Assembly: GCF_019397265.1 (NCBI RefSeq)
Contig: NZ_CP068985.1
Coordinates: 930,001 to 994,000 of the forward strand
Direction: 5' to 3'
Origin: Nonomuraea coxensis DSM 45129
GTDB taxonomy: Bacteria > Actinomycetota > Actinomycetes > Streptosporangiales > Streptosporangiaceae
DNA: 64,000 nt
Positions 1-64,000 of the stretch are shown piece by piece. Under the pieces are notes generated by a model that made no database searches, was not told the origin of the DNA, and saw only the letters and a list, made by a program, of their open reading frames with translations. A program made the position numbers and the translations under genes. Position 1 is the first letter of the stretch. Each line of letters opens with the position of its first letter.

Positions 1-4
1 GCAG

Positions 5-400
5 ATGAAGCGGGTCCGGGAGGCCGTCAGGGACGAGCGCCAGGGGGTGGCGCACGGGACGGCGGAGCCGCTGGGGCCGGCGCTGGAGGCCATGGAGCCG
101 CTGGACGAGGACACCCAGCCGCTGGAGCGGGCGCCGCGCTCGTCCGGCTTCTTCCGGCGGCTGAACAGGTTCCTGGCCCGGCACCGGGTGCGCTCGCACC
201 TGATCAGCGGCATCGAGTTCCACGCGGCGGTGTTCGTGATCGCGCCTCTTGCGGGGGCATGGGCGCTGATCCCGCTGGCCGCGGCGGCCGGGGTGCTGCT
301 GCTCGTCAACGAGGTCTTTCTTGTCTACCGGATGTGGCGCTTCACGCGCAGGCACGCCGTCGCCTCCTCTCGGGAGAGCCGAGAGCACGTTCTCGTCTAA
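5..400 (+). CDS. small membrane protein, possibly 5'-truncated
   Basis: The 131-residue product is not recognised. Residues 1-50 are polar and charged. A basic stretch follows (about residues 50-65). Two hydrophobic segments near residues 73-90 and 90-108 look like a membrane hairpin, and the tail is Arg/Ser-rich. The ATG lies only five bases from the window edge and the frame is open upstream, so the gene may start further left and this may be only its C-terminal part. It reads toward the sulfotransferase gene 21 bases downstream on the same strand, so the two are probably cotranscribed. A role in the surface-polymer cluster is inferred from position only. Confidence 0.55.
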   Translation: MKRVREAVRDERQGVAHGTAEPLGPALEAMEPLDEDTQPLERAPRSSGFFRRLNRFLARHRVRSHLISGIEFHAAVFVIAPLAGAWALIPLAAAAGVLLLVNEVFLVYRMWRFTRRHAVASSRESREHVLV

Positions 401-421
401 GTTTTCGGGGGTTAGTACGAA

Positions 422-1462
422 ATGTCCGACAGGCCAGTCTTCGTCATCGGATGCCCGCGCTCCGGCACCACGATGCTCCAGCTCATGCTGCACTCGCACC
501 CGCACATGGCGGTGCCGCCCGAGACGCGCTTCCTCGTTCCCGCTTATTACCGCCGCCGCGCCTGGGGCGACCTGCGGATCGACTCGCGCCGCAGGGCGCT
601 CGCGCAGTGGATCGCCACCGACCGCAGCACCAAGTTCCGCGAGCTCAAGATCGACAAGGACGAGTTCGTCCAGCAGGCCGTCGAGGGCCCCGGCTCGCTC
701 GGCTCCGTGTTCGGCACGGCCTTCCGCATGTACGCCGACCGCTTCGACAAGGCCCGCTGGGGCGACAAGCGGCCGAGCTACGTCAAGCAGGTCGACATGC
801 TGCTGCGGCTCTTCCCCGACGCCCAGTTCATCCACCTCATCAGGGACGGCCGCGACTGCGTGGCCTCGCTGAAGGAGATGCCCTGGTACACCCTGGACTC
901 CTTCCACGCCGTATCCACCTGGGCCGAGGCGATCGACGCGGGGGCCAAGCTCAAGCGCACCCTGCCCGAGGACACCTACTACGAGCTGCGCTACGAGGAC
1001 CTCACCGACGACCCCGCGACCGAGCTGAAGAAGCTCTGCCACTTCCTGGAGGAGGACTTCTCCTCGGCGATGATCTCCCCGCGCGAGGCGGCCAGCGTCG
1101 CGGTGCCCGAGCACAAGGTGTGGCACAGCAACACGCACGGCGAGGTCATCCGCAGCCGCGTCGGGAGCTGGGCCAACCGGCTCGACGACTGGGAGATCTC
1201 CCTGTGCGAGCACATGCTCGGCGACCGCCTGGAGGCCATGGGCTACGAGCTGACCGGCGCGGCCAGGCCGGCCAAGGAGCACATCATCGCCGCCCAGAAG
1301 ACCATGCAGAAGCGCAAGGCCAGCCGCATGCGCAAGCACATGCGCGACCGCCTCAACCGGCTGCGCGAGCCCAGCCCGGTGGCCGCCATGCTGACCACGC
1401 GCCAGCGCTCCCTGGCCGGCGTGCCGCGCCAGCGCACCGAGATCACGGAGCCCGCCCTCTAG
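422..1462 (+). CDS. sulfotransferase family protein
   Basis: Predicted PAPS-dependent sulfotransferase of 346 aa, a normal length for the P-loop-like bacterial family. The N-terminus reads VFVIGCPRSGTTML (about residues 6-19), the 5'-phosphosulfate-binding loop. The sequence LIRDGRDCVAS (about residues 139-149) matches the 3'-phosphate-binding region. The last 60 residues are very basic and may form an amphipathic tail. The acceptor is unknown; the neighbouring glycosyltransferases suggest a surface glycan or wall polymer, but this is inference. The gene overlaps the convergent GT4 gene by four bases at the stop codons (1459-1462), so there is no room for a terminator between them. Confidence 0.85.
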   Translation: MSDRPVFVIGCPRSGTTMLQLMLHSHPHMAVPPETRFLVPAYYRRRAWGDLRIDSRRRALAQWIATDRSTKFRELKIDKDEFVQQAVEGPGSLGSVFGTAFRMYADRFDKARWGDKRPSYVKQVDMLLRLFPDAQFIHLIRDGRDCVASLKEMPWYTLDSFHAVSTWAEAIDAGAKLKRTLPEDTYYELRYEDLTDDPATELKKLCHFLEEDFSSAMISPREAASVAVPEHKVWHSNTHGEVIRSRVGSWANRLDDWEISLCEHMLGDRLEAMGYELTGAARPAKEHIIAAQKTMQKRKASRMRKHMRDRLNRLREPSPVAAMLTTRQRSLAGVPRQRTEITEPAL

Positions 1463-2520
1463 CGATCGACGTGGGCGAACAGCCGCTCCCAGCCGTCCAG
1501 CACGTGGCCGAGGCGGAACGCCTCGGCCCGTGCGCGGGCGTCGGCCCCCAGCCGCCGCCGCTCCTCCACGGAATCCGCCAGCCGGCCCAGCTCGGCCGCG
1601 AAGGCGGCCACGTCACCCGGCGGCACCAGCACCTGGCCCGCCGACCGCACGCCGCCCGAGACGTCGAAGGCCACCGACGGCACCCCGTGCGCCCCCGACT
1701 CCAGCAGCACGACGGGCAGGCCCTCGTGCTCGCTGGTCAGCCCCACCACCGACGCCGCCAGGTACTCGGCGGTCATGCCGGCCGCGGGGACCCGGCCGCG
1801 GAAGACCACCCGCCCGGCCACGCCCTCCCGCTCGGCGTGCGCGCGCAGCCGCTCCCGCTCGCCGCCGTCGCCGATCAGGTGCAGCTCCCACGGCTCCGGC
1901 ACACCGGAACGGGCGAACGCGCTGATCAGCCGGTCGAACCGCTTGACCCCCTCCAGCCGGCCGACGCCCAGCACCCGGGGGACGTCGAGCGCGGCCATCC
2001 GCTCCGGCCAGTGGGCCAGCGGGTTGGGCAGCGCCCAGGCGTTCGGCAGCAGGGCGTGCTCGGCGAAGCTCCAGGCGTCGTCCTCGCTCAGGAAGACCGC
2101 CTGGTCCAGGTCGGCGTAGTGCTTCCTGATCGAGCCCAGGTGCCAGCAGCCCCGGGCGTGGTCGTACGAGCCGTGGTACTGGCCGATCGGCCGGAACCCG
2201 GCGGGCACCAGGTCCCGCACCCGGATCACCGCCGACGGCGAGGTCATCACCGCGTACCCCGGCTCGATCCGGCCGAGCAGCCGGCGCAGCCGCCGGTCGG
2301 CGCGGGCGCGGGCCAGGCGGTTGCCGGGCTCGGCGCGGCTGATCACGTGGTGGTGGTAGCGCGGGCGGTCCACGTACCGGAACGGGGAGCGGGCCCGGTG
2401 CAGGCCGATGACGTGCACCTCGTGGCCGCGCCCCGCCAGGCCCTGGGCGAGGGTGTGCGTGACCTGCTGGACGCCGCCCAGCGTGTCGGCGTCCACGCAG
2501 GCGAAGACGACGCTGCTCAT
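1459..2520 (-). CDS. GT4-type glycosyltransferase
   Basis: Retaining GT-B glycosyltransferase of 353 aa. The N-terminal domain opens with a Gly-rich loop (DADTLGGVQQVTH, about residues 8-20) typical of GT4 enzymes. The C-terminal Rossmann domain has VLGVGRLEGVKRFD and the nucleotide-sugar motif with the conserved E-x7-E pattern (SEHEGLPVVLLESGAHG). It should transfer a sugar from an NDP-sugar to a lipid- or polymer-linked acceptor on the inner face of the membrane. The ATG overlaps the upstream GT2-TagF stop codon as ATGA (2517-2520), so the two are translationally coupled and probably act on the same polymer. The exact sugar cannot be read from sequence. Confidence 0.85.
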   Translation of the reverse strand: MSSVVFACVDADTLGGVQQVTHTLAQGLAGRGHEVHVIGLHRARSPFRYVDRPRYHHHVISRAEPGNRLARARADRRLRRLLGRIEPGYAVMTSPSAVIRVRDLVPAGFRPIGQYHGSYDHARGCWHLGSIRKHYADLDQAVFLSEDDAWSFAEHALLPNAWALPNPLAHWPERMAALDVPRVLGVGRLEGVKRFDRLISAFARSGVPEPWELHLIGDGGERERLRAHAEREGVAGRVVFRGRVPAAGMTAEYLAASVVGLTSEHEGLPVVLLESGAHGVPSVAFDVSGGVRSAGQVLVPPGDVAAFAAELGRLADSVEERRRLGADARARAEAFRLGHVLDGWERLFAHVDR

Positions 2521-5171
2521 CGGCGCGCCCCCGGGCCCGGGCCGAAGAAGTCGTCCACGATCCTGGCCGCCGCGTCGCCGCGCTCGTCGGCGCACCACAG
2601 CTCCCGGAAGGCCGCGTAGCGGGCGGCGTGGGCCGCGTGCTCCTCGTCCAGGCGCCGCAGCACGTCCACCAGCTCCTCGGTCGTGGTCACGCACGGGCCG
2701 GGGGCGATGGCGGGCAGGTCGTGGTAGACGCCGCGCTCGGACAGCCGGTACTCGTCCCAGTCGTCGATGTAGAACACCATCGGCCTGCCGGTGATCGCGT
2801 AGTCGCACATCAGGGACGAGTAGTCGGTCAGCAGCGCGTCCGAGGCCAGCATCAGGTCGTTGACCTCCGGGTAGCGCCCGGCGAAGCGGACGAAGTGCCT
2901 GAGGTGCTCGGGCGTCTCGTAGCGCTCCACCGGATGGGTGCGCAGCACCACCACCCACTCCCCGGCCAGCTCCTCGGCCAGCAGCTCCAGGTCGGCCCGT
3001 ACCGACCGGCCGCTGCCCACGGCCCGGTCGCGGTAGGTGGGCGCGTAGAGCAGGACCCGCCGGCCCGGTGGAAGGTCCAGGAGCCCGCGCACGTCGCCGG
3101 TCGGCTCGCCGCGTACGAGGGCGTCGCAGCGCGGCGTGCCGTACCGGTAGACCGTGCCGGTGTAGCCGTTGGAGGGCACGAAGATGCGGGAGAACTCCGC
3201 GCTCGGCGACACCAGCGCGTCCCACCGCGCCACCGCCGCCCGCCACTGGGCGCGCGGCCGGTCGAAGTCGGAGCGCAGGTCGGGCGCGTCGAAGCCGATC
3301 GACTTGATGCCCTGGCCGTGCCAGGTCTGCAGGTAGCGGGTGCCGCGCGGCTTCGGGTAGTCCAGGGGGAAGCCGTGGCTGTCCACCCAGATGCCGGCCC
3401 GCGCCATCGTCCAGAGGTGGCGCCAGCTTCCGCGCCGGACCCGCCGGGCGCCGTCCGGGGCGCCGCCGCGGCCCTTGGCCAGCGACCAGACGACCTCGAT
3501 CGGCAGGTCGCGGCGGCGCAGCTCCTCGTACAGGGCGCGCGGGCTGCCGCAGCAGCCCTTGCCGACGTCGGACTCGAACAGGGCGAGGTCCGGGCGCGGG
3601 CGCACCACCCTGACGAGCACCTTGTACGCCCGCAGCTTGTTGCGCGGCGTGCCGACCTCCCGGACGAACCGCCGCCACAGCCGCTCCCGCAGCCGCCGCC
3701 CGCGTGAGCGCGCGGTCCGCGGGGCCCGTACGCACAGGTAGGCCGCCTGCCCCTCGGCCTGCACCCGGCCGCCGGGCAGCTCGATCGGCCGCAGGCGCGG
3801 GTCCACGATGATCCGGTCGGTCGTGGTGTGCCCGTCCGAGGTCCGGGTGAAGCCGATCCGCGGCTCGCACGTGCCCGCGGGTGTGAAGGCGACCTCGCTG
3901 ACGTAGCCGCCCTCGCCCGACGGCTCCGGCCTGATGGGGACACGTTCCCTGCCCACCTGCAGGAACGCCGTCCAGTCCACCGGCAGCGCGCCGAACGGGT
4001 CGAAGCTCCGCACGGTCATCCGCACCCCGTCCCCCTCGCGGACCAGCTCGCTCACCTCGTGCCGCAGCCGGGCGGCGGCGAAGGGCAGCTCGGCCAGCCG
4101 CAGCGGGGTGATGTCCATGCCGGGGGAGACCGTCGTGCCCCAGTACGTGCGCCCGTCGAGCCGCACCGCCGCCCGCGGCGCGGCCCGCGGCCCGGTGAGC
4201 GAGCCGGCCGCGACGCGCAGGTCCTCGATCCGGTCGTCGAGGATGAGCCGGCAGCACACCCGCTGCAGCGGCCCGGCCTCCTCCAGCACCTCGGCGGGGA
4301 CCTGTGCCAGGTACGGGCGGACGATCGCGGCGAACTCCTTGACCCACACCAGGTCGCGGGAGGGCAGCGGGTTGAGGTAGACCCGCAGGTCCTGCCGGAC
4401 GAAGCGGCGCTGCCGGTGCGGCACCAGGTCGGCGGCCCCGTGGGCGCGCAGCCGGTCGTCGCTGAGCCGGGCGGCGAGGACCCGGTGCCGGACGTTGTCC
4501 AGGTCGTCCACGCTCAGCGAGATCGAGGTGGCGTCGCGGGCCCGGTGCCAGAGGTAGACCGTCCACGGCACGACCGCGAAGCGGCGGGCGACGGCGTACA
4601 GGTCGGCGGCGAAGACGTGGTCCTCGTAGTCGACGTCCTCGGGGAAGCGCAGCCCCCGCTCGCGCAGCCAGGCCAGGTCGTAGAGCTTGTTGGTGCTGAA
4701 GGAGTCGAGGAACAGCTCCGGGTCCTCGCGGATGCCGGTCAGCACCCGGCGGCGGGCGAACAGCGACGGGTAGTACGGCTTGACCTGTCCGCCGGCCTCG
4801 TACAGGCGGGAGATCTGCCCCGAGACGAACTCCGCGCCGGTGCGCTCGATCTCGGCGAGGAGGCTCTTGCAGGCGTGCCGGGGCAGCTCGTCGTCGCTGT
4901 CGAGGAACATGACGTACGGGGCCGCGGCGGCGTCCGCGCCGTCGTTGCGCGGCGCCCCGCAGTGCCCGCTGTTGACCTTCCTGCGCACGTAGCGCACCCG
5001 CGGGTCCTCCGCGACCAGGCTCGCGGCCACCTCCCGCGTGCCGTCCGTGCTCGCGTCGTCGGCGATGATCACTTCGAGGTCGCGCAGCGACTGGCGGAGC
5101 ACGGAGCGTACGGCCCTGGGCAGGCGGGCGGCGTCGTTGTACGTGATGACGACCACGCTGCAGTCCGGCAT
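2517..5171 (-). CDS. GT2 glycosyltransferase fused to CDP-glycerol glycerophosphotransferase (TagF-like)
   Basis: Two-domain protein of 884 aa. Residues 1 to about 230 form a GT-A glycosyltransferase family 2 domain (CSVVVITYNDAARL; DDASTDGT; FLDSDDE as the metal-binding DxD). The middle part (about 230-480) is a linker of unclear fold. The C-terminus from about residue 480 is a TagF/TarF-type glycerophosphotransferase, with WHGQGIKSIGFD and LLTDYSSLMCDYA matching family signatures. It probably builds a poly(polyol-phosphate) or teichoic-like polymer. The start at 5171 is preferred over an ATG nine codons upstream because GGGGGGA lies eight bases before it. The next gene, GT4, is coupled by a four-base overlap. 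Confidence 0.85.
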   Translation of the reverse strand: MPDCSVVVITYNDAARLPRAVRSVLRQSLRDLEVIIADDASTDGTREVAASLVAEDPRVRYVRRKVNSGHCGAPRNDGADAAAAPYVMFLDSDDELPRHACKSLLAEIERTGAEFVSGQISRLYEAGGQVKPYYPSLFARRRVLTGIREDPELFLDSFSTNKLYDLAWLRERGLRFPEDVDYEDHVFAADLYAVARRFAVVPWTVYLWHRARDATSISLSVDDLDNVRHRVLAARLSDDRLRAHGAADLVPHRQRRFVRQDLRVYLNPLPSRDLVWVKEFAAIVRPYLAQVPAEVLEEAGPLQRVCCRLILDDRIEDLRVAAGSLTGPRAAPRAAVRLDGRTYWGTTVSPGMDITPLRLAELPFAAARLRHEVSELVREGDGVRMTVRSFDPFGALPVDWTAFLQVGRERVPIRPEPSGEGGYVSEVAFTPAGTCEPRIGFTRTSDGHTTTDRIIVDPRLRPIELPGGRVQAEGQAAYLCVRAPRTARSRGRRLRERLWRRFVREVGTPRNKLRAYKVLVRVVRPRPDLALFESDVGKGCCGSPRALYEELRRRDLPIEVVWSLAKGRGGAPDGARRVRRGSWRHLWTMARAGIWVDSHGFPLDYPKPRGTRYLQTWHGQGIKSIGFDAPDLRSDFDRPRAQWRAAVARWDALVSPSAEFSRIFVPSNGYTGTVYRYGTPRCDALVRGEPTGDVRGLLDLPPGRRVLLYAPTYRDRAVGSGRSVRADLELLAEELAGEWVVVLRTHPVERYETPEHLRHFVRFAGRYPEVNDLMLASDALLTDYSSLMCDYAITGRPMVFYIDDWDEYRLSERGVYHDLPAIAPGPCVTTTEELVDVLRRLDEEHAAHAARYAAFRELWCADERGDAAARIVDDFFGPGPGARR

Positions 5172-5264
5172 CCCAAGTCCCCCCGCTGGTCGAACCACCT
5201 GCGGGGAGGGCCCTGCCCCCGACCAGGGGGAAGTGTCCAGACTTGATGGAGTATTTGCCGAAAA

Positions 5265-5987
5265 TCAGCGTCGCAGGCGACGGACGACCCAGAAGACGAT
5301 CAGCAGCGCCGCGAGCGCGCCCGCCACCGGCGCCAGCCGCTTGAGCACCGGCTGCCCGGCGATCTCCAGCAGGTCGAGCGCCTCCTCGTCGGGCGAGCGC
5401 GAGGTGCGCACCGTGCCGTGCGCGTGGAGCGGCGCCGGCTCGGGAGAGGGCACGGCCGTCAGGTGCCGCTCCTCCTCCTTCGGCAGCTCCCCGGCGGGCC
5501 GCTCCTCCGGCTGGTCCTTGACCTGGGCCTGCTCCTTCGGCTCGGACAGCAGCTCGGCGAGGTTGCCGGCGAACCTGTCCAGCAGCCGCGAGCCCACCTC
5601 CGCCATCACGCCACGGCCGAACTGCGCGGGCCGCCCCGTCACATGGAGCGTCGTCTCCACGGCCACCGCCGTCGACTCCTCGCGCGGCGTCAGCCGGGCC
5701 TTCACCGTGGCCGAAGCCGTGCCGGAGCCGCGGGCCTCCTTGCCCGACGCCTGGATGGTGAGCGTGTAGGAGTCCTTGTCCACGTCCTCGAACCTGGCCG
5801 AGCCCCGATAGGTGACGGTGATCGGGCCGACCTTGACCTTCATCCTGCCGGTGAACTCGTCACCCTCGTGGACGTCGAGCGTGGCCCCGGGCAGGCAGGG
5901 CGCGATCCGCTCGACGTCGAGCAGCACGGCCCACGCCTGCTCGACCGGAACCGGAACAGTGAACTCGTGCTCGAACCGCATCGCCAT
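5265..5987 (-). CDS. coxG: CoxG-like SRPBCC protein with C-terminal membrane anchor
   Basis: The 240-residue protein begins with an SRPBCC (START-like) domain of about 150 residues (FEHEFTVPVPVEQAW, then a PCLPGA motif), the CO dehydrogenase subunit G family. In Oligotropha, CoxG is implicated in recruiting the dehydrogenase to the membrane. Here an acidic, Pro/Glu-rich linker (about 150-210) leads to one hydrophobic helix ending in Arg residues (about 213-240), so the protein could itself be a tail anchor. AAGGAG sits seven bases before the ATG at 5987. It follows coxM by 93 bases in the same orientation and is taken as the last gene of the cox operon. Confidence 0.8.
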   Translation of the reverse strand: MAMRFEHEFTVPVPVEQAWAVLLDVERIAPCLPGATLDVHEGDEFTGRMKVKVGPITVTYRGSARFEDVDKDSYTLTIQASGKEARGSGTASATVKARLTPREESTAVAVETTLHVTGRPAQFGRGVMAEVGSRLLDRFAGNLAELLSEPKEQAQVKDQPEERPAGELPKEEERHLTAVPSPEPAPLHAHGTVRTSRSPDEEALDLLEIAGQPVLKRLAPVAGALAALLIVFWVVRRLRR

Positions 5988-6080
5988 CGATCCGCTCCTT
6001 CTGCCGATGGTTCCCGACACTACGACGCGGCGGGGGCGCCCCGGAAGAGGCGCCCCCGCCAGGTCCTCCGGACATCCCCG

Positions 6081-6935
6081 TCAGGGCGTGCCCGTGGCGG
6101 CCCGCACCGCCCGATGGGTCAGCACCCTGGCCAGGTGCCTGCGATAGTCCGGCTGCCCGTGGAGGTCGGCGGGCGGATCGGTGTCCGCCGCCGCCTCCTC
6201 ACAGGCCCGCCGCACCTGGTCACCCAGCTCCGCGCCCTGGAGCGCCGCCTCGGCGGCGCGGGCACGGACCGGCGTCCGGCCCATGTTCGTCAGCCCGATC
6301 CTGGCCTCGGTGATCGAGCCGTTCGACCGCCTGACCGCCGCCGCCACGCCGACGATGGCCCACGCCTGCGCCGTACGGTGGAACTTCTCGTAGTGGAAGC
6401 CCCAGCCCGGCCCCAGCTTCGGGACCTTGACCCCGGCCAGGATCTCGCCGGCGTCGAGCGCGTTCTCCAGATAGTCGACGAAGAACGTGGCGGCCGGGAT
6501 CTCCCGCTCGCCCCGCGCTGAGCTCGCCACGAACACGGCGTCGAGCGCCAGCGCCACCGCCGGCAGGTCGCCCGCGGGATCGGCGTGCGCCAGCGAGCCG
6601 CCGAACGTGCCCCGGTGCCGGATCGCCGGATCCGCCACGTGGGCGGAGGCCAGCGCCACCAGCGGGCAGCCCTCGTTGACCACCTCGGAGCGCATGACCT
6701 CGTCGTGCGTGGTCAGCGCGCCGATGTAGACGTGGTCGCCGCGGTCGTGCACGCCCCGCAGCTCCGCCAGCCGCCCCACGTCCACCAGCTTCGACGGGTA
6801 CGCCAGCCGCAGCCGCAGCAGCGGCAGCAGCGACTGCCCGCCGGCCAGCACCTTCGCGTCCTCGTCTTCGGCAAGGACCCGCGACGCCTCGGCCAGGGAG
6901 TCCGGGCGCACGTACTCGAACTGCGCGGGAATCAT
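6081..6935 (-). CDS. coxM: FAD-binding medium subunit of CODH/xanthine dehydrogenase family (CoxM)
   Basis: FAD-binding subunit of 284 aa that passes electrons from the iron-sulfur subunit to FAD and on to the acceptor. The two FAD-binding motifs are visible: AGGQSLLPLLRLRLA (about residues 31-45) and TFGGSLAHADPAGDLP (about 109-124). The length is typical for the family. The start codon overlaps the coxL stop as ATGA (6932-6935). Together with CoxL and CoxS it should form the usual (LMS)2 cytoplasmic enzyme. Confidence 0.92.
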   Translation of the reverse strand: MIPAQFEYVRPDSLAEASRVLAEDEDAKVLAGGQSLLPLLRLRLAYPSKLVDVGRLAELRGVHDRGDHVYIGALTTHDEVMRSEVVNEGCPLVALASAHVADPAIRHRGTFGGSLAHADPAGDLPAVALALDAVFVASSARGEREIPAATFFVDYLENALDAGEILAGVKVPKLGPGWGFHYEKFHRTAQAWAIVGVAAAVRRSNGSITEARIGLTNMGRTPVRARAAEAALQGAELGDQVRRACEEAAADTDPPADLHGQPDYRRHLARVLTHRAVRAATGTP

Positions 6936-9331
6936 CGGCGCGCTCCTTCCAGGGCCCGCCACACCCGCTCCGGCGTGCACGGCATCTCGACGTCGCGCAC
7001 GCCCGACGGGCGCAGCGCGTCCACGATCGCGTTGACCACGGCCGGGGTCGAGGCGATCGTGCCCGCCTCGCCCACACCCTTGACGCCGAGCGGGTTGCTG
7101 GTGGCAGGCGTCTCGGTCCGGTCGAGCTGGAACGTCGGCAGGTCGGCCGCCGACGGCAGCAGGTAGTCGGCCATCGTCGTGGTCAGCAGGTTGCCGTCGG
7201 CGTCGTAGACGGCCTCCTCGTACAGGGCCTGGGCGACGCCCTGCGCGATGCCGCCGTGCACCTGGCCCTCCACGATGAGCGGGTTCACCACCTTGCCGAC
7301 GTCGTCCACCGCCACGTACGAGCGGATCCGCACCATGCCCGTCTCGGTGTCCACCTCCACCGCGCACAGGTGGGTGCCGTGCGGGAAGGAGTAGTTGTCC
7401 GGGTCGAACGTGGCGTCCGCGTCCAGCCGCGCCTCCACGCCCTCCGGCAGGTCGTGGGCCGTGAACGCGGCGTACGCGAGCTCCTGGATGGTCCGCTGCG
7501 CGTCCGTGCCCCGCACCTTGAACGCGCCCCCGGCGAACTCCAGGTCGTCGGGCGAGCACTCCAGCAGGTGCGCGGCCAGCGCACGAGCCTTGTCCTTCAC
7601 CTTGTCGCACGCCCTCAGCACGGCGATGCCGCCCACCACGAGCGAACGCGAGCCGTAGGTGTCCATGCCCTTGTGGGAGATCGCCGTGTCGCCGTGCAGC
7701 ACCGTGACGTCCTCGAACGGCACGCCGAGCGAGTCGGCCACGATCTGGCTCCACGACGTCACGTGGCCCTGCCCGTGCGGGCTCGTGCCGGTGATCACCT
7801 CCACCTTGCCCGTCGGCAGCATCCGGATCGAGCCGTGCTCCCAGCCGCCCGCGCCGTAGTTCGACTCGCCGAGCAGCCGGGACGGCGCCAGCCCGCACAT
7901 CTCGGTGTAGGTGCTGACGCCGATGCCGAGCTGCACGGGGTCGCCCCGGTCCCGCCGGTCGGCCTGTTCGGCGCGCAGCTTGTCGTAGCCGAACATCGAC
8001 AGCGCCTTGTCCGTCGCCGCCTCGTAGTTGCCGGAGTCGTAGGTGAGCCCCGCGATCGTGGTGTACGGGAACTCCTCGTGCCTGATCCAGTTGCGCCGGC
8101 GCACCTCCAGCGGGTCCACGCCCAGCTCTGCGGCGAGCTCGTCCATCATCCGCTCGATGCCGAACGTCGCCTCAGGCCGGCCCGCGCCCCGGTAGGCGTC
8201 CGTCGGCATCTTGGTGGTGAACACGCCCGTGCAGGCGAACTCGTACGCGTCCATCTTGTAGATGGCGTTGAACATGGCCGCGCCCAGCATCGGCACACCC
8301 GGCGTGACCAGCATCAGGTACGCGCCCATGTCGGCCAGCAGATCCACCCGGAGCCCGCGCAGCCGCCCGTCGGCGTCGGCGGCCAGCCGCAGCCGCTGGA
8401 GCTGGTCCCGGCCGTGGTGCACGGTCAGGTTGCCCTCGGAGCGGCTCTCGGTCCACTTGACCGCCTTGCCGAGCCTGCGGGCCAGCAGCAGGCAGAGCAC
8501 CTCCTCCGCCGTCACCTGCAGCTTCGAGCCGAAACCGCCGCCCACGTCGGGCGCGACCACCCGCAGCCGGTGCTCGGGGATGCCGGTCACCACCGCCAGC
8601 ATCACCCGCAGGACGTGCGGGATCTGCGTGGAGGTCCAGACGGTGAACGTGTCGCCGTCGGTGTCGGCGAGGACCGCCCGCGGCTCCATCGCGCTCGGGA
8701 TGAGCCGCTGCTGGCGGAAGGTGCGCTCGATGACGACCGGCGCGTCACGGAAGGCCGCCTCGACGTCACCCGAGACGATCTTCGTGCTGAACGCCTTGTT
8801 GCCCGCCTCGTGCACCTTCGGGCTGCCGTCGGTCAGCGCCTCCTCCATGTCGATCACCGCGGGCAGCGGCTCGTAGTCGACCTCGATGGCCTCCAGCGCG
8901 TCGGCCGCCTTGTACCGGTCGGTGGCGATCACGCAGGCCACCGCCTCGCCGACGTAGCGGACCTCCGAGACCGCCATCGGCGGATGGTCGGGGATGACGA
9001 TGTCCTCGCTCACCGGCCACGCGCACGGCAGGCTGCCCTGCTCGCCGGCGAAGTCCTCGCCGCTGAAGGCCGCCACCACCCCGGGCAGCCCGCGTGCCCC
9101 GGACACGTCCACCCGGGTGATCCTCGCGTGCGCCATCGGGCTGCGCAGGAACACCACGTGCAGCAGGCCAGGCCGGGTCAGGTTGTCCGTCCACCGGGTA
9201 CGCCCCGTCAGCAGCCGCGCGTCCTCCTTGCGCCGCCGCGGCCGGCCCAGCTCCGGCGTGGCCGCCGGCTCGTTGATCTGGTCGCTCTGCGCTATCTGCT
9301 CGGCCACCGCGCCGGTGTCCAGCTCGCTCAC
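6932..9331 (-). CDS. coxL: molybdopterin-binding large subunit, form II CoxL / aldehyde oxidase family
   Basis: Molybdenum-cofactor subunit of 799 aa. The active-site loop reads AYRGAGR, the signature of form II (BMS-type) CoxL. True form I CO dehydrogenase has the AYxCSFR loop with the Cu-binding cysteine, which is absent here. Fast CO oxidation is therefore doubtful; the substrate may be another small carbonyl or heterocycle. Other family motifs include GGGFGSK and GEAGT near the C-terminus. The GTG start (9329-9331) overlaps the coxS stop by four bases. An ATG 27 codons upstream exists but would extend into coxS. The gene order S-L-M also fits form II; form I operons are usually M-S-L. Confidence 0.9.
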   Translation of the reverse strand: MSELDTGAVAEQIAQSDQINEPAATPELGRPRRRKEDARLLTGRTRWTDNLTRPGLLHVVFLRSPMAHARITRVDVSGARGLPGVVAAFSGEDFAGEQGSLPCAWPVSEDIVIPDHPPMAVSEVRYVGEAVACVIATDRYKAADALEAIEVDYEPLPAVIDMEEALTDGSPKVHEAGNKAFSTKIVSGDVEAAFRDAPVVIERTFRQQRLIPSAMEPRAVLADTDGDTFTVWTSTQIPHVLRVMLAVVTGIPEHRLRVVAPDVGGGFGSKLQVTAEEVLCLLLARRLGKAVKWTESRSEGNLTVHHGRDQLQRLRLAADADGRLRGLRVDLLADMGAYLMLVTPGVPMLGAAMFNAIYKMDAYEFACTGVFTTKMPTDAYRGAGRPEATFGIERMMDELAAELGVDPLEVRRRNWIRHEEFPYTTIAGLTYDSGNYEAATDKALSMFGYDKLRAEQADRRDRGDPVQLGIGVSTYTEMCGLAPSRLLGESNYGAGGWEHGSIRMLPTGKVEVITGTSPHGQGHVTSWSQIVADSLGVPFEDVTVLHGDTAISHKGMDTYGSRSLVVGGIAVLRACDKVKDKARALAAHLLECSPDDLEFAGGAFKVRGTDAQRTIQELAYAAFTAHDLPEGVEARLDADATFDPDNYSFPHGTHLCAVEVDTETGMVRIRSYVAVDDVGKVVNPLIVEGQVHGGIAQGVAQALYEEAVYDADGNLLTTTMADYLLPSAADLPTFQLDRTETPATSNPLGVKGVGEAGTIASTPAVVNAIVDALRPSGVRDVEMPCTPERVWRALEGARR

Positions 9332-9810
9332 GGCGTGCTCACCGCCTGACCCATCTCCTGGGCGCCCCTGCGCACCGCGCGGACGATGTTGCAGTAGCCG
9401 GTGCAGCGGCACAGGTTGCCCTCAAGCCCCTGCCTGATGGCGTCCTCCGACGGGTCGGGGTCGTCCCGGAGCAGGTCGATCGCGGCCATGACCATGCCGG
9501 GCGTGCAGTAGCCGCACTGCAGCGCGTGCTCTTCGTGGAAGGCCCGCTGCATCGGGTGCATCGAGCCGCCCGAGCCCAGGCCCTCGATGGTGACGATCTC
9601 GCAGCCGTCGGCCTGCACGGCCAGCACCGAGCAGCTCTTGACGCTCTTGCCGTCCAGCATGACCGTGCAGGCGCCGCAGTTGCTGGTGTCGCAGCCGACC
9701 GGGGTGCCGGTCTTGCCGAGGCGTTCTCTCAGGAGATGAACGAGCAGGAGTCGCGGCTCGACGTCCTCTTCGTAGCTGATTCCGTCAACGGTGACGGAGA
9801 TTCGGGGCAT
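9328..9810 (-). CDS. coxS: [2Fe-2S] small subunit CoxS
   Basis: Iron-sulfur subunit of 160 aa, normal for the family. The N-terminal plant-type ferredoxin cluster site is [15 protein letters not shown], with the fourth Cys in KSCSVLA. The C-terminal four-helix cluster site is QCGYCTPGM and [11 protein letters not shown]. It relays electrons from the Mo centre to FAD. It is the first gene of the S-L-M-G operon. GGAGG lies four bases before the ATG, and a plausible -35/-10 pair lies 43-70 bases upstream. Confidence 0.93.
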
Positions 9811-9852
9811 ACGTCCTCCCTCTCAGGAGCGGGGGAAAGGCGGACACACCCG

Positions 9853-9880
9853 AAATTACGCTCGTGTTACGCCCGGTCAA
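9853..9880 (-). promoter_or_regulatory. candidate promoter of the cox operon
   Basis: Read on the minus strand, TTGACC (9880-9875) and TAATTT (9858-9853) are separated by 16 bases, close to the housekeeping sigma consensus. The implied start of transcription lies about 36 bases before the coxS ATG. A direct repeat GCGTAA-N5-GCGTAA lies across the spacer and -10 box and could bind a regulator. This comes from inspection only. Confidence 0.45.
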
Positions 9881-9883
9881 GGG

Positions 9884-10117
9884 TCACTTACCCCGGACCG
9901 CCCTCGCGACGATCGCCACGAGGCCCGCGAAGGCCAGCCCGAGCATCATGACACCCATCAGGACCAGGGCATCCGTGATCGCGCGGGTCACCACCAAGAT
10001 TCCGAGCACCACGAAGAGCGCACCGCTCAGCAGCGCCATCCAGTCCGTACGGTGCACCCGCCGGGGCCGCTCCACCTCGCGCGCCGCCCCGTCCCACGGG
10101 CCCGTCTCACGCGGCAC
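9884..10117 (-). CDS. small two-helix membrane protein, PspC-operon associated
   Basis: Small protein of 77 aa. A charged N-terminus of about 25 residues is followed by two hydrophobic helices (about 27-46 and 50-72) and a short basic tail, so both ends should be cytoplasmic. No family is recognised with confidence. It overlaps the end of the PspC membrane-protein gene by 11 bases in the same orientation, so it is cotranscribed with it. A role in the same envelope-stress module is inferred from the overlap. Confidence 0.65.
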   Translation of the reverse strand: MPRETGPWDGAAREVERPRRVHRTDWMALLSGALFVVLGILVVTRAITDALVLMGVMMLGLAFAGLVAIVARAVRGK

Positions 10118-11708
10118 GCCGCACCTCCATGTCGCCGAGCCCGCCCTTCAGGTCGAGCACGATCGTCGAGACCTTGCCGTCCGGCTTCTTCTCCGGCTCC
10201 AGCACCTGGTCCACCCGGACGTTCACGCCGCCGTGGATCCGCTGGTCGATCCGGATGTCACCGACCCGGTTGCCGGCGTGCACCTCCAGCCGCACCGTGG
10301 GCGGCACGACCACCTCCAGCTCGCCCATCGAGATCCTCGCCTCGACGGACGCCGTCGTCCCCGGGGCCAGCTCCAGGTCCGACAGGTCCAGCAGGCCCTT
10401 GCCGGCGCCGACGTCGTACACGGGGACCGCGGACAGCTCGCTCAGCGTCCTCGGCGCCCACTCGGACGGGCCGAAATTGCGCGGCATGCCGCCCAGCGTG
10501 AACCCGACGCTCACCGCGAGCACCACGGCGACGCCCGCGGCCACCAGCCCGGCGCCGCGGCCCCACCAGGTGGCGACCAGGAGGCCGGCGCCGATGGTGA
10601 TGAGCATCGCGCCGCCGACGATGGTCGGGCTCACGCCGGCGGCGGACCTGGTCTGGACCGCCACGACGATCCCTCCAATGATGATGGCCAGCAGGATGGT
10701 GATGGCGCCGATGAACGACTTGGGGCGGGGCGCGCGCTGCGGACGCCGGGGCGTCGGGCGGGCGTACAGGGCCGGGTCGTACGGCGAGGAGTAGCCGCCG
10801 GCGCGCCTGGCGGGGTCGAGGGGCCGGTAGGGGCCGTTGGGCGCGAACGGCTCACCGTAGGCGACGGCGGCCCGCGACCGCACCGTCTCATCGCCCGCCC
10901 CCCGGCCCCCAGCGGCCTCCCGCCCGGCGGACTCGTGCGCGGTCGGCTCATTGGCGGTGGGCTCATCGGCGCCGGGCTCACGCGCGGCCGGCACGTGTGC
11001 GGTCGGCTCGTATGTGGCGGGCTGGTGCGAGGCGGGCTGGTGTGCGGTCGGCTGGTGCGGCGGCGCGGGGTGCTCCACCGTCGCCGCGTCGCCCCTCCCC
11101 AGCTCGTCCCTCCCCGCCTCGTCCCTGGCCACCCCGACCGGGGAGGCCGCGGGCGCGGAGGGCATGGTGGCGGTGGCCGCCGGGGGAGCGGCCGTACGGA
11201 CCGTCGGCGTGGGCGGAGGGCTCGCGTACGTCGGCGCCGGCTGCTCGGCCCGGGGCCGCCGCCCCAGCCGCTCCGGCATCGACCGGGCCAGCCCCAGCAG
11301 ATCGACCCCGTTGGCGTGCGCGGCCAGCAGCGACACCGCCAGGAACACGCCCACCACGAGCGTCCCGGCGTCGATCCAGACCGTCGCCAGGTTGAGCCCC
11401 AGCCCGAACCCGAGCACCGCCGTGAGCAACGCCAGCACGGTCTCGGCGTCGAAGTCGCGCCGCGTCCACTGCTCGATGATGCCCGGGCTCCCGTTCGGCT
11501 CCTTCATCAGCAGGAAGGCCGCGATATACAAGAAGAGCCCCACGCCCGAGCCGAGCAGCAGCACGGCGAAGGCCACCCGGAACACCACCGGATCGATCCC
11601 GGTGTGGCGGCCCAGCCCCGCGCACACCCCCATGAAGATGCGCCCCTCGCCACTGCGTCGCAGTACGGTGGGGGGAGCGGCCGGATCCCTGGGCGGAGCT
11701 TCTGTCAT
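10107..11708 (-). CDS. PspC-domain multi-pass membrane protein
   Basis: Protein of 533 aa. The PspC domain is at about residues 15-75 (GRIFMGVCAGLGRHTGIDP). Further hydrophobic helices follow, then a long Pro/Ala/His/Glu-rich linker (about residues 210-270) built from degenerate x-E/Q-P-T-A repeats. A second membrane region comes next (about 330-410). The C-terminal soluble part, rich in Val/Arg beta-strand patterns, resembles the LiaF/DUF2154-type wall-stress response domain. The start at 11708 is the Met giving a short leader before PspC. It is divergent from the PspC sensor kinase (113-base spacer), an arrangement seen in actinobacterial envelope-stress modules, so it probably modulates that kinase. 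Confidence 0.8.
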   Translation of the reverse strand: MTEAPPRDPAAPPTVLRRSGEGRIFMGVCAGLGRHTGIDPVVFRVAFAVLLLGSGVGLFLYIAAFLLMKEPNGSPGIIEQWTRRDFDAETVLALLTAVLGFGLGLNLATVWIDAGTLVVGVFLAVSLLAAHANGVDLLGLARSMPERLGRRPRAEQPAPTYASPPPTPTVRTAAPPAATATMPSAPAASPVGVARDEAGRDELGRGDAATVEHPAPPHQPTAHQPASHQPATYEPTAHVPAAREPGADEPTANEPTAHESAGREAAGGRGAGDETVRSRAAVAYGEPFAPNGPYRPLDPARRAGGYSSPYDPALYARPTPRRPQRAPRPKSFIGAITILLAIIIGGIVVAVQTRSAAGVSPTIVGGAMLITIGAGLLVATWWGRGAGLVAAGVAVVLAVSVGFTLGGMPRNFGPSEWAPRTLSELSAVPVYDVGAGKGLLDLSDLELAPGTTASVEARISMGELEVVVPPTVRLEVHAGNRVGDIRIDQRIHGGVNVRVDQVLEPEKKPDGKVSTIVLDLKGGLGDMEVRRAA

Positions 11709-11821
11709 GCCACCATCGTGGCCCCACCGGTGCGCCCCCCGCATCCGGGAGACCCCTGACCCGACCCGGGGGTCGTTCCCTGATGCCCGGTCCGCCCCTT
11801 ACGTGTGACGATGACGGTGTT

Positions 11822-13036
11822 ATGGCTGACCAGAAGACACTCGCCGAGCCGGGCACCGGCGGAGAAGCGCCGTACCGGCGGATGATGCGCCCGATGGAGG
11901 GCCGCCTGCTCGGCGGGGTGGCCCAGGGCCTGGCCGCGCAGCTCAAGCTCGATCCCGTGGTGATCAGGCTGATGTTCGTGCTGCTCAGCGTCGTGGACGG
12001 GGTCGGCATGGTGGCCTACGCCGTGCTGTGGATGATCACGCCGCGCCGCCCGCACGAGGGGCCGCCGCCGCAGCGTGACTGGAGCCAGCTTGCCGCGTTC
12101 ACCGCGATCGGGGTGGCGCTGGCCGCGTTCGGCTGGCTGACCGGGGCCTCGGCGGGCGGCATCGGGATGTTGCCGTTCGCGGTGGGCGGGATCGGCGCGC
12201 TGATCCTGTGGCAGCAGGCCGATCCCGAGCGGCGGCGGAGCTGGATGAGCGGGGCGGCGCTCAGCATCAGGAAGAACCGCGTGCGCACGCTGCTGGGCGT
12301 GGGGCTGGTGGTGATCGGCGCGGTCGGGTTCCTCTACTCGCAGGGCGAGCTGGCCCAGGCCCGGCCGGGGCTGCTGTTCACGGTCGTGGTGGTCGGCGGC
12401 CTGGCGGTCATCGCCGCGCCCTGGCTGGCCGGCCTGTGGAAGGAGCTCCAGCTCGAACGGCGCGAGCGCATCAGGCAGGAGGAGCGCGCCGAGGTCGCCG
12501 CCATGGTGCACGACTCGGTGCTGCACACCCTGACGCTGATCCAGCGTGTCGCGCACGACCCGCGCGAGGTCACCCGCCTGGCCCGCTCGCAGGAGCGCGA
12601 GCTGCGCAACTGGCTCTACCAGCCGGCCCAGGACGCCGACGCGACGGTGGCGGCGGCGGTGCGCAGGATCGCGGCAGAGGAGGAGGACGCCCACGGCGTG
12701 CCGATCGAGGTGGTCTGCGTCGGCGACGTGCCGTTCGACTCGGGCGGCCGGCTCGCGGCCATGATGAAGGCGTCCCGCCAGGCCATGGTCAACGCGGCCA
12801 AGTACAGCGAGAGCCCCTCCGTTTCGGTGTACGCGGAAGTAGAGGGTGAAGAAGTGGCCGTTTTCGTGAAGGATCGGGGCAAGGGCTTCGATCTCGACGC
12901 GGTCCCCCTCGACCGGATGGGGATCAGGGAGTCCATCATCGGAAGAATGGAACGCCACGGAGGCTCCGCCCGGATCCGCACCGAGCCGGGCGAGGGCACG
13001 GAAGTGATGCTGATGATGAAGGTGGAGAAACAATGA
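11822..13036 (+). CDS. PspC-domain sensor histidine kinase
   Basis: Membrane histidine kinase of 404 aa. Residues 18-75 form a PspC domain (GRLLGGVAQGLAAQL) with the first helix pair. More hydrophobic helices follow to about residue 205. The DHp helix (AAMVHDSVLHTLTLIQR) puts the phospho-accepting His at about residue 230, in the HisKA_3-like HD-x-x-x-H arrangement. The HATPase region has the N-box MVNAAKYSES and G-box KDRGKGFD. Its stop overlaps the response-regulator ATG (ATGA, 13033-13036). The shared PspC fold with the divergent membrane protein suggests that both sense membrane state. Confidence 0.88.
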   Translation: MADQKTLAEPGTGGEAPYRRMMRPMEGRLLGGVAQGLAAQLKLDPVVIRLMFVLLSVVDGVGMVAYAVLWMITPRRPHEGPPPQRDWSQLAAFTAIGVALAAFGWLTGASAGGIGMLPFAVGGIGALILWQQADPERRRSWMSGAALSIRKNRVRTLLGVGLVVIGAVGFLYSQGELAQARPGLLFTVVVVGGLAVIAAPWLAGLWKELQLERRERIRQEERAEVAAMVHDSVLHTLTLIQRVAHDPREVTRLARSQERELRNWLYQPAQDADATVAAAVRRIAAEEEDAHGVPIEVVCVGDVPFDSGGRLAAMMKASRQAMVNAAKYSESPSVSVYAEVEGEEVAVFVKDRGKGFDLDAVPLDRMGIRESIIGRMERHGGSARIRTEPGEGTEVMLMMKVEKQ

Positions 13037-13665
13037 CGCGCGTGCTGATCGTCGACGATCACCGGCTCTTCCGCTCGGGCGTGCGCGCCGAGCTCGGCGA
13101 CTCGATCGAGGTCGTGGGCGAGGCCGAGGACGTCGAGTCGGCCGTCAAGGCGATCGCCGAGCTGCGGCCGGACGTCGTCCTGCTGGACGTGCACATGCCG
13201 GGCGGCGGCGGCCAGGAGGTGCTGCGCCGGGTGCTCGGCTCCGGCTCGACGGTCCGTTTCCTCGCGCTGTCGGTCTCCGACGCCGCCGAGGACGTCATCG
13301 GCGTCATCCGGGGCGGCGCCCGCGGCTACGTCACCAAGAACATCAGCGGCAGGGAGCTGACCGACGCCGTCCGGCGGGTGGCCGAGGGCGACGCGGTGTT
13401 CTCGCCACGGCTGGCGGGGTTCGTGCTGGACGCGTTCGCCTCCTCCGAGGCGCCGTCGATCGACCCGGAGCTGGACTCACTGACGCAGCGGGAGCGGGAG
13501 GTGCTGCGGCTGATCGCGCGGGGGTACGCGTACAAGGAGATCGCGAAGGAGCTGTTCATCTCGGTGAAGACCGTGGAGACGCACGTGTCGTCCGTGCTGC
13601 GCAAGCTGCAGCTCTCCAACCGCCACGAGCTGTCCCGCTGGGCCACGGCGCGCCGTCTGGTCTGA
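13033..13665 (+). CDS. LuxR/NarL-family response regulator
   Basis: Response regulator of 210 aa. The receiver domain (residues 1-120) has the acidic pair D8/D9, the phospho-acceptor Asp at about 52 (LLDVHMPG), and a Lys in YVTKN. The C-terminal LuxR-type helix-turn-helix (about 148-205) has LTQREREVLRLIARG and VKTVETHVSSVLRKL. It is translationally coupled to the PspC sensor kinase, which is its presumed partner. The targets are unknown, but the divergent PspC membrane gene and the downstream L,D-transpeptidase gene are the nearest candidates. Confidence 0.92.
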   Translation: MTRVLIVDDHRLFRSGVRAELGDSIEVVGEAEDVESAVKAIAELRPDVVLLDVHMPGGGGQEVLRRVLGSGSTVRFLALSVSDAAEDVIGVIRGGARGYVTKNISGRELTDAVRRVAEGDAVFSPRLAGFVLDAFASSEAPSIDPELDSLTQREREVLRLIARGYAYKEIAKELFISVKTVETHVSSVLRKLQLSNRHELSRWATARRLV

Positions 13666-13786
13666 GGTGGATTAGGCCCAGTTTGGACCGTTACAGGATA
13701 GTTATCGGCTAACTGCCTACGAATCAGCCGTCTCGTTTGTCACACAGAGAGGTACCGAATGAGCACATAGTCCAGGAGTAACCCCC

Positions 13787-14782
13787 TTGAAGCGCGTCAC
13801 CCGGATGCTTCCGGCTCTGTTCGCCCTGGTCGTCGCGACGGCCTGTGCGGCGGAGACCGCCCCCGTCCCGCAAGCCCGCCCGACGGCCGCCCCCCAGGGC
13901 CAGGCCGCCATGGCCCCGGCCGCGGCCACGACCACCCCGTCGCCCACGCCCACGGCCACGACCACCGCGAAGATCAAACTGGGCATCGCGGACATCACCC
14001 CGATGGGGGAGAAGACCGAGAAGGTGGGCGTCGGCTTCCCGATCATCGTCACCTTCGACCGTGACGTGAGGACCAGGGACCGCGCCACGGTCGAGGCCCT
14101 GCTGCAGGTCGAGTCCGACAAGCCCAACGAGGGCGCCTGGCGGTGGGTGTCGGCCCGGAAGATCATCTATCGGACGAAGGCGTACTGGAAGCCGTACCAG
14201 AAGGTGCTCTTCACCGCGCGGCTGTCCGAGCTGCCCGGCAACACCGGCGGCAAGAACGTCTCCCGCCGCTTCGCCGTCGGCGCCCAGAACATCTCCCACG
14301 TCGACACGCGCAAGCACGTCATGAAGGTCTACCGCAACGGCAAGCTGGCCAAGAAGATCCCGATCAGCGCCGGCCGCGGCGGCCTGGTGCGCGGCGGCGT
14401 GGACGTCTACCTCACCACGAGCGGCACCCACCTCACCATGGGCAAGAAGGCCGTCGAGACGATGACCTCCTCCTGGATGGGCGTGACGGATCCGAAGGAC
14501 CCGCGCTACTACAAGGAGGAGATCCCCTGGGCCGTCCGGATCTCCGACAGCGGCGAGTACGTCCACCAGAGCGCCGGCTACTACCAGTATCTCGGCCGCT
14601 CCAACCAGAGCCACGGCTGCGTCCGCGCCACCCCCGAGGGCGCCAAGTGGTTCTACACGATCGCCCAGCGCGGCGACGTCGTCAAGATCACCGGCACCAA
14701 GCGCAAGCTGCAGTGGAACAACGGCTGGAGCTACTGGCAGCTCAGCTACAGCCAGTGGAAGAAGGGCAGTGCCCTGAAGTAG
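13787..14782 (+). CDS. L,D-transpeptidase lipoprotein (YkuD domain)
   Basis: Peptidoglycan 3-3 cross-linking enzyme of 331 aa. The N-terminus is a lipoprotein signal with Cys at about residue 20 (VVATACAAE; the -3 Ala makes the lipobox weak). A Pro/Thr/Ala-rich linker follows, then an Ig-like domain typical of actinobacterial Ldts (about 65-165). The YkuD catalytic domain contains SHGCVRATP with the catalytic Cys near residue 278. The start is TTG at 13787, with AGGAG eight bases upstream. It is the same orientation as the two-component genes but 121 bases away, so it probably has its own promoter. Confidence 0.88.
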   Translation: MKRVTRMLPALFALVVATACAAETAPVPQARPTAAPQGQAAMAPAAATTTPSPTPTATTTAKIKLGIADITPMGEKTEKVGVGFPIIVTFDRDVRTRDRATVEALLQVESDKPNEGAWRWVSARKIIYRTKAYWKPYQKVLFTARLSELPGNTGGKNVSRRFAVGAQNISHVDTRKHVMKVYRNGKLAKKIPISAGRGGLVRGGVDVYLTTSGTHLTMGKKAVETMTSSWMGVTDPKDPRYYKEEIPWAVRISDSGEYVHQSAGYYQYLGRSNQSHGCVRATPEGAKWFYTIAQRGDVVKITGTKRKLQWNNGWSYWQLSYSQWKKGSALK

Positions 14783-14809
14783 AGCCTCCCGAAGCTCCCC
14801 GAAGCTCGC

Positions 14810-14870
14810 CCGACGAGCGAAGGCGCGCCGCCGGCAGATCCTGGACCCCGGCGGCGCGCCTTCGCGTCGG
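14810..14870. terminator. bidirectional hairpin terminator
   Basis: A perfect 17-bp inverted repeat, CGAAGGCGCGCCGCCGG (14818-14834) and its complement (14848-14864), has a 13-base loop. The stem is extended by ccgacg/cgtcgg (14810-14815/14865-14870) across a two-base bulge. There is no T-run, as is usual in high-GC actinomycetes. It lies between the convergent L,D-transpeptidase and pcrA genes and can serve both. Confidence 0.85.
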
Positions 14871-14875
14871 CGCCC

Positions 14876-17149
14876 CTACAGCTTCTCCAGCGGCGCGTAC
14901 GCCAGCAGCAACGTCTTCTCCCCGCCGCTGCCGAAGTCGACCTTGACCTTGGTCTTCTCCGCCACGCCGTCGACCGACACCACCGTGCCGAGGCCGAACT
15001 GGTCGTGCGTCACCCGGTCGCCGGGCGTCAGCGACGGCACCTTGCGCCCGCCCGCGCCCGCGCCCGCCGCGCCGCCCCGGGCCGGCGCCGGCCGCGCCGC
15101 GGGCTCCCTGCGGGTCGCGGCGCTCCACGCCGACTTCTCCGGATCGGTGCGCCAGTCGATGAGCGTGCCCGGCACCTCGTTGACGAAGCGCGAGGCCGGA
15201 TTGAACGCCGGCGCCCCCCACGAGCTGCGCACGGCCGCCCGCGTCAGGTAGAGCCGCTGCCGCGCCCGGGTGATGCCGACGTAGGCCAGCCGCCGCTCCT
15301 CCTCCAGCTCCTTCGGCTCGCCCAGCGACCGGACGTGCGGGAACACGCCGTCCTCCATCGCCGTCAGGAACACCACGGGGAACTCCAGGCCCTTGGCGGT
15401 GTGCAGGGTCATCAGCGTGACGACCCCCTGCCCGCCGTCGGCCTCGGGGATCTGGTCGGCGTCGGCCACCAGCGAGACCTGCTCCAGGAACTCCACCAGC
15501 GTGCCCTCGGGGTTGGCCTCCTCGAACTCCGAGGCCACGGAGATCAGCTCGTTGAGGTTTTCCAGGCGGGACTCGTCCTGCGGGTCCTCGGACGCCTCCA
15601 GCTCGGCGCGGTAGCCGGTGGCCGCCAGCACCTCCTCGGCCAGCGCCGACGGCGGCACGCCCGCGGCCTTGGCGATCAGCTCCTCCAGCATGGCGACGAA
15701 CTCGCGCACCGCGTTGAGCGAGCGCGTGGCCATGCCGTAGGCCTCGTCGGCCCGCCGCAGCGCCTCCCAGTAGGTGATCCGCTCGCGCGCCGCCAGCGCC
15801 TCGACCATCGCCTCGGCCCGCTCGCCGATGCCCCGCTTGGGCACGTTGAGAATGCGGCGCAGGGACACCACGTCGCCGGGGTTGGCCAGCACGCGCAGGT
15901 AGGCCAGCAGGTCCTTGACCTCCTTGCGCTCGTAGAAGCGCACGCCCCCGACGACCTTGTAGGGCAGCCCGGTGCGGATGAAGATCTCCTCGAACACGCG
16001 GGAGGCCGCGTTGGTGCGGTAGAAGACGGCCACGTCGCCCGGCCTGACGCCCTCCTCGTCGCTCAGCCGGTCGACCTCCTGGGCCACGAACATGGCCTCG
16101 TCGTGCTCGTTGTCGGCGACGTAGCCGACGATCTTGGGGCCGTCGCCCTGGTCGGACCAGAGGTTCTTCGGCTTGCGCGACTCGTTGCGGGAGATGACGG
16201 CGTTGGCCGCGGCCAGGATGTTCTGGGTCGAGCGGTAGTTCTGCTCCAGCAGGATGGTGCGGGCGTCGGGGTAGTCGCGCTCGAACTCCAGGATGTTGCG
16301 GATCGTCGCGCCGCGGAAGGCGTAGATCGACTGGTCGGCGTCGCCGACCACGCACAGCTCGGACTGGCTGGTCCCCGAGCGCACCTGCTCGCCGTCGGCG
16401 GTGCGCAGCTCGGGATGGCCGACCAGCTCCCTGATCAGGATGTATTGAGCGTGGTTGGTGTCCTGGTATTCGTCCACCAGGACGTGCCTGAACCGCATCC
16501 GGTAGTGCTCGGCCACGTCGGGGAAGAGCTGGAACAACGTCACCGTGTTCATGATGATGTCGTCGAAGTCCATCGCCCCGGCCTCGGTGAGCTTGAGCTG
16601 GTAGGACTTGTAGGCTTGGGCGAGCGTCTTCTCCAGGTGCGAGCCCGCCCGGTCGAGCGCGCTCTCGTAGTCGACCAGCTCGTTCTTGAAGTTGCTGACC
16701 TGGGCCGAGAACGAGCGCGGCGGGTAGCGCTTGGGGTCGAGGTCCATCTCGCGGCAGACCATCGCCATGAGCCGCTGCGAGTCGGCCTGGTCGTAGATGG
16801 AGAAACTGGACGGGAACCCGAGCCGCTTGGCCTCCCGCCGCAGGATGCGCATGCACGCGCTGTGGAACGTCATCACCCACATCGCCCGCGAGCGCGGCCC
16901 GATGAGCTTGTCGATGCGCTCCTTCATCTCCTTGGCGGCCTTGTTGGTGAACGTGATCGCCAGGATCTCGCCCGGATGCACGTCACGCTCGGCCAGCAGG
17001 TAGGCGATGCGGTGGGTGAGCACCCGAGTCTTCCCCGACCCCGCTCCCGCCACGATGAGCAGGGGGCTGCCGTGATGGATCACGGCCTCGCGCTGCTGCG
17101 GGTTGAGGCCGTCGAGCAAGGGGTGGTCAACAGAGACTTGGGTCGGCAC
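14876..17149 (-). CDS. pcrA: ATP-dependent DNA helicase PcrA/UvrD
   Basis: SF1A 3'-5' helicase of 757 aa acting in repair and in clearing stalled replication or transcription complexes. Walker A is VAGAGSGKTR (about residues 31-40). Later motifs include DEYQDTNHAQY, DADQSIYAFRGA, EQNYRSTQNIL, TLHTAKGLEFPVVFL and AYVGITRAR. The C-terminal 45 residues (HDQFGLGTVV ... DFGSGGEKTLL) form the Tudor-like domain that contacts RNA polymerase in PcrA. The length and domain order are normal. The linker before the Tudor-like domain is Ala/Arg/Gly-rich. It is transcribed divergently from the PIG-L deacetylase gene. Confidence 0.96.
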   Translation of the reverse strand: MPTQVSVDHPLLDGLNPQQREAVIHHGSPLLIVAGAGSGKTRVLTHRIAYLLAERDVHPGEILAITFTNKAAKEMKERIDKLIGPRSRAMWVMTFHSACMRILRREAKRLGFPSSFSIYDQADSQRLMAMVCREMDLDPKRYPPRSFSAQVSNFKNELVDYESALDRAGSHLEKTLAQAYKSYQLKLTEAGAMDFDDIIMNTVTLFQLFPDVAEHYRMRFRHVLVDEYQDTNHAQYILIRELVGHPELRTADGEQVRSGTSQSELCVVGDADQSIYAFRGATIRNILEFERDYPDARTILLEQNYRSTQNILAAANAVISRNESRKPKNLWSDQGDGPKIVGYVADNEHDEAMFVAQEVDRLSDEEGVRPGDVAVFYRTNAASRVFEEIFIRTGLPYKVVGGVRFYERKEVKDLLAYLRVLANPGDVVSLRRILNVPKRGIGERAEAMVEALAARERITYWEALRRADEAYGMATRSLNAVREFVAMLEELIAKAAGVPPSALAEEVLAATGYRAELEASEDPQDESRLENLNELISVASEFEEANPEGTLVEFLEQVSLVADADQIPEADGGQGVVTLMTLHTAKGLEFPVVFLTAMEDGVFPHVRSLGEPKELEEERRLAYVGITRARQRLYLTRAAVRSSWGAPAFNPASRFVNEVPGTLIDWRTDPEKSAWSAATRREPAARPAPARGGAAGAGAGGRKVPSLTPGDRVTHDQFGLGTVVSVDGVAEKTKVKVDFGSGGEKTLLLAYAPLEKL

Positions 17150-17244
17150 CTACCTAGGTTAAGACGCTCCACCGACAAACGGCGCCCGGAATGCGATCCG
17201 CCTGGCGCCGGTTCTCCCCTCAGGAACATCGCGAAAGGGGAGTC

Positions 17245-17964
17245 ATGCTGCCGCAGGCCGAGATCAACCGGGTGCTGTACGTCACCGCGCATCCCGACGA
17301 CGTCGACTTCGGCGCGGCCGGGAGCGCGGCGCTCTTCGTCGACCAAGGCGTCGAGGTCACGTACCTGCTGGTCACCGACGGCGACGCGGGCGGCAACGAG
17401 CGCACGCTGGACAACACCGGGATGGCCGAGCTGCGGCGGAGCGAGCAGCGCGCCGCGGCCAAGGCCGTGGGCGTCACCGACGTCCGCTTCCTCGGCCACC
17501 CCGACGGTCAGGTGGTGCCGTCCCTGGAGCTGCGGCGCTCCGTCGCCCGCGTGATCCGCCAGGTGCGTCCCGACCTGGTGGTGACCCACCACCCCGACCG
17601 CAACTACCGTTTCGTCGCCCCGAGCCATCCCGACCACCGCGCCGTCGGCGGCGCCACCCTCGACGCCGTCTACCCCGACGCGCGCAACCCGTACGCCTTC
17701 CCCGAGCTGCTGCTGGAGGAGGGCCTGGAGGCGTGGACGGTCCGCGAGGTCTGGCTGACCGGCGGGCCCGCGCCCGACCACTACGTGGACGTCACCGACG
17801 TCATCGACCGCAAGCTCGCGGCCCTGCAGTCGCACGTCAGCCAGGTGGCGCACGTGGAGGGGTTCGCCGAGGTCGTCAAGAGCCGCTTCGCCGCCTGGGC
17901 CGAGCAGGCCGGCTTCGGCCCGGGCCGCTACGCGGAGGCGTTCCAGGTCGTCCCCACGGCCTGA
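17245..17964 (+). CDS. PIG-L/LmbE-family deacetylase
   Basis: Zinc-dependent N-deacetylase of 239 aa. The first metal motif is AHPDD (about residues 15-19) and the second is SHPDH near residue 132. AAAGGGGA precedes the ATG at 17245, so an upstream ATG at 17191 is not used. The family includes MshB and Mca of mycothiol metabolism and de-N-acetylases of antibiotic precursors. This protein is shorter than typical MshB or Mca (about 290 aa), so the substrate stays open. No obvious operon partner lies downstream; the next genes are convergent. Confidence 0.85.
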   Translation: MLPQAEINRVLYVTAHPDDVDFGAAGSAALFVDQGVEVTYLLVTDGDAGGNERTLDNTGMAELRRSEQRAAAKAVGVTDVRFLGHPDGQVVPSLELRRSVARVIRQVRPDLVVTHHPDRNYRFVAPSHPDHRAVGGATLDAVYPDARNPYAFPELLLEEGLEAWTVREVWLTGGPAPDHYVDVTDVIDRKLAALQSHVSQVAHVEGFAEVVKSRFAAWAEQAGFGPGRYAEAFQVVPTA

Positions 17965-17982
17965 CCCGCCCCGCGCGAGGGC

Positions 17983-18414
17983 TCAGGGGATGGACCCGGG
18001 CGGCGCCACCCAGAGCGCGGGCTGCCCGGTCACCTCGGCGATGAGGTCGAAGTCACGGTCGTAGTGCAGCACGGTCGCCCCGTGCACCTCGGCGCAGGCG
18101 GCGATCAGCAGATCAGCAACCCCGGGGCCGCGGTGCTGCGACTTGCGTGCCAGCATCGCCTGGACGTCCAGAGCGCGTGCCGCCACTTCGCTCGTCGAGA
18201 CCGACAGGAGCCGGAAACCCTCACGCAGATGTTCGGCCTCCAGCTCGTAGCTTCGCGGGTCGCGCGCGCTGAAGAGCACTTCCATCTGTGTGACTTCGCA
18301 GATCGCCAGTGTCCTGTCGAGCATGAGTGGTTCGAGCGCGCGGGCCACCGCAGGGTGCGTCATGCGCGCCAGCGCGCTCTTGTCGATCAGATAGACCACG
18401 CCTGTGGCTACCAC
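17983..18414 (-). CDS. vapC: VapC-type PIN-domain toxin
   Basis: Predicted PIN ribonuclease of about 143 aa. All four acidic residues are visible: the Asp in LIDKSAL, the Glu in QMEVLFSA, the Asp in ADLLIAA and the Asp in YDRDFDL. The start is taken as GTG at 18414, overlapping the end of vapB by seven bases. A second GTG five codons later is also possible. The product should cleave specific RNAs and be held inactive by VapB. The length and gene order (antitoxin first) are standard. Confidence 0.88.
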   Translation of the reverse strand: MVATGVVYLIDKSALARMTHPAVARALEPLMLDRTLAICEVTQMEVLFSARDPRSYELEAEHLREGFRLLSVSTSEVAARALDVQAMLARKSQHRGPGVADLLIAACAEVHGATVLHYDRDFDLIAEVTGQPALWVAPPGSIP

Positions 18415-18608
18415 GCCTGCTTCATGAACTCCGGGTCCAGAAGATCCGTATTGTCCCGGGAACACCAGTACTCGAAGGCCTCGCGACGCTTTGCCCGACC
18501 GGCGATCTCCTGCAGGGCAGCGTTGACCGTTTCCTTCATCGTCGAAGTGCCCAGCTCGTGCTGGGCCGCTTCGAGGAGCTCCTTGTCGATGTCGATGACC
18601 GTGCGCAT
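18408..18608 (-). CDS. vapB: VapB-type antitoxin
   Basis: Antitoxin of 66 aa. Residues 1-35 (MRTVIDIDKELLEAAQ, TMKETVNAAL) form the ribbon-helix-helix DNA-binding domain. The acidic/aromatic C-terminus (WCSRDNTDLLDPEFM) is the expected toxin-neutralising tail. An excellent ribosome site, GGAGGTGAT (complement of 18614-18622), lies five bases before the ATG. Efficient translation of the antitoxin ahead of the coupled toxin is as expected. Confidence 0.88.
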   Translation of the reverse strand: MRTVIDIDKELLEAAQHELGTSTMKETVNAALQEIAGRAKRREAFEYWCSRDNTDLLDPEFMKQAW

Positions 18609-18635
18609 GCGGCATCACCTCCGTACCCTCCACGT

Positions 18636-18662
18636 TATATCAGAAATAGTGATCTTGATATA
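18636..18662. promoter_or_regulatory. inverted-repeat candidate operator of vapBC
   Basis: TATATCA (18636-18642) and TGATATA (18656-18662) form a perfect 7-bp inverted repeat with a 13-base spacer, 28-54 bases upstream of vapB. It is AT-rich in an otherwise very GC-rich region. VapB-VapC complexes usually repress their own promoter through such repeats. Assignment is from position and symmetry only. Confidence 0.55.
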
Positions 18663-18818
18663 CGCGCTTCCCCCGGCGGCACCGGCCGTGGGAAGCGCGC
18701 TCGGGGAAGGTAAGGCATCGAGATGAGAAAATTTTGGAGCGGTCCAATTCCGGTGCAGGATCCTCGTCCCGCGAGGGAGGGATCTTCCTTCTCGTATCAG
18801 GGACTCGCGGTCCGGGGA

Positions 18819-19511
18819 TCACTCTTTGTGGTCTTTTTTCGCCGCGATCCGCGCAAACAAATATCCGAGCGAGTTCGTTGCCAGGTGCAGCATGACGGGA
18901 GTCAGAATCCCGTGGCGGCGCCGTAGTTCGCAGAACAGCACGCCCGCCGCCGCCGTCGACACCACGCTCCCCGCCACCACCCGCGCGGTGTCGAGCCGCG
19001 CGGGCGACTCGCCGGCGGTCAGGGCGCCGAGCGCCGGGTTGGCGCGGGCCATGTCGACGGCCGGCAGGATGTGCCACAGGCCGAACAGCGCCGAGGACAG
19101 CGCCGTGGCCGCCCCAGTGCCGTGCCGGCGGCGCAGCATGGCGTACAGCGCGCCTCGGAAGCCGACCTCCTCCAGCAGGACCGTGCCGAACGGCACCTGG
19201 ACCAGGGCCTCCTCCAGCACGCGGGCGCGCGACAACGACAGGGCCCGCTCGTCGTGGAAGAGCGGCCTGGTGCGGGGGAGCGCGACGCCGGCCGTGTAGA
19301 CGGCGGCCACCGCTCCCGCGAGGACGCCGCCCGCGACCGCGCCGCGCCGGCCGTGCTCGAATCCCATCTCCTCCCACGTGGCGCCCGACCTGCGGGCCAT
19401 CGCCACCAGGGCGGCGGTGGCGACGGCGGAGGTCAGCGGGCCCAGGCGGGGGGCGACCTTGTTGTTCATGACGTTGGCCGCGGCGAGCACGGCGACGCTG
19501 CGGAGGATCAC
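18819..19511 (-). CDS. CPBP-family intramembrane metalloprotease
   Basis: Multi-pass membrane protein of 230 aa from the CAAX-protease/bacteriocin-processing (CPBP, Abi) family. The three signature motifs are present: EEVGFRG (E114, E115, R119), FGLWH (F143-H147) and HLATN near residue 208. Several hydrophobic helices surround them. Substrates of actinobacterial members are mostly unknown. The gene overlaps no neighbour. The 156 bases after the vapBC operator hold no convincing gene, only an imperfect hairpin around 18760-18790. Confidence 0.85.
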   Translation of the reverse strand: MILRSVAVLAAANVMNNKVAPRLGPLTSAVATAALVAMARRSGATWEEMGFEHGRRGAVAGGVLAGAVAAVYTAGVALPRTRPLFHDERALSLSRARVLEEALVQVPFGTVLLEEVGFRGALYAMLRRRHGTGAATALSSALFGLWHILPAVDMARANPALGALTAGESPARLDTARVVAGSVVSTAAAGVLFCELRRRHGILTPVMLHLATNSLGYLFARIAAKKDHKE

Positions 19512-19544
19512 CTCTGCAGGCTACGTCGGCCCGGCGCCGTGGGG

Positions 19545-19802
19545 TCAGGAGGCGGCGGAGTCGCGCCAGCCGGCCGGGAAGCGGGAGCGGCGGCGCTCCT
19601 GTGGCGTCAGGCCGCCCCAGATGCCGTCCGACTCGCCCGCTCGTAACGCGTACGCGCGGCACTCCTCCAGCACCTGGCAGCCCGCGCAGACCGCTTTGGC
19701 CCGCGCCTCCTGCAGCGGTGAGGGGGCGAGAGGGAAGAAGAGGTCAGGGTCGCTGGACCTGCACGCCCCCCGGCGCAGCCAGCCGATCTCCTCCAGTGGC
19801 AT
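19545..19802 (-). CDS. WhiB-family iron-sulfur regulator
   Basis: WhiB-like (Wbl) [4Fe-4S] protein of about 85 aa. The four cluster cysteines are in GACRSSDPDLFFP, CAGCQVLEEC (C-x2-C-x5-C). The G-I-W-G-G turn and a basic C-terminus (ERRRSRFP) follow. Wbl proteins bind the sigma-A factor region 4 and tune developmental or redox genes. The start is ambiguous. ATG at 19802 gives the family-like spacing of 13 residues to the first Cys, with GGTGGG just upstream. ATGs at 19826 or 19838-19841 would add 8-13 residues. Which paralogue this is cannot be decided here. Confidence 0.88.
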   Translation of the reverse strand: MPLEEIGWLRRGACRSSDPDLFFPLAPSPLQEARAKAVCAGCQVLEECRAYALRAGESDGIWGGLTPQERRRSRFPAGWRDSAAS

Positions 19803-19910
19803 GGACCCACCGTACGGCCCCGACATGATCGACCACATCATCCTCCGGGTTGATGGGGGTATACGCCCAGGGATGACCTTTCCATGCCCGGAACGCCAGG
19901 AACGCCGGGG

Positions 19911-20576
19911 TCAGCAGGCGCCCACCCCGCTCCTGTAGCCCTCCGCGAAGGACGCCTGCCGCTGCTCGGCGGTGCCGTGCGCGGCCGGGTCGAGCCAGTC
20001 GTCCGTGGGGTCGCCGGCCGCCTCCAGGCTCAGCAGCAACTCGTCCTCGTCCCCGGGCTCCGTGCGCAGCGCGCCCGAGCCGACCAGGGCCGACAGGGTG
20101 CCGCCCGCGTAGCAGTCGGCCTGCAGCTCGGCCTGGACGTTGAGCTGGAACGCCGAGCGGAGCTGGGCCTGGACCGCGTGGCCGAACTCGTGCGGGATGA
20201 TCACGTACACCGAGCCGTCGCCCATGTCGCTCCACAGCGCCTCCATCCAGTCCCGGTCGAAGGCGATGAAGTGGCCGGCCGGACAGTAGAAGGCGTTGTT
20301 GGGCACGGCCGGCCGGCCGCCGCAGCCCGGCCCGTCGGCGCCGGAGTAGGGGATGAACTCGGTGATCGGCCGGTAGGTACGGCCGAGCCGGGCGAACTGC
20401 TGCTTCCAGAACTCCTCGGTCAGCGTGCGCGCCGAGACGACGTCGTCCTCGAACGTGTCGTCCTGCTGCGCGTCGCCGGGCGGGTTCATCGACGGCGGCC
20501 GGGCCAGGCCGCAGGACAGCACGGAGCCCGCCAGGACGAGAAGGGCGAGCAGGCGGCGGAGGGTCGCGCGGGTCAC
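19911..20576 (-). CDS. neutral zinc metallopeptidase lipoprotein (YpfJ-like)
   Basis: Predicted secreted metallopeptidase of 221 aa with a lipoprotein signal (LAGSVLSC, Cys near residue 22). The zinc site is IPHEFGHAVQAQ (HExxH), and a downstream ELQADCYAGG supplies the third ligand region, as in the YpfJ/KPN_01571 zinc-peptidase family. Protein targets are unknown. The GTG start at 20576 lies only four bases after the stop of the upstream GCS2-like gene, so the two are cotranscribed. Its SD would lie inside that gene. Confidence 0.82.
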   Translation of the reverse strand: MTRATLRRLLALLVLAGSVLSCGLARPPSMNPPGDAQQDDTFEDDVVSARTLTEEFWKQQFARLGRTYRPITEFIPYSGADGPGCGGRPAVPNNAFYCPAGHFIAFDRDWMEALWSDMGDGSVYVIIPHEFGHAVQAQLRSAFQLNVQAELQADCYAGGTLSALVGSGALRTEPGDEDELLLSLEAAGDPTDDWLDPAAHGTAEQRQASFAEGYRSGVGAC

Positions 20577-20580
20577 GGGC

Positions 20581-22053
20581 TCAGACTTCCCACGTATGCA
20601 CGGGCTCATTCGTATGCATACGCCCGATGTAGTCCAGGGTCATGGCCCGCAGCGCCTCGTGCCGGTCGCCGCCCTCGGCGCGCACCCGCCGTACCTGCCA
20701 GTCCGCGCCGGTGACGCCGCTCAGGCAGCGTTCCTCGATGATGCCGAGCAGCCGGTCGGCGACCGGCCGGTCCACGCCCCACAGGGCCAGCCCCTCGTGG
20801 GCCGCGGGCAGCAGCCGGCGCAGGATCAGCTCCGACGCGGGCACCTCGCCGAGGCCCGGCCAGTAGAGGCGGGCGTCGAGGCCGTGCCGGGCGGCGGCGG
20901 CCAGGTTGTCCTCGGCGGTGCGGAAGGACATCCGGCTCCAGATGGGCCGCTCGTCGTACGGCAGCACGCGCATCAGCCCGTAGTAGAACGCGGCGTTGGC
21001 GGCGACGTCGGCGACGGTGGGCCCGGCGGGCAGGACGCGGTTCTCCACCCGCAGGTGGGGCAGGCCGTTCACGACCGCGTACACGGGCCGGTTCCAGCGG
21101 TAGATCGTGCCGTTGTGCAGGGTCAGCTCGTGCAGCTGGGGGATGCGGCCCTGCTCCAGCTCCGCGCGCGGGTCCTCGTCCTCGCAGAGGGGGAGCAGCG
21201 CGGGATAGTAGGTGACGTTCTCCTCGAACAGGTCGAAGACGCTGGTGATCCACCGCTCGCCGAACCACACGCGCGGCCGCACGCCCTGCGCCTTCAGCTC
21301 GGTCGGGCGGGTGTCCGTGGCCTGCTCGAACAGCGCGATCCTGGTCTCGTGGTGCAGCTCCTTGCCGAACAGGTACGGCGAGTTGGCCGCGACGGCGACC
21401 TGCGCGCCCGCGATGGCCTGGGCGGCGTTCCAGTGCGCGGCGAAGGACGCGGGGCTCACCTGCATGTGGAGCTGGACGCTGGTGCAGGCGGCCTCGGGCG
21501 TGATGCTGTCGGCGCGGGTGTCGAGGCGTTCCGCGCCCTCGATGCACAGGTGCAGGTCCTCGCCGCGGGCGGCGAAGATCTGCTCGTTGAGCAGCCGGTA
21601 GCGGGGGTTGGCCGACAGCGAGCCCTCCTCGACGTCCTGCTCGCGCAGGGTGGGGAGGATGCCGATCAGCATCAGGTGGCCGCCGAGGGAGCGGGCGCGC
21701 TCCTCGGCGTGGTTCAGCCGGGCGCGTACGTCGTCCTCCAGCCGCCGCGGCCCGTCGCCGCGAAGCTCCTGCGGCTCGACGTTGATCTCGACGTTGAACT
21801 GGCCGAGCTCGGTCGCCCAGTCCGGGCGCGCGATGGCGGCCAGCACCTCGGCGTTGCACATGGCGGCCTCGCCGCGCCCGTCCACGATGTTGAGCTCGAT
21901 CTCCAGGCCGGCGAGGGGGCGTTCGTGCTCGAACCGGGACTCGCGCAACATCTGGGCGAAGACGTCGAGGCACCGGCGTACCTTCTCGCGGTACTTCCTG
22001 CGGTCCTCGCGGCTGAAGACCACGACCGGCACGTCCCTGCCCATGTCATGCAA
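20581..22053 (-). CDS. glutamate-cysteine ligase family 2-like protein
   Basis: Protein of 490 aa resembling the GCS2/carboxylate-amine ligase group. The N-terminal motif GLEIELNIVD and a central HLRVENRVLPAGP look like the Glu/Mg-ATP-binding strands of these enzymes. Actinomycetes mainly use mycothiol rather than glutathione, so a gamma-glutamyl ligase acting on another amine is as likely as a true GshA. Start 22053 is the first Met; another ATG three codons on is possible, and neither has a clear SD. It is tightly linked to the zinc metallopeptidase gene downstream. Confidence 0.7.
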   Translation of the reverse strand: MHDMGRDVPVVVFSREDRRKYREKVRRCLDVFAQMLRESRFEHERPLAGLEIELNIVDGRGEAAMCNAEVLAAIARPDWATELGQFNVEINVEPQELRGDGPRRLEDDVRARLNHAEERARSLGGHLMLIGILPTLREQDVEEGSLSANPRYRLLNEQIFAARGEDLHLCIEGAERLDTRADSITPEAACTSVQLHMQVSPASFAAHWNAAQAIAGAQVAVAANSPYLFGKELHHETRIALFEQATDTRPTELKAQGVRPRVWFGERWITSVFDLFEENVTYYPALLPLCEDEDPRAELEQGRIPQLHELTLHNGTIYRWNRPVYAVVNGLPHLRVENRVLPAGPTVADVAANAAFYYGLMRVLPYDERPIWSRMSFRTAEDNLAAAARHGLDARLYWPGLGEVPASELILRRLLPAAHEGLALWGVDRPVADRLLGIIEERCLSGVTGADWQVRRVRAEGGDRHEALRAMTLDYIGRMHTNEPVHTWEV

Positions 22054-22108
22054 TGTCGCATGCCTGCGGCCACATGACCAGGCGGGACGCGCCGATCCGG
22101 GAGAAAGC

Positions 22109-22906
22109 TCAGTAGGCGTACACGTCGAAGGCGCTCTGCGGGATCTCCTCCGGCACGGAGGCGCCGCCCTCCTCGAGGTCCTTGACGTCGACCCACGTGC
22201 TCTCGGACGGGGCCTTGACGCTCACCCGGGAGCCCCAGCCGGTGTAGCGGGTCTCGGTGACGCCGACGGTCTTGCCGAGCACGCCGAAGTCGAGCGTCCA
22301 GGAGGTCCGCAGCCGGGTGACCAGCCCCTTGCCGTTCAGGCCGAGCGCGTACGCCACCTTGATCTTGCTGACCGGGCCCGACAGCTTGCTGCCGTACGCC
22401 TTGGCGATCTCCTTGTAGGAGACCTGGCCCGTGTACGTGCCGCCCTTGGCGCTCTTCGCCTTCGCCATCAGCAGCCTCAGCACCTTCGGCTCGAAGACGT
22501 CGACCGGCTGATTCATGGTGGTGCCGGTGAGCGCGTCGGAATAACGCACCCACTTCTTGCCCTCGGGCAGGTCCTTTCCGTAGGGGCCGCCCTGCACGTA
22601 CGTGTGACCGCCCACGCTGATCAGCCGTGCGGGACTCAAGGACGTGCTGCGGCGGTTCTTGGTGGAAACGTCGAGCGCGACGACGCCGGCCTTGCCGAAC
22701 GCGAGCCGGCCGCTCGACTTCTCATTGGCCATGGTCTTTCCGTTGACCGTGGTGCGGGCGGTCTCGGTGAAACGCACGCCGTGACCGGGCACGTACTGCT
22801 TGCGCAGCGCCTTGACCGGGTCGATCGGGGCGGCCTGGGCGGCCGGCGCGGCGATCACGAGCGTCGCGGCGCACGCTGACGCGAGGCCCGCGATAAATCG
22901 CTTCAT
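22109..22906 (-). CDS. secreted protein of unknown function
   Basis: Protein of 265 aa with a clear Sec signal peptide (MKRFIAGLASACAATLV, cleavage likely after AAQA near residue 25). The mature part is polar, alternates hydrophobic and charged residues in a beta-rich pattern, and has no motif I recognise. It could be a LolA/LppX-like lipoprotein-fold protein without the lipobox Cys, but this is a guess. AT-rich sequence upstream holds a near-consensus promoter on this strand. Confidence 0.75.
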   Translation of the reverse strand: MKRFIAGLASACAATLVIAAPAAQAAPIDPVKALRKQYVPGHGVRFTETARTTVNGKTMANEKSSGRLAFGKAGVVALDVSTKNRRSTSLSPARLISVGGHTYVQGGPYGKDLPEGKKWVRYSDALTGTTMNQPVDVFEPKVLRLLMAKAKSAKGGTYTGQVSYKEIAKAYGSKLSGPVSKIKVAYALGLNGKGLVTRLRTSWTLDFGVLGKTVGVTETRYTGWGSRVSVKAPSESTWVDVKDLEEGGASVPEEIPQSAFDVYAY

Positions 22907-22923
22907 AGGATTCCCTTGATTCG

Positions 22924-22952
22924 GTTATTGAGGGGTTCGGGAATCCTGTCAA
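22924..22952 (-). promoter_or_regulatory. candidate promoter of the secreted-protein gene
   Basis: On the minus strand a perfect TTGACA (22952-22947) is followed after 17 bases by AATAAC (22929-22924). The -35 is strong and the -10 weak. On the plus strand the same segment has CTGTCA (22946-22951), 17 bases, then TATATC (22969-22974), which could drive sucCD. The divergent promoters may overlap. Confidence 0.4.
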
Positions 22953-23040
22953 TCGAAGATCACGAGCATATATCGGCGCTCTGGTGGAGCGGTGCCGATT
23001 CCGTGCATATTTCGCGCGGTCACCGCTCTCCGGAGGTGAG

Positions 23041-23103
23041 ATGCCCGTCACACAGCGGGAGAACCGCGACCCGGTGACCTGGGCAGGGCGAGCTTCGGGC
23101 TAG
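23041..23103 (+). CDS. possible 20-codon upstream ORF before sucC
   Basis: ATG at 23041 is preceded by CGGAGGTGAG, one of the best ribosome-binding sites in the window. It opens 20 sense codons (MPVTQRENRD...) ending with TAG at 23101-23103, 81 bases before the sucC GTG start. The peptide has no run of rare or identical codons that would mark a classical attenuator. It may be a leader peptide or an unannotated small protein. Only the start context supports it. Confidence 0.35.
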   Translation: MPVTQRENRDPVTWAGRASG

Positions 23104-23184
23104 GCTTCACTGGCGGAAACGCCCGGCACGCACGGGGTTGCCCGGGCCGTCGAACATCAGTCGGATAAGCAAGGACGGACCCTC

Positions 23185-24366
23185 GTGGACCTGTTCGAAC
23201 ATCAGGCGAAGGAGCTCTTCGCTGACTACGGCATCCCGGTGCCGCGCGGCATCGTCGCCAACACCGTGGAGGAGGTGCGGGCGGCGGCCGAGGAGCTGAC
23301 CGGCCGCGTCGTTGTCAAGGCCCAGGTCAAGACCGGTGGCCGGGGTAAGGCCGGCGGTGTGAAGGTGGCCGACGACGCCGCCGACGCCGTCGAGAAGGCC
23401 ACCGCCATCCTCGGGATGGACATCAAGGGCCACACGGTCCACAAGGTGCTCGTGGAGGAGGCCAGCGCGATCGCGGAGGAATACTACTTCTCCTTCCTGC
23501 TCGACCGCGCGAACCGCACCTTCCTCGCGATCTGCTCCGCCGCCGGCGGCATGGACATCGAAGAGGTCGCCCACACCACCCCGGAGAAGGTCGCCAAGGT
23601 GCCGGTCTCGGCGCTGGACGGCGTCGACCGGGCCACGGCCCGCGAGATCGCGCAGGCCGGCGGCCTGCCGGAGCGGGCGCTCGACGGCGCCGCCGAGCTC
23701 ATCGAGAAGCTCTGGAACTGCTTCGTCGACGAGGACGCCACGCTCGTCGAGGTCAACCCCATGATCCTGGCCGCCGACGGCCAGGTGAAGGCGCTCGACG
23801 GCAAGGTCACGCTCGACGACAACGCCGCCTTCCGCCAGTCCGACCACGAGGCCCTGGCCGACAAGGCCGCCGAGGACCCGCTGGAGGCGCGGGCCAAGGA
23901 GAAGGACCTCAACTACGTCAAGCTCGACGGCGACGTCGGCATCATCGGCAACGGCGCGGGCCTGGTCATGTCCACCCTCGACGTCGTCGCCTACGCCGGC
24001 GAGGCGTTCCCCGGCAAGCCTTCCCCCGCCAACTTCCTCGACATCGGCGGCGGCGCCTCGGCCGAGGTCATGGCGGCCGGCCTGGAGATCATCCTCTCCG
24101 ACCCCGACGTCAAGTCGATCTTCGTGAACGTCTTCGGCGGCATCACCGCCTGCGACGCCGTCGCCAACGGCATCGTCTCGGCGTTCAAGCTGCTGGAGAG
24201 CCGCGGCGAGGCCGTGACCCACCCCCTGGTGGTCCGCCTCGACGGCAACAACGCCCAGCTCGGGCGGCAGATTCTGGCCGACGCCGCGCTCCCGCGGGTC
24301 GAGCTGGTGGACACGATGGACGAAGCGGCCAAGCGTGCCGCCGAGCTCGCTGCGGTAGGTGCGTGA
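23185..24366 (+). CDS. sucC: succinyl-CoA synthetase (ADP-forming) beta subunit
   Basis: Beta subunit of 393 aa with an ATP-grasp N-terminus ([33 protein letters not shown]) and the C-terminal ligase domain ending in [13 protein letters not shown]. It makes substrate-level ATP and succinate from succinyl-CoA in the TCA cycle. The start is GTG with a modest AAGGA site. sucD follows after three bases. The length is standard. Confidence 0.97.
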
Positions 24367-24369
24367 CTT

Positions 24370-25245
24370 ATGGCCATCTGGTTGACGGAGAACAGCAAGA
24401 TCATCGTCCAGGGCATGACCGGCGGTGAGGGCACCAAGCACACCCGCCGCATGCTCGCCTCGGGCACCAAGGTCGTGGGCGGCGTCAACGCCCGCAAGGC
24501 CGGCATCACCCACGAGGGCCTGCCGGTGTTCGGCACGGTCAAGGAGGCCATGGAGCAGACCGGCGCCGACGTGTCGGTCGTCTTCGTGCCGCCGGCCCAC
24601 GCCAAGGCCGCCGTCAAGGAGGCCGTGGACGCCGAGATCCCGCTCTGCGTGGTCATCACCGAGGGCATCCCGGTCCACGACTCCACCGAGTTCTGGGCCT
24701 ACGCCGTCGCGAAGGGCAACAAGACCCGCGTCATCGGCCCCAACTGCCCCGGCATCGCCTCCCCCGGCGCCTCCAACGCGGGCATCATCCCGGCCGACAT
24801 CACCACCGCCGGCCGCATCGGCCTGGTCTCCAAGTCCGGCACCCTCACCTACCAGCTCATGTACGAGCTGCGTGACATCGGCTTCTCCACCTGCGTCGGC
24901 ATTGGCGGCGACCCGGTCATCGGCACCACGCACATCGACGCGCTCCAGGCGTTCCAGGACGACCCCGCCACGGACGCCATCGTGATGATCGGTGAGATCG
25001 GCGGCGACGCCGAGGAGCGGGCCGCGGCCTACATCGAGCAGCACGTCACCAAGCCCGTCGTCGCCTACGTGGCCGGTTTCACCGCCCCCGAGGGCAAGAC
25101 CATGGGCCACGCCGGGGCCATCGTGTCCGGCTCGGCCGGCACCGCCCAGGCCAAGAAGGAGGCCCTGGAGAAGGTCGGCGTCCGCGTCGGCAAGACCCCC
25201 TCCGAGACGGCCCGCCTCATGCGCGAGGTCATGCAGTCCCGCTGA
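24370..25245 (+). CDS. sucD: succinyl-CoA synthetase alpha subunit
   Basis: Alpha subunit of 291 aa. The CoA-binding Rossmann part ([18 protein letters not shown]) is N-terminal, and the phospho-histidine loop GHAGAIVSG is near residue 248. It pairs with SucC to convert succinyl-CoA to succinate. It starts three bases after sucC and is followed immediately by a strong hairpin terminator, so sucCD form a two-gene operon. Confidence 0.97.
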
Positions 25246-25251
25246 CCTTCT

Positions 25252-25297
25252 CGCGCCGGCGACACCGAAGCCCTGGCTTCCCCGTGTCGCCGGCGCG
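25252..25297 (+). terminator. hairpin terminator after sucD
   Basis: CGCGCCGGCGACAC (25252-25265) and GTGTCGCCGGCGCG (25284-25297) form a perfect 14-bp stem. The 18-base loop itself contains a GAAGC/GCTTC mini-stem. It starts seven bases after the sucD stop codon. Confidence 0.85.
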
Positions 25298-25362
25298 GGT
25301 CACGGGTGCTTTGAGGTAAATGGCGACCGGCGGCGCGTCAACCAAGCTTTGGTTGGGAAAGC

Positions 25363-27018
25363 TTGAGAAAATCGCCTACTGTGACGGCGATTCTCGACCA
25401 GCTGCGGACGGCCCCCCGCTCGGTCCTCGGCAAGCTCCCCGGGGTCTCCGGCGACCACGACGAGACCCGCAGGCCGCTGCCGGTGTCGGGAATGCTGGCC
25501 GCCGCCTGCACCCTGGGGGTCGGCCTGGCCGCCCTCACCACGCTCACCCTGGTCGGGTGGATCGCCGCGCCGCGCGGCGCGCTGGGCTCCGGCCTGCCGG
25601 GCGTGTTCCGTACGGCGGCGCAGCTCTGGCTGGCCGCCCACCACGCCGGGTTCGCCATCCCCGGCGGCCGGGTCGGGCTGCTGCCGCTCGGCCTGACCCT
25701 CCTGCCCGCGATGCTGCTCTACCGCGCCGGCCGGTGGATGGCCCGCGACGCCGACCTGCGGCTGCGCCTGCCCGCCCGGCTGCCCAAGAACAGCCCCCGC
25801 GAGCAGGCGAGGGCCCGCCGCCGGGCGCAGCTCGTGCTGGTGGCGCAGGCCGGGGTGTCGCTCGCGGCCCCCTACGCGCTGCTGGCCGGGCTGATCGCGC
25901 TCGTGGCGAGCAACGAGATCACCCAGCCGTTCCTCGGCGAGGTGCTGCTCAGCCACTTCGTGCTGGCGTTCCTCGCGGGGGCGCTGGCCACCGCGCGGAT
26001 GATCGGGCCGTGGCGGGTCATGCTGCGGCTGCTGCCCGAGCGGGTGCGCGCGCTGACCGTCGGCACCGCGGTCGCCACCGCGCTGCTGCTCGTGGCCGGG
26101 CTGGCCCTGGTGCTGGTCGCCGTCGTGCTCAACTTCGGCCAGGTGAGGCAGCTCTCCGACGTGCTGTCGCCGGGGTTCGTGGGCGGCGTGCTGCTGGCGC
26201 TGCTCCAGCTTCTCTACCTGCTGAACGCGGTCATCTGGGCCTCCTCGTACATCTCAGGACCCGGGTTCGCGATCGGCGCCGACACTCTGGTCGCGCCCAC
26301 CGGGGTGCAGCTCGGCACGGTGCCGAGCCTGCCGCTGCTGGGCGCGCTGCCGGAGAGCGGGCCGGTGCCCGCGTGGATGATGGCGGTGATCGCGCTGCCG
26401 TTCGCGGCGGGGGCGGTGGCCGGGGTGTTCGTGGCCCGGATCTCGCCGTCGCCGTCGTACGAGGCCGCGCCGCTCTGGGGCTTCCTCACCGGCGTCTCCG
26501 CGGGCGTCGTGGCGGGCGTGCTCGCGGCGCTGTCCGGCGGCCCGATCGGCGGCGGCCGGCTCGCCACCGTGGGGCCCTCGCCCTGGGAGGTGGCGCTGTC
26601 GGTCGCGCTGGAGGTCGGGGTCGCCGCCGGCATCTCCGCGGGCGTGACCAACCTGCTGCTGCTCAGCAAGCGCGCCCGTACGCCGCTGGACAAGGCCGCC
26701 GCGCCCGTGCGCAAGGCGGGGGCGGCGATCGCCAAGGCGGCCAGCAAGGTCGGCCTCGCCGAGGCCGACCCGCGCCCGCTGCCCGGCCACTGGATGGACG
26801 CCACCGAGGCCGACACCCAGGAGATCCCGGTCATCAGGGACGACTGGCAGGACGAGCACGCCACGGCGGAGGCCGAGACGCTGGCCCAGGCCCGGCCGCG
26901 CCCGCCGGAGCCGGCGCCCGACCCGTCCCGCCCGGCCCGCAAGGACATCGTGGACGAGTTCGACGACCGGGGCGGCCACGTCATCTATGTGGACCCGTAC
27001 GCCTGGGACCGCGACTGA
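25363..27018 (+). CDS. DUF6350-like multi-pass membrane protein
   Basis: Protein of 551 aa with about nine hydrophobic segments from residue 40 to 430, followed by a charged cytoplasmic tail rich in Ala/Lys and then Asp/Glu/Pro. It resembles the actinobacterial DUF6350 membrane proteins that typically sit between sucCD and purN; function is unknown. The start is uncertain: TTG at 25363 has GGGAAAG close by, and GTG at 25381 is also possible. It ends 18 bases from the convergent gene at 27037. A transporter role is possible but not shown. Confidence 0.75.
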   Translation: MRKSPTVTAILDQLRTAPRSVLGKLPGVSGDHDETRRPLPVSGMLAAACTLGVGLAALTTLTLVGWIAAPRGALGSGLPGVFRTAAQLWLAAHHAGFAIPGGRVGLLPLGLTLLPAMLLYRAGRWMARDADLRLRLPARLPKNSPREQARARRRAQLVLVAQAGVSLAAPYALLAGLIALVASNEITQPFLGEVLLSHFVLAFLAGALATARMIGPWRVMLRLLPERVRALTVGTAVATALLLVAGLALVLVAVVLNFGQVRQLSDVLSPGFVGGVLLALLQLLYLLNAVIWASSYISGPGFAIGADTLVAPTGVQLGTVPSLPLLGALPESGPVPAWMMAVIALPFAAGAVAGVFVARISPSPSYEAAPLWGFLTGVSAGVVAGVLAALSGGPIGGGRLATVGPSPWEVALSVALEVGVAAGISAGVTNLLLLSKRARTPLDKAAAPVRKAGAAIAKAASKVGLAEADPRPLPGHWMDATEADTQEIPVIRDDWQDEHATAEAETLAQARPRPPEPAPDPSRPARKDIVDEFDDRGGHVIYVDPYAWDRD

Positions 27019-27036
27019 CCGCCGCCCCGCGCCCGC

Positions 27037-27456
27037 TCAGGGCTGCATGGCGCCCAGCAGCTCCAGCACGTCGGGCGGCAGCTTGCGCTGGGCCGCCTCC
27101 TTGAACTGGGCGAAGCACTCACCCTGCGACGAGACCGTGGTCGCGCCCTTCATGCACTCCTGGTAGGCGGAGTATTCGTTCATGAGGTAGAGCTGCATGC
27201 CCGTGGCCAGGGCCGACAACAGCAGCGCGATGGAGGACACCGTGATCCCGCCGACGGCCGCCCCCGTGGGTCTGCCCGCCCCTCTGAGCAGCGGCAGCGC
27301 CCGTAGCCCCGCCATGAGCGCGAACAGCGCCATGACCAGGCCGGCCAGCGGCAACATGAACGTCATGGCGAGCGCCGCGATCGCCAACCAGATCGCGCGG
27401 CGTCCCGCCGAATCGGCGGGCTGCTGGCCTGCCGGTGCCTGCACCGGTGTCGACAC
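27037..27456 (-). CDS. small DUF4190-like membrane protein
   Basis: Protein of 139 aa. A short Pro/Ala/Gln N-terminus is followed by two or three hydrophobic helices (about 20-45, 50-65 and 72-92) of the DUF4190 type. The C-terminal soluble tail has two Cys (QECMKGA, GECFAQF) that could form a disulfide outside the membrane. AGGAGG lies four bases before the GTG start at 27456. It is divergent from purN and convergent with the DUF6350 gene. Function is unknown. Confidence 0.75.
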   Translation of the reverse strand: MSTPVQAPAGQQPADSAGRRAIWLAIAALAMTFMLPLAGLVMALFALMAGLRALPLLRGAGRPTGAAVGGITVSSIALLLSALATGMQLYLMNEYSAYQECMKGATTVSSQGECFAQFKEAAQRKLPPDVLELLGAMQP

Positions 27457-27530
27457 CTGACCTCCTCTGCGTCGCCGGACCAGGAACAGATACCCTGGCA
27501 GCCCCACCCTGTTTCCTCATTGGAGTGTGC

Positions 27531-28160
27531 GTGTCAAAGGCTGGGCGGCTCGTCGTCCTCGTCTCCGGCTCTGGAACCAACCTACAGGCCCTTCTGGACG
27601 CTTCCGCCGACCCGGCGTACGGTGCTCGCGTGGTAGCGGTCGGTGCCGACAGGGAGGGGATCGCAGGGCTGGCCCGAGCTACCAGGGCGCAAGTCCCGAC
27701 TTTCGTCGAAAAACTGGGCGACCATCCGACGCGGGCGGACTGGGACGCGGCCATCGCGGCCAGGATCGCCGCGTACGAGCCCGACCTGGTGGTGTCGGCG
27801 GGCTTCATGAAGATCCTGGGCACGCCCACACTCCAGGCCTTTCCCGTGCTCAACACGCATCCGGCACTGCTGCCGTCGTTCCCCGGGGCCCACGGCGTGC
27901 GCGACGCGCTGGCCCACGGGGTCAAGGTCACCGGCTGCACGGTCATGCTGGCCGACGAAGGGATCGACACCGGCCCCATCGTCGCCCAGGAGGCGGTGCC
28001 CGTGCTCCCGGACGACGACGAGGCGGTCCTGCACGAGCGCATCAAGACCGTCGAGCGCCGCCTGCTCGTCGACATCGTCGGCCGCATGGCCCGCGAGGGC
28101 TGGACGGTCAGCGGACGCACCGTCCGCATCGGTAACCAATCAGGAGGGGAATCCACGTGA
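27531..28160 (+). CDS. purN: phosphoribosylglycinamide formyltransferase
   Basis: Folate-dependent GAR transformylase of 209 aa, third step of de novo purine synthesis. Visible are [15 protein letters not shown] (phosphate-binding loop) and [12 protein letters not shown] with catalytic Asn and His. The catalytic Asp is in DEGIDTGPI. The GTG start at 27531 has GGAG five bases upstream; another GTG two codons earlier overlaps that SD. The stop overlaps the purH start (GTGA, 28157-28160). Confidence 0.96.
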
Positions 28161-29695
28161 CTCGCATCGCCATCCGGCGCGCGCTGATCGCCGTCTACGA
28201 CAAGTCCGGGCTCGAGGCACTGGCCAGGGCCCTCGACGGCGCCGGAGTGGAGATCGTCTCGACCGGGGGCACGGCCGCCGCGATCGCCTCGTACGGGATC
28301 CCGGTGACCAAGGTCGAGCAGCTGACCGGGTTCCCCGAGTGCCTGGACGGGCGGGTCAAGACGCTGCACCCGCGCGTGCACGCCGGACTGCTGGCCGACG
28401 TGACCAAGCCCCACCACGTCGCCCAGCTGGAGGAGCTGGAGATCGACCCGTTCCAGCTCGTCGTGGTCAACCTCTACCCGTTCCAGCAGACGGTGGCCTC
28501 CGGCGCCGCCGACGAGGAGTGCGTCGAGCAGATCGACATCGGCGGGCCCGCGATGATCCGCGGCGCGGCCAAGAACCACAGCACCTGCGCCGTCGTCGTC
28601 GACCCCGGCCACTACGGCGAGGTGTTCAAGGCGCTGGACGAGGGCGGCTTCACGCTGACCGAGCGGCGGCGGCTGGCCGGCATCGCCTACGCGCACACCG
28701 CCTCCTACGACGTGGCCGTGGCCAACTGGTTCGGGCAGACGTACGGCGGGGAGGAGTTCCCGGTCTTCGCCGGGGTCGCGTACGAGCGCAAGGCCACCCT
28801 CCGCTACGGCGAGAACCCGCACCAGAGCGCCGCGCTCTACACCGGCGGCACGGGCGGCCTCGCGAACGCCGAGCAGCTGCACGGCAAGGAGATGTCCTAC
28901 AACAACTACCTCGACTCCGACGCCGCCTGGCGGGCCGCCTGGGACTTCTCCGACCCGTGCGTGGCCATCATCAAGCACCAGAACCCGTGCGGCATCGCCG
29001 TCGGGGCCGACGTGGCCGAGGCGCACCGCAAGGCGCACGCCTGCGACCCCGTGTCGGCGTACGGCGGCGTGATCGCGGTCAACCGGCCGGTCACCGTCGA
29101 GCTGGCCCGCCAGATCGCCGAGGTGTTCACCGAGGTCGTCATCGCGCCCGCGTACGACGCCGAGGCCCTCGACGTGCTGCGCGAGAAGAAGAACCTGCGC
29201 CTGCTGGCCTGCCCGGAGGGCCCCGCCGCGCCGACGGAGTTCCGCCGCGTGGACGGCGGCCTGCTCGTGCAGACCGTGGACCGGGTGGACGCCCCCGGCG
29301 ACGCGGCCGACCGCTGGGAGCTCAAGGCCGGCGCGCCGGCCTCGCCTGAGGTGCTGGCCGACCTGGAGTTCGCCTGGCGGGCCTGCCGCTCGGTGAAGTC
29401 CAACGCCATCCTGCTGGCCGGCGACGGGGCCACGGTGGGCGTGGGCATGGGCCAGGTCAACCGCGTCGACTCCTGCCGCCTCGCGGTCACCCGCGCGGGC
29501 GAGCGCGCGGCCGGCTCGGTGGCCGCCTCCGACGCCTTCTTCCCGTTCCCCGACGGGCTGGAGGTGCTGGCCGAGGCAGGGGTGAAGGCGATCGTCGAGC
29601 CCGGCGGCTCCATCCGCGACGACCTGGTCGTCGAGGCCGCGGAGAAGGCCGGCATCACCCTCTACTTCACCGGCACCCGGCACTTCTTCCACTGA
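28157..29695 (+). CDS. purH: bifunctional AICAR transformylase / IMP cyclohydrolase
   Basis: Enzyme of 512 aa catalysing the last two steps of IMP synthesis. The N-terminal MGS-like cyclohydrolase domain ([22 protein letters not shown]) is followed by the transformylase domain with [11 protein letters not shown] (catalytic Lys-His), [12 protein letters not shown] and the C-terminal GTRHFFH. It is coupled to purN by a four-base overlap. Both use 10-formyl-THF, which can be supplied via FolD, encoded 8 kb away. Confidence 0.97.
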
Positions 29696-29710
29696 TCGTC
29701 CCCGATGGGG

Positions 29711-29749
29711 GCCAATGGGCGGCATGAGGCGATCATGCCGCCCATTGGC
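29711..29749 (+). terminator. hairpin terminator after purH
   Basis: A perfect 17-bp inverted repeat, GCCAATGGGCGGCATGA (29711-29727) and its complement (29733-29749), has a five-base GGCGA loop. It starts 15 bases after the purH stop and is followed by AATTTCT, a weak T-containing tail. Confidence 0.88.
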
Positions 29750-29827
29750 AATTTCTGGGGCAAGCATCGGTCATGACGGGTTAGCCTGAAACCCGCTCCT
29801 CTACCCATCGAGTCTCCGGAGTAACCC

Positions 29828-30004
29828 TTGCTCGACACGATGCTGCAGGCCTTCGTCACCTTGAACGGCGTGGCGACCAGCCCCTTCGTCCTGCTGGTGT
29901 TCGCCTTCGTCGGCGCCTATCTCGGCATGCGCGTCGTGGAGATCGTGCCGTTCACCCGCCGCATCATCGAACGCCGCGAGGCCCGCTTCGCCAACCGCGA
30001 CTGA
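29828..30004 (+). CDS. 58-residue small membrane protein
   Basis: A TTG at 29828, with GGAGT five bases upstream, opens 58 codons ending at TGA 30002-30004. The product begins MLDTMLQAFVTLNG, has one hydrophobic helix (about residues 19-43, PFVLLVFAFVGAYLGM) and a basic C-terminus (RRIIERREARFANRD). The pattern of a TM helix followed by a positive-inside tail, with GC3-rich codons throughout, supports real coding. It lies between the purH terminator and another hairpin, so it forms its own transcription unit. No family is recognised. Confidence 0.65.
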   Translation: MLDTMLQAFVTLNGVATSPFVLLVFAFVGAYLGMRVVEIVPFTRRIIERREARFANRD

Positions 30005-30030
30005 CCCGGGCCTTCCGCTCGTTGCGCTTG

Positions 30031-30054
30031 TCCGGCGAAAGGCCGATCGCCGGA
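30031..30054. terminator. hairpin between convergent genes
   Basis: TCCGGCGA (30031-30038) and TCGCCGGA (30047-30054) form a perfect 8-bp stem with an 8-base loop. It lies between the 58-aa membrane protein gene and the convergent ROK gene, so it may terminate both. Confidence 0.6.
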
Positions 30055-30098
30055 TGTCCTCCGGCCCGGCGACGGCGACGTCCGTAGGCGTCCGTCGT

Positions 30099-31043
30099 TC
30101 ATGCGAGGGTCTGCCAGGCCAGGTTCGCGGCGCCGGCCAGTGAGGCGCGGACGCCGAGCGTGCTCTGCCTGACCCGCACCGCCCGGACGAAGGCGAGCCC
30201 CGCCACGTCGTCGAGCGCCCGTTCCAGCGGCTCGAACAGCACCTTCCCCGCGCCCGACACGCCTCCTCCCACGACCACGGTGCTGACCTCGACCGCCGCC
30301 GCCGTGGACGCGATCATCCCGGCCAGAGCCCGGGCCCCGCGCTCGAACGCGGCCACCGCCACAGGCTCCCCGGCCACCGCGGCCGCGGCGAGCAACCGCG
30401 CATCCACCTTCTCCACACCGGCCTGCCCTGCCGCACCTGCCTGCTCCGCCGGGTCGGTCGCCGGCGTCCAGCCGTTGGCCAAGGCCCAGCGGACGAGGTT
30501 GGGGCCGCTGGCATAGTGCTCCACGCAGCCACGCCCGCCGCACGTGCAGCGTTCGCCGTACGGGTCGATGCTCATGTGCCCGACATGTCCGGCGTTCCCG
30601 GTGGGGCCGAGGATCGGGGCGCCGCCGATCACCAGCCCGCCGCCGATCCCGGTGGACACGACGATCCCGAGCAGCGAGTCGCTGCCCCGGCCCGCGCCGA
30701 GCCAGTGCTCGCCGAGCGCGAAGCACTGCGCGTCGCCCGCCAGCACCGTGGGCAGGCCCGTCACCTTCCGCACCTCGTCCCGCAGGGGGAACCCGCGCCA
30801 GCTCGGCATGTTGACCGGACTCACGGTGCCGGTGGCGAGGTCCAGCGGCCCGGCGCACCCGATCCCGACCGCGACCGCCGGCGGCCCGCCGCCGGTCACC
30901 TCCTCGATCAACGCCGCCAAGGCGGTCATGACGTCCGTACGCGGCGTGGGCCGGGTGCCGGAACGCAACGCGGACCCCTCCTCGTCCACCAGCGCGGCGG
31001 CGAGCTTGGTCCCTCCGATGTCTATGGCGAGTACGCAGGTCAT
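30099..31043 (-). CDS. ROK-family sugar kinase
   Basis: ROK protein of 314 aa without a DNA-binding N-terminus, so it is a kinase rather than a repressor. The ATP site is LAIDIGGTKLAAALVD (about residues 5-20). The zinc-binding motif CTCGGRGCVE and its upstream His (GHVGHM) are intact. It probably phosphorylates glucose, mannose or an amino sugar in the cytoplasm. GGAGGTAT lies upstream of the ATG. The TnpB element begins about 18 bases before the gene. Without the element this gene would follow the mannosidase and PpiC-like genes in the same orientation, which suggests it handles mannose released by the GH38 enzyme. Confidence 0.87.
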   Translation of the reverse strand: MTCVLAIDIGGTKLAAALVDEEGSALRSGTRPTPRTDVMTALAALIEEVTGGGPPAVAVGIGCAGPLDLATGTVSPVNMPSWRGFPLRDEVRKVTGLPTVLAGDAQCFALGEHWLGAGRGSDSLLGIVVSTGIGGGLVIGGAPILGPTGNAGHVGHMSIDPYGERCTCGGRGCVEHYASGPNLVRWALANGWTPATDPAEQAGAAGQAGVEKVDARLLAAAAVAGEPVAVAAFERGARALAGMIASTAAAVEVSTVVVGGGVSGAGKVLFEPLERALDDVAGLAFVRAVRVRQSTLGVRASLAGAANLAWQTLA

Positions 31044-31061
31044 CAGATACCTCCGAGGAGA

Positions 31062-32425
31062 CCCCCGCCTTCAGGCGGGGAAGGAATCGGACTCCTGCCG
31101 GGCAGGGCAGGAGCAGGCGATACGCCGTCAGGCGGACCGCCGTCTTTCGGAATCGGCCGGTGCGCAAGCGATCTCGTACAGAGAATCCAAAGGTGGCGCA
31201 GCTGGTGAAGCGGGCCTACAAGTACCGCTTCCACCCGACTCCCGAGCAGGCCGGAGAGCTTGTCCGGACGTTCGGTTGCGTGCGCCTGGTGTACAACAAG
31301 GCCCTGGAGGAGCGGACCCGCGCCTACACCCAGGAAGGCCGAGGTGTCTCCTACGCCAAGTCGTCGGCCGCGCTGACCGCGTGGAAGAAGACGCCGAAGC
31401 TGGCGTTCTTGTGCGAGGTGTCGTCGGTGCCGTTGCAGCAGACGCTGCGACATCTGCAGGCTGGCTTCGCGAACTTCTTCGCCAAACGCGCCAAGTACCC
31501 GACGTTCAAGAGCAGGAAGAGGTCGCGGGCGTCGGCCGAGTACACCCGCTCGGCGTTCCGCTGGCGCGACGGCCGGCTCACCCTGGCCAAGATGGGCGCG
31601 CCGCTGGACATCGTGTGGTCGCGTCCACTTCCGGAGGGGGCTGAGCCGTCCACGGTCACGGTGTCGAGGGACGCGGCGGGGCGGTGGTTCGTGTCCCTGC
31701 TGGTGGAAGAGAAGATCGCGCCGTTGGCGCCGGTCGAGCAGGCCGTCGGGGTGGACGCGGGCCTCACCATGCTGGCGACGCTGTCGTGCGCTGAGCAGAT
31801 CGTCAATCCGCGTCATGAGCGTCGTGAGCGGCGCAGGCTGGCCAAGGCGCAGCGGGCGCTGGCCCGCAAGGAGAAGGGGTCGAACAACCGGGCCAAGGCC
31901 CGGCTGAAGGTCGCACGGGTACATGCCCAAATCGCTGACCGCAGGCGCGATTACCTGCACAAGGTCACCACACGGCTGATTTCCGAGAATCAAGTGATCG
32001 CCGTGGAAGACCTGGGTGTCCGCAACCTGGTCAAGAACCGCAGGCTGGCTCGCGCCATCTCGGATGCGGGCTGGCGGGAGCTGCGCAGCATGCTGGAGTA
32101 CAAGGCTGCCTGGTACGGGCGCACCCTGGTGGTGGCGGACCGCTGGTTCCCCTCCTCCAGGTTGTGCTCGGTCTGCGGGGCCCTGCGGAACGAGATGCCG
32201 TTGAGCGTCCGTGCGTGGGCCTGTGCGTGCGGCGCGGTCCATGACCGGGACGTGAACGCGGCCAGAAACCTGCTCGCCGCCGGGCTGGCGGAGAGCTGAA
32301 ACGCCTGTGGAGCTGGTGTAAGACCTCAACGGGAGTCCTCCTCCCGGGCGGGCGGCCGGCGGTGAAGCAGGAAGACCGACCGGCGACGGTCGGAATCCCC
32401 CTCGTCACGAGGGGGAGGATGTCAA
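31062..32425 (+). mobile_element. TnpB-only IS200/IS605-family (IS1341-type) element
   Basis: The element has a tnpB gene but no tnpA, so it would need a transposase in trans. The left end has a hairpin CCCCGCC-TTCA-GGCGGGG (31063-31080) and a second stem CTCCTGCC/GGCAGGAG (31092-31099/31106-31113). The right end has CCCCCTCG-TCA-CGAGGGGG (32397-32415) followed by AGGATGTCAA (32416-32425), the form typical of this IS family. No terminal inverted repeats or target duplication are expected. The exact left boundary is uncertain by several bases. It sits between two genes that point the same way (the PpiC-like and ROK genes). Confidence 0.78.
31160..32299 (+). CDS. tnpB: TnpB RNA-guided endonuclease
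   Basis: RuvC-type nuclease of up to 379 aa, the IS605 OrfB family and ancestor of Cas12. Catalytic residues appear intact: D199 in GVDAGL, E283 in VEDLG and the final DRD at 362-364 (DRDVNAARN). The zinc finger CSVCG ... CACG (about 335-360) is complete. The N-terminal part (KRAYKYRFHPTPEQ) is canonical. GTG at 31160 is the longest start; GTGs at 31193 and 31205 agree better with the usual N-terminus. It is full length and apparently active. It should use an RNA from the 3' end of its own element to cut matching DNA. Confidence 0.88.
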   Translation: MRKRSRTENPKVAQLVKRAYKYRFHPTPEQAGELVRTFGCVRLVYNKALEERTRAYTQEGRGVSYAKSSAALTAWKKTPKLAFLCEVSSVPLQQTLRHLQAGFANFFAKRAKYPTFKSRKRSRASAEYTRSAFRWRDGRLTLAKMGAPLDIVWSRPLPEGAEPSTVTVSRDAAGRWFVSLLVEEKIAPLAPVEQAVGVDAGLTMLATLSCAEQIVNPRHERRERRRLAKAQRALARKEKGSNNRAKARLKVARVHAQIADRRRDYLHKVTTRLISENQVIAVEDLGVRNLVKNRRLARAISDAGWRELRSMLEYKAAWYGRTLVVADRWFPSSRLCSVCGALRNEMPLSVRAWACACGAVHDRDVNAARNLLAAGLAES

Positions 32426-32445
32426 CAGTGCTTGTGGTGGTTGTC
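32300..32445 (+). ncRNA. candidate omega-RNA (reRNA) scaffold and guide
   Basis: In studied TnpB systems the guide RNA covers the 3' end of tnpB and the element's right end, and its guide is the adjoining flank. Here the scaffold holds a stem CCGACCG/CGGTCGG closed by a GCGA tetraloop (32376-32393) and the right-end stem 32397-32415. The scaffold should end at TCAA (32425), and the guide would begin CAGTGCTTGTGG (32426 onward), which is host sequence. The 5' limit of the RNA is unknown and may lie inside tnpB. Confidence 0.55.
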
Positions 32446-33273
32446 GGGCTGGCGAGGGTCGCCAGGGTGTTCGAGTCCGGGCACCAGAGCGACCTTCTCG
32501 GCGCGCATCCGGTCGAGCCACCGGGCGAAGGTTCGCCGGCGGGCGGCCTGCAGCGGACCTGTCAGCCGCTGGAGCTGTGCGTGTGTGGGCATGGGTCGAG
32601 TGGCTTCTTCTTGATCCAGTGGTTGTGTCGGAAGTGGTGGTGGCGTCGCGGCGGGTGTGGCGAGGGCTACGTGCCACCCCAAGGCGTCCTGGACCGGGCC
32701 GACCAGAGTGCCGTACGGGTGGCGGGTGATGGCCTCGGCGAGGGCGGCCGGCAGCGAGGCGAGGTCCACCTGGCCGAGTGACTCCAGGTCGTCCACGGCG
32801 GCGCCTTCTGCCGCGATGCGGTCCGGGAACAGGCGGTGACGTACGTGATGAGTGCCGCTGCGCGGGCCGGCCGGCCGGGTCCGCCACGCGGAGGGGACCT
32901 CGGCGCCCGCGCCGACGTGCTCGTACATCGCGCGCACCCACGGGCTGCCGTTGTAGGCGGCGGCGTTGATCGAGCCCAGTTCGACGGCTGCCAGGCGGTC
33001 GAGGGGCGGGCCTTCGAGGGGGGCCAGCCCTCCGGCCCTGGCAGTGGTCTCGCACAGGACCTCGGTCAGGATGACCTGGGTCAGCCACCTGGCCAGTTGG
33101 CGGGCCTCCGCGGTGCCCGGCGCGGGAAGGGCGGCCTTGAGGGGGCCGCGGCGAAGGCCGGCGATGCGTCGGCCGAGGAGCTCACGCGGGACCGGATGAC
33201 CGTCGACCCAGCCGATCACCTCACCGATGCCGGGCGCGGTGGCCGCCCCCGTGGCAGGAGGGCGGGAGGTCAT
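32422..33273 (-). CDS. PpiC/SurA-like parvulin-domain protein
   Basis: Protein of 283 aa. The central part has parvulin-type peptidyl-prolyl isomerase features (THHVRHRLFPD; YGTLVGPVQDALGWHVA). The N-terminal helical part may bind substrate, as in SurA-like chaperones, but there is no signal peptide. The C-terminus ends HPGDPRQPDNHHKHC. The stop codon TGA is the complement of TCA at 32422-32424, which belongs to the TCAA terminus of the TnpB element. The insertion therefore defines the end of this gene and may have replaced one or more original residues. The ATG overlaps the GH38 stop (ATGA, 33270-33273) with GGAGGTGAC upstream. Its role beside a mannosidase is unclear. Confidence 0.72.
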   Translation of the reverse strand: MTSRPPATGAATAPGIGEVIGWVDGHPVPRELLGRRIAGLRRGPLKAALPAPGTAEARQLARWLTQVILTEVLCETTARAGGLAPLEGPPLDRLAAVELGSINAAAYNGSPWVRAMYEHVGAGAEVPSAWRTRPAGPRSGTHHVRHRLFPDRIAAEGAAVDDLESLGQVDLASLPAALAEAITRHPYGTLVGPVQDALGWHVALATPAATPPPLPTQPLDQEEATRPMPTHAQLQRLTGPLQAARRRTFARWLDRMRAEKVALVPGLEHPGDPRQPDNHHKHC

Positions 33274-36200
33274 CGCGTCACCTCCAGGCGGATCGCCGGG
33301 GTGTACGTGCAGCGGCCGTACCACATGACCTTGGCCAGGGCCCAGGCGTGCCCGGCGGGCGCGTCGCCGGGGACCTGGACCGGGAACGACACCTCGGACG
33401 TCTCGCCCGCCCCCACGACGAACCCCCGGATGACCTCCGGGAGCAGGGACCAGGTGCCCCAGGGGGAGGCGAGTTGCGCCTCGCCGCGGATCTCGCCGGC
33501 GGTGGAGTTGTGCAGCCGGAGCGTGAGGGCGGCGCGGTCGCCGGGGCGCAGGCTGAGGGCGTTCGTGGCGGGGGTGACGGACAGGCCGGTGGGCCGGGCG
33601 TCGTCGGCGGTGGTGCCCTCGACGGCGGCGCCCGTGGACGGCGAGGGGCCGGGAACGGGGAGTTCGGGGAGGTCGTCGCCGACGGCGACGGTGGTGACGT
33701 CCTCGATGAGCTGGTCGCCCACGCTGGTGCGGGCGGAGACGAAGTGCAGGCCCGTGACTGGTGACGTGGGCGGGGTCACGGTCACCGGGAAACGGACGTG
33801 GCCGCCGGGAGGCAGACGGAAGGGACGCCGGGACGGGGTGGCGGCCCAGCCGTCGGGGACGCGGATGTCCACCACGCCCTCATGGTTGTCGGTGGTGAGC
33901 TGGGAGGAGAGGACCACCTCCACCTCGAACGGCCCGGTCGCGGCGGGGACGAGACCCGGCGTGATGGACACGGCGATCGGCAGGTAGCCGAGCGGCGCCG
34001 GGCCCTTGTTGTGCAGCCAGTAGCGGCTGTAGACGGGCTGGGCGACTTCGGTCGTGGCGCCGAGGTCGGGCGCCTCGGGGTGCGGGGGCGGAGCGGAGGC
34101 CAGGTAGGTGGCGACCTCGAAGCCCGTCAGGGTGAGGCCGGGAACGGGGGATCCGGCGTCTTCGCGGCTTTCGGGGCGTTCGAGCAGGTCGGCCGGGGTG
34201 AGCGTGTCGAGAGGGAGGACCGGGGAGCTGAGCTTCACCCGGGTGCCGAGACCTGTGGATTCGATCAGGCGGACGGTGACACTCCCGCCGGAGGCGGTGA
34301 CGGTGGCTGAGGTGGGGAGCCGGCCGTGGGCGAGGGGGTTGCCGGTGGACTTCAGGGTGCTCAGCAGGACGTCGCGCGGCGGGGTCACCGTCAGGAGGGA
34401 GTGTGCCGCGGGAAGGGGGCCGTCCTGCGGCTCCAGGACGCGGGGGAGCAGCGGGGTGATGTGCTCCTGCCCGCGCGCGGGCAGCCGCAGGGCGCGCCAG
34501 TCACCCTCGCCCGCCACCAGCGAGTACGCGAACTCATGCGTCCAATGCTGAAGCTGGAACCCGGAGCCGTCCGGCGTGGTGCGGCGCGGCGGGTCGAGCC
34601 AGATGCCCGAGGGCCAGCCCGTGCACGACCGCATGAGCGACAGGTGCAGCGCTCCCGACGGGTCGACGGCGAAGCCGGGCAGGCCGTAGGTGAGGAGCGC
34701 GACGGTGCGCGGGTCGAGGCGTTCGGCCCCCAGCGGGCACAGGGCCTCGATCGTGGCGTCGGCGAGGTCGGCCACCAGGTCGCCGACCGGGCCGGCGACG
34801 ATCAGGGCGGGCAGGGCACGCAGGTCGCGCAGGTCGGCGCTGGGCTGCCAGACCTCGGCGAGCGGCCGTTCGGCCGGGACCCAGACCCGGGGCGCGCCGG
34901 ACTTGATCGCGTCGAGGAAGGCCGGGTCGGCGCGCTCCAGCAGCTCGGCGGCCACCGGGTTGGTGTCGGGGCCGCCGAGGACGATGCGGACGTCCGGCAG
35001 GTTGGAGTCGACGTCGAGCCAGCCGTAGCGGGTGCCTGCCGCGGTGGACGTGGTCGCCGTCACGCCCGCCCGCGCCAGGGCCGCCACCAGGCCGCGCGCC
35101 TCCGGGGCGTCGGCGGCGGCGGGCACCACGACCTCGGCCACGCCCAGCGCCCTCGCCCCCGCCTCGCCGAGGTCGACCTTGGCCGTGGCGGACAGCCCGA
35201 ACCAGGTGTTGGCAGGATTGTCGAGCGTCCACGGGTGCTCGGCCGTGTCGACGTCGGGCAGCGCGAACCCGCGGCCCACCACCGCCCCCGCCACGTCGGA
35301 CACCGGCAGCGCCCCTTCGACGAGGGCGGGGAAACGCACCCGCAGCAGGCGGTCGGCGCCCGTGTGGTCGAGGACGCGGGTGGTGAAGTCGATCCGGTCG
35401 GAGCCGTTCAGCAGGGTGACGACCTGCTCGTAGGCGATCTCCCCGACCTGGCCGGTGACGGTGAGCCGGCTGCCGAGAGGGCTCCGCTCGGCGTGTACGG
35501 CGTGCGCCGCGGCCTCGCCGGACCCGGTGACCGCACCCGTGGGGATGAGGTGCCAAGGGCCTTCCCCCATGTCGGGATGAGTCGGGTATTCGTGGTAGAG
35601 GCGCAGCTCGTTGCCGAGCCCGGTGAGCAACTCGCGGCCGGTGGACAGATCGACGACCGAGGCCAGCGCCCCGCCCCGGGCCGGGTCGGCGCTCACCCGC
35701 CAGCGGTCGTTCGCGATGGTGGCGCCGTCGAGCGGACGCCAGGTCGCGGGCGAGCCCTCGACCACCCGGTACGACCGCCAGCCCAGCGACGGCACGTCCC
35801 GCGCGAGGAAGGTCAGCACGCCGCCCTCGGCGACGGCCGGCACCTCCGCATCCTCCGGCGACGGGCCCGCCACGGTGTGCCCCGGCGGCAGCGGCACCCG
35901 GACCAGGCCGTCACGGGCGAACGACAGCGTGTTGGTCACCACCACGCTCGGCTCCGCCAGCCCGACCTGCCCGGTGAGCGCGTCGAGCGCGTTGTCCCTG
36001 GCCGTCGCCGCCAGGTCGTACGCCTCCCGCCACCCCGTCAGCAGGTCGATGTAGACCTGGTCGGACTCGGACCCGGTGATCGCGTCGTGGTGGGCGCCGT
36101 AGGCGAGCTGCCGCCACACCTTGTCGAGCGCCGTGTGCGGGTAGCGGCCGAGGCCGAGCGCCGCCGCGAACGCCGACAGCCGCTCGGCGTCGAGCGCGGC

Positions 36201-37538
36201 CACCTCGGCGGCGCGCTGGGCCTGCTTGGTGTCGATGTAGGAGACGTCCTTGCCGGTGTAGACCGGGTTCATGTCGCGGGTCTGAGGGCTGAAGCGCGGC
36301 AGCTCGGCGCGTACGGCGTCCAGGAAGTCGCGCGGCGTCGCGCAGACGAACCGGGGCCACACGTAGCGGGCCGCCCAGGCGCGGTGGATGTCGGTGATCC
36401 ACTTGTTGGGCGGGGTGTAGTCGGTGCCGACCGGCAGCAGGACGTGCCTGGTCGCGGCCACCGGCTTGAGCGAACGGTAGAGGTCGTGGACCGCCTGGCA
36501 GGCGTCCTCCAGGGTGGGCGCGGAGTCCATCCACCAGCCCGCGGAGTAGTGGGCGGGCATGTAGTGGGTGAGCACGCCCCGCCCCGACGGCGAGATCCAC
36601 TCGAACTCGCTCGGGAACTGCATGAGGGCCGCGTCGTTCTTGGCCTCATGGAAGTTCTTGCTGATCGGGCCCCACTGGTGGAACGGGCCGCGCGCCCACG
36701 CGCTGCCGGTGAGCCCCGCCGCCGCGAGATAGCCGGGGAACTGCGGATCGTGCCCGAACACGTCGAGCTGCCAGGCGGTGCGCGGGTCCCCGCCGAGGAT
36801 GTCGCGCTGGTAGCCGATGCCGTGGACGAGGTTGCGGATCGTGGTCTCGGCGCCGGTGAGGTTGGTGTTGGGCTCGTTGTAGGTGCCGCCCACCAGCTCG
36901 GCCCGGCCCTCGGCCATGAGGGCGCGCAGGTCGGCGCGGCGCTCGGGGTGGGTGTCGAGGAACGGCTTGAGATAGTCGACCTCGGCCAGCACGAAACGGT
37001 AGTCGGGGTCGCGCAGCGCCAGCTCGATGTGCGCCTCGACCAGCGCGAACGCGTTGCGCTCCCACAGCGGCCTGGTGGTGGCGTCGGCGGAGAGCAGCTC
37101 CCACGGGCTCGTGTAGGCGGCCTGGGTGTTCCACCACACGGGGTCGTAGTGGAAGTGGGAGATCAGGTGCACGGTCCAGCCGGGCTCCTCGGCCGTGACC
37201 GTGACCTCCAGGGACTCAGCGCCGGACTCAGTGCCGGACTCAGTGCCGGACTTCGCGCCGGACTTCGCGCCGGACTTCGCGCGGCCGAGGGTCAGCACGC
37301 ACGGCACCGCCGTGCCGGGCGGGACGGCGACCTCCAGCGGCACCTCCAGGACGCCGGCCGCGTCGGCGGGGACGGTGACCGCCCCGCCCGCCAGCCGTAC
37401 GCCGTCGCCGCGCAGCTCCAGGACGGCCTCGCGGTCGGCGCGGGAGGCGAGCGTGAGACGCAGGACCTGGTGCGGGGCGGCCTCGGTGCCGACGAACAGG
37501 TCGGTCGGCTCGGCGGAGAGCAGACGGCGGGAAGGCAA
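33270..37538 (-). CDS. GH38 alpha-mannosidase, large secretion-less form
   Basis: Glycoside hydrolase family 38 enzyme of about 1422 aa, cleaving alpha-linked mannose from glycans. The zinc/catalytic motifs are HFHYDPVWW (residues 128-136), QLDVFGHDPQFPG with the nucleophile Asp, and YGAHHDAITG. C-terminal beta-sandwich domains and NEW3-like Ig domains follow (about residues 1150-1422), longer than in most bacterial GH38s. The TTG start at 37538 is chosen because GGAGG lies six bases upstream; an ATG 28 codons earlier lacks a site. No signal peptide is seen. Residues 86-109 are a tandem tetrapeptide repeat just before the catalytic domain. It heads the mannosidase-PpiC-(TnpB)-ROK operon. Confidence 0.88.
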   Translation of the reverse strand: MPSRRLLSAEPTDLFVGTEAAPHQVLRLTLASRADREAVLELRGDGVRLAGGAVTVPADAAGVLEVPLEVAVPPGTAVPCVLTLGRAKSGAKSGAKSGTESGTESGAESLEVTVTAEEPGWTVHLISHFHYDPVWWNTQAAYTSPWELLSADATTRPLWERNAFALVEAHIELALRDPDYRFVLAEVDYLKPFLDTHPERRADLRALMAEGRAELVGGTYNEPNTNLTGAETTIRNLVHGIGYQRDILGGDPRTAWQLDVFGHDPQFPGYLAAAGLTGSAWARGPFHQWGPISKNFHEAKNDAALMQFPSEFEWISPSGRGVLTHYMPAHYSAGWWMDSAPTLEDACQAVHDLYRSLKPVAATRHVLLPVGTDYTPPNKWITDIHRAWAARYVWPRFVCATPRDFLDAVRAELPRFSPQTRDMNPVYTGKDVSYIDTKQAQRAAEVAALDAERLSAFAAALGLGRYPHTALDKVWRQLAYGAHHDAITGSESDQVYIDLLTGWREAYDLAATARDNALDALTGQVGLAEPSVVVTNTLSFARDGLVRVPLPPGHTVAGPSPEDAEVPAVAEGGVLTFLARDVPSLGWRSYRVVEGSPATWRPLDGATIANDRWRVSADPARGGALASVVDLSTGRELLTGLGNELRLYHEYPTHPDMGEGPWHLIPTGAVTGSGEAAAHAVHAERSPLGSRLTVTGQVGEIAYEQVVTLLNGSDRIDFTTRVLDHTGADRLLRVRFPALVEGALPVSDVAGAVVGRGFALPDVDTAEHPWTLDNPANTWFGLSATAKVDLGEAGARALGVAEVVVPAAADAPEARGLVAALARAGVTATTSTAAGTRYGWLDVDSNLPDVRIVLGGPDTNPVAAELLERADPAFLDAIKSGAPRVWVPAERPLAEVWQPSADLRDLRALPALIVAGPVGDLVADLADATIEALCPLGAERLDPRTVALLTYGLPGFAVDPSGALHLSLMRSCTGWPSGIWLDPPRRTTPDGSGFQLQHWTHEFAYSLVAGEGDWRALRLPARGQEHITPLLPRVLEPQDGPLPAAHSLLTVTPPRDVLLSTLKSTGNPLAHGRLPTSATVTASGGSVTVRLIESTGLGTRVKLSSPVLPLDTLTPADLLERPESREDAGSPVPGLTLTGFEVATYLASAPPPHPEAPDLGATTEVAQPVYSRYWLHNKGPAPLGYLPIAVSITPGLVPAATGPFEVEVVLSSQLTTDNHEGVVDIRVPDGWAATPSRRPFRLPPGGHVRFPVTVTPPTSPVTGLHFVSARTSVGDQLIEDVTTVAVGDDLPELPVPGPSPSTGAAVEGTTADDARPTGLSVTPATNALSLRPGDRAALTLRLHNSTAGEIRGEAQLASPWGTWSLLPEVIRGFVVGAGETSEVSFPVQVPGDAPAGHAWALAKVMWYGRCTYTPAIRLEVTR
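37213..37284. repeat. in-frame 12-bp tandem repeat (6 copies) in the mannosidase gene
   Basis: Six consecutive 12-base units run 37213-37284. The plus-strand form is GACTCAGTGCCG or GACTTCGCGCCG. They encode the tetrapeptides AKSG and TESG in the linker before the catalytic domain. Units 2-3 are identical and units 4-5 are identical, which indicates recent slippage or unequal exchange. Confidence 0.9.
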
Positions 37539-37640
37539 GGGGGACCTCCGGGGTGGAGCGTGGACCTCCGAGTGGAAGGCGGACGGGTGGAAGGTGCGAG
37601 AGCGTTCCGGCGCCCGTAACACTAGGCCCTCCCGATGGCC

Positions 37641-37656
37641 ATGACAACGATGTCAT
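37641..37656. promoter_or_regulatory. LacI-type palindromic operator candidate
   Basis: ATGACAACGATGTCAT is a 16-base palindrome with only the central pair unpaired (14/16). It lies 103 bases upstream of the mannosidase start. Its form resembles LacI- or ROK-family operators of actinomycete sugar operons. No LacI regulator gene lies in the window, so the partner would be encoded elsewhere. Confidence 0.5.
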
Positions 37657-37664
37657 CCGTGGCC

Positions 37665-37704
37665 TGTGGACAACGCGACCAGCCTGCCTGCACCTTGTGG
37701 ACAA
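37665..37704. promoter_or_regulatory. two DnaA-box-like sequences
   Basis: TGTGGACAA occurs at 37665-37673 and 37696-37704, both in the same orientation and 31 bases apart. Each is a perfect match to the DnaA box TTGTCCACA on the other strand. They lie in the 289-base spacer between the mannosidase and folD genes. Two boxes are far too few for an origin. Confidence 0.5.
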
Positions 37705-37827
37705 CGTCGGAGCACGGCGAGCGCGAACGCCCGGACGCGCGCCCGCGATAGGGCGCGGACGTCCGGCCCCTCCCGTGAAGGGGAGCGGGTGTGCGGCAGG
37801 CGGGGCCCGGCATGGAAGGATTGCGGC

Positions 37828-38673
37828 ATGAGCGCAGTGAAACTCGACGGCAAGGCCACGGCCGCCAAGATCAAGGCAGACCTCACGACCCGGGTGGCCG
37901 CGCTCAGGGAGCGCGGCATCACGCCGGGCCTCGGCACCATCCTCGTCGGCGACGACCCCGGCAGCCAGATCTACGTGGCGGGCAAGCACCGCGACTGCGC
38001 CGAGGTCGGCATCGCCTCCATCCGCGTCGACCTGCCGGCCACCGCCACCCAGGCCGAGGTCGAGGCGGCCATCGACGAGCTCAACGCCTCCCCCGAGTGC
38101 ACCGGCTACATCGTCCAGCTCCCTCTGCCGAAGCACCTCGACACCATGGCCCTGCTGGAGCGGATGGACCCGGCCAAGGACGCCGACGGCCTCCACCCGG
38201 TCAACCTCGGCCGCCTCGTCCACATGGTCGAGGCCCCGCTCCCGTGCACCCCGCACGGCATCGTGCTGCTCCTGCAGGAGTACGGCGTGCCGATCAAGGG
38301 CGCCGAGGTCGCCGTCGTCGGCCGCGGCATCACCGTGGGCCGCTCCCTCGGCCTCCTGCTGACCCGCCGCAGCGAGAACGCCACCGTCACCCTCTGCCAC
38401 ACCGGCACCCAGGACCTCGCCGCGCACACCCGCAGGGCCGACATCATCGTGGCCGCGGCCGGGGTGCCCGAGCTGATCAGTGCCGACATGGTCAAGCCGG
38501 GCGCGGCCGTGCTCGACGTCGGCGTCTCCCGCGTCGAGGGCAAGATCGCCGGGGACGTGTCGCCCGAGGTCGAGGAGGTCGCGGGCTTCCTCACGCCCAA
38601 CCCGGGCGGCGTCGGGCCGATGACCCGGGCGCTGCTGCTGTCCAACGTCGTGGAGGCCGCCGAGCGTCTCTGA
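37828..38673 (+). CDS. folD: methylenetetrahydrofolate dehydrogenase/cyclohydrolase
   Basis: Bifunctional enzyme of 281 aa that interconverts 5,10-methylene-THF and 10-formyl-THF with NADP. Visible are [14 protein letters not shown] with the catalytic Lys, QLPLPKHLD, the NADP loop [13 protein letters not shown] and the C-terminal [13 protein letters not shown]. The ATG at 37828 has GGAAGGA upstream. It is a single-gene unit between divergent or convergent neighbours. The product feeds purN and purH. Confidence 0.96.
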
Positions 38674-38712
38674 CCCCCGCGCGGCGCCGTCACCCCCTGC
38701 GTCGGCCGCCCC

Positions 38713-39576
38713 TCACCGGGCCCGGTAGCGGTCGGTGGCCTCGCGGGTGGCGCGGATGGCGGCGTCGGCCCGGTCGTACGTGCGCTGCGCCAGCCCCACG
38801 AAGATGCAGTCCACGATCAGCAACTGGCTGATCCGGCTGGCCAGCGCCCCCGGGCGGAAGGCCGTCTCGCGCCCCGCCGACACCAGCGTGTGGTCGGCCA
38901 GCTCGGCGAGCGACGAACGCGGGTTGTTGGTGATCGCGACGAGCGCCGCCCCCGCCTCGGCCGCGGTGCGGGCGGGCACCAGCACGTCGGGCGTCTCGCC
39001 GCTGCAACTGATCGCGACCACCACGTCCCCGGCCTTCAGCAGGGCGGCGCTGGTCAGGGCCAGGTGGGCGTCGCTGAAGGGGTGGCTGGACAGCCCGATC
39101 CGCAGCAGCTTCTGCGACATGTCGGCGGCGACCAGGCCCGAGGCGGCCACGCCGTACACGTCCACCCGCCGGGCGACGGCGATGGCCGCGACCACCTCGC
39201 CGAGCTGGTCCGGGTCGAGCTGGGCGGCGGTGTCGGCGAGCGCGTCCGACTCGGCCCGCGCGACCTTGGCGATCACGTCGGTCAGCGGGTCGTCCGGGCC
39301 GAGGTCGCCGGGGACCAGCCGTTCCGGCTCCTTGGCGACGGCGGCGGCGAGGGCGAAGCGCATCTGCGAGTACCCGGTGAAGCCGAGGGCCCGTGCGGTC
39401 CGTACGATCGTGGCCTCGCTGGTGCCGGACACCGCGCTGAACTCGGTGATCGTGCTCCGTACGACCAGCGCGGGGTCGTCGAGGATGATGCGGGCGATGG
39501 CCTGGGCCGCCGGGGTGAGCGAGGGCAGCACGGCCCGTACGGCGGCGACGGGGCTGGCCGGCTCGACGGCGCTCAT
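38713..39576 (-). CDS. MurR/RpiR-family regulator with SIS domain
   Basis: Regulator of 287 aa. The N-terminal RpiR helix-turn-helix (about residues 20-75, FSAVSGTSEATIVRTARAL) is followed by a SIS sugar-phosphate-binding domain (about 125-255; VVAISCSGETPDVL). SIS domains of MurR-type proteins bind MurNAc-6-phosphate or related sugars. The ATG overlaps the nagZ stop (39573-39576), so it is the second gene of a nagZ-rpiR operon. It probably controls that operon and the divergent GHL10 gene; this is inferred from layout. Confidence 0.88.
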   Translation of the reverse strand: MSAVEPASPVAAVRAVLPSLTPAAQAIARIILDDPALVVRSTITEFSAVSGTSEATIVRTARALGFTGYSQMRFALAAAVAKEPERLVPGDLGPDDPLTDVIAKVARAESDALADTAAQLDPDQLGEVVAAIAVARRVDVYGVAASGLVAADMSQKLLRIGLSSHPFSDAHLALTSAALLKAGDVVVAISCSGETPDVLVPARTAAEAGAALVAITNNPRSSLAELADHTLVSAGRETAFRPGALASRISQLLIVDCIFVGLAQRTYDRADAAIRATREATDRYRAR

Positions 39577-41057
39577 CTGGCCAGCCGTTCGGCGGCGGCC
39601 TGCGCGGAGACGCGGGAGATGCCGTGCGTGGCGACGTGCGCCGCGCCGGCGGGCGGGCCGGGGACGCCCGTGTCGACGACGATCGCGTCCGGACGGGCCG
39701 CGACCGCCTCGGCCACGACGTCCCGCACCCACGCGTGCCGCGCGGCATCATGCACCACCAGCACCACCGGCCGCCCACCGCCCGGCGCAGGACCGCCGGC
39801 ACCGGCCCCTCCGCCGCCCGGTGCCGGGCCGCCGAGGTCGGGCAGGGGGGCGTCGCGTTCCAGGCGGATCATCGCCGTGCCGGGCAGCAGTTCGGACAGG
39901 GCGGCGGTGATGCCGGTCGGCGTGTCGGGGTCCACGGCCTGGCTGAGCCGGGTGTTGACCTCGACGACCAGCGGCGCCCGGTCGAGCCGGGCGGTCCCGG
40001 TCACGGTGAGCGCCGCGCGGGCGGCGGCGAGGCCGACGCCGGGATCGACGTCGGCGCGGGCGGCCTCGCGGTCGGCGGGACGGGCGGCGTACCAGTCGGA
40101 CAGCGCCCGTACCCGCCCGGCGGCCTCGGCCAGGCGCTCCTCGGGCAGCACGCCGTCCCGTACGGCGGCCACGACGGCGTCGCGGATCTCGCGCAGGCCG
40201 TCCTCGCCGACGACCCCGATGCAGATGGCGTCGGCCCCGGCGTTCAGGGCGCGCACCGCGATCTCGCCGGGGGAGGCCAGCGCGGCCACCGCCCGCATCT
40301 CGATGGCGTCGGTGACGACCATGCCGTCGAAGCCGAGCTCGCCCCTCAGGAGCTCGGTCAGCGCGGCACGGCTGAGCGTCGCCGGCGCGGCGGCGTCGAG
40401 TGCGGGCACCAGCAGGTGACCGGTCATGACGGCCCGCACCCCGGCCTCGATCGCGGCACGGAACGGCGGCAGGTCGCGGGCGATCAGCTCCTCGCGGGAG
40501 GCGTGCACGGTGGGCAGCGCCAGGTGGGAGTCGGTGACGGTGTCGCCGTGGCCGGGGAAGTGCTTGGCGCAGGCGGCCACGCCCGCCCCCTGCACCCCCC
40601 GGACGAACGCCGCCGTGTGCCGGGCCACCAGGTCGGGATCGGGACCGAACGAGCGGACCCCGATGACCGGGTTGGCGGGGTTGGCGTTGACGTCGGCGGA
40701 AGGCGCGTAGTCGAGGGTGATGTCCAGCTCCGCGAGCATGCGGCCGATCTGCCGGCCCACCCGCTCGGTGAGCCCGGGGTCGTCCACCACGCCGAGTGCC
40801 CTGTTGCCGGGGAAGGAGCTGCCGGCGCCCACTTCGAGCCGGGTGACGGTGCCTCCCTCCTCGTCGACGGCGACGACGACGCCGGGGTTCTCGGCGCGCA
40901 GCTCCTTGACGAGCGGCGCTCCGATGGCGTTGCGCGCGAACAGCACGACGCCGCCGAGACCCTCGCCCAGCGCGCGGCGCAGCCAGTCGGGGGCGGAGGT
41001 TCCCTCGAACCCCGGGTGCAGCACCGCAAGCGCCAGTCTGTACAGGTCACGGCTCAT
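39573..41057 (-). CDS. nagZ: GH3 beta-N-acetylhexosaminidase (NagZ-like)
   Basis: GH3 enzyme of 494 aa. The signature KHFPGHGDTVTDSH (about residues 164-177) holds the catalytic Asp-His dyad unique to NagZ-type members. The nucleophile region is VVTDAIEM. A C-terminal domain follows, as in the two-domain Gram-positive NagZ, with a Gly/Pro-rich insert. There is no signal peptide, so it should act on imported GlcNAc-anhydroMurNAc or GlcNAc-MurNAc peptides. ATG 41057 is preferred over 41063 because AAGGA is eight bases upstream of it. The regulator gene downstream is coupled. Confidence 0.88.
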   Translation of the reverse strand: MSRDLYRLALAVLHPGFEGTSAPDWLRRALGEGLGGVVLFARNAIGAPLVKELRAENPGVVVAVDEEGGTVTRLEVGAGSSFPGNRALGVVDDPGLTERVGRQIGRMLAELDITLDYAPSADVNANPANPVIGVRSFGPDPDLVARHTAAFVRGVQGAGVAACAKHFPGHGDTVTDSHLALPTVHASREELIARDLPPFRAAIEAGVRAVMTGHLLVPALDAAAPATLSRAALTELLRGELGFDGMVVTDAIEMRAVAALASPGEIAVRALNAGADAICIGVVGEDGLREIRDAVVAAVRDGVLPEERLAEAAGRVRALSDWYAARPADREAARADVDPGVGLAAARAALTVTGTARLDRAPLVVEVNTRLSQAVDPDTPTGITAALSELLPGTAMIRLERDAPLPDLGGPAPGGGGAGAGGPAPGGGRPVVLVVHDAARHAWVRDVVAEAVAARPDAIVVDTGVPGPPAGAAHVATHGISRVSAQAAAERLAR

Positions 41058-41144
41058 CGGCATTTTCCTTCACCGTTGTTGATCTGAAGGTAATTTTCTG
41101 TCATCGTCGCCTTCGATACAACCACTTCCGAGAGGCCACCCCCC

Positions 41145-42680
41145 ATGCCGAGCAGAAGGACTCTCCTGAAGGGTCTCGCCCTCGCGGCCGCCGCCACGGC
41201 GGTGCCGCTGCCCGCTTTCGCCGAGACCGACGCCGCGTACGTGCCCCCGCTGCACCAGATGCGCGGCATGTGGATCGCGTCCGTCGTCAACATCAACTGG
41301 CCGTCCAAGCAGGGGCTCACCGCCGACCAGCAGAAGGCCGAATACCTCGCCTGGCTGGACCTCGCCGTGCAGCGCGGGCTCAACTCGGTGTTCGTGCAGA
41401 TCCGGCCGACGGCCGACGCCTTCTGGCCGTCGCCGTTCGAGCCGTGGTCGCAGTACCTGACCGGCACCCAGGGCGAGGACCCCGGCTACGACCCCCTGGG
41501 CTTCGCCGTCGAGGAGACGCACAAGCGCGGGCTGGCCTTCCACGCGTGGTTCAACCCCTACCGGGTGTCGATGCAGGCCGACCCGGCCAAGCTGCACCCC
41601 GACCACCCCGGGCGCAAGCACCCCGACTGGATCGTGCCGTTCGGCGGCAAGCTCTACTACAACCCCGGCATGCCGGAGGTCAGGAAGTTCTGCCAGGACG
41701 CCATGATGGACGCGGTCACCCGCTACGACATCGACGGCCTGCACTTCGACGACTACTTCTACCCGACCAACACCACGGCCTTCGACGACAGCGCCGCCTT
41801 CGCCCAGTACGGCGCCGGCTTCCCCGACCTCGCCGCCTGGCGGCGCAACAACGTCGACCTCATGGTCCAGGAGATGCAGCAGCGCGTCCTCGAGGCCAAG
41901 CCGCAGATCGCCTGGGGCATCAGCCCGTCGGGCATCTGGCGCAACAAGGGCACCGACCCGCTGGGCTCCGAGACCAACGGCGGGCAGTCCTACGACAACC
42001 TGCACGCCGACACCCGCGGCTGGGTCAAGAAGGGCTGGCTGGACTACATCGCCCCGCAGCTCTACTGGTACATCGGCCAGCCGCCGGCCGACTACTCCAA
42101 GCTCGTCCCGTGGTGGTCGGACGTGGCGAGCGGCACCCGCACGCTGCTGTGGATCGGGCAGGCCGCGTACAAGGCGGGCGACCCCGCGCAGGCCCCCGAG
42201 TGGCAGGTGCCGGGCGAGCTGTCCAGGCACCTCACGCTCAACCGTGAGCACCCGGAGATCAGCGGCGACATCTGGTACAACGCCAACGACGTCAAGGTCG
42301 ACAGGATCGGCTCGATCTCGACCGCGGTCAAGGACCACTACCAGCGGCCCGCGCTCGCGCCCGTGCTGCCCAGGCTGGCGGACGGCGAGCCGCCGCGCCG
42401 CCCGGTGCTCGCGTACGCGCTGCGCCGCTCCGGCGGCGTCGAGGTGCGGGCCGTGGCCACGGACAAGGACGAGCCGTTCCTGTTCGCCATCTTCCGCTTC
42501 GACGGGCACGCCGGCGCCGACGCCTTCGCCGACGCCCGCAACCTGGTCGCGGTCGTGCCCGGTGACCGGCAGATCCGGTGGACCGACCCCGAGGGCAAGC
42601 GCGGCGACCACTACTACGCCGTGGCGGTGGACCGGGCCAACCGGACCAGCAAGCCCAGCAACGGTTTCATGACCCTCTGA
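41145..42680 (+). CDS. GHL10/DUF187 glycan-strand hydrolase, Tat-exported
   Basis: Exported hydrolase of 511 aa. The N-terminus is a Tat-like signal (SRRTLLKGLALAAAATAV, cleavage near AFA). The catalytic TIM-barrel is of the GHL10 type related to E. coli DigH and B. subtilis YngK (MRGMWIASVVNINWP; GLHFDDYFYPT with the catalytic acids; PQLYWYIGQ). These enzymes act on peptide-free glycan strands. A C-terminal beta-sandwich of about 100 residues follows. It is divergent from nagZ-rpiR across 87 bases, which fits an export-side partner in peptidoglycan turnover. An imperfect palindrome GAAGGTAATTTTC (41086-41098) lies in the spacer. Confidence 0.85.
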   Translation: MPSRRTLLKGLALAAAATAVPLPAFAETDAAYVPPLHQMRGMWIASVVNINWPSKQGLTADQQKAEYLAWLDLAVQRGLNSVFVQIRPTADAFWPSPFEPWSQYLTGTQGEDPGYDPLGFAVEETHKRGLAFHAWFNPYRVSMQADPAKLHPDHPGRKHPDWIVPFGGKLYYNPGMPEVRKFCQDAMMDAVTRYDIDGLHFDDYFYPTNTTAFDDSAAFAQYGAGFPDLAAWRRNNVDLMVQEMQQRVLEAKPQIAWGISPSGIWRNKGTDPLGSETNGGQSYDNLHADTRGWVKKGWLDYIAPQLYWYIGQPPADYSKLVPWWSDVASGTRTLLWIGQAAYKAGDPAQAPEWQVPGELSRHLTLNREHPEISGDIWYNANDVKVDRIGSISTAVKDHYQRPALAPVLPRLADGEPPRRPVLAYALRRSGGVEVRAVATDKDEPFLFAIFRFDGHAGADAFADARNLVAVVPGDRQIRWTDPEGKRGDHYYAVAVDRANRTSKPSNGFMTL

Positions 42681-42768
42681 GCCGGGCCGGCCACGCGCTA
42701 CGCGGGCGTGCTGCGCCCGCGCGCGTCGCCGGCCGTCTCCTGACCGGCGACGAGCCCGGCGGGCGGCG

Positions 42769-42795
42769 GCACCGGATCCCGTGAGGATCCGGTGC
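42769..42795. terminator. bidirectional hairpin terminator
   Basis: GCACCGGATCC (42769-42779) and GGATCCGGTGC (42785-42795) form a perfect 11-bp stem with a five-base CGTGA loop. GC-rich flanks can extend the pairing imperfectly. It is centred in the 217-base spacer between the convergent GHL10 and FHA genes. Nothing else is seen in that spacer. Confidence 0.8.
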
Positions 42796-42897
42796 GCGGC
42801 GCCCGCCGCCGCTCGGCCCACGTCGCCGCGCCGGCCACGCCGTGGCTCCGAACGCTGCCGGAACCCCTCGCCGTGGCCCCGGTCGCGATGAACCCGC

Positions 42898-43548
42898 CTA
42901 CGAAGCCCTGCGCCCCGCCGGGGACGGCTGCTGCTCTGCGGGGGCTCCCGACGACCGCTGCGGGGGAACCACAGGGGTCGGGCGCACCAGCCCGAGCGCG
43001 ACGACCTCGTTGGCGAGGCGGGTGCGCCGGTTGGTGCCCTCCGGGATCCTGAACTTCTGGTAGAGCCGCAGCAGATGCTGCTTCACCGCGGCCTCCGTCA
43101 CGACCAGGTCGTCGGCGATCTCGCGCGCGGTCGCGGGAGCGACGAACGCCTCGTCCGACAGCGCCGGCCGGCAGAGCGAGGTCAGCACGTCGACCTCCCG
43201 CCTGGTCAGCTCGGGCGCCGCGGCCCTGCGCAGCTCGACCTCGGGGGTGAAGTCCTCACGGGGGACTCCACCGATGCGACCCCGCGCCGCGCCGAACGAG
43301 ACGACGTCGCCGTCGTCAAGGACCCTCCGGGCGATCGGCCTGCCGTTCACCCGCGTGCCGTTCCTGGACAAGCCCAGGTCGACCACGTACAGGTAGGGTC
43401 CTCGTCTGACGAACTCGGCATGGAGTCGAGACACGCTGGGATCGGTGAGCCGGATGTCGACACCCCGCCCTCTTCCGACCGTCGTGATCTCGGGGCGCAA
43501 CGGGATCACCTCACCGGTGTCCTCGATGCGTATGAACGGCCCCTCCAC
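42898..43548 (-). CDS. FHA-domain protein fused to a LuxR-like helix-turn-helix
   Basis: Protein of 216 aa with an unusual domain pair. Residues 1-95 form an FHA phosphothreonine-binding domain (TVGRGRGVDIRLTD, VSRLHAEF, LSRNGTRVNG). Residues 110-185 carry a LuxR-like DNA-binding region (LTRREVDVLTSL; AREIADDLVVTEAAVKQHL). The tail is Pro/Ala-rich. A Ser/Thr-kinase-controlled transcription factor is a reasonable guess. GGAGGA lies six bases before the GTG start at 43548. It is divergent from citrate synthase across 181 bases and may regulate it. A Ser/Thr kinase is encoded 6 kb away. Confidence 0.82.
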   Translation of the reverse strand: MEGPFIRIEDTGEVIPLRPEITTVGRGRGVDIRLTDPSVSRLHAEFVRRGPYLYVVDLGLSRNGTRVNGRPIARRVLDDGDVVSFGAARGRIGGVPREDFTPEVELRRAAAPELTRREVDVLTSLCRPALSDEAFVAPATAREIADDLVVTEAAVKQHLLRLYQKFRIPEGTNRRTRLANEVVALGLVRPTPVVPPQRSSGAPAEQQPSPAGRRAS

Positions 43549-43729
43549 GGCAGTTCCTCCCCAGGTAGCCCGCCGTAACTATTACTACAGCTCCGGCTTA
43601 CCCAAACGAGGGGATGGGGAATCGCCTTTGCCGAAAGGAGAATCGTACGCGAAATTGGTCTTGACCTTCGCGGCCGGTTTTACCTGCTCACAGGTAGACT
43701 TCGGAGGAAGATAAGCGGAGGAAGCACTC

Positions 43730-44851
43730 ATGGCGGACAAGCCCACGAAAGGTCTCGCCGATGTCGTAGCCGCGTCCACAGCGCTGAGCGACATTGACGG
43801 AAAGGCCGGTCGCCTCTTCTATCGCGGATACGACATCCACGATCTGGCCGGCCGCGCCACGTTCGAGGAGGTCGCGCACCTGCTCCAGCGCGGCAGGCTG
43901 CCCGATCGCGCCGAGCTCGCCGGCTACGGCGAGGCCCTGGCGGCGGGCCGCGAGCCGGGCCCGCTGGCCGCGGCCAACATCGCGGAGATCGCCGGGAAGC
44001 AGAAGCCCATGGAGGCGCTGCGCTCGCTGGTGTCGCTGGCGGCCGCCGACGACCCGGACAAGGACTCGATCGCGCCCGAGGCCAACCTGCGCAAGGCCGC
44101 CCGCCTGACCGCCCAGCAGCCCGTGCTCGTCGCGCGCTACCACGCCGCCCGCACCGGGGGCAGCGTCCCCGACGCCGACCCCGAGCTGAGCATCGCGGCC
44201 AACTTCCTGCTCCAGGTCACCGGCCGCAGGCCCGAGCCGCGCGCGGTCGAGATCTTCGACGAGTGCCTGGTGCTGCACGCCGACCACACCATGAACGCCT
44301 CCACGTTCGCCGCCCGGGTGTGCGCCGCGACGCTCTCGGACATGCACTCCGCCATCGTCGCCGCCATCGGCACCCTCAAGGGCCCGCTGCACGGAGGCGC
44401 GAACGAGCAGGTCATGAAGACGCTGGAGTCGATCCCCGCCGACGGCGTGGCGCGGGCCGTGCGCGACAAGCTGGCCGGCGGCGAGAAGATCATGGGCTTC
44501 GGGCACCGCGTCTACAAGACCGAGGACCCGCGCGCCACGCACCTGCGCAGGATGTCCGCCGAGCTGGCCGAGGCCGCCGGCGACGACACGTACTACCGGA
44601 TGTCGAAGGAGATGGAGGAAGTCGTCTTCGAGGCCAAGGGCCTCTACCCGAACGTCGACTTCTACGCCGCCTCGGTCTACCACTACCTCGGCATCCCGAC
44701 CGACCTGTTCACCCCGGTCTTCTCGATCAGCCGCATGTCGGGCTGGACGGCACACGTCATCGAGCAGCACGCCGACAACCGCCTCATCCGCCCTGACAGC
44801 GAGTACATCGGTGAGACCGACCAGAAGTGGAAGCCGATAGACGAGCGTTGA
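43730..44851 (+). CDS. citA: citrate synthase (type II, CitA-like)
   Basis: Citrate or 2-methylcitrate synthase of 373 aa. Active-site motifs are GPLHGGANEQ (His), GFGHRVYK (His) and YPNVDFYAA (Asp), all intact. The short, NADH-insensitive Gram-positive type is typical for actinomycetes. Enzymes of this length may also act on propionyl-CoA, so citrate synthase is favoured because of the TCA neighbours. A good GGAGG site precedes the ATG, and a small ACCTG/CAGGT hairpin (43682-43695) is in the leader. The stop overlaps the DUF3017 gene start. Confidence 0.92.
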   Translation: MADKPTKGLADVVAASTALSDIDGKAGRLFYRGYDIHDLAGRATFEEVAHLLQRGRLPDRAELAGYGEALAAGREPGPLAAANIAEIAGKQKPMEALRSLVSLAAADDPDKDSIAPEANLRKAARLTAQQPVLVARYHAARTGGSVPDADPELSIAANFLLQVTGRRPEPRAVEIFDECLVLHADHTMNASTFAARVCAATLSDMHSAIVAAIGTLKGPLHGGANEQVMKTLESIPADGVARAVRDKLAGGEKIMGFGHRVYKTEDPRATHLRRMSAELAEAAGDDTYYRMSKEMEEVVFEAKGLYPNVDFYAASVYHYLGIPTDLFTPVFSISRMSGWTAHVIEQHADNRLIRPDSEYIGETDQKWKPIDER

Positions 44852-45153
44852 GCGCCGACAGAAGTACCGAACGTGAGAGCTGGGGGCCGTACCCGCTGAT
44901 TCTGGCGGGTGCGGCCGTCGGGGTGTCCGTGGCCTTCCTCGTGGACCCGCGCTGGGGCGGGTTCGCGCTCGGGGCCGTCATCATGGTCGCCGCCGCGCTG
45001 CGGTTCGCCGGCTACGCCGGCCAGCTCGCGATCAGGAGCAGGAGCACCGACGTCACCACGCTGGCCGTCTTCGGCTTCGTGCTGGTGCTGACCTCGTTGT
45101 TGCTGGACGACGACCAGCTGAAGGCGATGATCCTGTCCCTTTTCGCCCGATGA
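44848..45153 (+). CDS. DUF3017 small membrane protein
   Basis: Membrane protein of 101 aa with three predicted helices (about 17-34, 37-52 and 68-86), separated by a conserved [18 protein letters not shown] stretch, which fits DUF3017. In other actinomycetes this family sits beside folD and mdh. Function is unknown. The TTG start at 44848 overlaps the citA stop (TTGA), and icd begins 53 bases downstream, so citA, this gene and icd are probably one operon. Confidence 0.8.
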
Positions 45154-45206
45154 CCTGGCCGTCCGATAGCCTCAACGCATCAATTCATCGAAGGGGAACC
45201 ATTCGC

Positions 45207-46421
45207 ATGCCCAAGATCAAGGTGGAGGGTCCGGTCGTCGAGCTTGACGGCGACGAGATGACCCGGATCATCTGGCAGTTCATCAAGGACCAGCTGATCC
45301 TTCCCTACCTCGACGTCGACCTGAAGTACTACGACCTCGGCATCGAGCACCGCGACGCGACGGACGACCAGGTCACCATCGACGCCGCCAACGCCATCAA
45401 GAAGTACGGCGTCGGCGTGAAGTGCGCCACCATCACCCCGGACGAGGCGCGGGTCGAGGAGTTCGGTCTCAAGAAGATGTGGAAGTCCCCCAACGGGACC
45501 ATCCGCAACATCCTCGGCGGCGTCATCTTCCGCGAGCCGATCATCATGTCGAACGTGCCGCGACTGGTGCCGGGCTGGACCAAGCCGATCGTGGTCGGCC
45601 GTCACGCCTTCGGCGACCAGTACCGCGCGACGGACCTGAAGATCCCGGGCGAGGGCACGCTGACGCTGACGTACACGCCGAAGGACGGCTCCGAGCCGAT
45701 CGAGCTCGACGTCTACGACTTCCCCGGCGCCGGCGTGGCGATGGCGATGTACAACCTGGACGAGTCGATCCGCGACTTCGCCCGCGCCTCCATGCGTTAC
45801 GGCCTCAACCGCAACTACCCGGTCTACCTGTCGACGAAGAACACGATCCTCAAGGCGTACGACGGCCGCTTCAAGGACATCTTCGCCGAGGTCTACGAGA
45901 CCGAGTTCAAGGCCGAGTTCGAGAAGGCCGGCCTGACCTACGAGCACCGCCTCATCGACGACATGGTCGCCGCGGCGCTCAAGTGGGAGGGCGGCTACGT
46001 CTGGGCGGCCAAGAACTACGACGGCGACGTGCAGTCCGACACGGTCGCGCAGGGCTTCGGCTCGCTCGGCCTGATGACCTCGGTGCTGATGACCCCCGAC
46101 GGCCGCACGGTCGAGGCCGAGGCCGCGCACGGCACGGTGACCCGCCACTACCGCCAGCACCAGCAGGGCAAGCCGACCTCCACCAACCCGATCGCCTCGA
46201 TCTTCGCGTGGACGCGCGGCCTGGCCCACCGCGGCAAGCTGGACAACACCCCCGCCGTCACCGAGTTCGCGAACACGCTGGAGCAGGTCTGCGTCGAGAC
46301 CGTCGAGGGCGGCCAGATGACCAAGGACCTGGCGCTCCTGATCGGCGGCGACGCCGCGTGGCTGACCACCCAGGACTTCCTGGGCGCGCTGGACGAGAAC
46401 CTCAAGAAGAAGATGGGCTGA
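45207..46421 (+). CDS. icd: NADP-dependent isocitrate dehydrogenase
   Basis: Enzyme of 404 aa in the homodimeric, eukaryote-like IDH group. Visible are [15 protein letters not shown] at the N-terminus, KSPNGTIRN (substrate loop) and the metal site [15 protein letters not shown]. Also seen are [13 protein letters not shown] and [15 protein letters not shown] (cofactor region). It converts isocitrate to 2-oxoglutarate, yielding NADPH. GAAGGGGA precedes the ATG. A strong hairpin follows 18 bases after the stop. Confidence 0.96.
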
Positions 46422-46439
46422 GCGCCCGCCACCCCGAGA

Positions 46440-46488
46440 CGGAACGGCCTCCACCCCGCGGCGTGCCCGCCGGGCGGAGGCCGTTCCG
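46440..46488 (+). terminator. hairpin terminator after icd
   Basis: CGGAACGGCCTCC (46440-46452) and GGAGGCCGTTCCG (46476-46488) form a perfect 13-bp stem around a GC-rich 23-base loop that can fold further. AT-rich sequence after 46498 probably holds the promoter of the next gene. Confidence 0.85.
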
Positions 46489-46603
46489 CGTCCTCCGCAA
46501 AACCTTTCCCTCTTATCCCTATATGTGCCTGTAAATCGCTTTATGTCCGTTCGGGAGGGGCACCCCAGCACGGGAAGGGCACTGCGTCAGGAAGGGGTCC
46601 TCG

Positions 46604-47008
46604 ATGACCTGTCACCACGCGCGCCACGTCACCGGCTGGGTCGGCTGGATCTGGTTCGGCGGCATGCTGATGATCCTCGCCGGGCTGTTCAACATCATCA
46701 CCGGCTTCGCGGCCGTCATCGCCAGCCGGGTCTACGTGGCCACGCCCGCCCGGCTGCTGGTCTTCGACGTCACCACGTGGGGCTGGGTGCACGTGGTCCT
46801 CGGCGTGCTCGTCCTCGTCACGGGCGTCGCGGTCACCGCCGGGCAGACCTGGGCCAGGGTGGTCGGCGTCATCCTGGTGATGCTCAACGCGCTCACGCAG
46901 CTCACCTGGATCGCCGTCAACCCCTGGTGGTCGCTCGCCGTCATCGCGGTGGACGTACTCGTCATGTACGCCCTCATCGTCCACGGCCGGGAGGCGAGCC
47001 TGGACTGA
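46604..47008 (+). CDS. DUF7144-like four-helix membrane protein
   Basis: Protein of 134 aa with four hydrophobic helices (about 15-40, 58-80, 84-103 and 105-125) and a conserved GWVHVVLGVLVLVTG stretch, resembling the DUF7144 family of actinobacterial membrane proteins. Function is unknown. The ATG has GGAAGGGG upstream. The preceding 80 bases include an AT-rich stretch (46498-46550), unusual here, that probably carries the promoter. Confidence 0.75.
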   Translation: MTCHHARHVTGWVGWIWFGGMLMILAGLFNIITGFAAVIASRVYVATPARLLVFDVTTWGWVHVVLGVLVLVTGVAVTAGQTWARVVGVILVMLNALTQLTWIAVNPWWSLAVIAVDVLVMYALIVHGREASLD

Positions 47009-47108
47009 TCCGGCCTTGCCCAGGTCTTGACGGTCGCCCGGCGTGGCACAGTTGATCAGCTGGGTAAGAGCCCTCTCGTAACAGTCGTGCGCGTCTCGGG
47101 GGGTTCGA

Positions 47109-48143
47109 ATGCGACTGCGTTTTCTGGGGGCATTGGGGGTGCTTGCCGCCGCGACGATCCTGACGACGGGGTGCGACTCGCAGCCCGCCGACACCGTCAA
47201 GATGGCGGACGGCAAGGCCGACGCCGCGGCCAAGGCCAAGGCGGAGCTGGCTGCCAAGGTCAAGCGCGCCGCCGCCGTCAAGGCCAACGAGCTGGGCCAG
47301 ATCCCGGTGCTGATGTTCCACCGCATCGTGGAGAAACCGGCCACGACCGACGACCGCTCGCCCGCGCAGTTCCGCAGGGACCTGGAACGGCTGGTCAAGG
47401 AGAACTACGTGCCCATCACGGCCGCCGAGATGGCGGCCGGCAAGATCGACATCCCGGCCGGCAAGCACCCGGTGGTGCTGACCTTCGACGACTCCTCGCC
47501 CTCGCAGCTCACGCTCAACGAGGTGGGCGTCCCCCAGAAGGACACCGCCGTCGCGATCCTCAAGGAGGTGGCGGCCAAGCACCCGGGCTTCCGCCCGGTC
47601 GCCACCATGTACGTCACCCGCGACATGTTCGGCAAGACCGTGCGCGAGGAGCAGGCGCAGACGCTGCAGTGGCTCAAGGACAACGGCTTCGACATCGGCA
47701 ACCACACCCGCGACCACCTCAACCTGCGCGGCCGCTCGCAGAAGGAGGTCGAGGAGCAGATCGGCACGATCGGCAGGCAGATCACGTCGCTGTCGGCCGT
47801 CAAGCCCACCACGATCGCGCTGCCGTACGGCAACCAGCCGAAGAACAAGAACTGGGCGCTGCGCGGCCAGGGCTACCACCACGACGGCGCGTTCCTGGCC
47901 GGCTACACGCCCGCGCCGGCGCCGTTCAGCAAGGCGTTCGACCCGGGCGGCATCCCGCGGATCAAGGTCATGGAGAAGAAGGGCGACTGCTCCCAGTTCT
48001 GCTCGGAGGCGTGGCTGGACTGGCTCAACAAGAACCCGGACATGCGTTACGTCTCGGACGGCGATCCGCGGACGGTCGCGTACCCGAAGTTCAAGAACCC
48101 GTACCTGCGCAAGACGTTCACCACGTGGGCGCTGCCCTACTGA
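47109..48143 (+). CDS. polysaccharide deacetylase (NodB-type) lipoprotein
   Basis: Lipoprotein of 344 aa with a clear lipobox (TILTTGCDS, Cys near residue 22). A Lys/Ala-rich helical linker (about 35-60) leads to the NodB homology domain. Motif 1 is LTFDDSS (metal and catalytic Asp). Motif 2 is GNHTRDHLNL (H-x3-H metal ligands). The substrate is probably peptidoglycan or a chitin-like glycan outside the membrane. The C-terminus has two Cys (GDCSQFCSE). GGGGGG precedes the ATG. The stop lies three bases from the convergent gene's end. Confidence 0.87.
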   Translation: MRLRFLGALGVLAAATILTTGCDSQPADTVKMADGKADAAAKAKAELAAKVKRAAAVKANELGQIPVLMFHRIVEKPATTDDRSPAQFRRDLERLVKENYVPITAAEMAAGKIDIPAGKHPVVLTFDDSSPSQLTLNEVGVPQKDTAVAILKEVAAKHPGFRPVATMYVTRDMFGKTVREEQAQTLQWLKDNGFDIGNHTRDHLNLRGRSQKEVEEQIGTIGRQITSLSAVKPTTIALPYGNQPKNKNWALRGQGYHHDGAFLAGYTPAPAPFSKAFDPGGIPRIKVMEKKGDCSQFCSEAWLDWLNKNPDMRYVSDGDPRTVAYPKFKNPYLRKTFTTWALPY

Positions 48144-48146
48144 CGC

Positions 48147-49274
48147 TCACGCGCGGGTCGTGAACGAGATGCCCGCGCGCACCAGCCGGTCGATCAGCGC
48201 CCGGCCCATCGCCGAGGCGGTGGTGAGCTGGCCCGCCCGGTCCGGCAGGTCGTCGAAGGCCAGGCACAGCGCCGACTCGCCGAGCATCTTCGCGGTCTCG
48301 CCGTAGCCGGGGTCGCCGCCCGCGACCTCGGTGATCACCCGCTCGCCGCCGCCCTCGCCCAGGAACGTGACCCGGAACCAGCTCTTCGCCCGCTGCTCCG
48401 GCGACGGCCCCTGGCCCGGCCGCAGGCGGGCGCGGAGCAGGTCGCGGGCCGGCGGGAGCGCCGCGGCCGCCACCAGCGCCCCCGCGCCCGCCGCGACCGC
48501 GAGGGCCTGGGGGAGGGTGCGGACCGCGAAGTGCTGGCGGTAGGTGAAGTCGGGGCCGTAGCGGTCGAGCAGGCGGGCCGAGCGGCCCACGATCATGGGG
48601 TCGAGGGTGGGCATCGGCAGCGCCCAGCCGCCCACGTAGCGCACCCCGCCCGCCCTGGAGCTGATCCTGCGGCCCTTGGGGCGGGGCTCGGCGGCGCGGC
48701 GCTGTGCGGCGGCCTCAGCGGCCTGGCGGGCCCGTCCCGCGACGGTGAGCACGGTCGACAGCGTGCCGCCGGACAGCCGGCCGTTCCCCCGCAGGAACCC
48801 GCTGACGGTGAGCGGGACGTTCTCGGGAAGCTGCTCGACGGTGTGCAGCACGCCGAGGTCCCACGGGATCGAGTCGAAGCCGCAGGCGTGCACGAGCTTG
48901 GCGCCGGTCCGGGCGGCCAGGTCGTGGTGGCGCAGGTAGGTCCGGTCCACGAACTCGGGCTCGCCGGTCAGGTCGAGGTAGTGGGTGCCCGCTTCGGCGC
49001 AGGCGGCCACCAGCGGTTCGCCGTGGGTGATGTACGGGCCGACCGTGGTGGCGAGCACCCTCGTGCCGGCCGCCAGGTCGGCGAGCGCGGCCCGGTCGGT
49101 CGCGTCGGCCCGCAGGATCGGCACGTCGAGCCCCAGCCGTTCGAGCTTGGCGGGATCGCGGCCGGCCAGCGCCCAGCGCGTGCCGGGCGGCGCGGCGGCG
49201 GCGAGGTAGGCGGCGGTCAGCGCGCCGGTGAAGCCGCTCGCCCCGAAGAGCACGATGTCGTAGGGACGGTTCAT
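48147..49274 (-). CDS. saccharopine dehydrogenase-like NADP-binding oxidoreductase
   Basis: Protein of 375 aa. The N-terminal Rossmann fold is IVLFGASGFTGALTA (about residues 6-20). Further family features are TTVGPYITHGEPLV and YLDLTGEPEFV, as in trans-acting enoyl reductase and saccharopine-reductase-like proteins. A hydrophobic segment near residues 265-285 may touch the membrane. Mycobacterial relatives act in lipid biosynthesis, but this protein's substrate is unknown. It is divergent from the kinase-SBP gene. Confidence 0.8.
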   Translation of the reverse strand: MNRPYDIVLFGASGFTGALTAAYLAAAAPPGTRWALAGRDPAKLERLGLDVPILRADATDRAALADLAAGTRVLATTVGPYITHGEPLVAACAEAGTHYLDLTGEPEFVDRTYLRHHDLAARTGAKLVHACGFDSIPWDLGVLHTVEQLPENVPLTVSGFLRGNGRLSGGTLSTVLTVAGRARQAAEAAAQRRAAEPRPKGRRISSRAGGVRYVGGWALPMPTLDPMIVGRSARLLDRYGPDFTYRQHFAVRTLPQALAVAAGAGALVAAAALPPARDLLRARLRPGQGPSPEQRAKSWFRVTFLGEGGGERVITEVAGGDPGYGETAKMLGESALCLAFDDLPDRAGQLTTASAMGRALIDRLVRAGISFTTRA

Positions 49275-49362
49275 GATCCTGAGCCTCTCCGCCGAATCGC
49301 GCCCGCGCAAGGGCTTGCGTTACTCGGCAAATTGCCAGTTTTGGTGACAAAGTGTGGCGAAC

Positions 49363-49374
49363 CGTGACGTCACG
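49363..49374. promoter_or_regulatory. 12-bp perfect palindrome between divergent genes
   Basis: CGTGACGTCACG is a perfect palindrome flanked by AAC and AACGGTT. It lies 89 bases upstream of the oxidoreductase start and 82 bases upstream of the kinase start. The symmetry and location suggest a dimeric regulator site for one or both genes. No regulator is assigned. Confidence 0.4.
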
Positions 49375-49455
49375 AACGGTTAACGGATCCCTGTGAAGTA
49401 GCTGAGCGTCGTAAAGTTTGCCTCGTTGGGATCGAGTAAACGTGGGGACAGACGA

Positions 49456-52513
<3,058 letters not shown>

Positions 52514-52528
52514 GCCCCCGCCTTCGCC

Positions 52529-52562
52529 GGACGCCCCCAGCCGACCATCGGCGGGGGCGTCC
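52529..52562 (+). terminator. hairpin terminator after mdh
   Basis: GGACGCCCCC (52529-52538) and GGGGGCGTCC (52553-52562) form a perfect 10-bp stem with a 14-base loop. It starts 15 bases after the mdh stop, and the minus-strand small gene ends 11 bases further on, so it can serve both directions. Confidence 0.8.
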
Positions 52563-52573
52563 GCGTGTCCGGC

Positions 52574-52738
52574 TCACTCGCCGTCCGTGCCGTCGCTCTG
52601 CGCGGGACAGGTCGCCTGCGGGCCGGGATGGGTCACCTTCGGGGTGGCGAACACCACTCCTCCGGCGGCGAGCAGGCTGCCTGCCACGATGAGAGCGCCA
52701 AAGATCGGTTTCGTGACCCTTGGTGAAATGCTCTTCAC
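52574..52738 (-). CDS. 54-residue small membrane/exported protein
   Basis: GTG at 52738 opens 54 codons ending in TGA (complement of 52574-52576). The product starts [14 protein letters not shown] and has one hydrophobic segment (about residues 11-31, [20 protein letters not shown]). The short tail contains one Cys and an acidic end. A basic N-terminus plus one helix fits a small membrane or exported peptide. The ribosome site is weak. It follows galE by 38 bases in the same orientation. No family is known. Confidence 0.5.
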
Positions 52739-52776
52739 GTTTCGGTACTACAGCACATATAGCGCCGCCGTATGGC

Positions 52777-53724
52777 TCATTTGCCGGAAAGCGCCTCCCA
52801 GGCGTCGGAGACGATGTCGTGCAGCGACGGCAGGGCGGCCTTCCACCCCAGCTCACGCTGGATCTTCGCGGACGAGGCGACCAGCACGGCGGGATCGCCG
52901 GGCCGCCGCTCGCCGAAGACCGCCGGGATCTCGTGCCCGGTGACCTCGCGGCAGACCGAGATCACCTCCTGCACGCTGAAGCCGGAGCCGCTGCCCAGGT
53001 TGTAGATCCTGTGCTCGCCGGGCGTGAGCGCGTCCAGCGCCAGCAGGTGCGCCCGCGCCAGGTCGGCGACGTGGACGTAGTCGCGGACGCAGGTGCCGTC
53101 CGGGGTCGGGTAGTCGGCGCCGAACACGCTGACCGAGTCGCGCTCGCCGGTGGCGACCTTGAGCACGTTCGGGATGAGGTGGGTCTCGATCGCGTGGCGC
53201 TCGCGGAAACGGCCGTAGGCGCCGGCCACGTTGAAGTAGCGCAGGCTCACGGCGGCCAGGCCGCGGACGCCGGCGAAGGCGGTCAGCGCCGTGTCCACCG
53301 CGAGCTTGGAGGCGCCGTAGGGGTTGGTCGGGCGCGTCGGGTCGCTCTCCTCGATCGGCGCGCGCTCCGGCTCGCCGTACGTCGCCGCCGTCGAGGAGAA
53401 CACGATCCGGCCGACCCCCTTGTCCCGCATGGCCTCCAGCAGCGCGAGGGTGCCCCCGAGATTGTTGGCCCAGTAGAGCCCCGGCTTCTCCACCGACTCG
53501 CCGACCAGCGACTTGGCCGCGAAGTGGAGCACCGCGTCCACACCGTCGAGCGCGTCACCGGGCTCGGCGACGTCGGCCCGCACGAAGCGGGCGCCCTCGG
53601 GCACCGCGTCCCGGTGTCCGGTGGACAGGTCGTCGAGCACGGTCACCTCGTGCCCCGCCTCGACGAGCTGGGCCGCGACGACGCTGCCGACGTATCCCGC
53701 CCCGCCGGTGACCAGCAATCTCAT
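52777..53724 (-). CDS. galE: UDP-glucose 4-epimerase
   Basis: Extended SDR epimerase of 315 aa interconverting UDP-glucose and UDP-galactose. The NAD-binding motif is [10 protein letters not shown] (about residues 5-14). The catalytic residues are in FSSTAAT (Ser/Thr) and YGASK (Tyr, Lys near 150). Substrate-binding pieces [10 protein letters not shown] and [11 protein letters not shown] are present. It supplies sugar nucleotides for surface glycans. It is divergent from the CNNM gene across 86 AT-richer bases that must hold both promoters. Confidence 0.93.
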
Positions 53725-53810
53725 GTGGACTCCTGTTCAAATATGTTTGATTTTGTAAGGCTTGCTGTTCAGCATACGCGGGAAAGCACCCGTATACGCT
53801 GCCAACCACC

Positions 53811-55124
53811 ATGTTTGACACCGTCGCGGCCAACGTCGCCCTGGTCCTGCTGTTCATCCTGATCGGGGGCTTCTTCGCCGCCGCCGAGATCGCGATGGTC
53901 TCGCTGCGCGAGAGCCAGATCCGCAAGCTGTCCGGGCGTGGCCGCAGGGGCGAGCGCGTGGCCAAGCTCGCCCGCGACCCCAACCGGTTCCTCTCCGCCG
54001 TCCAGATCGGCGTCACCGTGGCCACCATGCTGTCGGCCGCGTTCGGCGCCGACCGGCTGGGCGCGCAGCTCACCCCCGTGCTGCAGAACTGGGGCGTGCC
54101 CGGAGGCTTCGCCCCCGTGCTCGGGCTGGTCCTGGTCACGCTGGCCATCTCGTACGTCTCCCTCGTGCTCGGCGAGCTGGCGCCCAAACGCCTGGCGCTT
54201 CAGCGAGCCGAAGGGCTCTCGCTGTTCGTGGCGCCCTTCCTCGACTGGGTCGCCCGCCTGTCCCGGCCGATCATCTGGATGCTGTCCAAGTCCACCGACG
54301 GCGTGGTGCGGCTGCTCGGCGGCAACCCGGAGGCCGACCGCGAGGAGGTCACCACCGAGGAGCTGCGCGACATGGTGGTCGGCCACCACGACCTGACCGC
54401 CGACGAGCGCAAGCTCATCGCCGAGGTCTTCGCCGCCGGCAAGCGGCAGCTCAGAGAGGTGATGCTGCCGCGCACCGAGGTCGAGTTCATGGAGGCCGAC
54501 ACGCCGCTCGCCGAGGCAGCCGCGCTCGCCGCCCGGATGCCGCACTCCCGCTTCCCCGTCTACCGCACCTCCTACGACGAGATCATCGGCTTCGTGCACG
54601 TACGCGACCTGCTCGACCCCGAGCTGTCCGGTCGCGTCGAGCCGATCAGCGCGCTGGTGCCGATCCGCCCCGCCAAGTTCGTGCCCGCCTCCAAGCGCCT
54701 GCTCAGCACGCTCAACGAGATGCGCGACGAGGGCCAGCACCTCGCCATCGTGGTCGACGAGTACGGCGGCACCGCCGGCATCATCACCATGGAGGACCTG
54801 GTCGAGGAGCTGATCGGCGACATCAGGGACGAGTACGACATCGAGGAGGACGTGGTCGTCCTGCCCGCCGGCGAGATCGAGATCGACGGCCTGACCAACC
54901 TCAACGACTTCGCCACCGAGACCGGCATCAGGCTGCCCGACGGCCCCTACGAGACGGTGGGCGGCTTCGTCATGGCCATGCTGGGCCACGTGGCGGCGCT
55001 CGGCGAGCGGGTCGAGGTGCCCGGCTTCGACCTGGAGGTCATCGAGCTGGACGGGCGGCGGATCGCCAGGGTGCGGGTGAAACGCCGTCCTGCCGTCGAG
55101 TCGCCGCCCGACCAGGATTCCTGA
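53811..55124 (+). CDS. CNNM/CorC-family membrane protein (hemolysin-like)
   Basis: Protein of 437 aa with the family architecture intact. The DUF21/CNNM transmembrane domain (about 1-190) contains [16 protein letters not shown] and [12 protein letters not shown] pair of CBS domains follows (about 210-335; [28 protein letters not shown]). The C-terminal CorC_HlyC domain is at about 350-430. Members are linked to magnesium export or resistance and not to true hemolysis. It runs 14 bases ahead of trpS and is probably cotranscribed with it. Confidence 0.9.
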
Positions 55125-55138
55125 CACAATTGCCTGCT

Positions 55139-56143
55139 ATGGCCAGACCTCGTGTTCTCTCCGGCATCCAGCCCACCGCGGACTCCTTCCACCTGGGCAA
55201 CTACCTGGGTGCGGTCCGTCAGTGGGTCACCATGCAGGAGACCCACGACGCCTTCTACTGCGTGGTCGATCTGCACGCGATCACCGTGCCGACCGAGCCC
55301 GCGGCGCTGCGCCGGCGCAGCCGCGTGGCCGCCGCGCAGCTCTTCGCCGCGGGCCTCGACCCCGAGCGGGCCACCGTCTTCGTGCAGTCGCACGTGCGCG
55401 AGCACACCGAGCTGGCCTGGATCCTCATCTGCCTCACCGGCATGGGCGAGGCGGGCAGGATGACGCAGTTCAAGGACAAGTCCGCCAAGTTCGGCGAGAG
55501 CGCGGCCAGCGTGGGGCTGTTCACCTACCCGATCCTCCAGGCGGCCGACATCCTCATCTACCAGGCCGACAAGGTGCCGGTGGGGGCCGACCAGAAGCAG
55601 CACCTGGAGCTGACCCGCGACCTCGGCCAGCGCTTCAACCACCGCTACGGCGACACCTTCACGCTGCCCGAGCCCTACATCCTCAAGGAGGTCGAGAAGA
55701 TCACCGACCTCCAGGAGCCGACGGCGAAGATGTCGAAGTCGTCCTCCAGCCCGGCGGGCATCCTCGACGTCCTGGAGCAGCCGGGGCCGCTGCGCAAGAA
55801 GGTCATGCGGGCGGTCACCGACACCGGCACCGAGGTCCTGTTCGACGAGGACAACAAGCCGGGCATCTCCAACCTGCTGCGCATCCAGTCGGCGCTGACC
55901 GGCACGCCGATCCCCGACCTCGTCGCCCGCTACGCCGGGCAGGGCTACGGCACGTTCAAGAAGGACGTCGCGGAGGCCGTCGTCGAGACGTTCACGCCGA
56001 TCCGCGAGCGCGCCGAGAAGCTGCTGTCCAACGAGTCGGAGCTCGACCGCATGCTCGCCGTCGGCGCCGAGCGCGCCGGGGCGGTCGCCAGGCAGACCAT
56101 GGAGCAGGTCCGCGACCGGGTCGGTTTCCTGCCGAAGTTCTGA
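55139..56143 (+). CDS. trpS: tryptophanyl-tRNA synthetase
   Basis: Class I aminoacyl-tRNA synthetase of 334 aa. The HIGH-like motif is [10 protein letters not shown] (about residues 17-26) and the KMSKS motif is AKMSKSSS near 199. The substrate region [15 protein letters not shown] is typical of TrpRS. ATG 55139 is preferred over a TTG three codons upstream; no strong SD is visible for either. It follows the CNNM gene closely. Because induolmycin-type resistant forms exist in actinomycetes, the subtype is not claimed. Confidence 0.95.
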
Positions 56144-56151
56144 CCCCGCGA

Positions 56152-56853
56152 TCAGGGGCCGAGGCCGGCGGTGAGGTCCGTGGCGGCGGCGAGGTCGTCG
56201 GCCAGGGCCTCGCGCTCGGCCGCCGTCAGGTCCAGGGCGGCGACCTCGGCGAGCAGCGCGGCGGCCGCCTCCCGGTCGCCGGCGCGCACCCGCAGCTCGG
56301 CCAGGTAGACCAGGGCGGGCAGCCGCTGCGCGGCCGGCGCGTCCGCGTGCCTGGCGAGGCCCGTCTCCAGCACCTTGACGCCCGCCGCCACGTCGCCGCG
56401 GGCGTCGGCCTGGCGGGCGGCGGCGGCGACCACCCGCGCGAGCCGCCCCTCCTCCGGCTCGCCGGCGTCCTCCTTGCGGCGGCTGATCCGCACCCAGTTG
56501 CCGCCGGGGTCCACCACGACGAACCCGCCCGGCGTCCCCTGCACGCGCCGGGGCCGGGTCATCCGCGGGATCCCGGACACCGGCACCTTGCCGAACGCCG
56601 CCCGCAGCCCCGACGCGAACGCGGCGTGCAGCGCCCCCGTGTCCGGCACCACCACGACCACGCTGCCCATGGACTGCTCGGGGTCGAACTCGGGCACGCC
56701 GAAGAAGTGCAGCTCGACCCCGCCACGGCGGACGGCGGCGTACGGGTTGGGGCGCTCCTGGCGGTAGGTGACGTCGAAGCCGAGCGCGCGGTAGAAGGGC
56801 AGGACGTCGTCGAGCTGCCGGCAGGGCAGGAGGGGGATGACGGTTTCGGACAT
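56152..56853 (-). CDS. VOC-fold protein (bleomycin-resistance type) with helical C-terminal extension
   Basis: Protein of 233 aa. Residues 1-125 are a VOC/glyoxalase-like domain (IPLLPCRQLDDVLPFYRALG; GGFVVVDPGGNWVRIS), as in bleomycin-binding proteins. Residues 135-233 are an Ala/Arg-rich helical region that looks like TPR-type repeats, an uncommon addition. The ATG at 56853 has no SD, and the AT-rich sequence just upstream may make a leaderless transcript. It is divergent from a TetR gene 47 bases away, whose product may control it. The ligand is unknown. Confidence 0.8.
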   Translation of the reverse strand: MSETVIPLLPCRQLDDVLPFYRALGFDVTYRQERPNPYAAVRRGGVELHFFGVPEFDPEQSMGSVVVVVPDTGALHAAFASGLRAAFGKVPVSGIPRMTRPRRVQGTPGGFVVVDPGGNWVRISRRKEDAGEPEEGRLARVVAAAARQADARGDVAAGVKVLETGLARHADAPAAQRLPALVYLAELRVRAGDREAAAALLAEVAALDLTAAEREALADDLAAATDLTAGLGP

Positions 56854-56900
56854 ACAAAACATCGTACGCTGTTCGGAGTTTCGGTGGGAAGGAGCCCGTC

Positions 56901-57680
56901 ATGGAGTACGCGGGCCGCGGCGACCCCGCGAAGACCATGGCCCTGCTCTGGGAAGGGCTGCCGGCCCCCCGGCGCGGGCCCCGGCAACGGCTGGAGCTGA
57001 CCGCCGTCGTGGACGCCGCCGTCGCCGCGGCCGACCGGGCCGGGCCGGCCGCGCTGTCCATGCGGGCGCTGGCCCAGGAGCTCGGGATCGGCACGGCGTC
57101 GCTCTACACGTACGTGCCGGGCAAGGCCGAGCTGCTGGAGCTGATGGTCGACCGGGTGGTGGCGGGGCAGCCGCTGCCCGACGCCACCTCGGGCTGGCGG
57201 GCCGGGCTGCGCGGCGCCGCCGAGGCCGACCTGGCCGCCTACCGGGCCCACCCGTGGCTGCTGCAGGTGTCCACCTCGCGGACCGTCTTCGGCCCCCACG
57301 TCCTCGCCAGGTACGAGGCCACGCTGGCCCTGCTGCACGGGCACGGGCTGGCCGCCACGGACGTGGTGGGCTGTGTGGCGGCGGTGGACGCGTACACGCG
57401 GGGAGCGGCGGCGGCCGTGGTCGAGGCCGAGCAGGCGCCCGCGCAGACCGGCAGCAGCGACGACGAGTGGTGGGAGCGGCGGGCGCCGTTCCTGGAGGAG
57501 CGCATGAACGGCCGGTTCCCGCTGCTCGCCGCGCTGGAGGAGGCCGGGGCGTTCGGGGTGTCGGACACCGCGCTGCCGTACACGCTGCAGCGGGCCCTGG
57601 ACCGCTTCTCCCTCGGTCTCGGCCTGGTGCTCGACGCGGTGGCCGGGCGGATCGCGGCGAGCGCGGGACGCGCGTCCTGA
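56901..57680 (+). CDS. TetR-family regulator
   Basis: Regulator of 259 aa. The helix-turn-helix lies at about residues 30-80 (LSMRALAQELGIGTASLYTYVPGK). The C-terminal ligand-binding domain is of the TetR_C type seen in tetracycline-like repressors. AAGGAG lies before the ATG. The 47-base divergent spacer to the VOC gene is the likely operator region, suggesting that it senses a compound handled by the VOC protein. Confidence 0.88.
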   Translation: MEYAGRGDPAKTMALLWEGLPAPRRGPRQRLELTAVVDAAVAAADRAGPAALSMRALAQELGIGTASLYTYVPGKAELLELMVDRVVAGQPLPDATSGWRAGLRGAAEADLAAYRAHPWLLQVSTSRTVFGPHVLARYEATLALLHGHGLAATDVVGCVAAVDAYTRGAAAAVVEAEQAPAQTGSSDDEWWERRAPFLEERMNGRFPLLAALEEAGAFGVSDTALPYTLQRALDRFSLGLGLVLDAVAGRIAASAGRAS

Positions 57681-57682
57681 CG

Positions 57683-57877
57683 TCAGGCTCTCCTGGCCTC
57701 CCGGTGGACGCGCAGGAGCGCGCGGAGGGCGGCCAGGCTCGGCCTGGTGAGGCGGAGGTCGCCGTGGGCGGCGGTCCAGCCGGAGCGGTGGCGTTCGAAC
57801 GCCCAGCCGGGGAACTCCCGCGCGGCTTCCTCAAGCAGTCGTTCCATGACGAGGTCGGCACTTGGAGCTGTGGTCAT
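57683..57877 (-). CDS. 64-residue hypothetical protein
   Basis: Small soluble protein of 64 aa, charged and Leu/Arg/Ala-rich, with WAFERHRSGWTAAHGDLRL in the middle. It is not recognised and lacks the DUF397 features often found downstream of XRE regulators in actinomycetes. It starts 86 bases after the XRE gene in the same direction. Codon bias is normal for the region, but the ribosome site is weak. Confidence 0.5.
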   Translation of the reverse strand: MTTAPSADLVMERLLEEAAREFPGWAFERHRSGWTAAHGDLRLTRPSLAALRALLRVHREARRA

Positions 57878-57963
57878 GAACGCAGCGTCGCACCGGGACG
57901 CCGCTCCGTGACGAACTCGGGCGGAAGAACTCCCGGTTCGCCAGGACCGAACTGGGAGTTCGG

Positions 57964-59154
57964 TCAGCTCTGGATGCCGTGGCGCTCGGCGAGCCGGCGG
58001 ACCTCCGGCGCCCACGACGGCCTGGCCCGCCGCGCGAGCGCCCGGACCATCTCCCTGAGCAGCAGCTTGTGGTCCAGCTCCTCGGGGCTCTCGCGCTCGA
58101 TGCGCAGCAGGTGGAGCAGGCTCGCGGCGTCGTCGCCGAGGTCCTCGCAGGCGCGGGCGACCTCCCCGAGGTGGGTGGTGCGCCGCTCGATGGACGGGGT
58201 GGCGGAGAGGTCGATGTCGTCGGCGATGCGCAGCACGTCCTCGGGGCGGCCGGCGTCGTTCTCGATGCTGGCCGCGTGGATGGCGACGTTGGTGGGGCCG
58301 AAGAAGGCCAGGTCGTAGACGTCGGAGCGGTCGCGTACGCGCTCGGCGAGCCGGCTCGCGGTGCCGCGGAGGCGCTCGCGCGCCCGGTCGTCGTCGCCGG
58401 AGCGGGACTCGCCGATGGCGGCCAGCAGGTGCAGCGCGCCGAGCGCCTTGAGATGCCGGTCGTCGCCGTCGGGGACGTGCGGTTCGAGCAGCTCGATGCC
58501 CTGCCGGGCGACGTCGTAGGCGATCTGGTGCATGTCGTCGGACAACATCGACTGCCCGAGGCTCCAGTACGCCCACGCGATCGTCAGCGGGTCCTCCGAC
58601 TCCTCGGCGAGGCGCATCGCCCGGTCGGCCGCGAGGTGCGCGAGGTCCACCCGCTGCAGGTGCTTGAGCACGCCCCTGGCCAGCAGGTAGGCGTCGGTGG
58701 CGACGCTGCGGGCGCGCGGCGTGCGTTCGGCGGCCAGGCTCTCGGCGTCGGTGACCAGGGACGGCAGCGCCGCCATGAGGATCGAGTAGCGCCGGGCCGA
58801 GGTGAACCAGGCGCTCCGCGCCGCCGCGACCCGCTCGGAGAGCTGGTCGGCGTCCGGCGGTTCGAGGTCGGGCGCGAGGGGCCGGCAGGTGAACATGGCC
58901 CGCTCGATGTCGCTGATCTGCGGCCTGCTGGGCTCGTGCGAGTCGCGGGGCGTCTCGCCGAGCAGCACGGCGGTGCGCACGCCGAGCACCTTGGCGATCT
59001 CGCGCAGGAGGGGGAGCGAGGGGGTGCGTTTGCCGTGCTCGATGAGCTCGATGTGCCGGGGGGTGCATCCGGACTGGGTGGCCAGCGCGGTGGTGCTCAT
59101 GCCCCTTCGCTCGCGCTGGAGTCGGACCATCTGACCGGTGGTGATCTCGGTCAT
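57964..59154 (-). CDS. XRE-family regulator with TPR-like C-terminal domain
   Basis: Regulator of 396 aa. The XRE helix-turn-helix occupies residues 10-65 (GQMVRLQRERRGMSTTALA; CTPRHIELIEHGKRTP). The rest (about 110-396) is all-helical with degenerate TPR-like repeats (AWAYWSLGQSML; ALGALHLLAAIGES). Similar actinomycete regulators control development or secondary metabolism and bind a peptide or protein partner. GGAGG lies nine bases before the ATG at 59154. Targets are unknown. Confidence 0.85.
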   Translation of the reverse strand: MTEITTGQMVRLQRERRGMSTTALATQSGCTPRHIELIEHGKRTPSLPLLREIAKVLGVRTAVLLGETPRDSHEPSRPQISDIERAMFTCRPLAPDLEPPDADQLSERVAAARSAWFTSARRYSILMAALPSLVTDAESLAAERTPRARSVATDAYLLARGVLKHLQRVDLAHLAADRAMRLAEESEDPLTIAWAYWSLGQSMLSDDMHQIAYDVARQGIELLEPHVPDGDDRHLKALGALHLLAAIGESRSGDDDRARERLRGTASRLAERVRDRSDVYDLAFFGPTNVAIHAASIENDAGRPEDVLRIADDIDLSATPSIERRTTHLGEVARACEDLGDDAASLLHLLRIERESPEELDHKLLLREMVRALARRARPSWAPEVRRLAERHGIQS

Positions 59155-59295
59155 GGGCGTGGCGCCTCCTGGCTCTCTCGCAACTGCCCACAGGCTAGGG
59201 CTCCGGGGCCTCGCCCGCAGGGGTTTCGGCACAGCCGAAAAAAGGTGAGAGAGATTCGTGTCTGCCCAGGTCAGGAAGGCGAAAAGGGCTCGGGT

Positions 59296-59760
59296 TCAGC
59301 GGCGCGCGTGGTGCTCGTGGAGGCGGATCAGGAGGTCCGAAAACTGCTCGCGTTCGGCGGGCGTGAGCGGGGCCAGCAGCTCGTCCTGGAGGGACATGAC
59401 GACCTCCTGGAGCCGGGCGAGGTGGTCGCGGCCCCGACCGGTGAGGCGGACGACGTTGCGGCGGCGGTCGGCGGGGTCGGGGGAGCGCTCGACGTGGCCG
59501 CGCTCGGACAGCTCGTTGACGACCGCGACCAGGTCGCTGCGGTGGATGCCGGTGCGCCGGCTCAGCTCGGCCTGGCTGGCGGCCCCGCCCTCGCGCAGCG
59601 CCATGAGCGCGGCGTAGTGCCACTTGCGGGCGTCCAGGCGGGCCAGGCCCTCGCTGACCATCCGGTCGGCCTGCATCGCGACCAGCGACAACGTACGGCT
59701 GGGCAGGGCGCGCAGGGCGGCCGGGGCCGGCTGCCCCGCCATGGGGTCGTGGTCCGTCAT
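59296..59760 (-). CDS. MarR-family regulator
   Basis: Regulator of 154 aa with the winged helix at about residues 40-105 (ASQAELSRRTGIHRSDLVAVVNEL; the wing D-P-A-D-R-R-R-N). It is divergent from the haloalkane-dehalogenase-like gene across 79 bases containing a perfect inverted repeat, which is its likely operator. Regulation of the hydrolase by its substrate or product is inferred from this arrangement. Confidence 0.9.
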   Translation of the reverse strand: MTDHDPMAGQPAPAALRALPSRTLSLVAMQADRMVSEGLARLDARKWHYAALMALREGGAASQAELSRRTGIHRSDLVAVVNELSERGHVERSPDPADRRRNVVRLTGRGRDHLARLQEVVMSLQDELLAPLTPAEREQFSDLLIRLHEHHARR

Positions 59761-59775
59761 GGACAGAGCCTATTG

Positions 59776-59792
59776 CGTTGGTGACTCCAACG
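59776..59792. promoter_or_regulatory. MarR-type inverted repeat operator candidate
   Basis: CGTTGG-TGACT-CCAACG is a perfect 6-bp inverted repeat with a five-base spacer, 16 bases upstream of the MarR start. Two copies of GTTAGT (about 59800 and 59815) follow. The region is AT-richer than its surroundings and must hold both divergent promoters. Confidence 0.6.
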
Positions 59793-59839
59793 ATTTATTG
59801 TTAGTCACACAAACGTTAGTCCGACGAACGGATTACCTC

Positions 59840-60694
59840 ATGATGATCGACGTGCTCGACTCCTCCCTCTTCTACGAGGACTCCGGGGACGGCGTCCCCT
59901 TCGTCTTCCTGCACGGCAACCCGTCCTCCTCCCGCCAGTGGCGGGACGTGCTGCCCGGCGTGGCCGCGCCCGGCCGCCGCCTGCTCGCCCCCGACCTCGT
60001 CGGCATGGGCCGCTCGGGCAAGCCCGACCTGCCCTACCGTTTCGGCGACCACGCCCGCTACCTGGACGCCTGGTTCGACGCGCTCGGACTGGAGGACGTC
60101 GTGCTGGTCGGCCACGACTGGGGCGGCGCGCTCGCCTGCGACTGGGCGGCCCGGCATCCCGGACGGGTGCGGGGCGTGGCCCTCATGGAGGCGATCATCC
60201 GCGGGACGAGCCTGGACGAGCTGGGCGAGGGCCCACGCCGCCGCGCGGAGACCATCCGCGGCCCCGAGGGCGAGAAGCTGGTGCTCGACGGCGACTTCCT
60301 CATCCGCTCCGCCTACACCGGCGGGGTGCTGACGCCGCTGGGCGAGGAGGAGCTGCGGCCCTACCTGGAGCCCTACCCGACGCGCGAGAGCCGCCGGCCG
60401 CTGCTGGAGTGGGCGCGCTCGCTGCCGCTCGACGGGGAGCCCGCCGACGTGGCCGAGCGGGTGACCTCCTTCGGCACGTGGCTGGGGACCTCCGGGGAGG
60501 TGCCGAAGCTGCTGCTCACCTTCGACTCCTCGCCGACGCTGCTGATCACCCCGGCGGTCGCGGCGTGGTGTGCGGACAACGTCGCGGCGCTGGAGATCCT
60601 GCACGTCGGACCGGCCGGGCACCACGCCACCGAGGACAGGCCGGGCGAGATCGCCGCGGCGATCGCCGCCTGGGCCGCCCGCCACGGCCTCTGA
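59840..60694 (+). CDS. haloalkane dehalogenase-like alpha/beta hydrolase
   Basis: Hydrolase of 284 aa resembling HLD-II haloalkane dehalogenases. The oxyanion/halide region is HGNPSSSRQW (N27). The nucleophile is D93 with the halide-binding W94 in GHDWGG. The catalytic acid is E117 in LMEA, and the His is H261 in GPAGHHATED. All these fit the family, which hydrolyses C-halogen bonds. Activity on non-halogenated substrates is also possible. No SD is seen before the ATG at 59840. The divergent MarR probably controls it. Confidence 0.82.
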   Translation: MMIDVLDSSLFYEDSGDGVPFVFLHGNPSSSRQWRDVLPGVAAPGRRLLAPDLVGMGRSGKPDLPYRFGDHARYLDAWFDALGLEDVVLVGHDWGGALACDWAARHPGRVRGVALMEAIIRGTSLDELGEGPRRRAETIRGPEGEKLVLDGDFLIRSAYTGGVLTPLGEEELRPYLEPYPTRESRRPLLEWARSLPLDGEPADVAERVTSFGTWLGTSGEVPKLLLTFDSSPTLLITPAVAAWCADNVAALEILHVGPAGHHATEDRPGEIAAAIAAWAARHGL

Positions 60695-60791
60695 CGAGGG
60701 GGCCGTGCCTGTAGGCTCGCCGGTCGGCGGGCGTGTGGCGCGGCGAGCTGGGCAGTTGCTCCACCACAACCTGGTGAGGCCGGAGGCGTGG

Positions 60792-61736
60792 ATGGCGAGT
60801 CTGTGGCGGCGCGTCGTGGCGGTCCGGGCCTGGGGGCGCCGGACGGTCGACCACTGGCGGGTGCGCAGGCTCTCGCTCGACCACCTCATCCGGGGCGTGC
60901 GGCGCTACCAGGGCCAGAACGGCGACCGGCTGGCGGGCGCGGTCACCTACTTCGCGTTCCTGTCGTTCTTCCCGCTGGTGGCGCTGGCGTACGCGGTGCT
61001 GGGCTACATGGTGGCCGCCAGCGAGACCACCAGGCAGGCCCTGGAGTCGGCCATCACCGAGCGGCTGCCCGGCATCGCCGACCAGCTCAACCTCAAGGCC
61101 ATCGCCGAGGCCAAGGCGACCGCCGGCGTCATCGGCCTGCTCGGCCTCCTCTACGCCGGGCTCGGCGCGCTGGACGCCCTGCGCGGGGCGCTGCGCGAGA
61201 TCTACATGACCACCCAGCCACCGCTCAACTTCTTCCTCGGCAAGCTGCGCGACCTGTCCTCGCTCCTGCTGATCGGGATCACCATGATCACGTCCGTGCT
61301 GGTCGGCGGGTTCGCCACCAGCGCGACCGACAAGGTCCTGCACCTCGTCTTCGGCAGCGAGTCCGCCCTGGCCACCTTGGGGCTGCGGGTGGCGGGCGTG
61401 GTCGCCGGGCTCGCCGCCGACTGGGCGCTGTTCGTCATCCTGCTCGGCTGGGTGGCCAAGCCGGTCCAGCCGTTCAAGGTGATCGCCAAGGGGGCGCTGA
61501 TCGGCGCGATCGGGTTCGGCGTGCTCAAGCAGCTCGCCACGCTGCTGCTCGCCACGACGCTCGGCAACCCGGTCTACGGCGCGTTCGCGGTGATCGTGGG
61601 CCTGCTCGTCTGGATCAACTTCTCGGCCCGGCTCGTCCTGCACGTGGCCGCGTGGACGGCCACGGCCGGCTACTGCCCGCCGCCCGCGCCCACGCCGGTG
61701 CCCCAGCCGATCGTCCCGGACGACTCAGGGACGTGA
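60792..61736 (+). CDS. YihY/virulence factor BrkB-family membrane protein
   Basis: Membrane protein of 314 aa with six predicted helices. The family motifs GDRLAGAVTYFAFLSFFPL (about 47-65) and VGLLVWINFSARLVLH (about 268-283) are present. Despite the old 'RNase BN' label, these are integral membrane proteins of unknown function. GGAGG sits before the ATG at 60792. The last 12 bases overlap the convergent D-Ala-D-Ala carboxypeptidase gene. Confidence 0.9.
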   Translation: MASLWRRVVAVRAWGRRTVDHWRVRRLSLDHLIRGVRRYQGQNGDRLAGAVTYFAFLSFFPLVALAYAVLGYMVAASETTRQALESAITERLPGIADQLNLKAIAEAKATAGVIGLLGLLYAGLGALDALRGALREIYMTTQPPLNFFLGKLRDLSSLLLIGITMITSVLVGGFATSATDKVLHLVFGSESALATLGLRVAGVVAGLAADWALFVILLGWVAKPVQPFKVIAKGALIGAIGFGVLKQLATLLLATTLGNPVYGAFAVIVGLLVWINFSARLVLHVAAWTATAGYCPPPAPTPVPQPIVPDDSGT

Positions 61737-62852
61737 GCCGGCGCGGCGCCGGCGGCGGATCCCGTACGCGAGCCAGACGATCCCGAACAGCAGCCCGCCG
61801 CCGATCACCGCCGCCCCGACGGCCTTGGTCTGGTCGGTCTGCTTCTGGGCGGCGGTGTCCAGCAGCGGCGGCTGCCGGGCGGGCGTCACCTGGGTGACCG
61901 GGCCGCCGGAGGCCCGCGCCTGCGGCGCGGCCGCCTGCGCCGCGGGCAGCGGGTCCACGAGCTGCCCGACCGGGGTCACCTTGCCCCGCACCGAGAAGCC
62001 CCAGTCCAGGAGCTGACCGACCTCCTCCCAGAAGTAACCCTCGTGGCGCATGACGCTCACCATGATGGTGTGGCCGCCGCGGGTGGCCGCGCCGACGAAG
62101 CTGCCGAGGGCCTTCGAGGTCCAGCCGTTCTTGACGCCGATCATGCCCTGGTAGCGCCAGAGCAGCTTGTTGTGGTTGCTGATCTGGTACGTCTTGCCCT
62201 TCGGGGCGGGGAAGTTCGCCGTCTTCGTGCTGATGTAGCGGAGGAAGTCGCGGTTGGCGAGACCGGCGCGGGCGATGAGCGCCAGGTCGTAGGCCGAGCT
62301 GCTCTGGCCGGGCTTGTCGAGGCCGCTCGGCGTCTTGGCGACGGTGTCGTTCGCCTGCAGCCGCTTCGCCTCCTCGTTCATCTCCCGCATGGTCTTGGCG
62401 AGGCCGCCGTTGACCTCGGCGAGTGCCATGGCCGCGTCGTTGCCCGAGGTCATCATCAGGCCCTTGAACAGGTCATCGACCCTGTACGTGGCCTTCGGCG
62501 TGAGCCCGACCGCGCTGCCCTCCTGGTTGCAGGCGTTCTGGCTGGGCCGGATCCTGAGGTTCTTGTCGAGCTTCGGGATCAGGGTGAGCGCGGTCAGCGT
62601 CTTCAGGGTGCTGGCGGGCAGGTAGCGCCCGTGGGCGTCCTTGGCGGCGAGCACCTGGCCCGTGTCCACGTCCGCTATGACGTACGACGTAGCCTTGGTC
62701 TTGGGCGGCTTCTTGACGCCCTCGGGGGCGACCAGGCCACGGCTGCCCAGCGCCGGGCCGCCCACGGGGGTGGCCGGGGCGGCGTACGCGGTCCCGCCGG
62801 TGAGCGAGACCGAGGTGACGAACGCCGTGATCAGTACGGTTTTGGTCCACAT
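61725..62852 (-). CDS. D-alanyl-D-alanine carboxypeptidase (PBP5-type)
   Basis: Serine DD-carboxypeptidase of 375 aa. A signal peptide (about 1-26, ending AYAAP) precedes the catalytic domain with SxxK in ASTLKTL, SGN in MTSGNDAAM and the KTG-like box KNGWT. A Pro/Ala/Gln-rich stalk and a C-terminal TM helix with Arg tail (about 345-375) anchor it outside the cell. It trims D-Ala from peptidoglycan pentapeptides and so influences substrate supply for L,D-transpeptidases. The KNG in place of KTG is a mild variant. Confidence 0.92.
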   Translation of the reverse strand: MWTKTVLITAFVTSVSLTGGTAYAAPATPVGGPALGSRGLVAPEGVKKPPKTKATSYVIADVDTGQVLAAKDAHGRYLPASTLKTLTALTLIPKLDKNLRIRPSQNACNQEGSAVGLTPKATYRVDDLFKGLMMTSGNDAAMALAEVNGGLAKTMREMNEEAKRLQANDTVAKTPSGLDKPGQSSSAYDLALIARAGLANRDFLRYISTKTANFPAPKGKTYQISNHNKLLWRYQGMIGVKNGWTSKALGSFVGAATRGGHTIMVSVMRHEGYFWEEVGQLLDWGFSVRGKVTPVGQLVDPLPAAQAAAPQARASGGPVTQVTPARQPPLLDTAAQKQTDQTKAVGAAVIGGGLLFGIVWLAYGIRRRRRAGSRP

Positions 62853-62930
62853 GGCGGGTCTCAGCGTAGCCCTGGATGAATGCCCATGTGGCGACACATC
62901 CCCCGATGATCCACCTTCGATACTAGAGAG

Positions 62931-63131
62931 ATGGTCATGTCACGAAAGATCGCCGCGTTCCTCGTCGCTCTCGGCGCGTTCATGATCTTTGAATGGATCA
63001 ACCTGGGCTACAACCTGGCCGACGGGCACGCCACGAGCTTCTACGTGGTCCACGGCGTCCTGATCGCGGTCAACATCGTGCTCGGCCTGGTCCTGATGTT
63101 CCTCGGGGTCCGCGCGCTCAGAGTGCGCTGA
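62931..63131 (+). CDS. SCO4848-like small membrane protein
   Basis: Protein of 66 aa with two hydrophobic helices (about 7-26 and 40-62) and a short basic tail. It is divergent from the dac gene, and by memory the same pair (SCO4847/SCO4848) occurs in Streptomyces, which supports it being a genuine conserved gene. Start 62931 or the next ATG two codons later are equally possible. Its end overlaps the convergent ATP-grasp gene by 14 bases. Confidence 0.75.
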   Translation: MVMSRKIAAFLVALGAFMIFEWINLGYNLADGHATSFYVVHGVLIAVNIVLGLVLMFLGVRALRVR

Positions 63132-64000
63132 GGAGACGCCGGGTGAGCGCGTGCAGCTCGTCCGCCTCCCTCCTGGAGTCGCCGATCGAGGTGAAGCCCA
63201 GCTTGCCGTGCTCGGGGATGGCGCCGAGCAGGTGGAAGACGTTGCCGGTGCGGCGTTCGTGGTCGAAGCCGAGGCCGAGGCGCTCGGCCGTGCGCATGAC
63301 CTCGCCCGGCGTGCGGCCGCGCAGGCAGCCGGCGGCGTAGTTGTCGGTCGCGGTGTAGAACTTCGGCTGGTCGCCGGCCATGAGCAGGCCGGTGTCCTGG
63401 TCGTAGACGGCGCCGGTGGTCAGCGTGACGGCGCCGTACGGGTGCGTGGTGCCGCCGATGCGCAGGTTGATCTCGCACAGCAGCGCCGCGTACCCGGCGT
63501 CGGCCTTGAGCGCGAAGAAGTCCATGCCGAACACGCCCACCACGCCGCGCTCGGCCAGGATCCGCGCGATGCGCTCGGCCGAGGCGCCCACCTCGGCGCG
63601 GTACTCGGACGCCGCGGGGAACGTGCAGCCCTGGTAGACCTGGCCGCTGTCGCCGCCGAGCACCTGGTCGTGCGTGGCCAGCACCCGGGCCTGGCCGCCC
63701 GGCGAGATGGCCGCCAGGGCGCTCGGGTAGTACAGCGGCCGGTGCTCGATGTACTCCTCCACCACCGCGCCCCGGTCGCCGATCTTGGTGGAGAAGGTCT
63801 CCCAGGTCTCGTCGCCGGCCGAGAAGTCGATCCGCGACCGGTCGGTCTTGGTGACGATGGCGTTGCCCAGCCCCGAGTAGGCGTCGTTGAGCTTGACGAT
63901 CACCCGCTCGCCCGGCAGGGCCTCGATGGCCTCCTCGATCTCCAGCGGCGTCCGCAGGTCGCCGAAGCCGCGCGCCATGGGCACGCCGGCCTCGTGGCCG
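63118..64000 (-). CDS. PGM1-related ATP-grasp peptide ligase (5' part outside window)
   Basis: The reading frame is open to the window edge, so the N-terminus is missing. The visible 294 residues hold the ATP-grasp core (ERVIVKLNDAYSGLGNAI, the phosphate-loop region; FGMDFFAL and LCEINLRIGGTTHPYG, metal-binding). A C-terminal domain (NVFHLLGAIPEHGKLGF) matches pheganomycin ligase PGM1-related proteins. PGM1 joins a small amino acid to a ribosomally made peptide. Whether this protein makes a natural product or a cell-wall peptide depends on what lies to the right. Confidence 0.78.
   Translation of the reverse strand, partial: GHEAGVPMARGFGDLRTPLEIEEAIEALPGERVIVKLNDAYSGLGNAIVTKTDRSRIDFSAGDETWETFSTKIGDRGAVVEEYIEHRPLYYPSALAAISPGGQARVLATHDQVLGGDSGQVYQGCTFPAASEYRAEVGASAERIARILAERGVVGVFGMDFFALKADAGYAALLCEINLRIGGTTHPYGAVTLTTGAVYDQDTGLLMAGDQPKFYTATDNYAAGCLRGRTPGEVMRTAERLGLGFDHERRTGNVFHLLGAIPEHGKLGFTSIGDSRREADELHALTRRLLSAL

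What the first reader, a model, noticed from the sequence alone, without database searches (positions are those of the whole stretch)
31062..33273. TnpB element inserted at the stop codon of a host gene inside a mannosidase operon
The right end of the element (AGGATGTCAA, to 32425) supplies the TGA stop of the PpiC-like gene on the opposite strand (32422-32424). Upstream genes GH38 and PpiC-like are coupled by ATGA, and the ROK gene lies just beyond the element in the same orientation. The simplest reading is that an ancestral GH38-PpiC-ROK operon was interrupted. The kinase would then depend on read-through or on sequence in the element's left end.
Basis: partly seen in the sequence, partly recalled or inferred. 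Interest (0 to 1): 0.6.

Follow-up and report, generated by a model that had tools for sequence, protein, structure and literature searches.

The report
TnpB element silently splitting operon genes
A jumping gene has landed exactly between two genes of a bacterial operon, and its own ends replace the stop codon of the first gene and the ribosome-binding site of the second; dozens of related copies do the same at other genes, which suggests a transposon adapted to insert without breaking proteins.

Summary
The element is 31044-32425 (1382 bp; left end 18 bp further out than stated), a TnpB-only IS200/IS605-type element in a Nonomuraea genome. Twelve same-genus genomes read at the junction all have an empty site with the PpiC-like gene ending NHHKH/NNHKH next to ROK; in eleven the two genes overlap as TGATG. 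The insertion splits TG|ATG: the right end gives the PpiC-like gene a new TGA one codon later (one added Cys), and the left end places GGAGG six bases before the kinase ATG, where the ancestor had no Shine-Dalgarno.

This is a property of the family. All 50 copies compared with this left-end type abut TCAT, the complement of ATGA, and 48 carry GGAGG/GGAG there. 44 of 56 scored junctions are gene starts, against 31% expected among gene-sparing TCAT sites. In 16 copies the upstream gene ended in the ATGA overlap, and the right end (TTGA) restores TGA at the same codon, 14 times without changing the protein. One copy splits ribBA from ribH.

Insertion at TCAT followed by selection is likely; use of the supplied SD and transcription of the kinase are inferred. 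I found no report of this in the papers searched.

The parts
31044..32425 (+). whole TnpB element, 1382 bp (CAGATACC...GATGTCAA)
   Evidence: ends fixed by 50 copies with different flanks and by empty sites in relatives
31040..31043 (+). target/TAM TCAT = ATGA of the ROK start on the - strand
   Evidence: TCAT at the same place in all 50 aligned copies of this left-end type
31050..31054 (-). GGAGG Shine-Dalgarno supplied by the left end, 6 nt before the ROK ATG
   Evidence: sequence; GGAGG or GGAG in 48 of 50 copies
31062..31080 (+). left subterminal hairpin CCCCCGCCTTCAGGCGGGG
   Evidence: sequence; conserved in copies
31193..32299 (+). tnpB, RNA-guided nuclease, RuvC D/E/D intact; start codon GTG 31193 or 31205 uncertain
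   Evidence: Pfam OrfB_IS605, Cas12f1-like_TNB; NCBIfam guided_TnpB; catalytic columns
32286..32425 (+). omega RNA scaffold (right-end stems)
   Evidence: 32 consensus pairs, 15 with compensatory changes in 52 copies
32426..32445 (+). predicted guide, CAGTGCTTGTGGTGGTTGTC
   Evidence: position by analogy to ISDra2; matches the TCAT-flanked empty site of nine relatives with 1-3 mismatches
32422..32424 (-). TGA stop of the PpiC-like gene, inside the right end
   Evidence: sequence; ancestor ...CAC TGA TG
32422..33273 (-). PpiC-like (DUF7158) gene, ancestral end HHKH plus one Cys
30099..31043 (-). ROK-family sugar kinase gene, intact, 314 aa
   Evidence: Pfam ROK; 89% identical to the closest relative with an empty site
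33270..37622 (-). GH38 alpha-mannosidase, first gene of the run, start uncertain; ATGA overlap with the next gene

Best explanation
A TnpB-only IS200/IS605-family element moved into a GH38 / PpiC-like / ROK operon at the TGATG overlap of the last two genes. Its family targets TCAT, the complement of ATGA, so an insertion at a start codon leaves the ATG intact against the left end. The left end carries an outward-facing Shine-Dalgarno (GGAGG, 6 nt spacer) that replaces the lost upstream context or translational coupling. The right end reads TTGA on the gene strand and replaces the TGA that the upstream gene loses. Both neighbouring proteins are thus kept. Shown: exact ends, target, empty sites, SD and stop positions, and excess at gene starts over many copies. 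Inferred: that the SD is used, that ROK is transcribed by read-through or from the element, that selection after TCAT insertion causes the bias, and that TnpB with its omega RNA re-cuts empty sites.
For: Empty sites at 12 Nonomuraea loci, 11 with the TGATG overlap. Fourteen full-length copies plus short derivatives in the own genome. TCAT flank in 50/50 copies of this left-end type; GGAGG in 47 and GGAG in 1. A second left-end type with a different sequence also keeps TCAT plus AAGGAG at similar spacing. 44/56 junctions score as gene starts against 30/280 ATGA sites in the window, and against 31% of gene-sparing sites, Fisher p 5e-7. Outside the genus 30/37 score as starts. In 16 copies the upstream gene ended in ATGA and the right end restores TGA at the same codon. 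A copy between ribBA and ribH has an uninterrupted empty site in 43 of 54 relatives. tnpA+tnpB relatives in the same genome abut CTAC and show no GGAGG before the junction; Rhodococcus relatives appear to abut TTGAT.
Against: No expression data. About one junction in five does not score as a start, and L070, 98.7% identical to this copy, lies inside a coding frame. The SD core overlaps a CTCC/GGAG inverted repeat in the left end, so part of its conservation could serve transposition. No promoter was found in the left end by a sigma-70 scan, so transcription of ROK is open. The start classifier is a simple codon-usage score trained on four window genes, and copies are not all independent.
Confidence: 0.8

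Rival explanations
1. The element inserts at any TCAT and the GGAGG is only part of the end structure that the transposase reads. Copies survive at starts merely because intragenic copies are purged; the SD has no role.
For: Copies inside genes exist (L070). The left end holds a CTCC/GGAG inverted repeat.
Against: Purging alone predicts about 31% starts among gene-sparing TCAT sites; 79% were seen. Two different left-end types keep an SD at a similar distance from the ATG. Half of type-1 copies have A at position 17, which breaks the CTCC/GGAG pairing while GGAGG stays.
Confidence: 0.2
2. The bias is true target choice: transposition prefers start-codon regions, for instance because of single-stranded DNA or R-loops there, beyond the TCAT motif.
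For: Very high share of starts in two separate sets.
Against: The recent copy L070 is intragenic; bases outside TCAT are only weakly biased, as expected from second-codon usage.
Confidence: 0.2
3. The copy is domesticated and regulates the mannosidase operon, like TldR.
For: The predicted guide is antisense to the 3' end of the PpiC-like gene.
Against: RuvC D/E/D intact; found at this locus in only one of the species examined; 98.7% identical to a copy elsewhere; no second guide match in the genome.
Confidence: 0.04
4. No interruption: the gap between the PpiC-like and ROK genes is ancestral and the element is incidental.
For: None found.
Against: Relatives have the two genes overlapping or eight bases apart.
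Confidence: 0.01

Closest known systems
ISDra2 / IS608 TnpB elements (IS200/IS605 family)
   Same: TnpB, subterminal hairpins, right-end omega RNA, right end TCAA, insertion 3' of a short target, empty site restored exactly
   Different: Target TCAT (TTGAT in ISDra2, TTAC in IS608, from memory); no transposase in the element; left end carries an outward SD and copies sit at start codons
IStrons (group I intron plus TnpB)
   Same: A TnpB element whose insertion in genes is made neutral
   Different: IStrons splice out as RNA; here no intron was found and neutrality would come from replaced translation signals
TldR, exapted TnpB repressors (discussed in PMC13418256)
   Same: TnpB homologue next to a host gene
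   Different: Nuclease residues intact here and the element is multicopy and mobile
IS elements that supply promoters to neighbours, such as ISEcp1 (from memory)
   Same: Element end helps express the neighbouring gene
   Different: Here a ribosome-binding site and a stop codon rather than a known promoter

Membership tests
IS200/IS605 TnpB element (IS1341-type) | TnpB with RuvC-like domain and zinc finger | tested here: met
   PF01385, PF07282, PF12323; NF040570 over cut-off; D/E/D intact
IS200/IS605 TnpB element (IS1341-type) | subterminal hairpins, no target duplication, insertion next to a fixed short target | tested here: met
   empty sites joined without duplication beyond a 3-bp ambiguity at this locus; TCAT 50/50
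IS200/IS605 TnpB element (IS1341-type) | structured right-end guide RNA | tested here: met
   15 of 32 pairs with compensatory changes; expression not tested
IS200/IS605 TnpB element (IS1341-type) | Y1 transposase able to move it | tested here: inconclusive
   none in the element; 12 Y1 matches in the genome, those linked to tnpB have different ends
IStron | group I intron in the element | tested here: not met
   Rfam scan of 30900-33400 gave no intron
TldR | lost RuvC catalytic residues and stable operon association | tested here: not met
   D/E/D intact; locus association in one species only

The most novel reading that the evidence does not exclude
A clade of actinobacterial TnpB elements has evolved translation-silent insertion: a target that is the start codon of an operon gene, a left end that is a portable ribosome-binding site, and a right end that rebuilds the upstream stop codon, so that even operons such as riboflavin synthesis can carry it.
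Probability: 0.6. Interest if true: 0.8.

Novelty: new variant of a known kind. Interest (0 to 1): 0.68.

Why it matters
How transposons persist without harming dense bacterial operons is an open question. This family offers a simple, testable answer in which the three signals needed for neutrality (start codon, ribosome-binding site, stop codon) are built into the target and the two ends. It would also explain why TnpB guides here come from conserved gene ends, which keeps homing targets available in relatives.

Tried and rejected
A sigma-70 and terminator scan found no promoter and only a chance-level terminator. Rfam at loose threshold gave nothing credible. Literature searches found no report of TnpB ends supplying an SD or of TnpB insertion at start codons; the Borrelia IS605 stem-loop paper PMC2775950 concerns 3' ends of genes. 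A first omega-RNA alignment had one sequence reversed and was redone. Considered and rejected: ancestral gap, IStron, TldR. Enrichment for ATGA overlaps over plain starts was not shown: 16 of 56 junctions for the element against 5 of 16 starts in the window.

Full report
Observation. The window is part of a 9.07 Mb single-contig genome. Close relatives found by TnpB are named Nonomuraea, and contigs of 105788 and 306303 bases identify the nearest relative held (G053) as N. wenchangensis. The left end is 31044, since every copy of this type changes from unique flank to shared sequence right after TCAT.

Empty site. GH38 orthologues were found in the genus. In twelve loci read at the junction the PpiC-like gene ends NHHKH (NNHKH at L062). 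In eleven of them its TGA overlaps the ATG of ROK as TGATG; in L067 eight bases lie between stop and start. None has the element there. The window reads CACTG | TTGACA...GGAGGTATCTG | ATGACC on the gene strand, so the ancestral CAC TGA TG became CAC TGT TGA: one Cys is added. The ancestor had no SD before ROK (CACAAGCACTGATG), so ROK was probably coupled to the PpiC-like gene; the element now gives GGAGG with a 6 nt spacer.

Family. The own genome holds 14 full-length copies, truncated copies and short end-only derivatives. Type-1 left ends abut TCAT in 50 of 50 aligned copies. A codon-usage score of 56 junctions gene starts; the same score of 280 ATGA sites in the window starts. With a crude gene map of the window, 16 of 52 gene-sparing ATGA sites are starts, 31%. 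In other genera 30 of 37 are starts, and in the tblastn set 21 of 31 non-Nonomuraea loci with a recognisable end are; these two sets overlap in part. The exact pattern occurs in 24 of 201 genomes of the family, 15 of 68 genera, with no match to the reversed control.

Stop codon. In 21 copies an upstream reading frame runs to the junction. In 16 of these it ended in the ATGA overlap and the element's TTGA gives TGA at the same codon. From the dangling bases printed there, the last codon changes NNA to NNT, synonymous in 14 and changed in L045 (Gln to His) and L124 (Arg to Ser). This follows from target TCAT and right end TCAA sharing TCA.

Examples. L072 splits ribBA (GTP cyclohydrolase II) from ribH (lumazine synthase); the flanks are uninterrupted in 43 of 54 other genomes of the genus and near each other in the rest. 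L045 splits a solute-binding protein from a permease, and L047 a transporter ATPase from its membrane partner. L070 is a counter-example inside a coding frame.

TnpB and RNA. The window TnpB keeps D/E/D. The right end folds into a covarying structure. The predicted guide matches TCAT-flanked empty sites of nine relatives with 1-3 mismatches and nothing else in the own genome. In L059 (N. wenchangensis) and L068 the ROK start is ATGG, so the TCAT motif is absent.

Outgroups. tnpA+tnpB relatives in the same genome abut CTAC, and Rhodococcus relatives appear to abut TTGAT, both read by eye and with no GGAGG before the junction. The start-codon habit therefore looks derived in this clade.

Limits. 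No expression data exist here. The classifier is simple, some copies are vertically shared (L185/L186, L198/L199), and the literature library lacks most subscription papers.

Noticed in passing
L039, L041, L042, L073, L074, L076, L080, L117: A sub-clade of TnpB copies has Glu in place of the third RuvC Asp (HDREVNAA), yet is multicopy; nuclease activity may be altered.
   Followed up: partly
window 32426-32480: The last 18 codons of the PpiC-like gene are nearly invariant at the DNA level across the genus, with rare codons (CCT, GAA, GGA, AAA) kept, which suggests an RNA-level role at the ROK junction.
   Followed up: partly
L040 and L132: A type-1 copy in the own genome and a type-2 copy in another species sit at the start of what looks like the same kinase gene (MTRC.QPGCTG.IEEGYC).
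   Followed up: no
L280, L282, L283: Rhodococcus relatives appear to abut TTGAT, in L283 possibly forming the TGA stop of the preceding gene.
   Followed up: partly
L047, L048, L049, L172, L190: Short derivatives of about 310-340 bp keep only the two ends, so both translation signals travel without tnpB.
   Followed up: partly
L070: The nearest copy to the window element (98.7%) interrupts an open coding frame whose product was not identified with a tool.
   Followed up: partly
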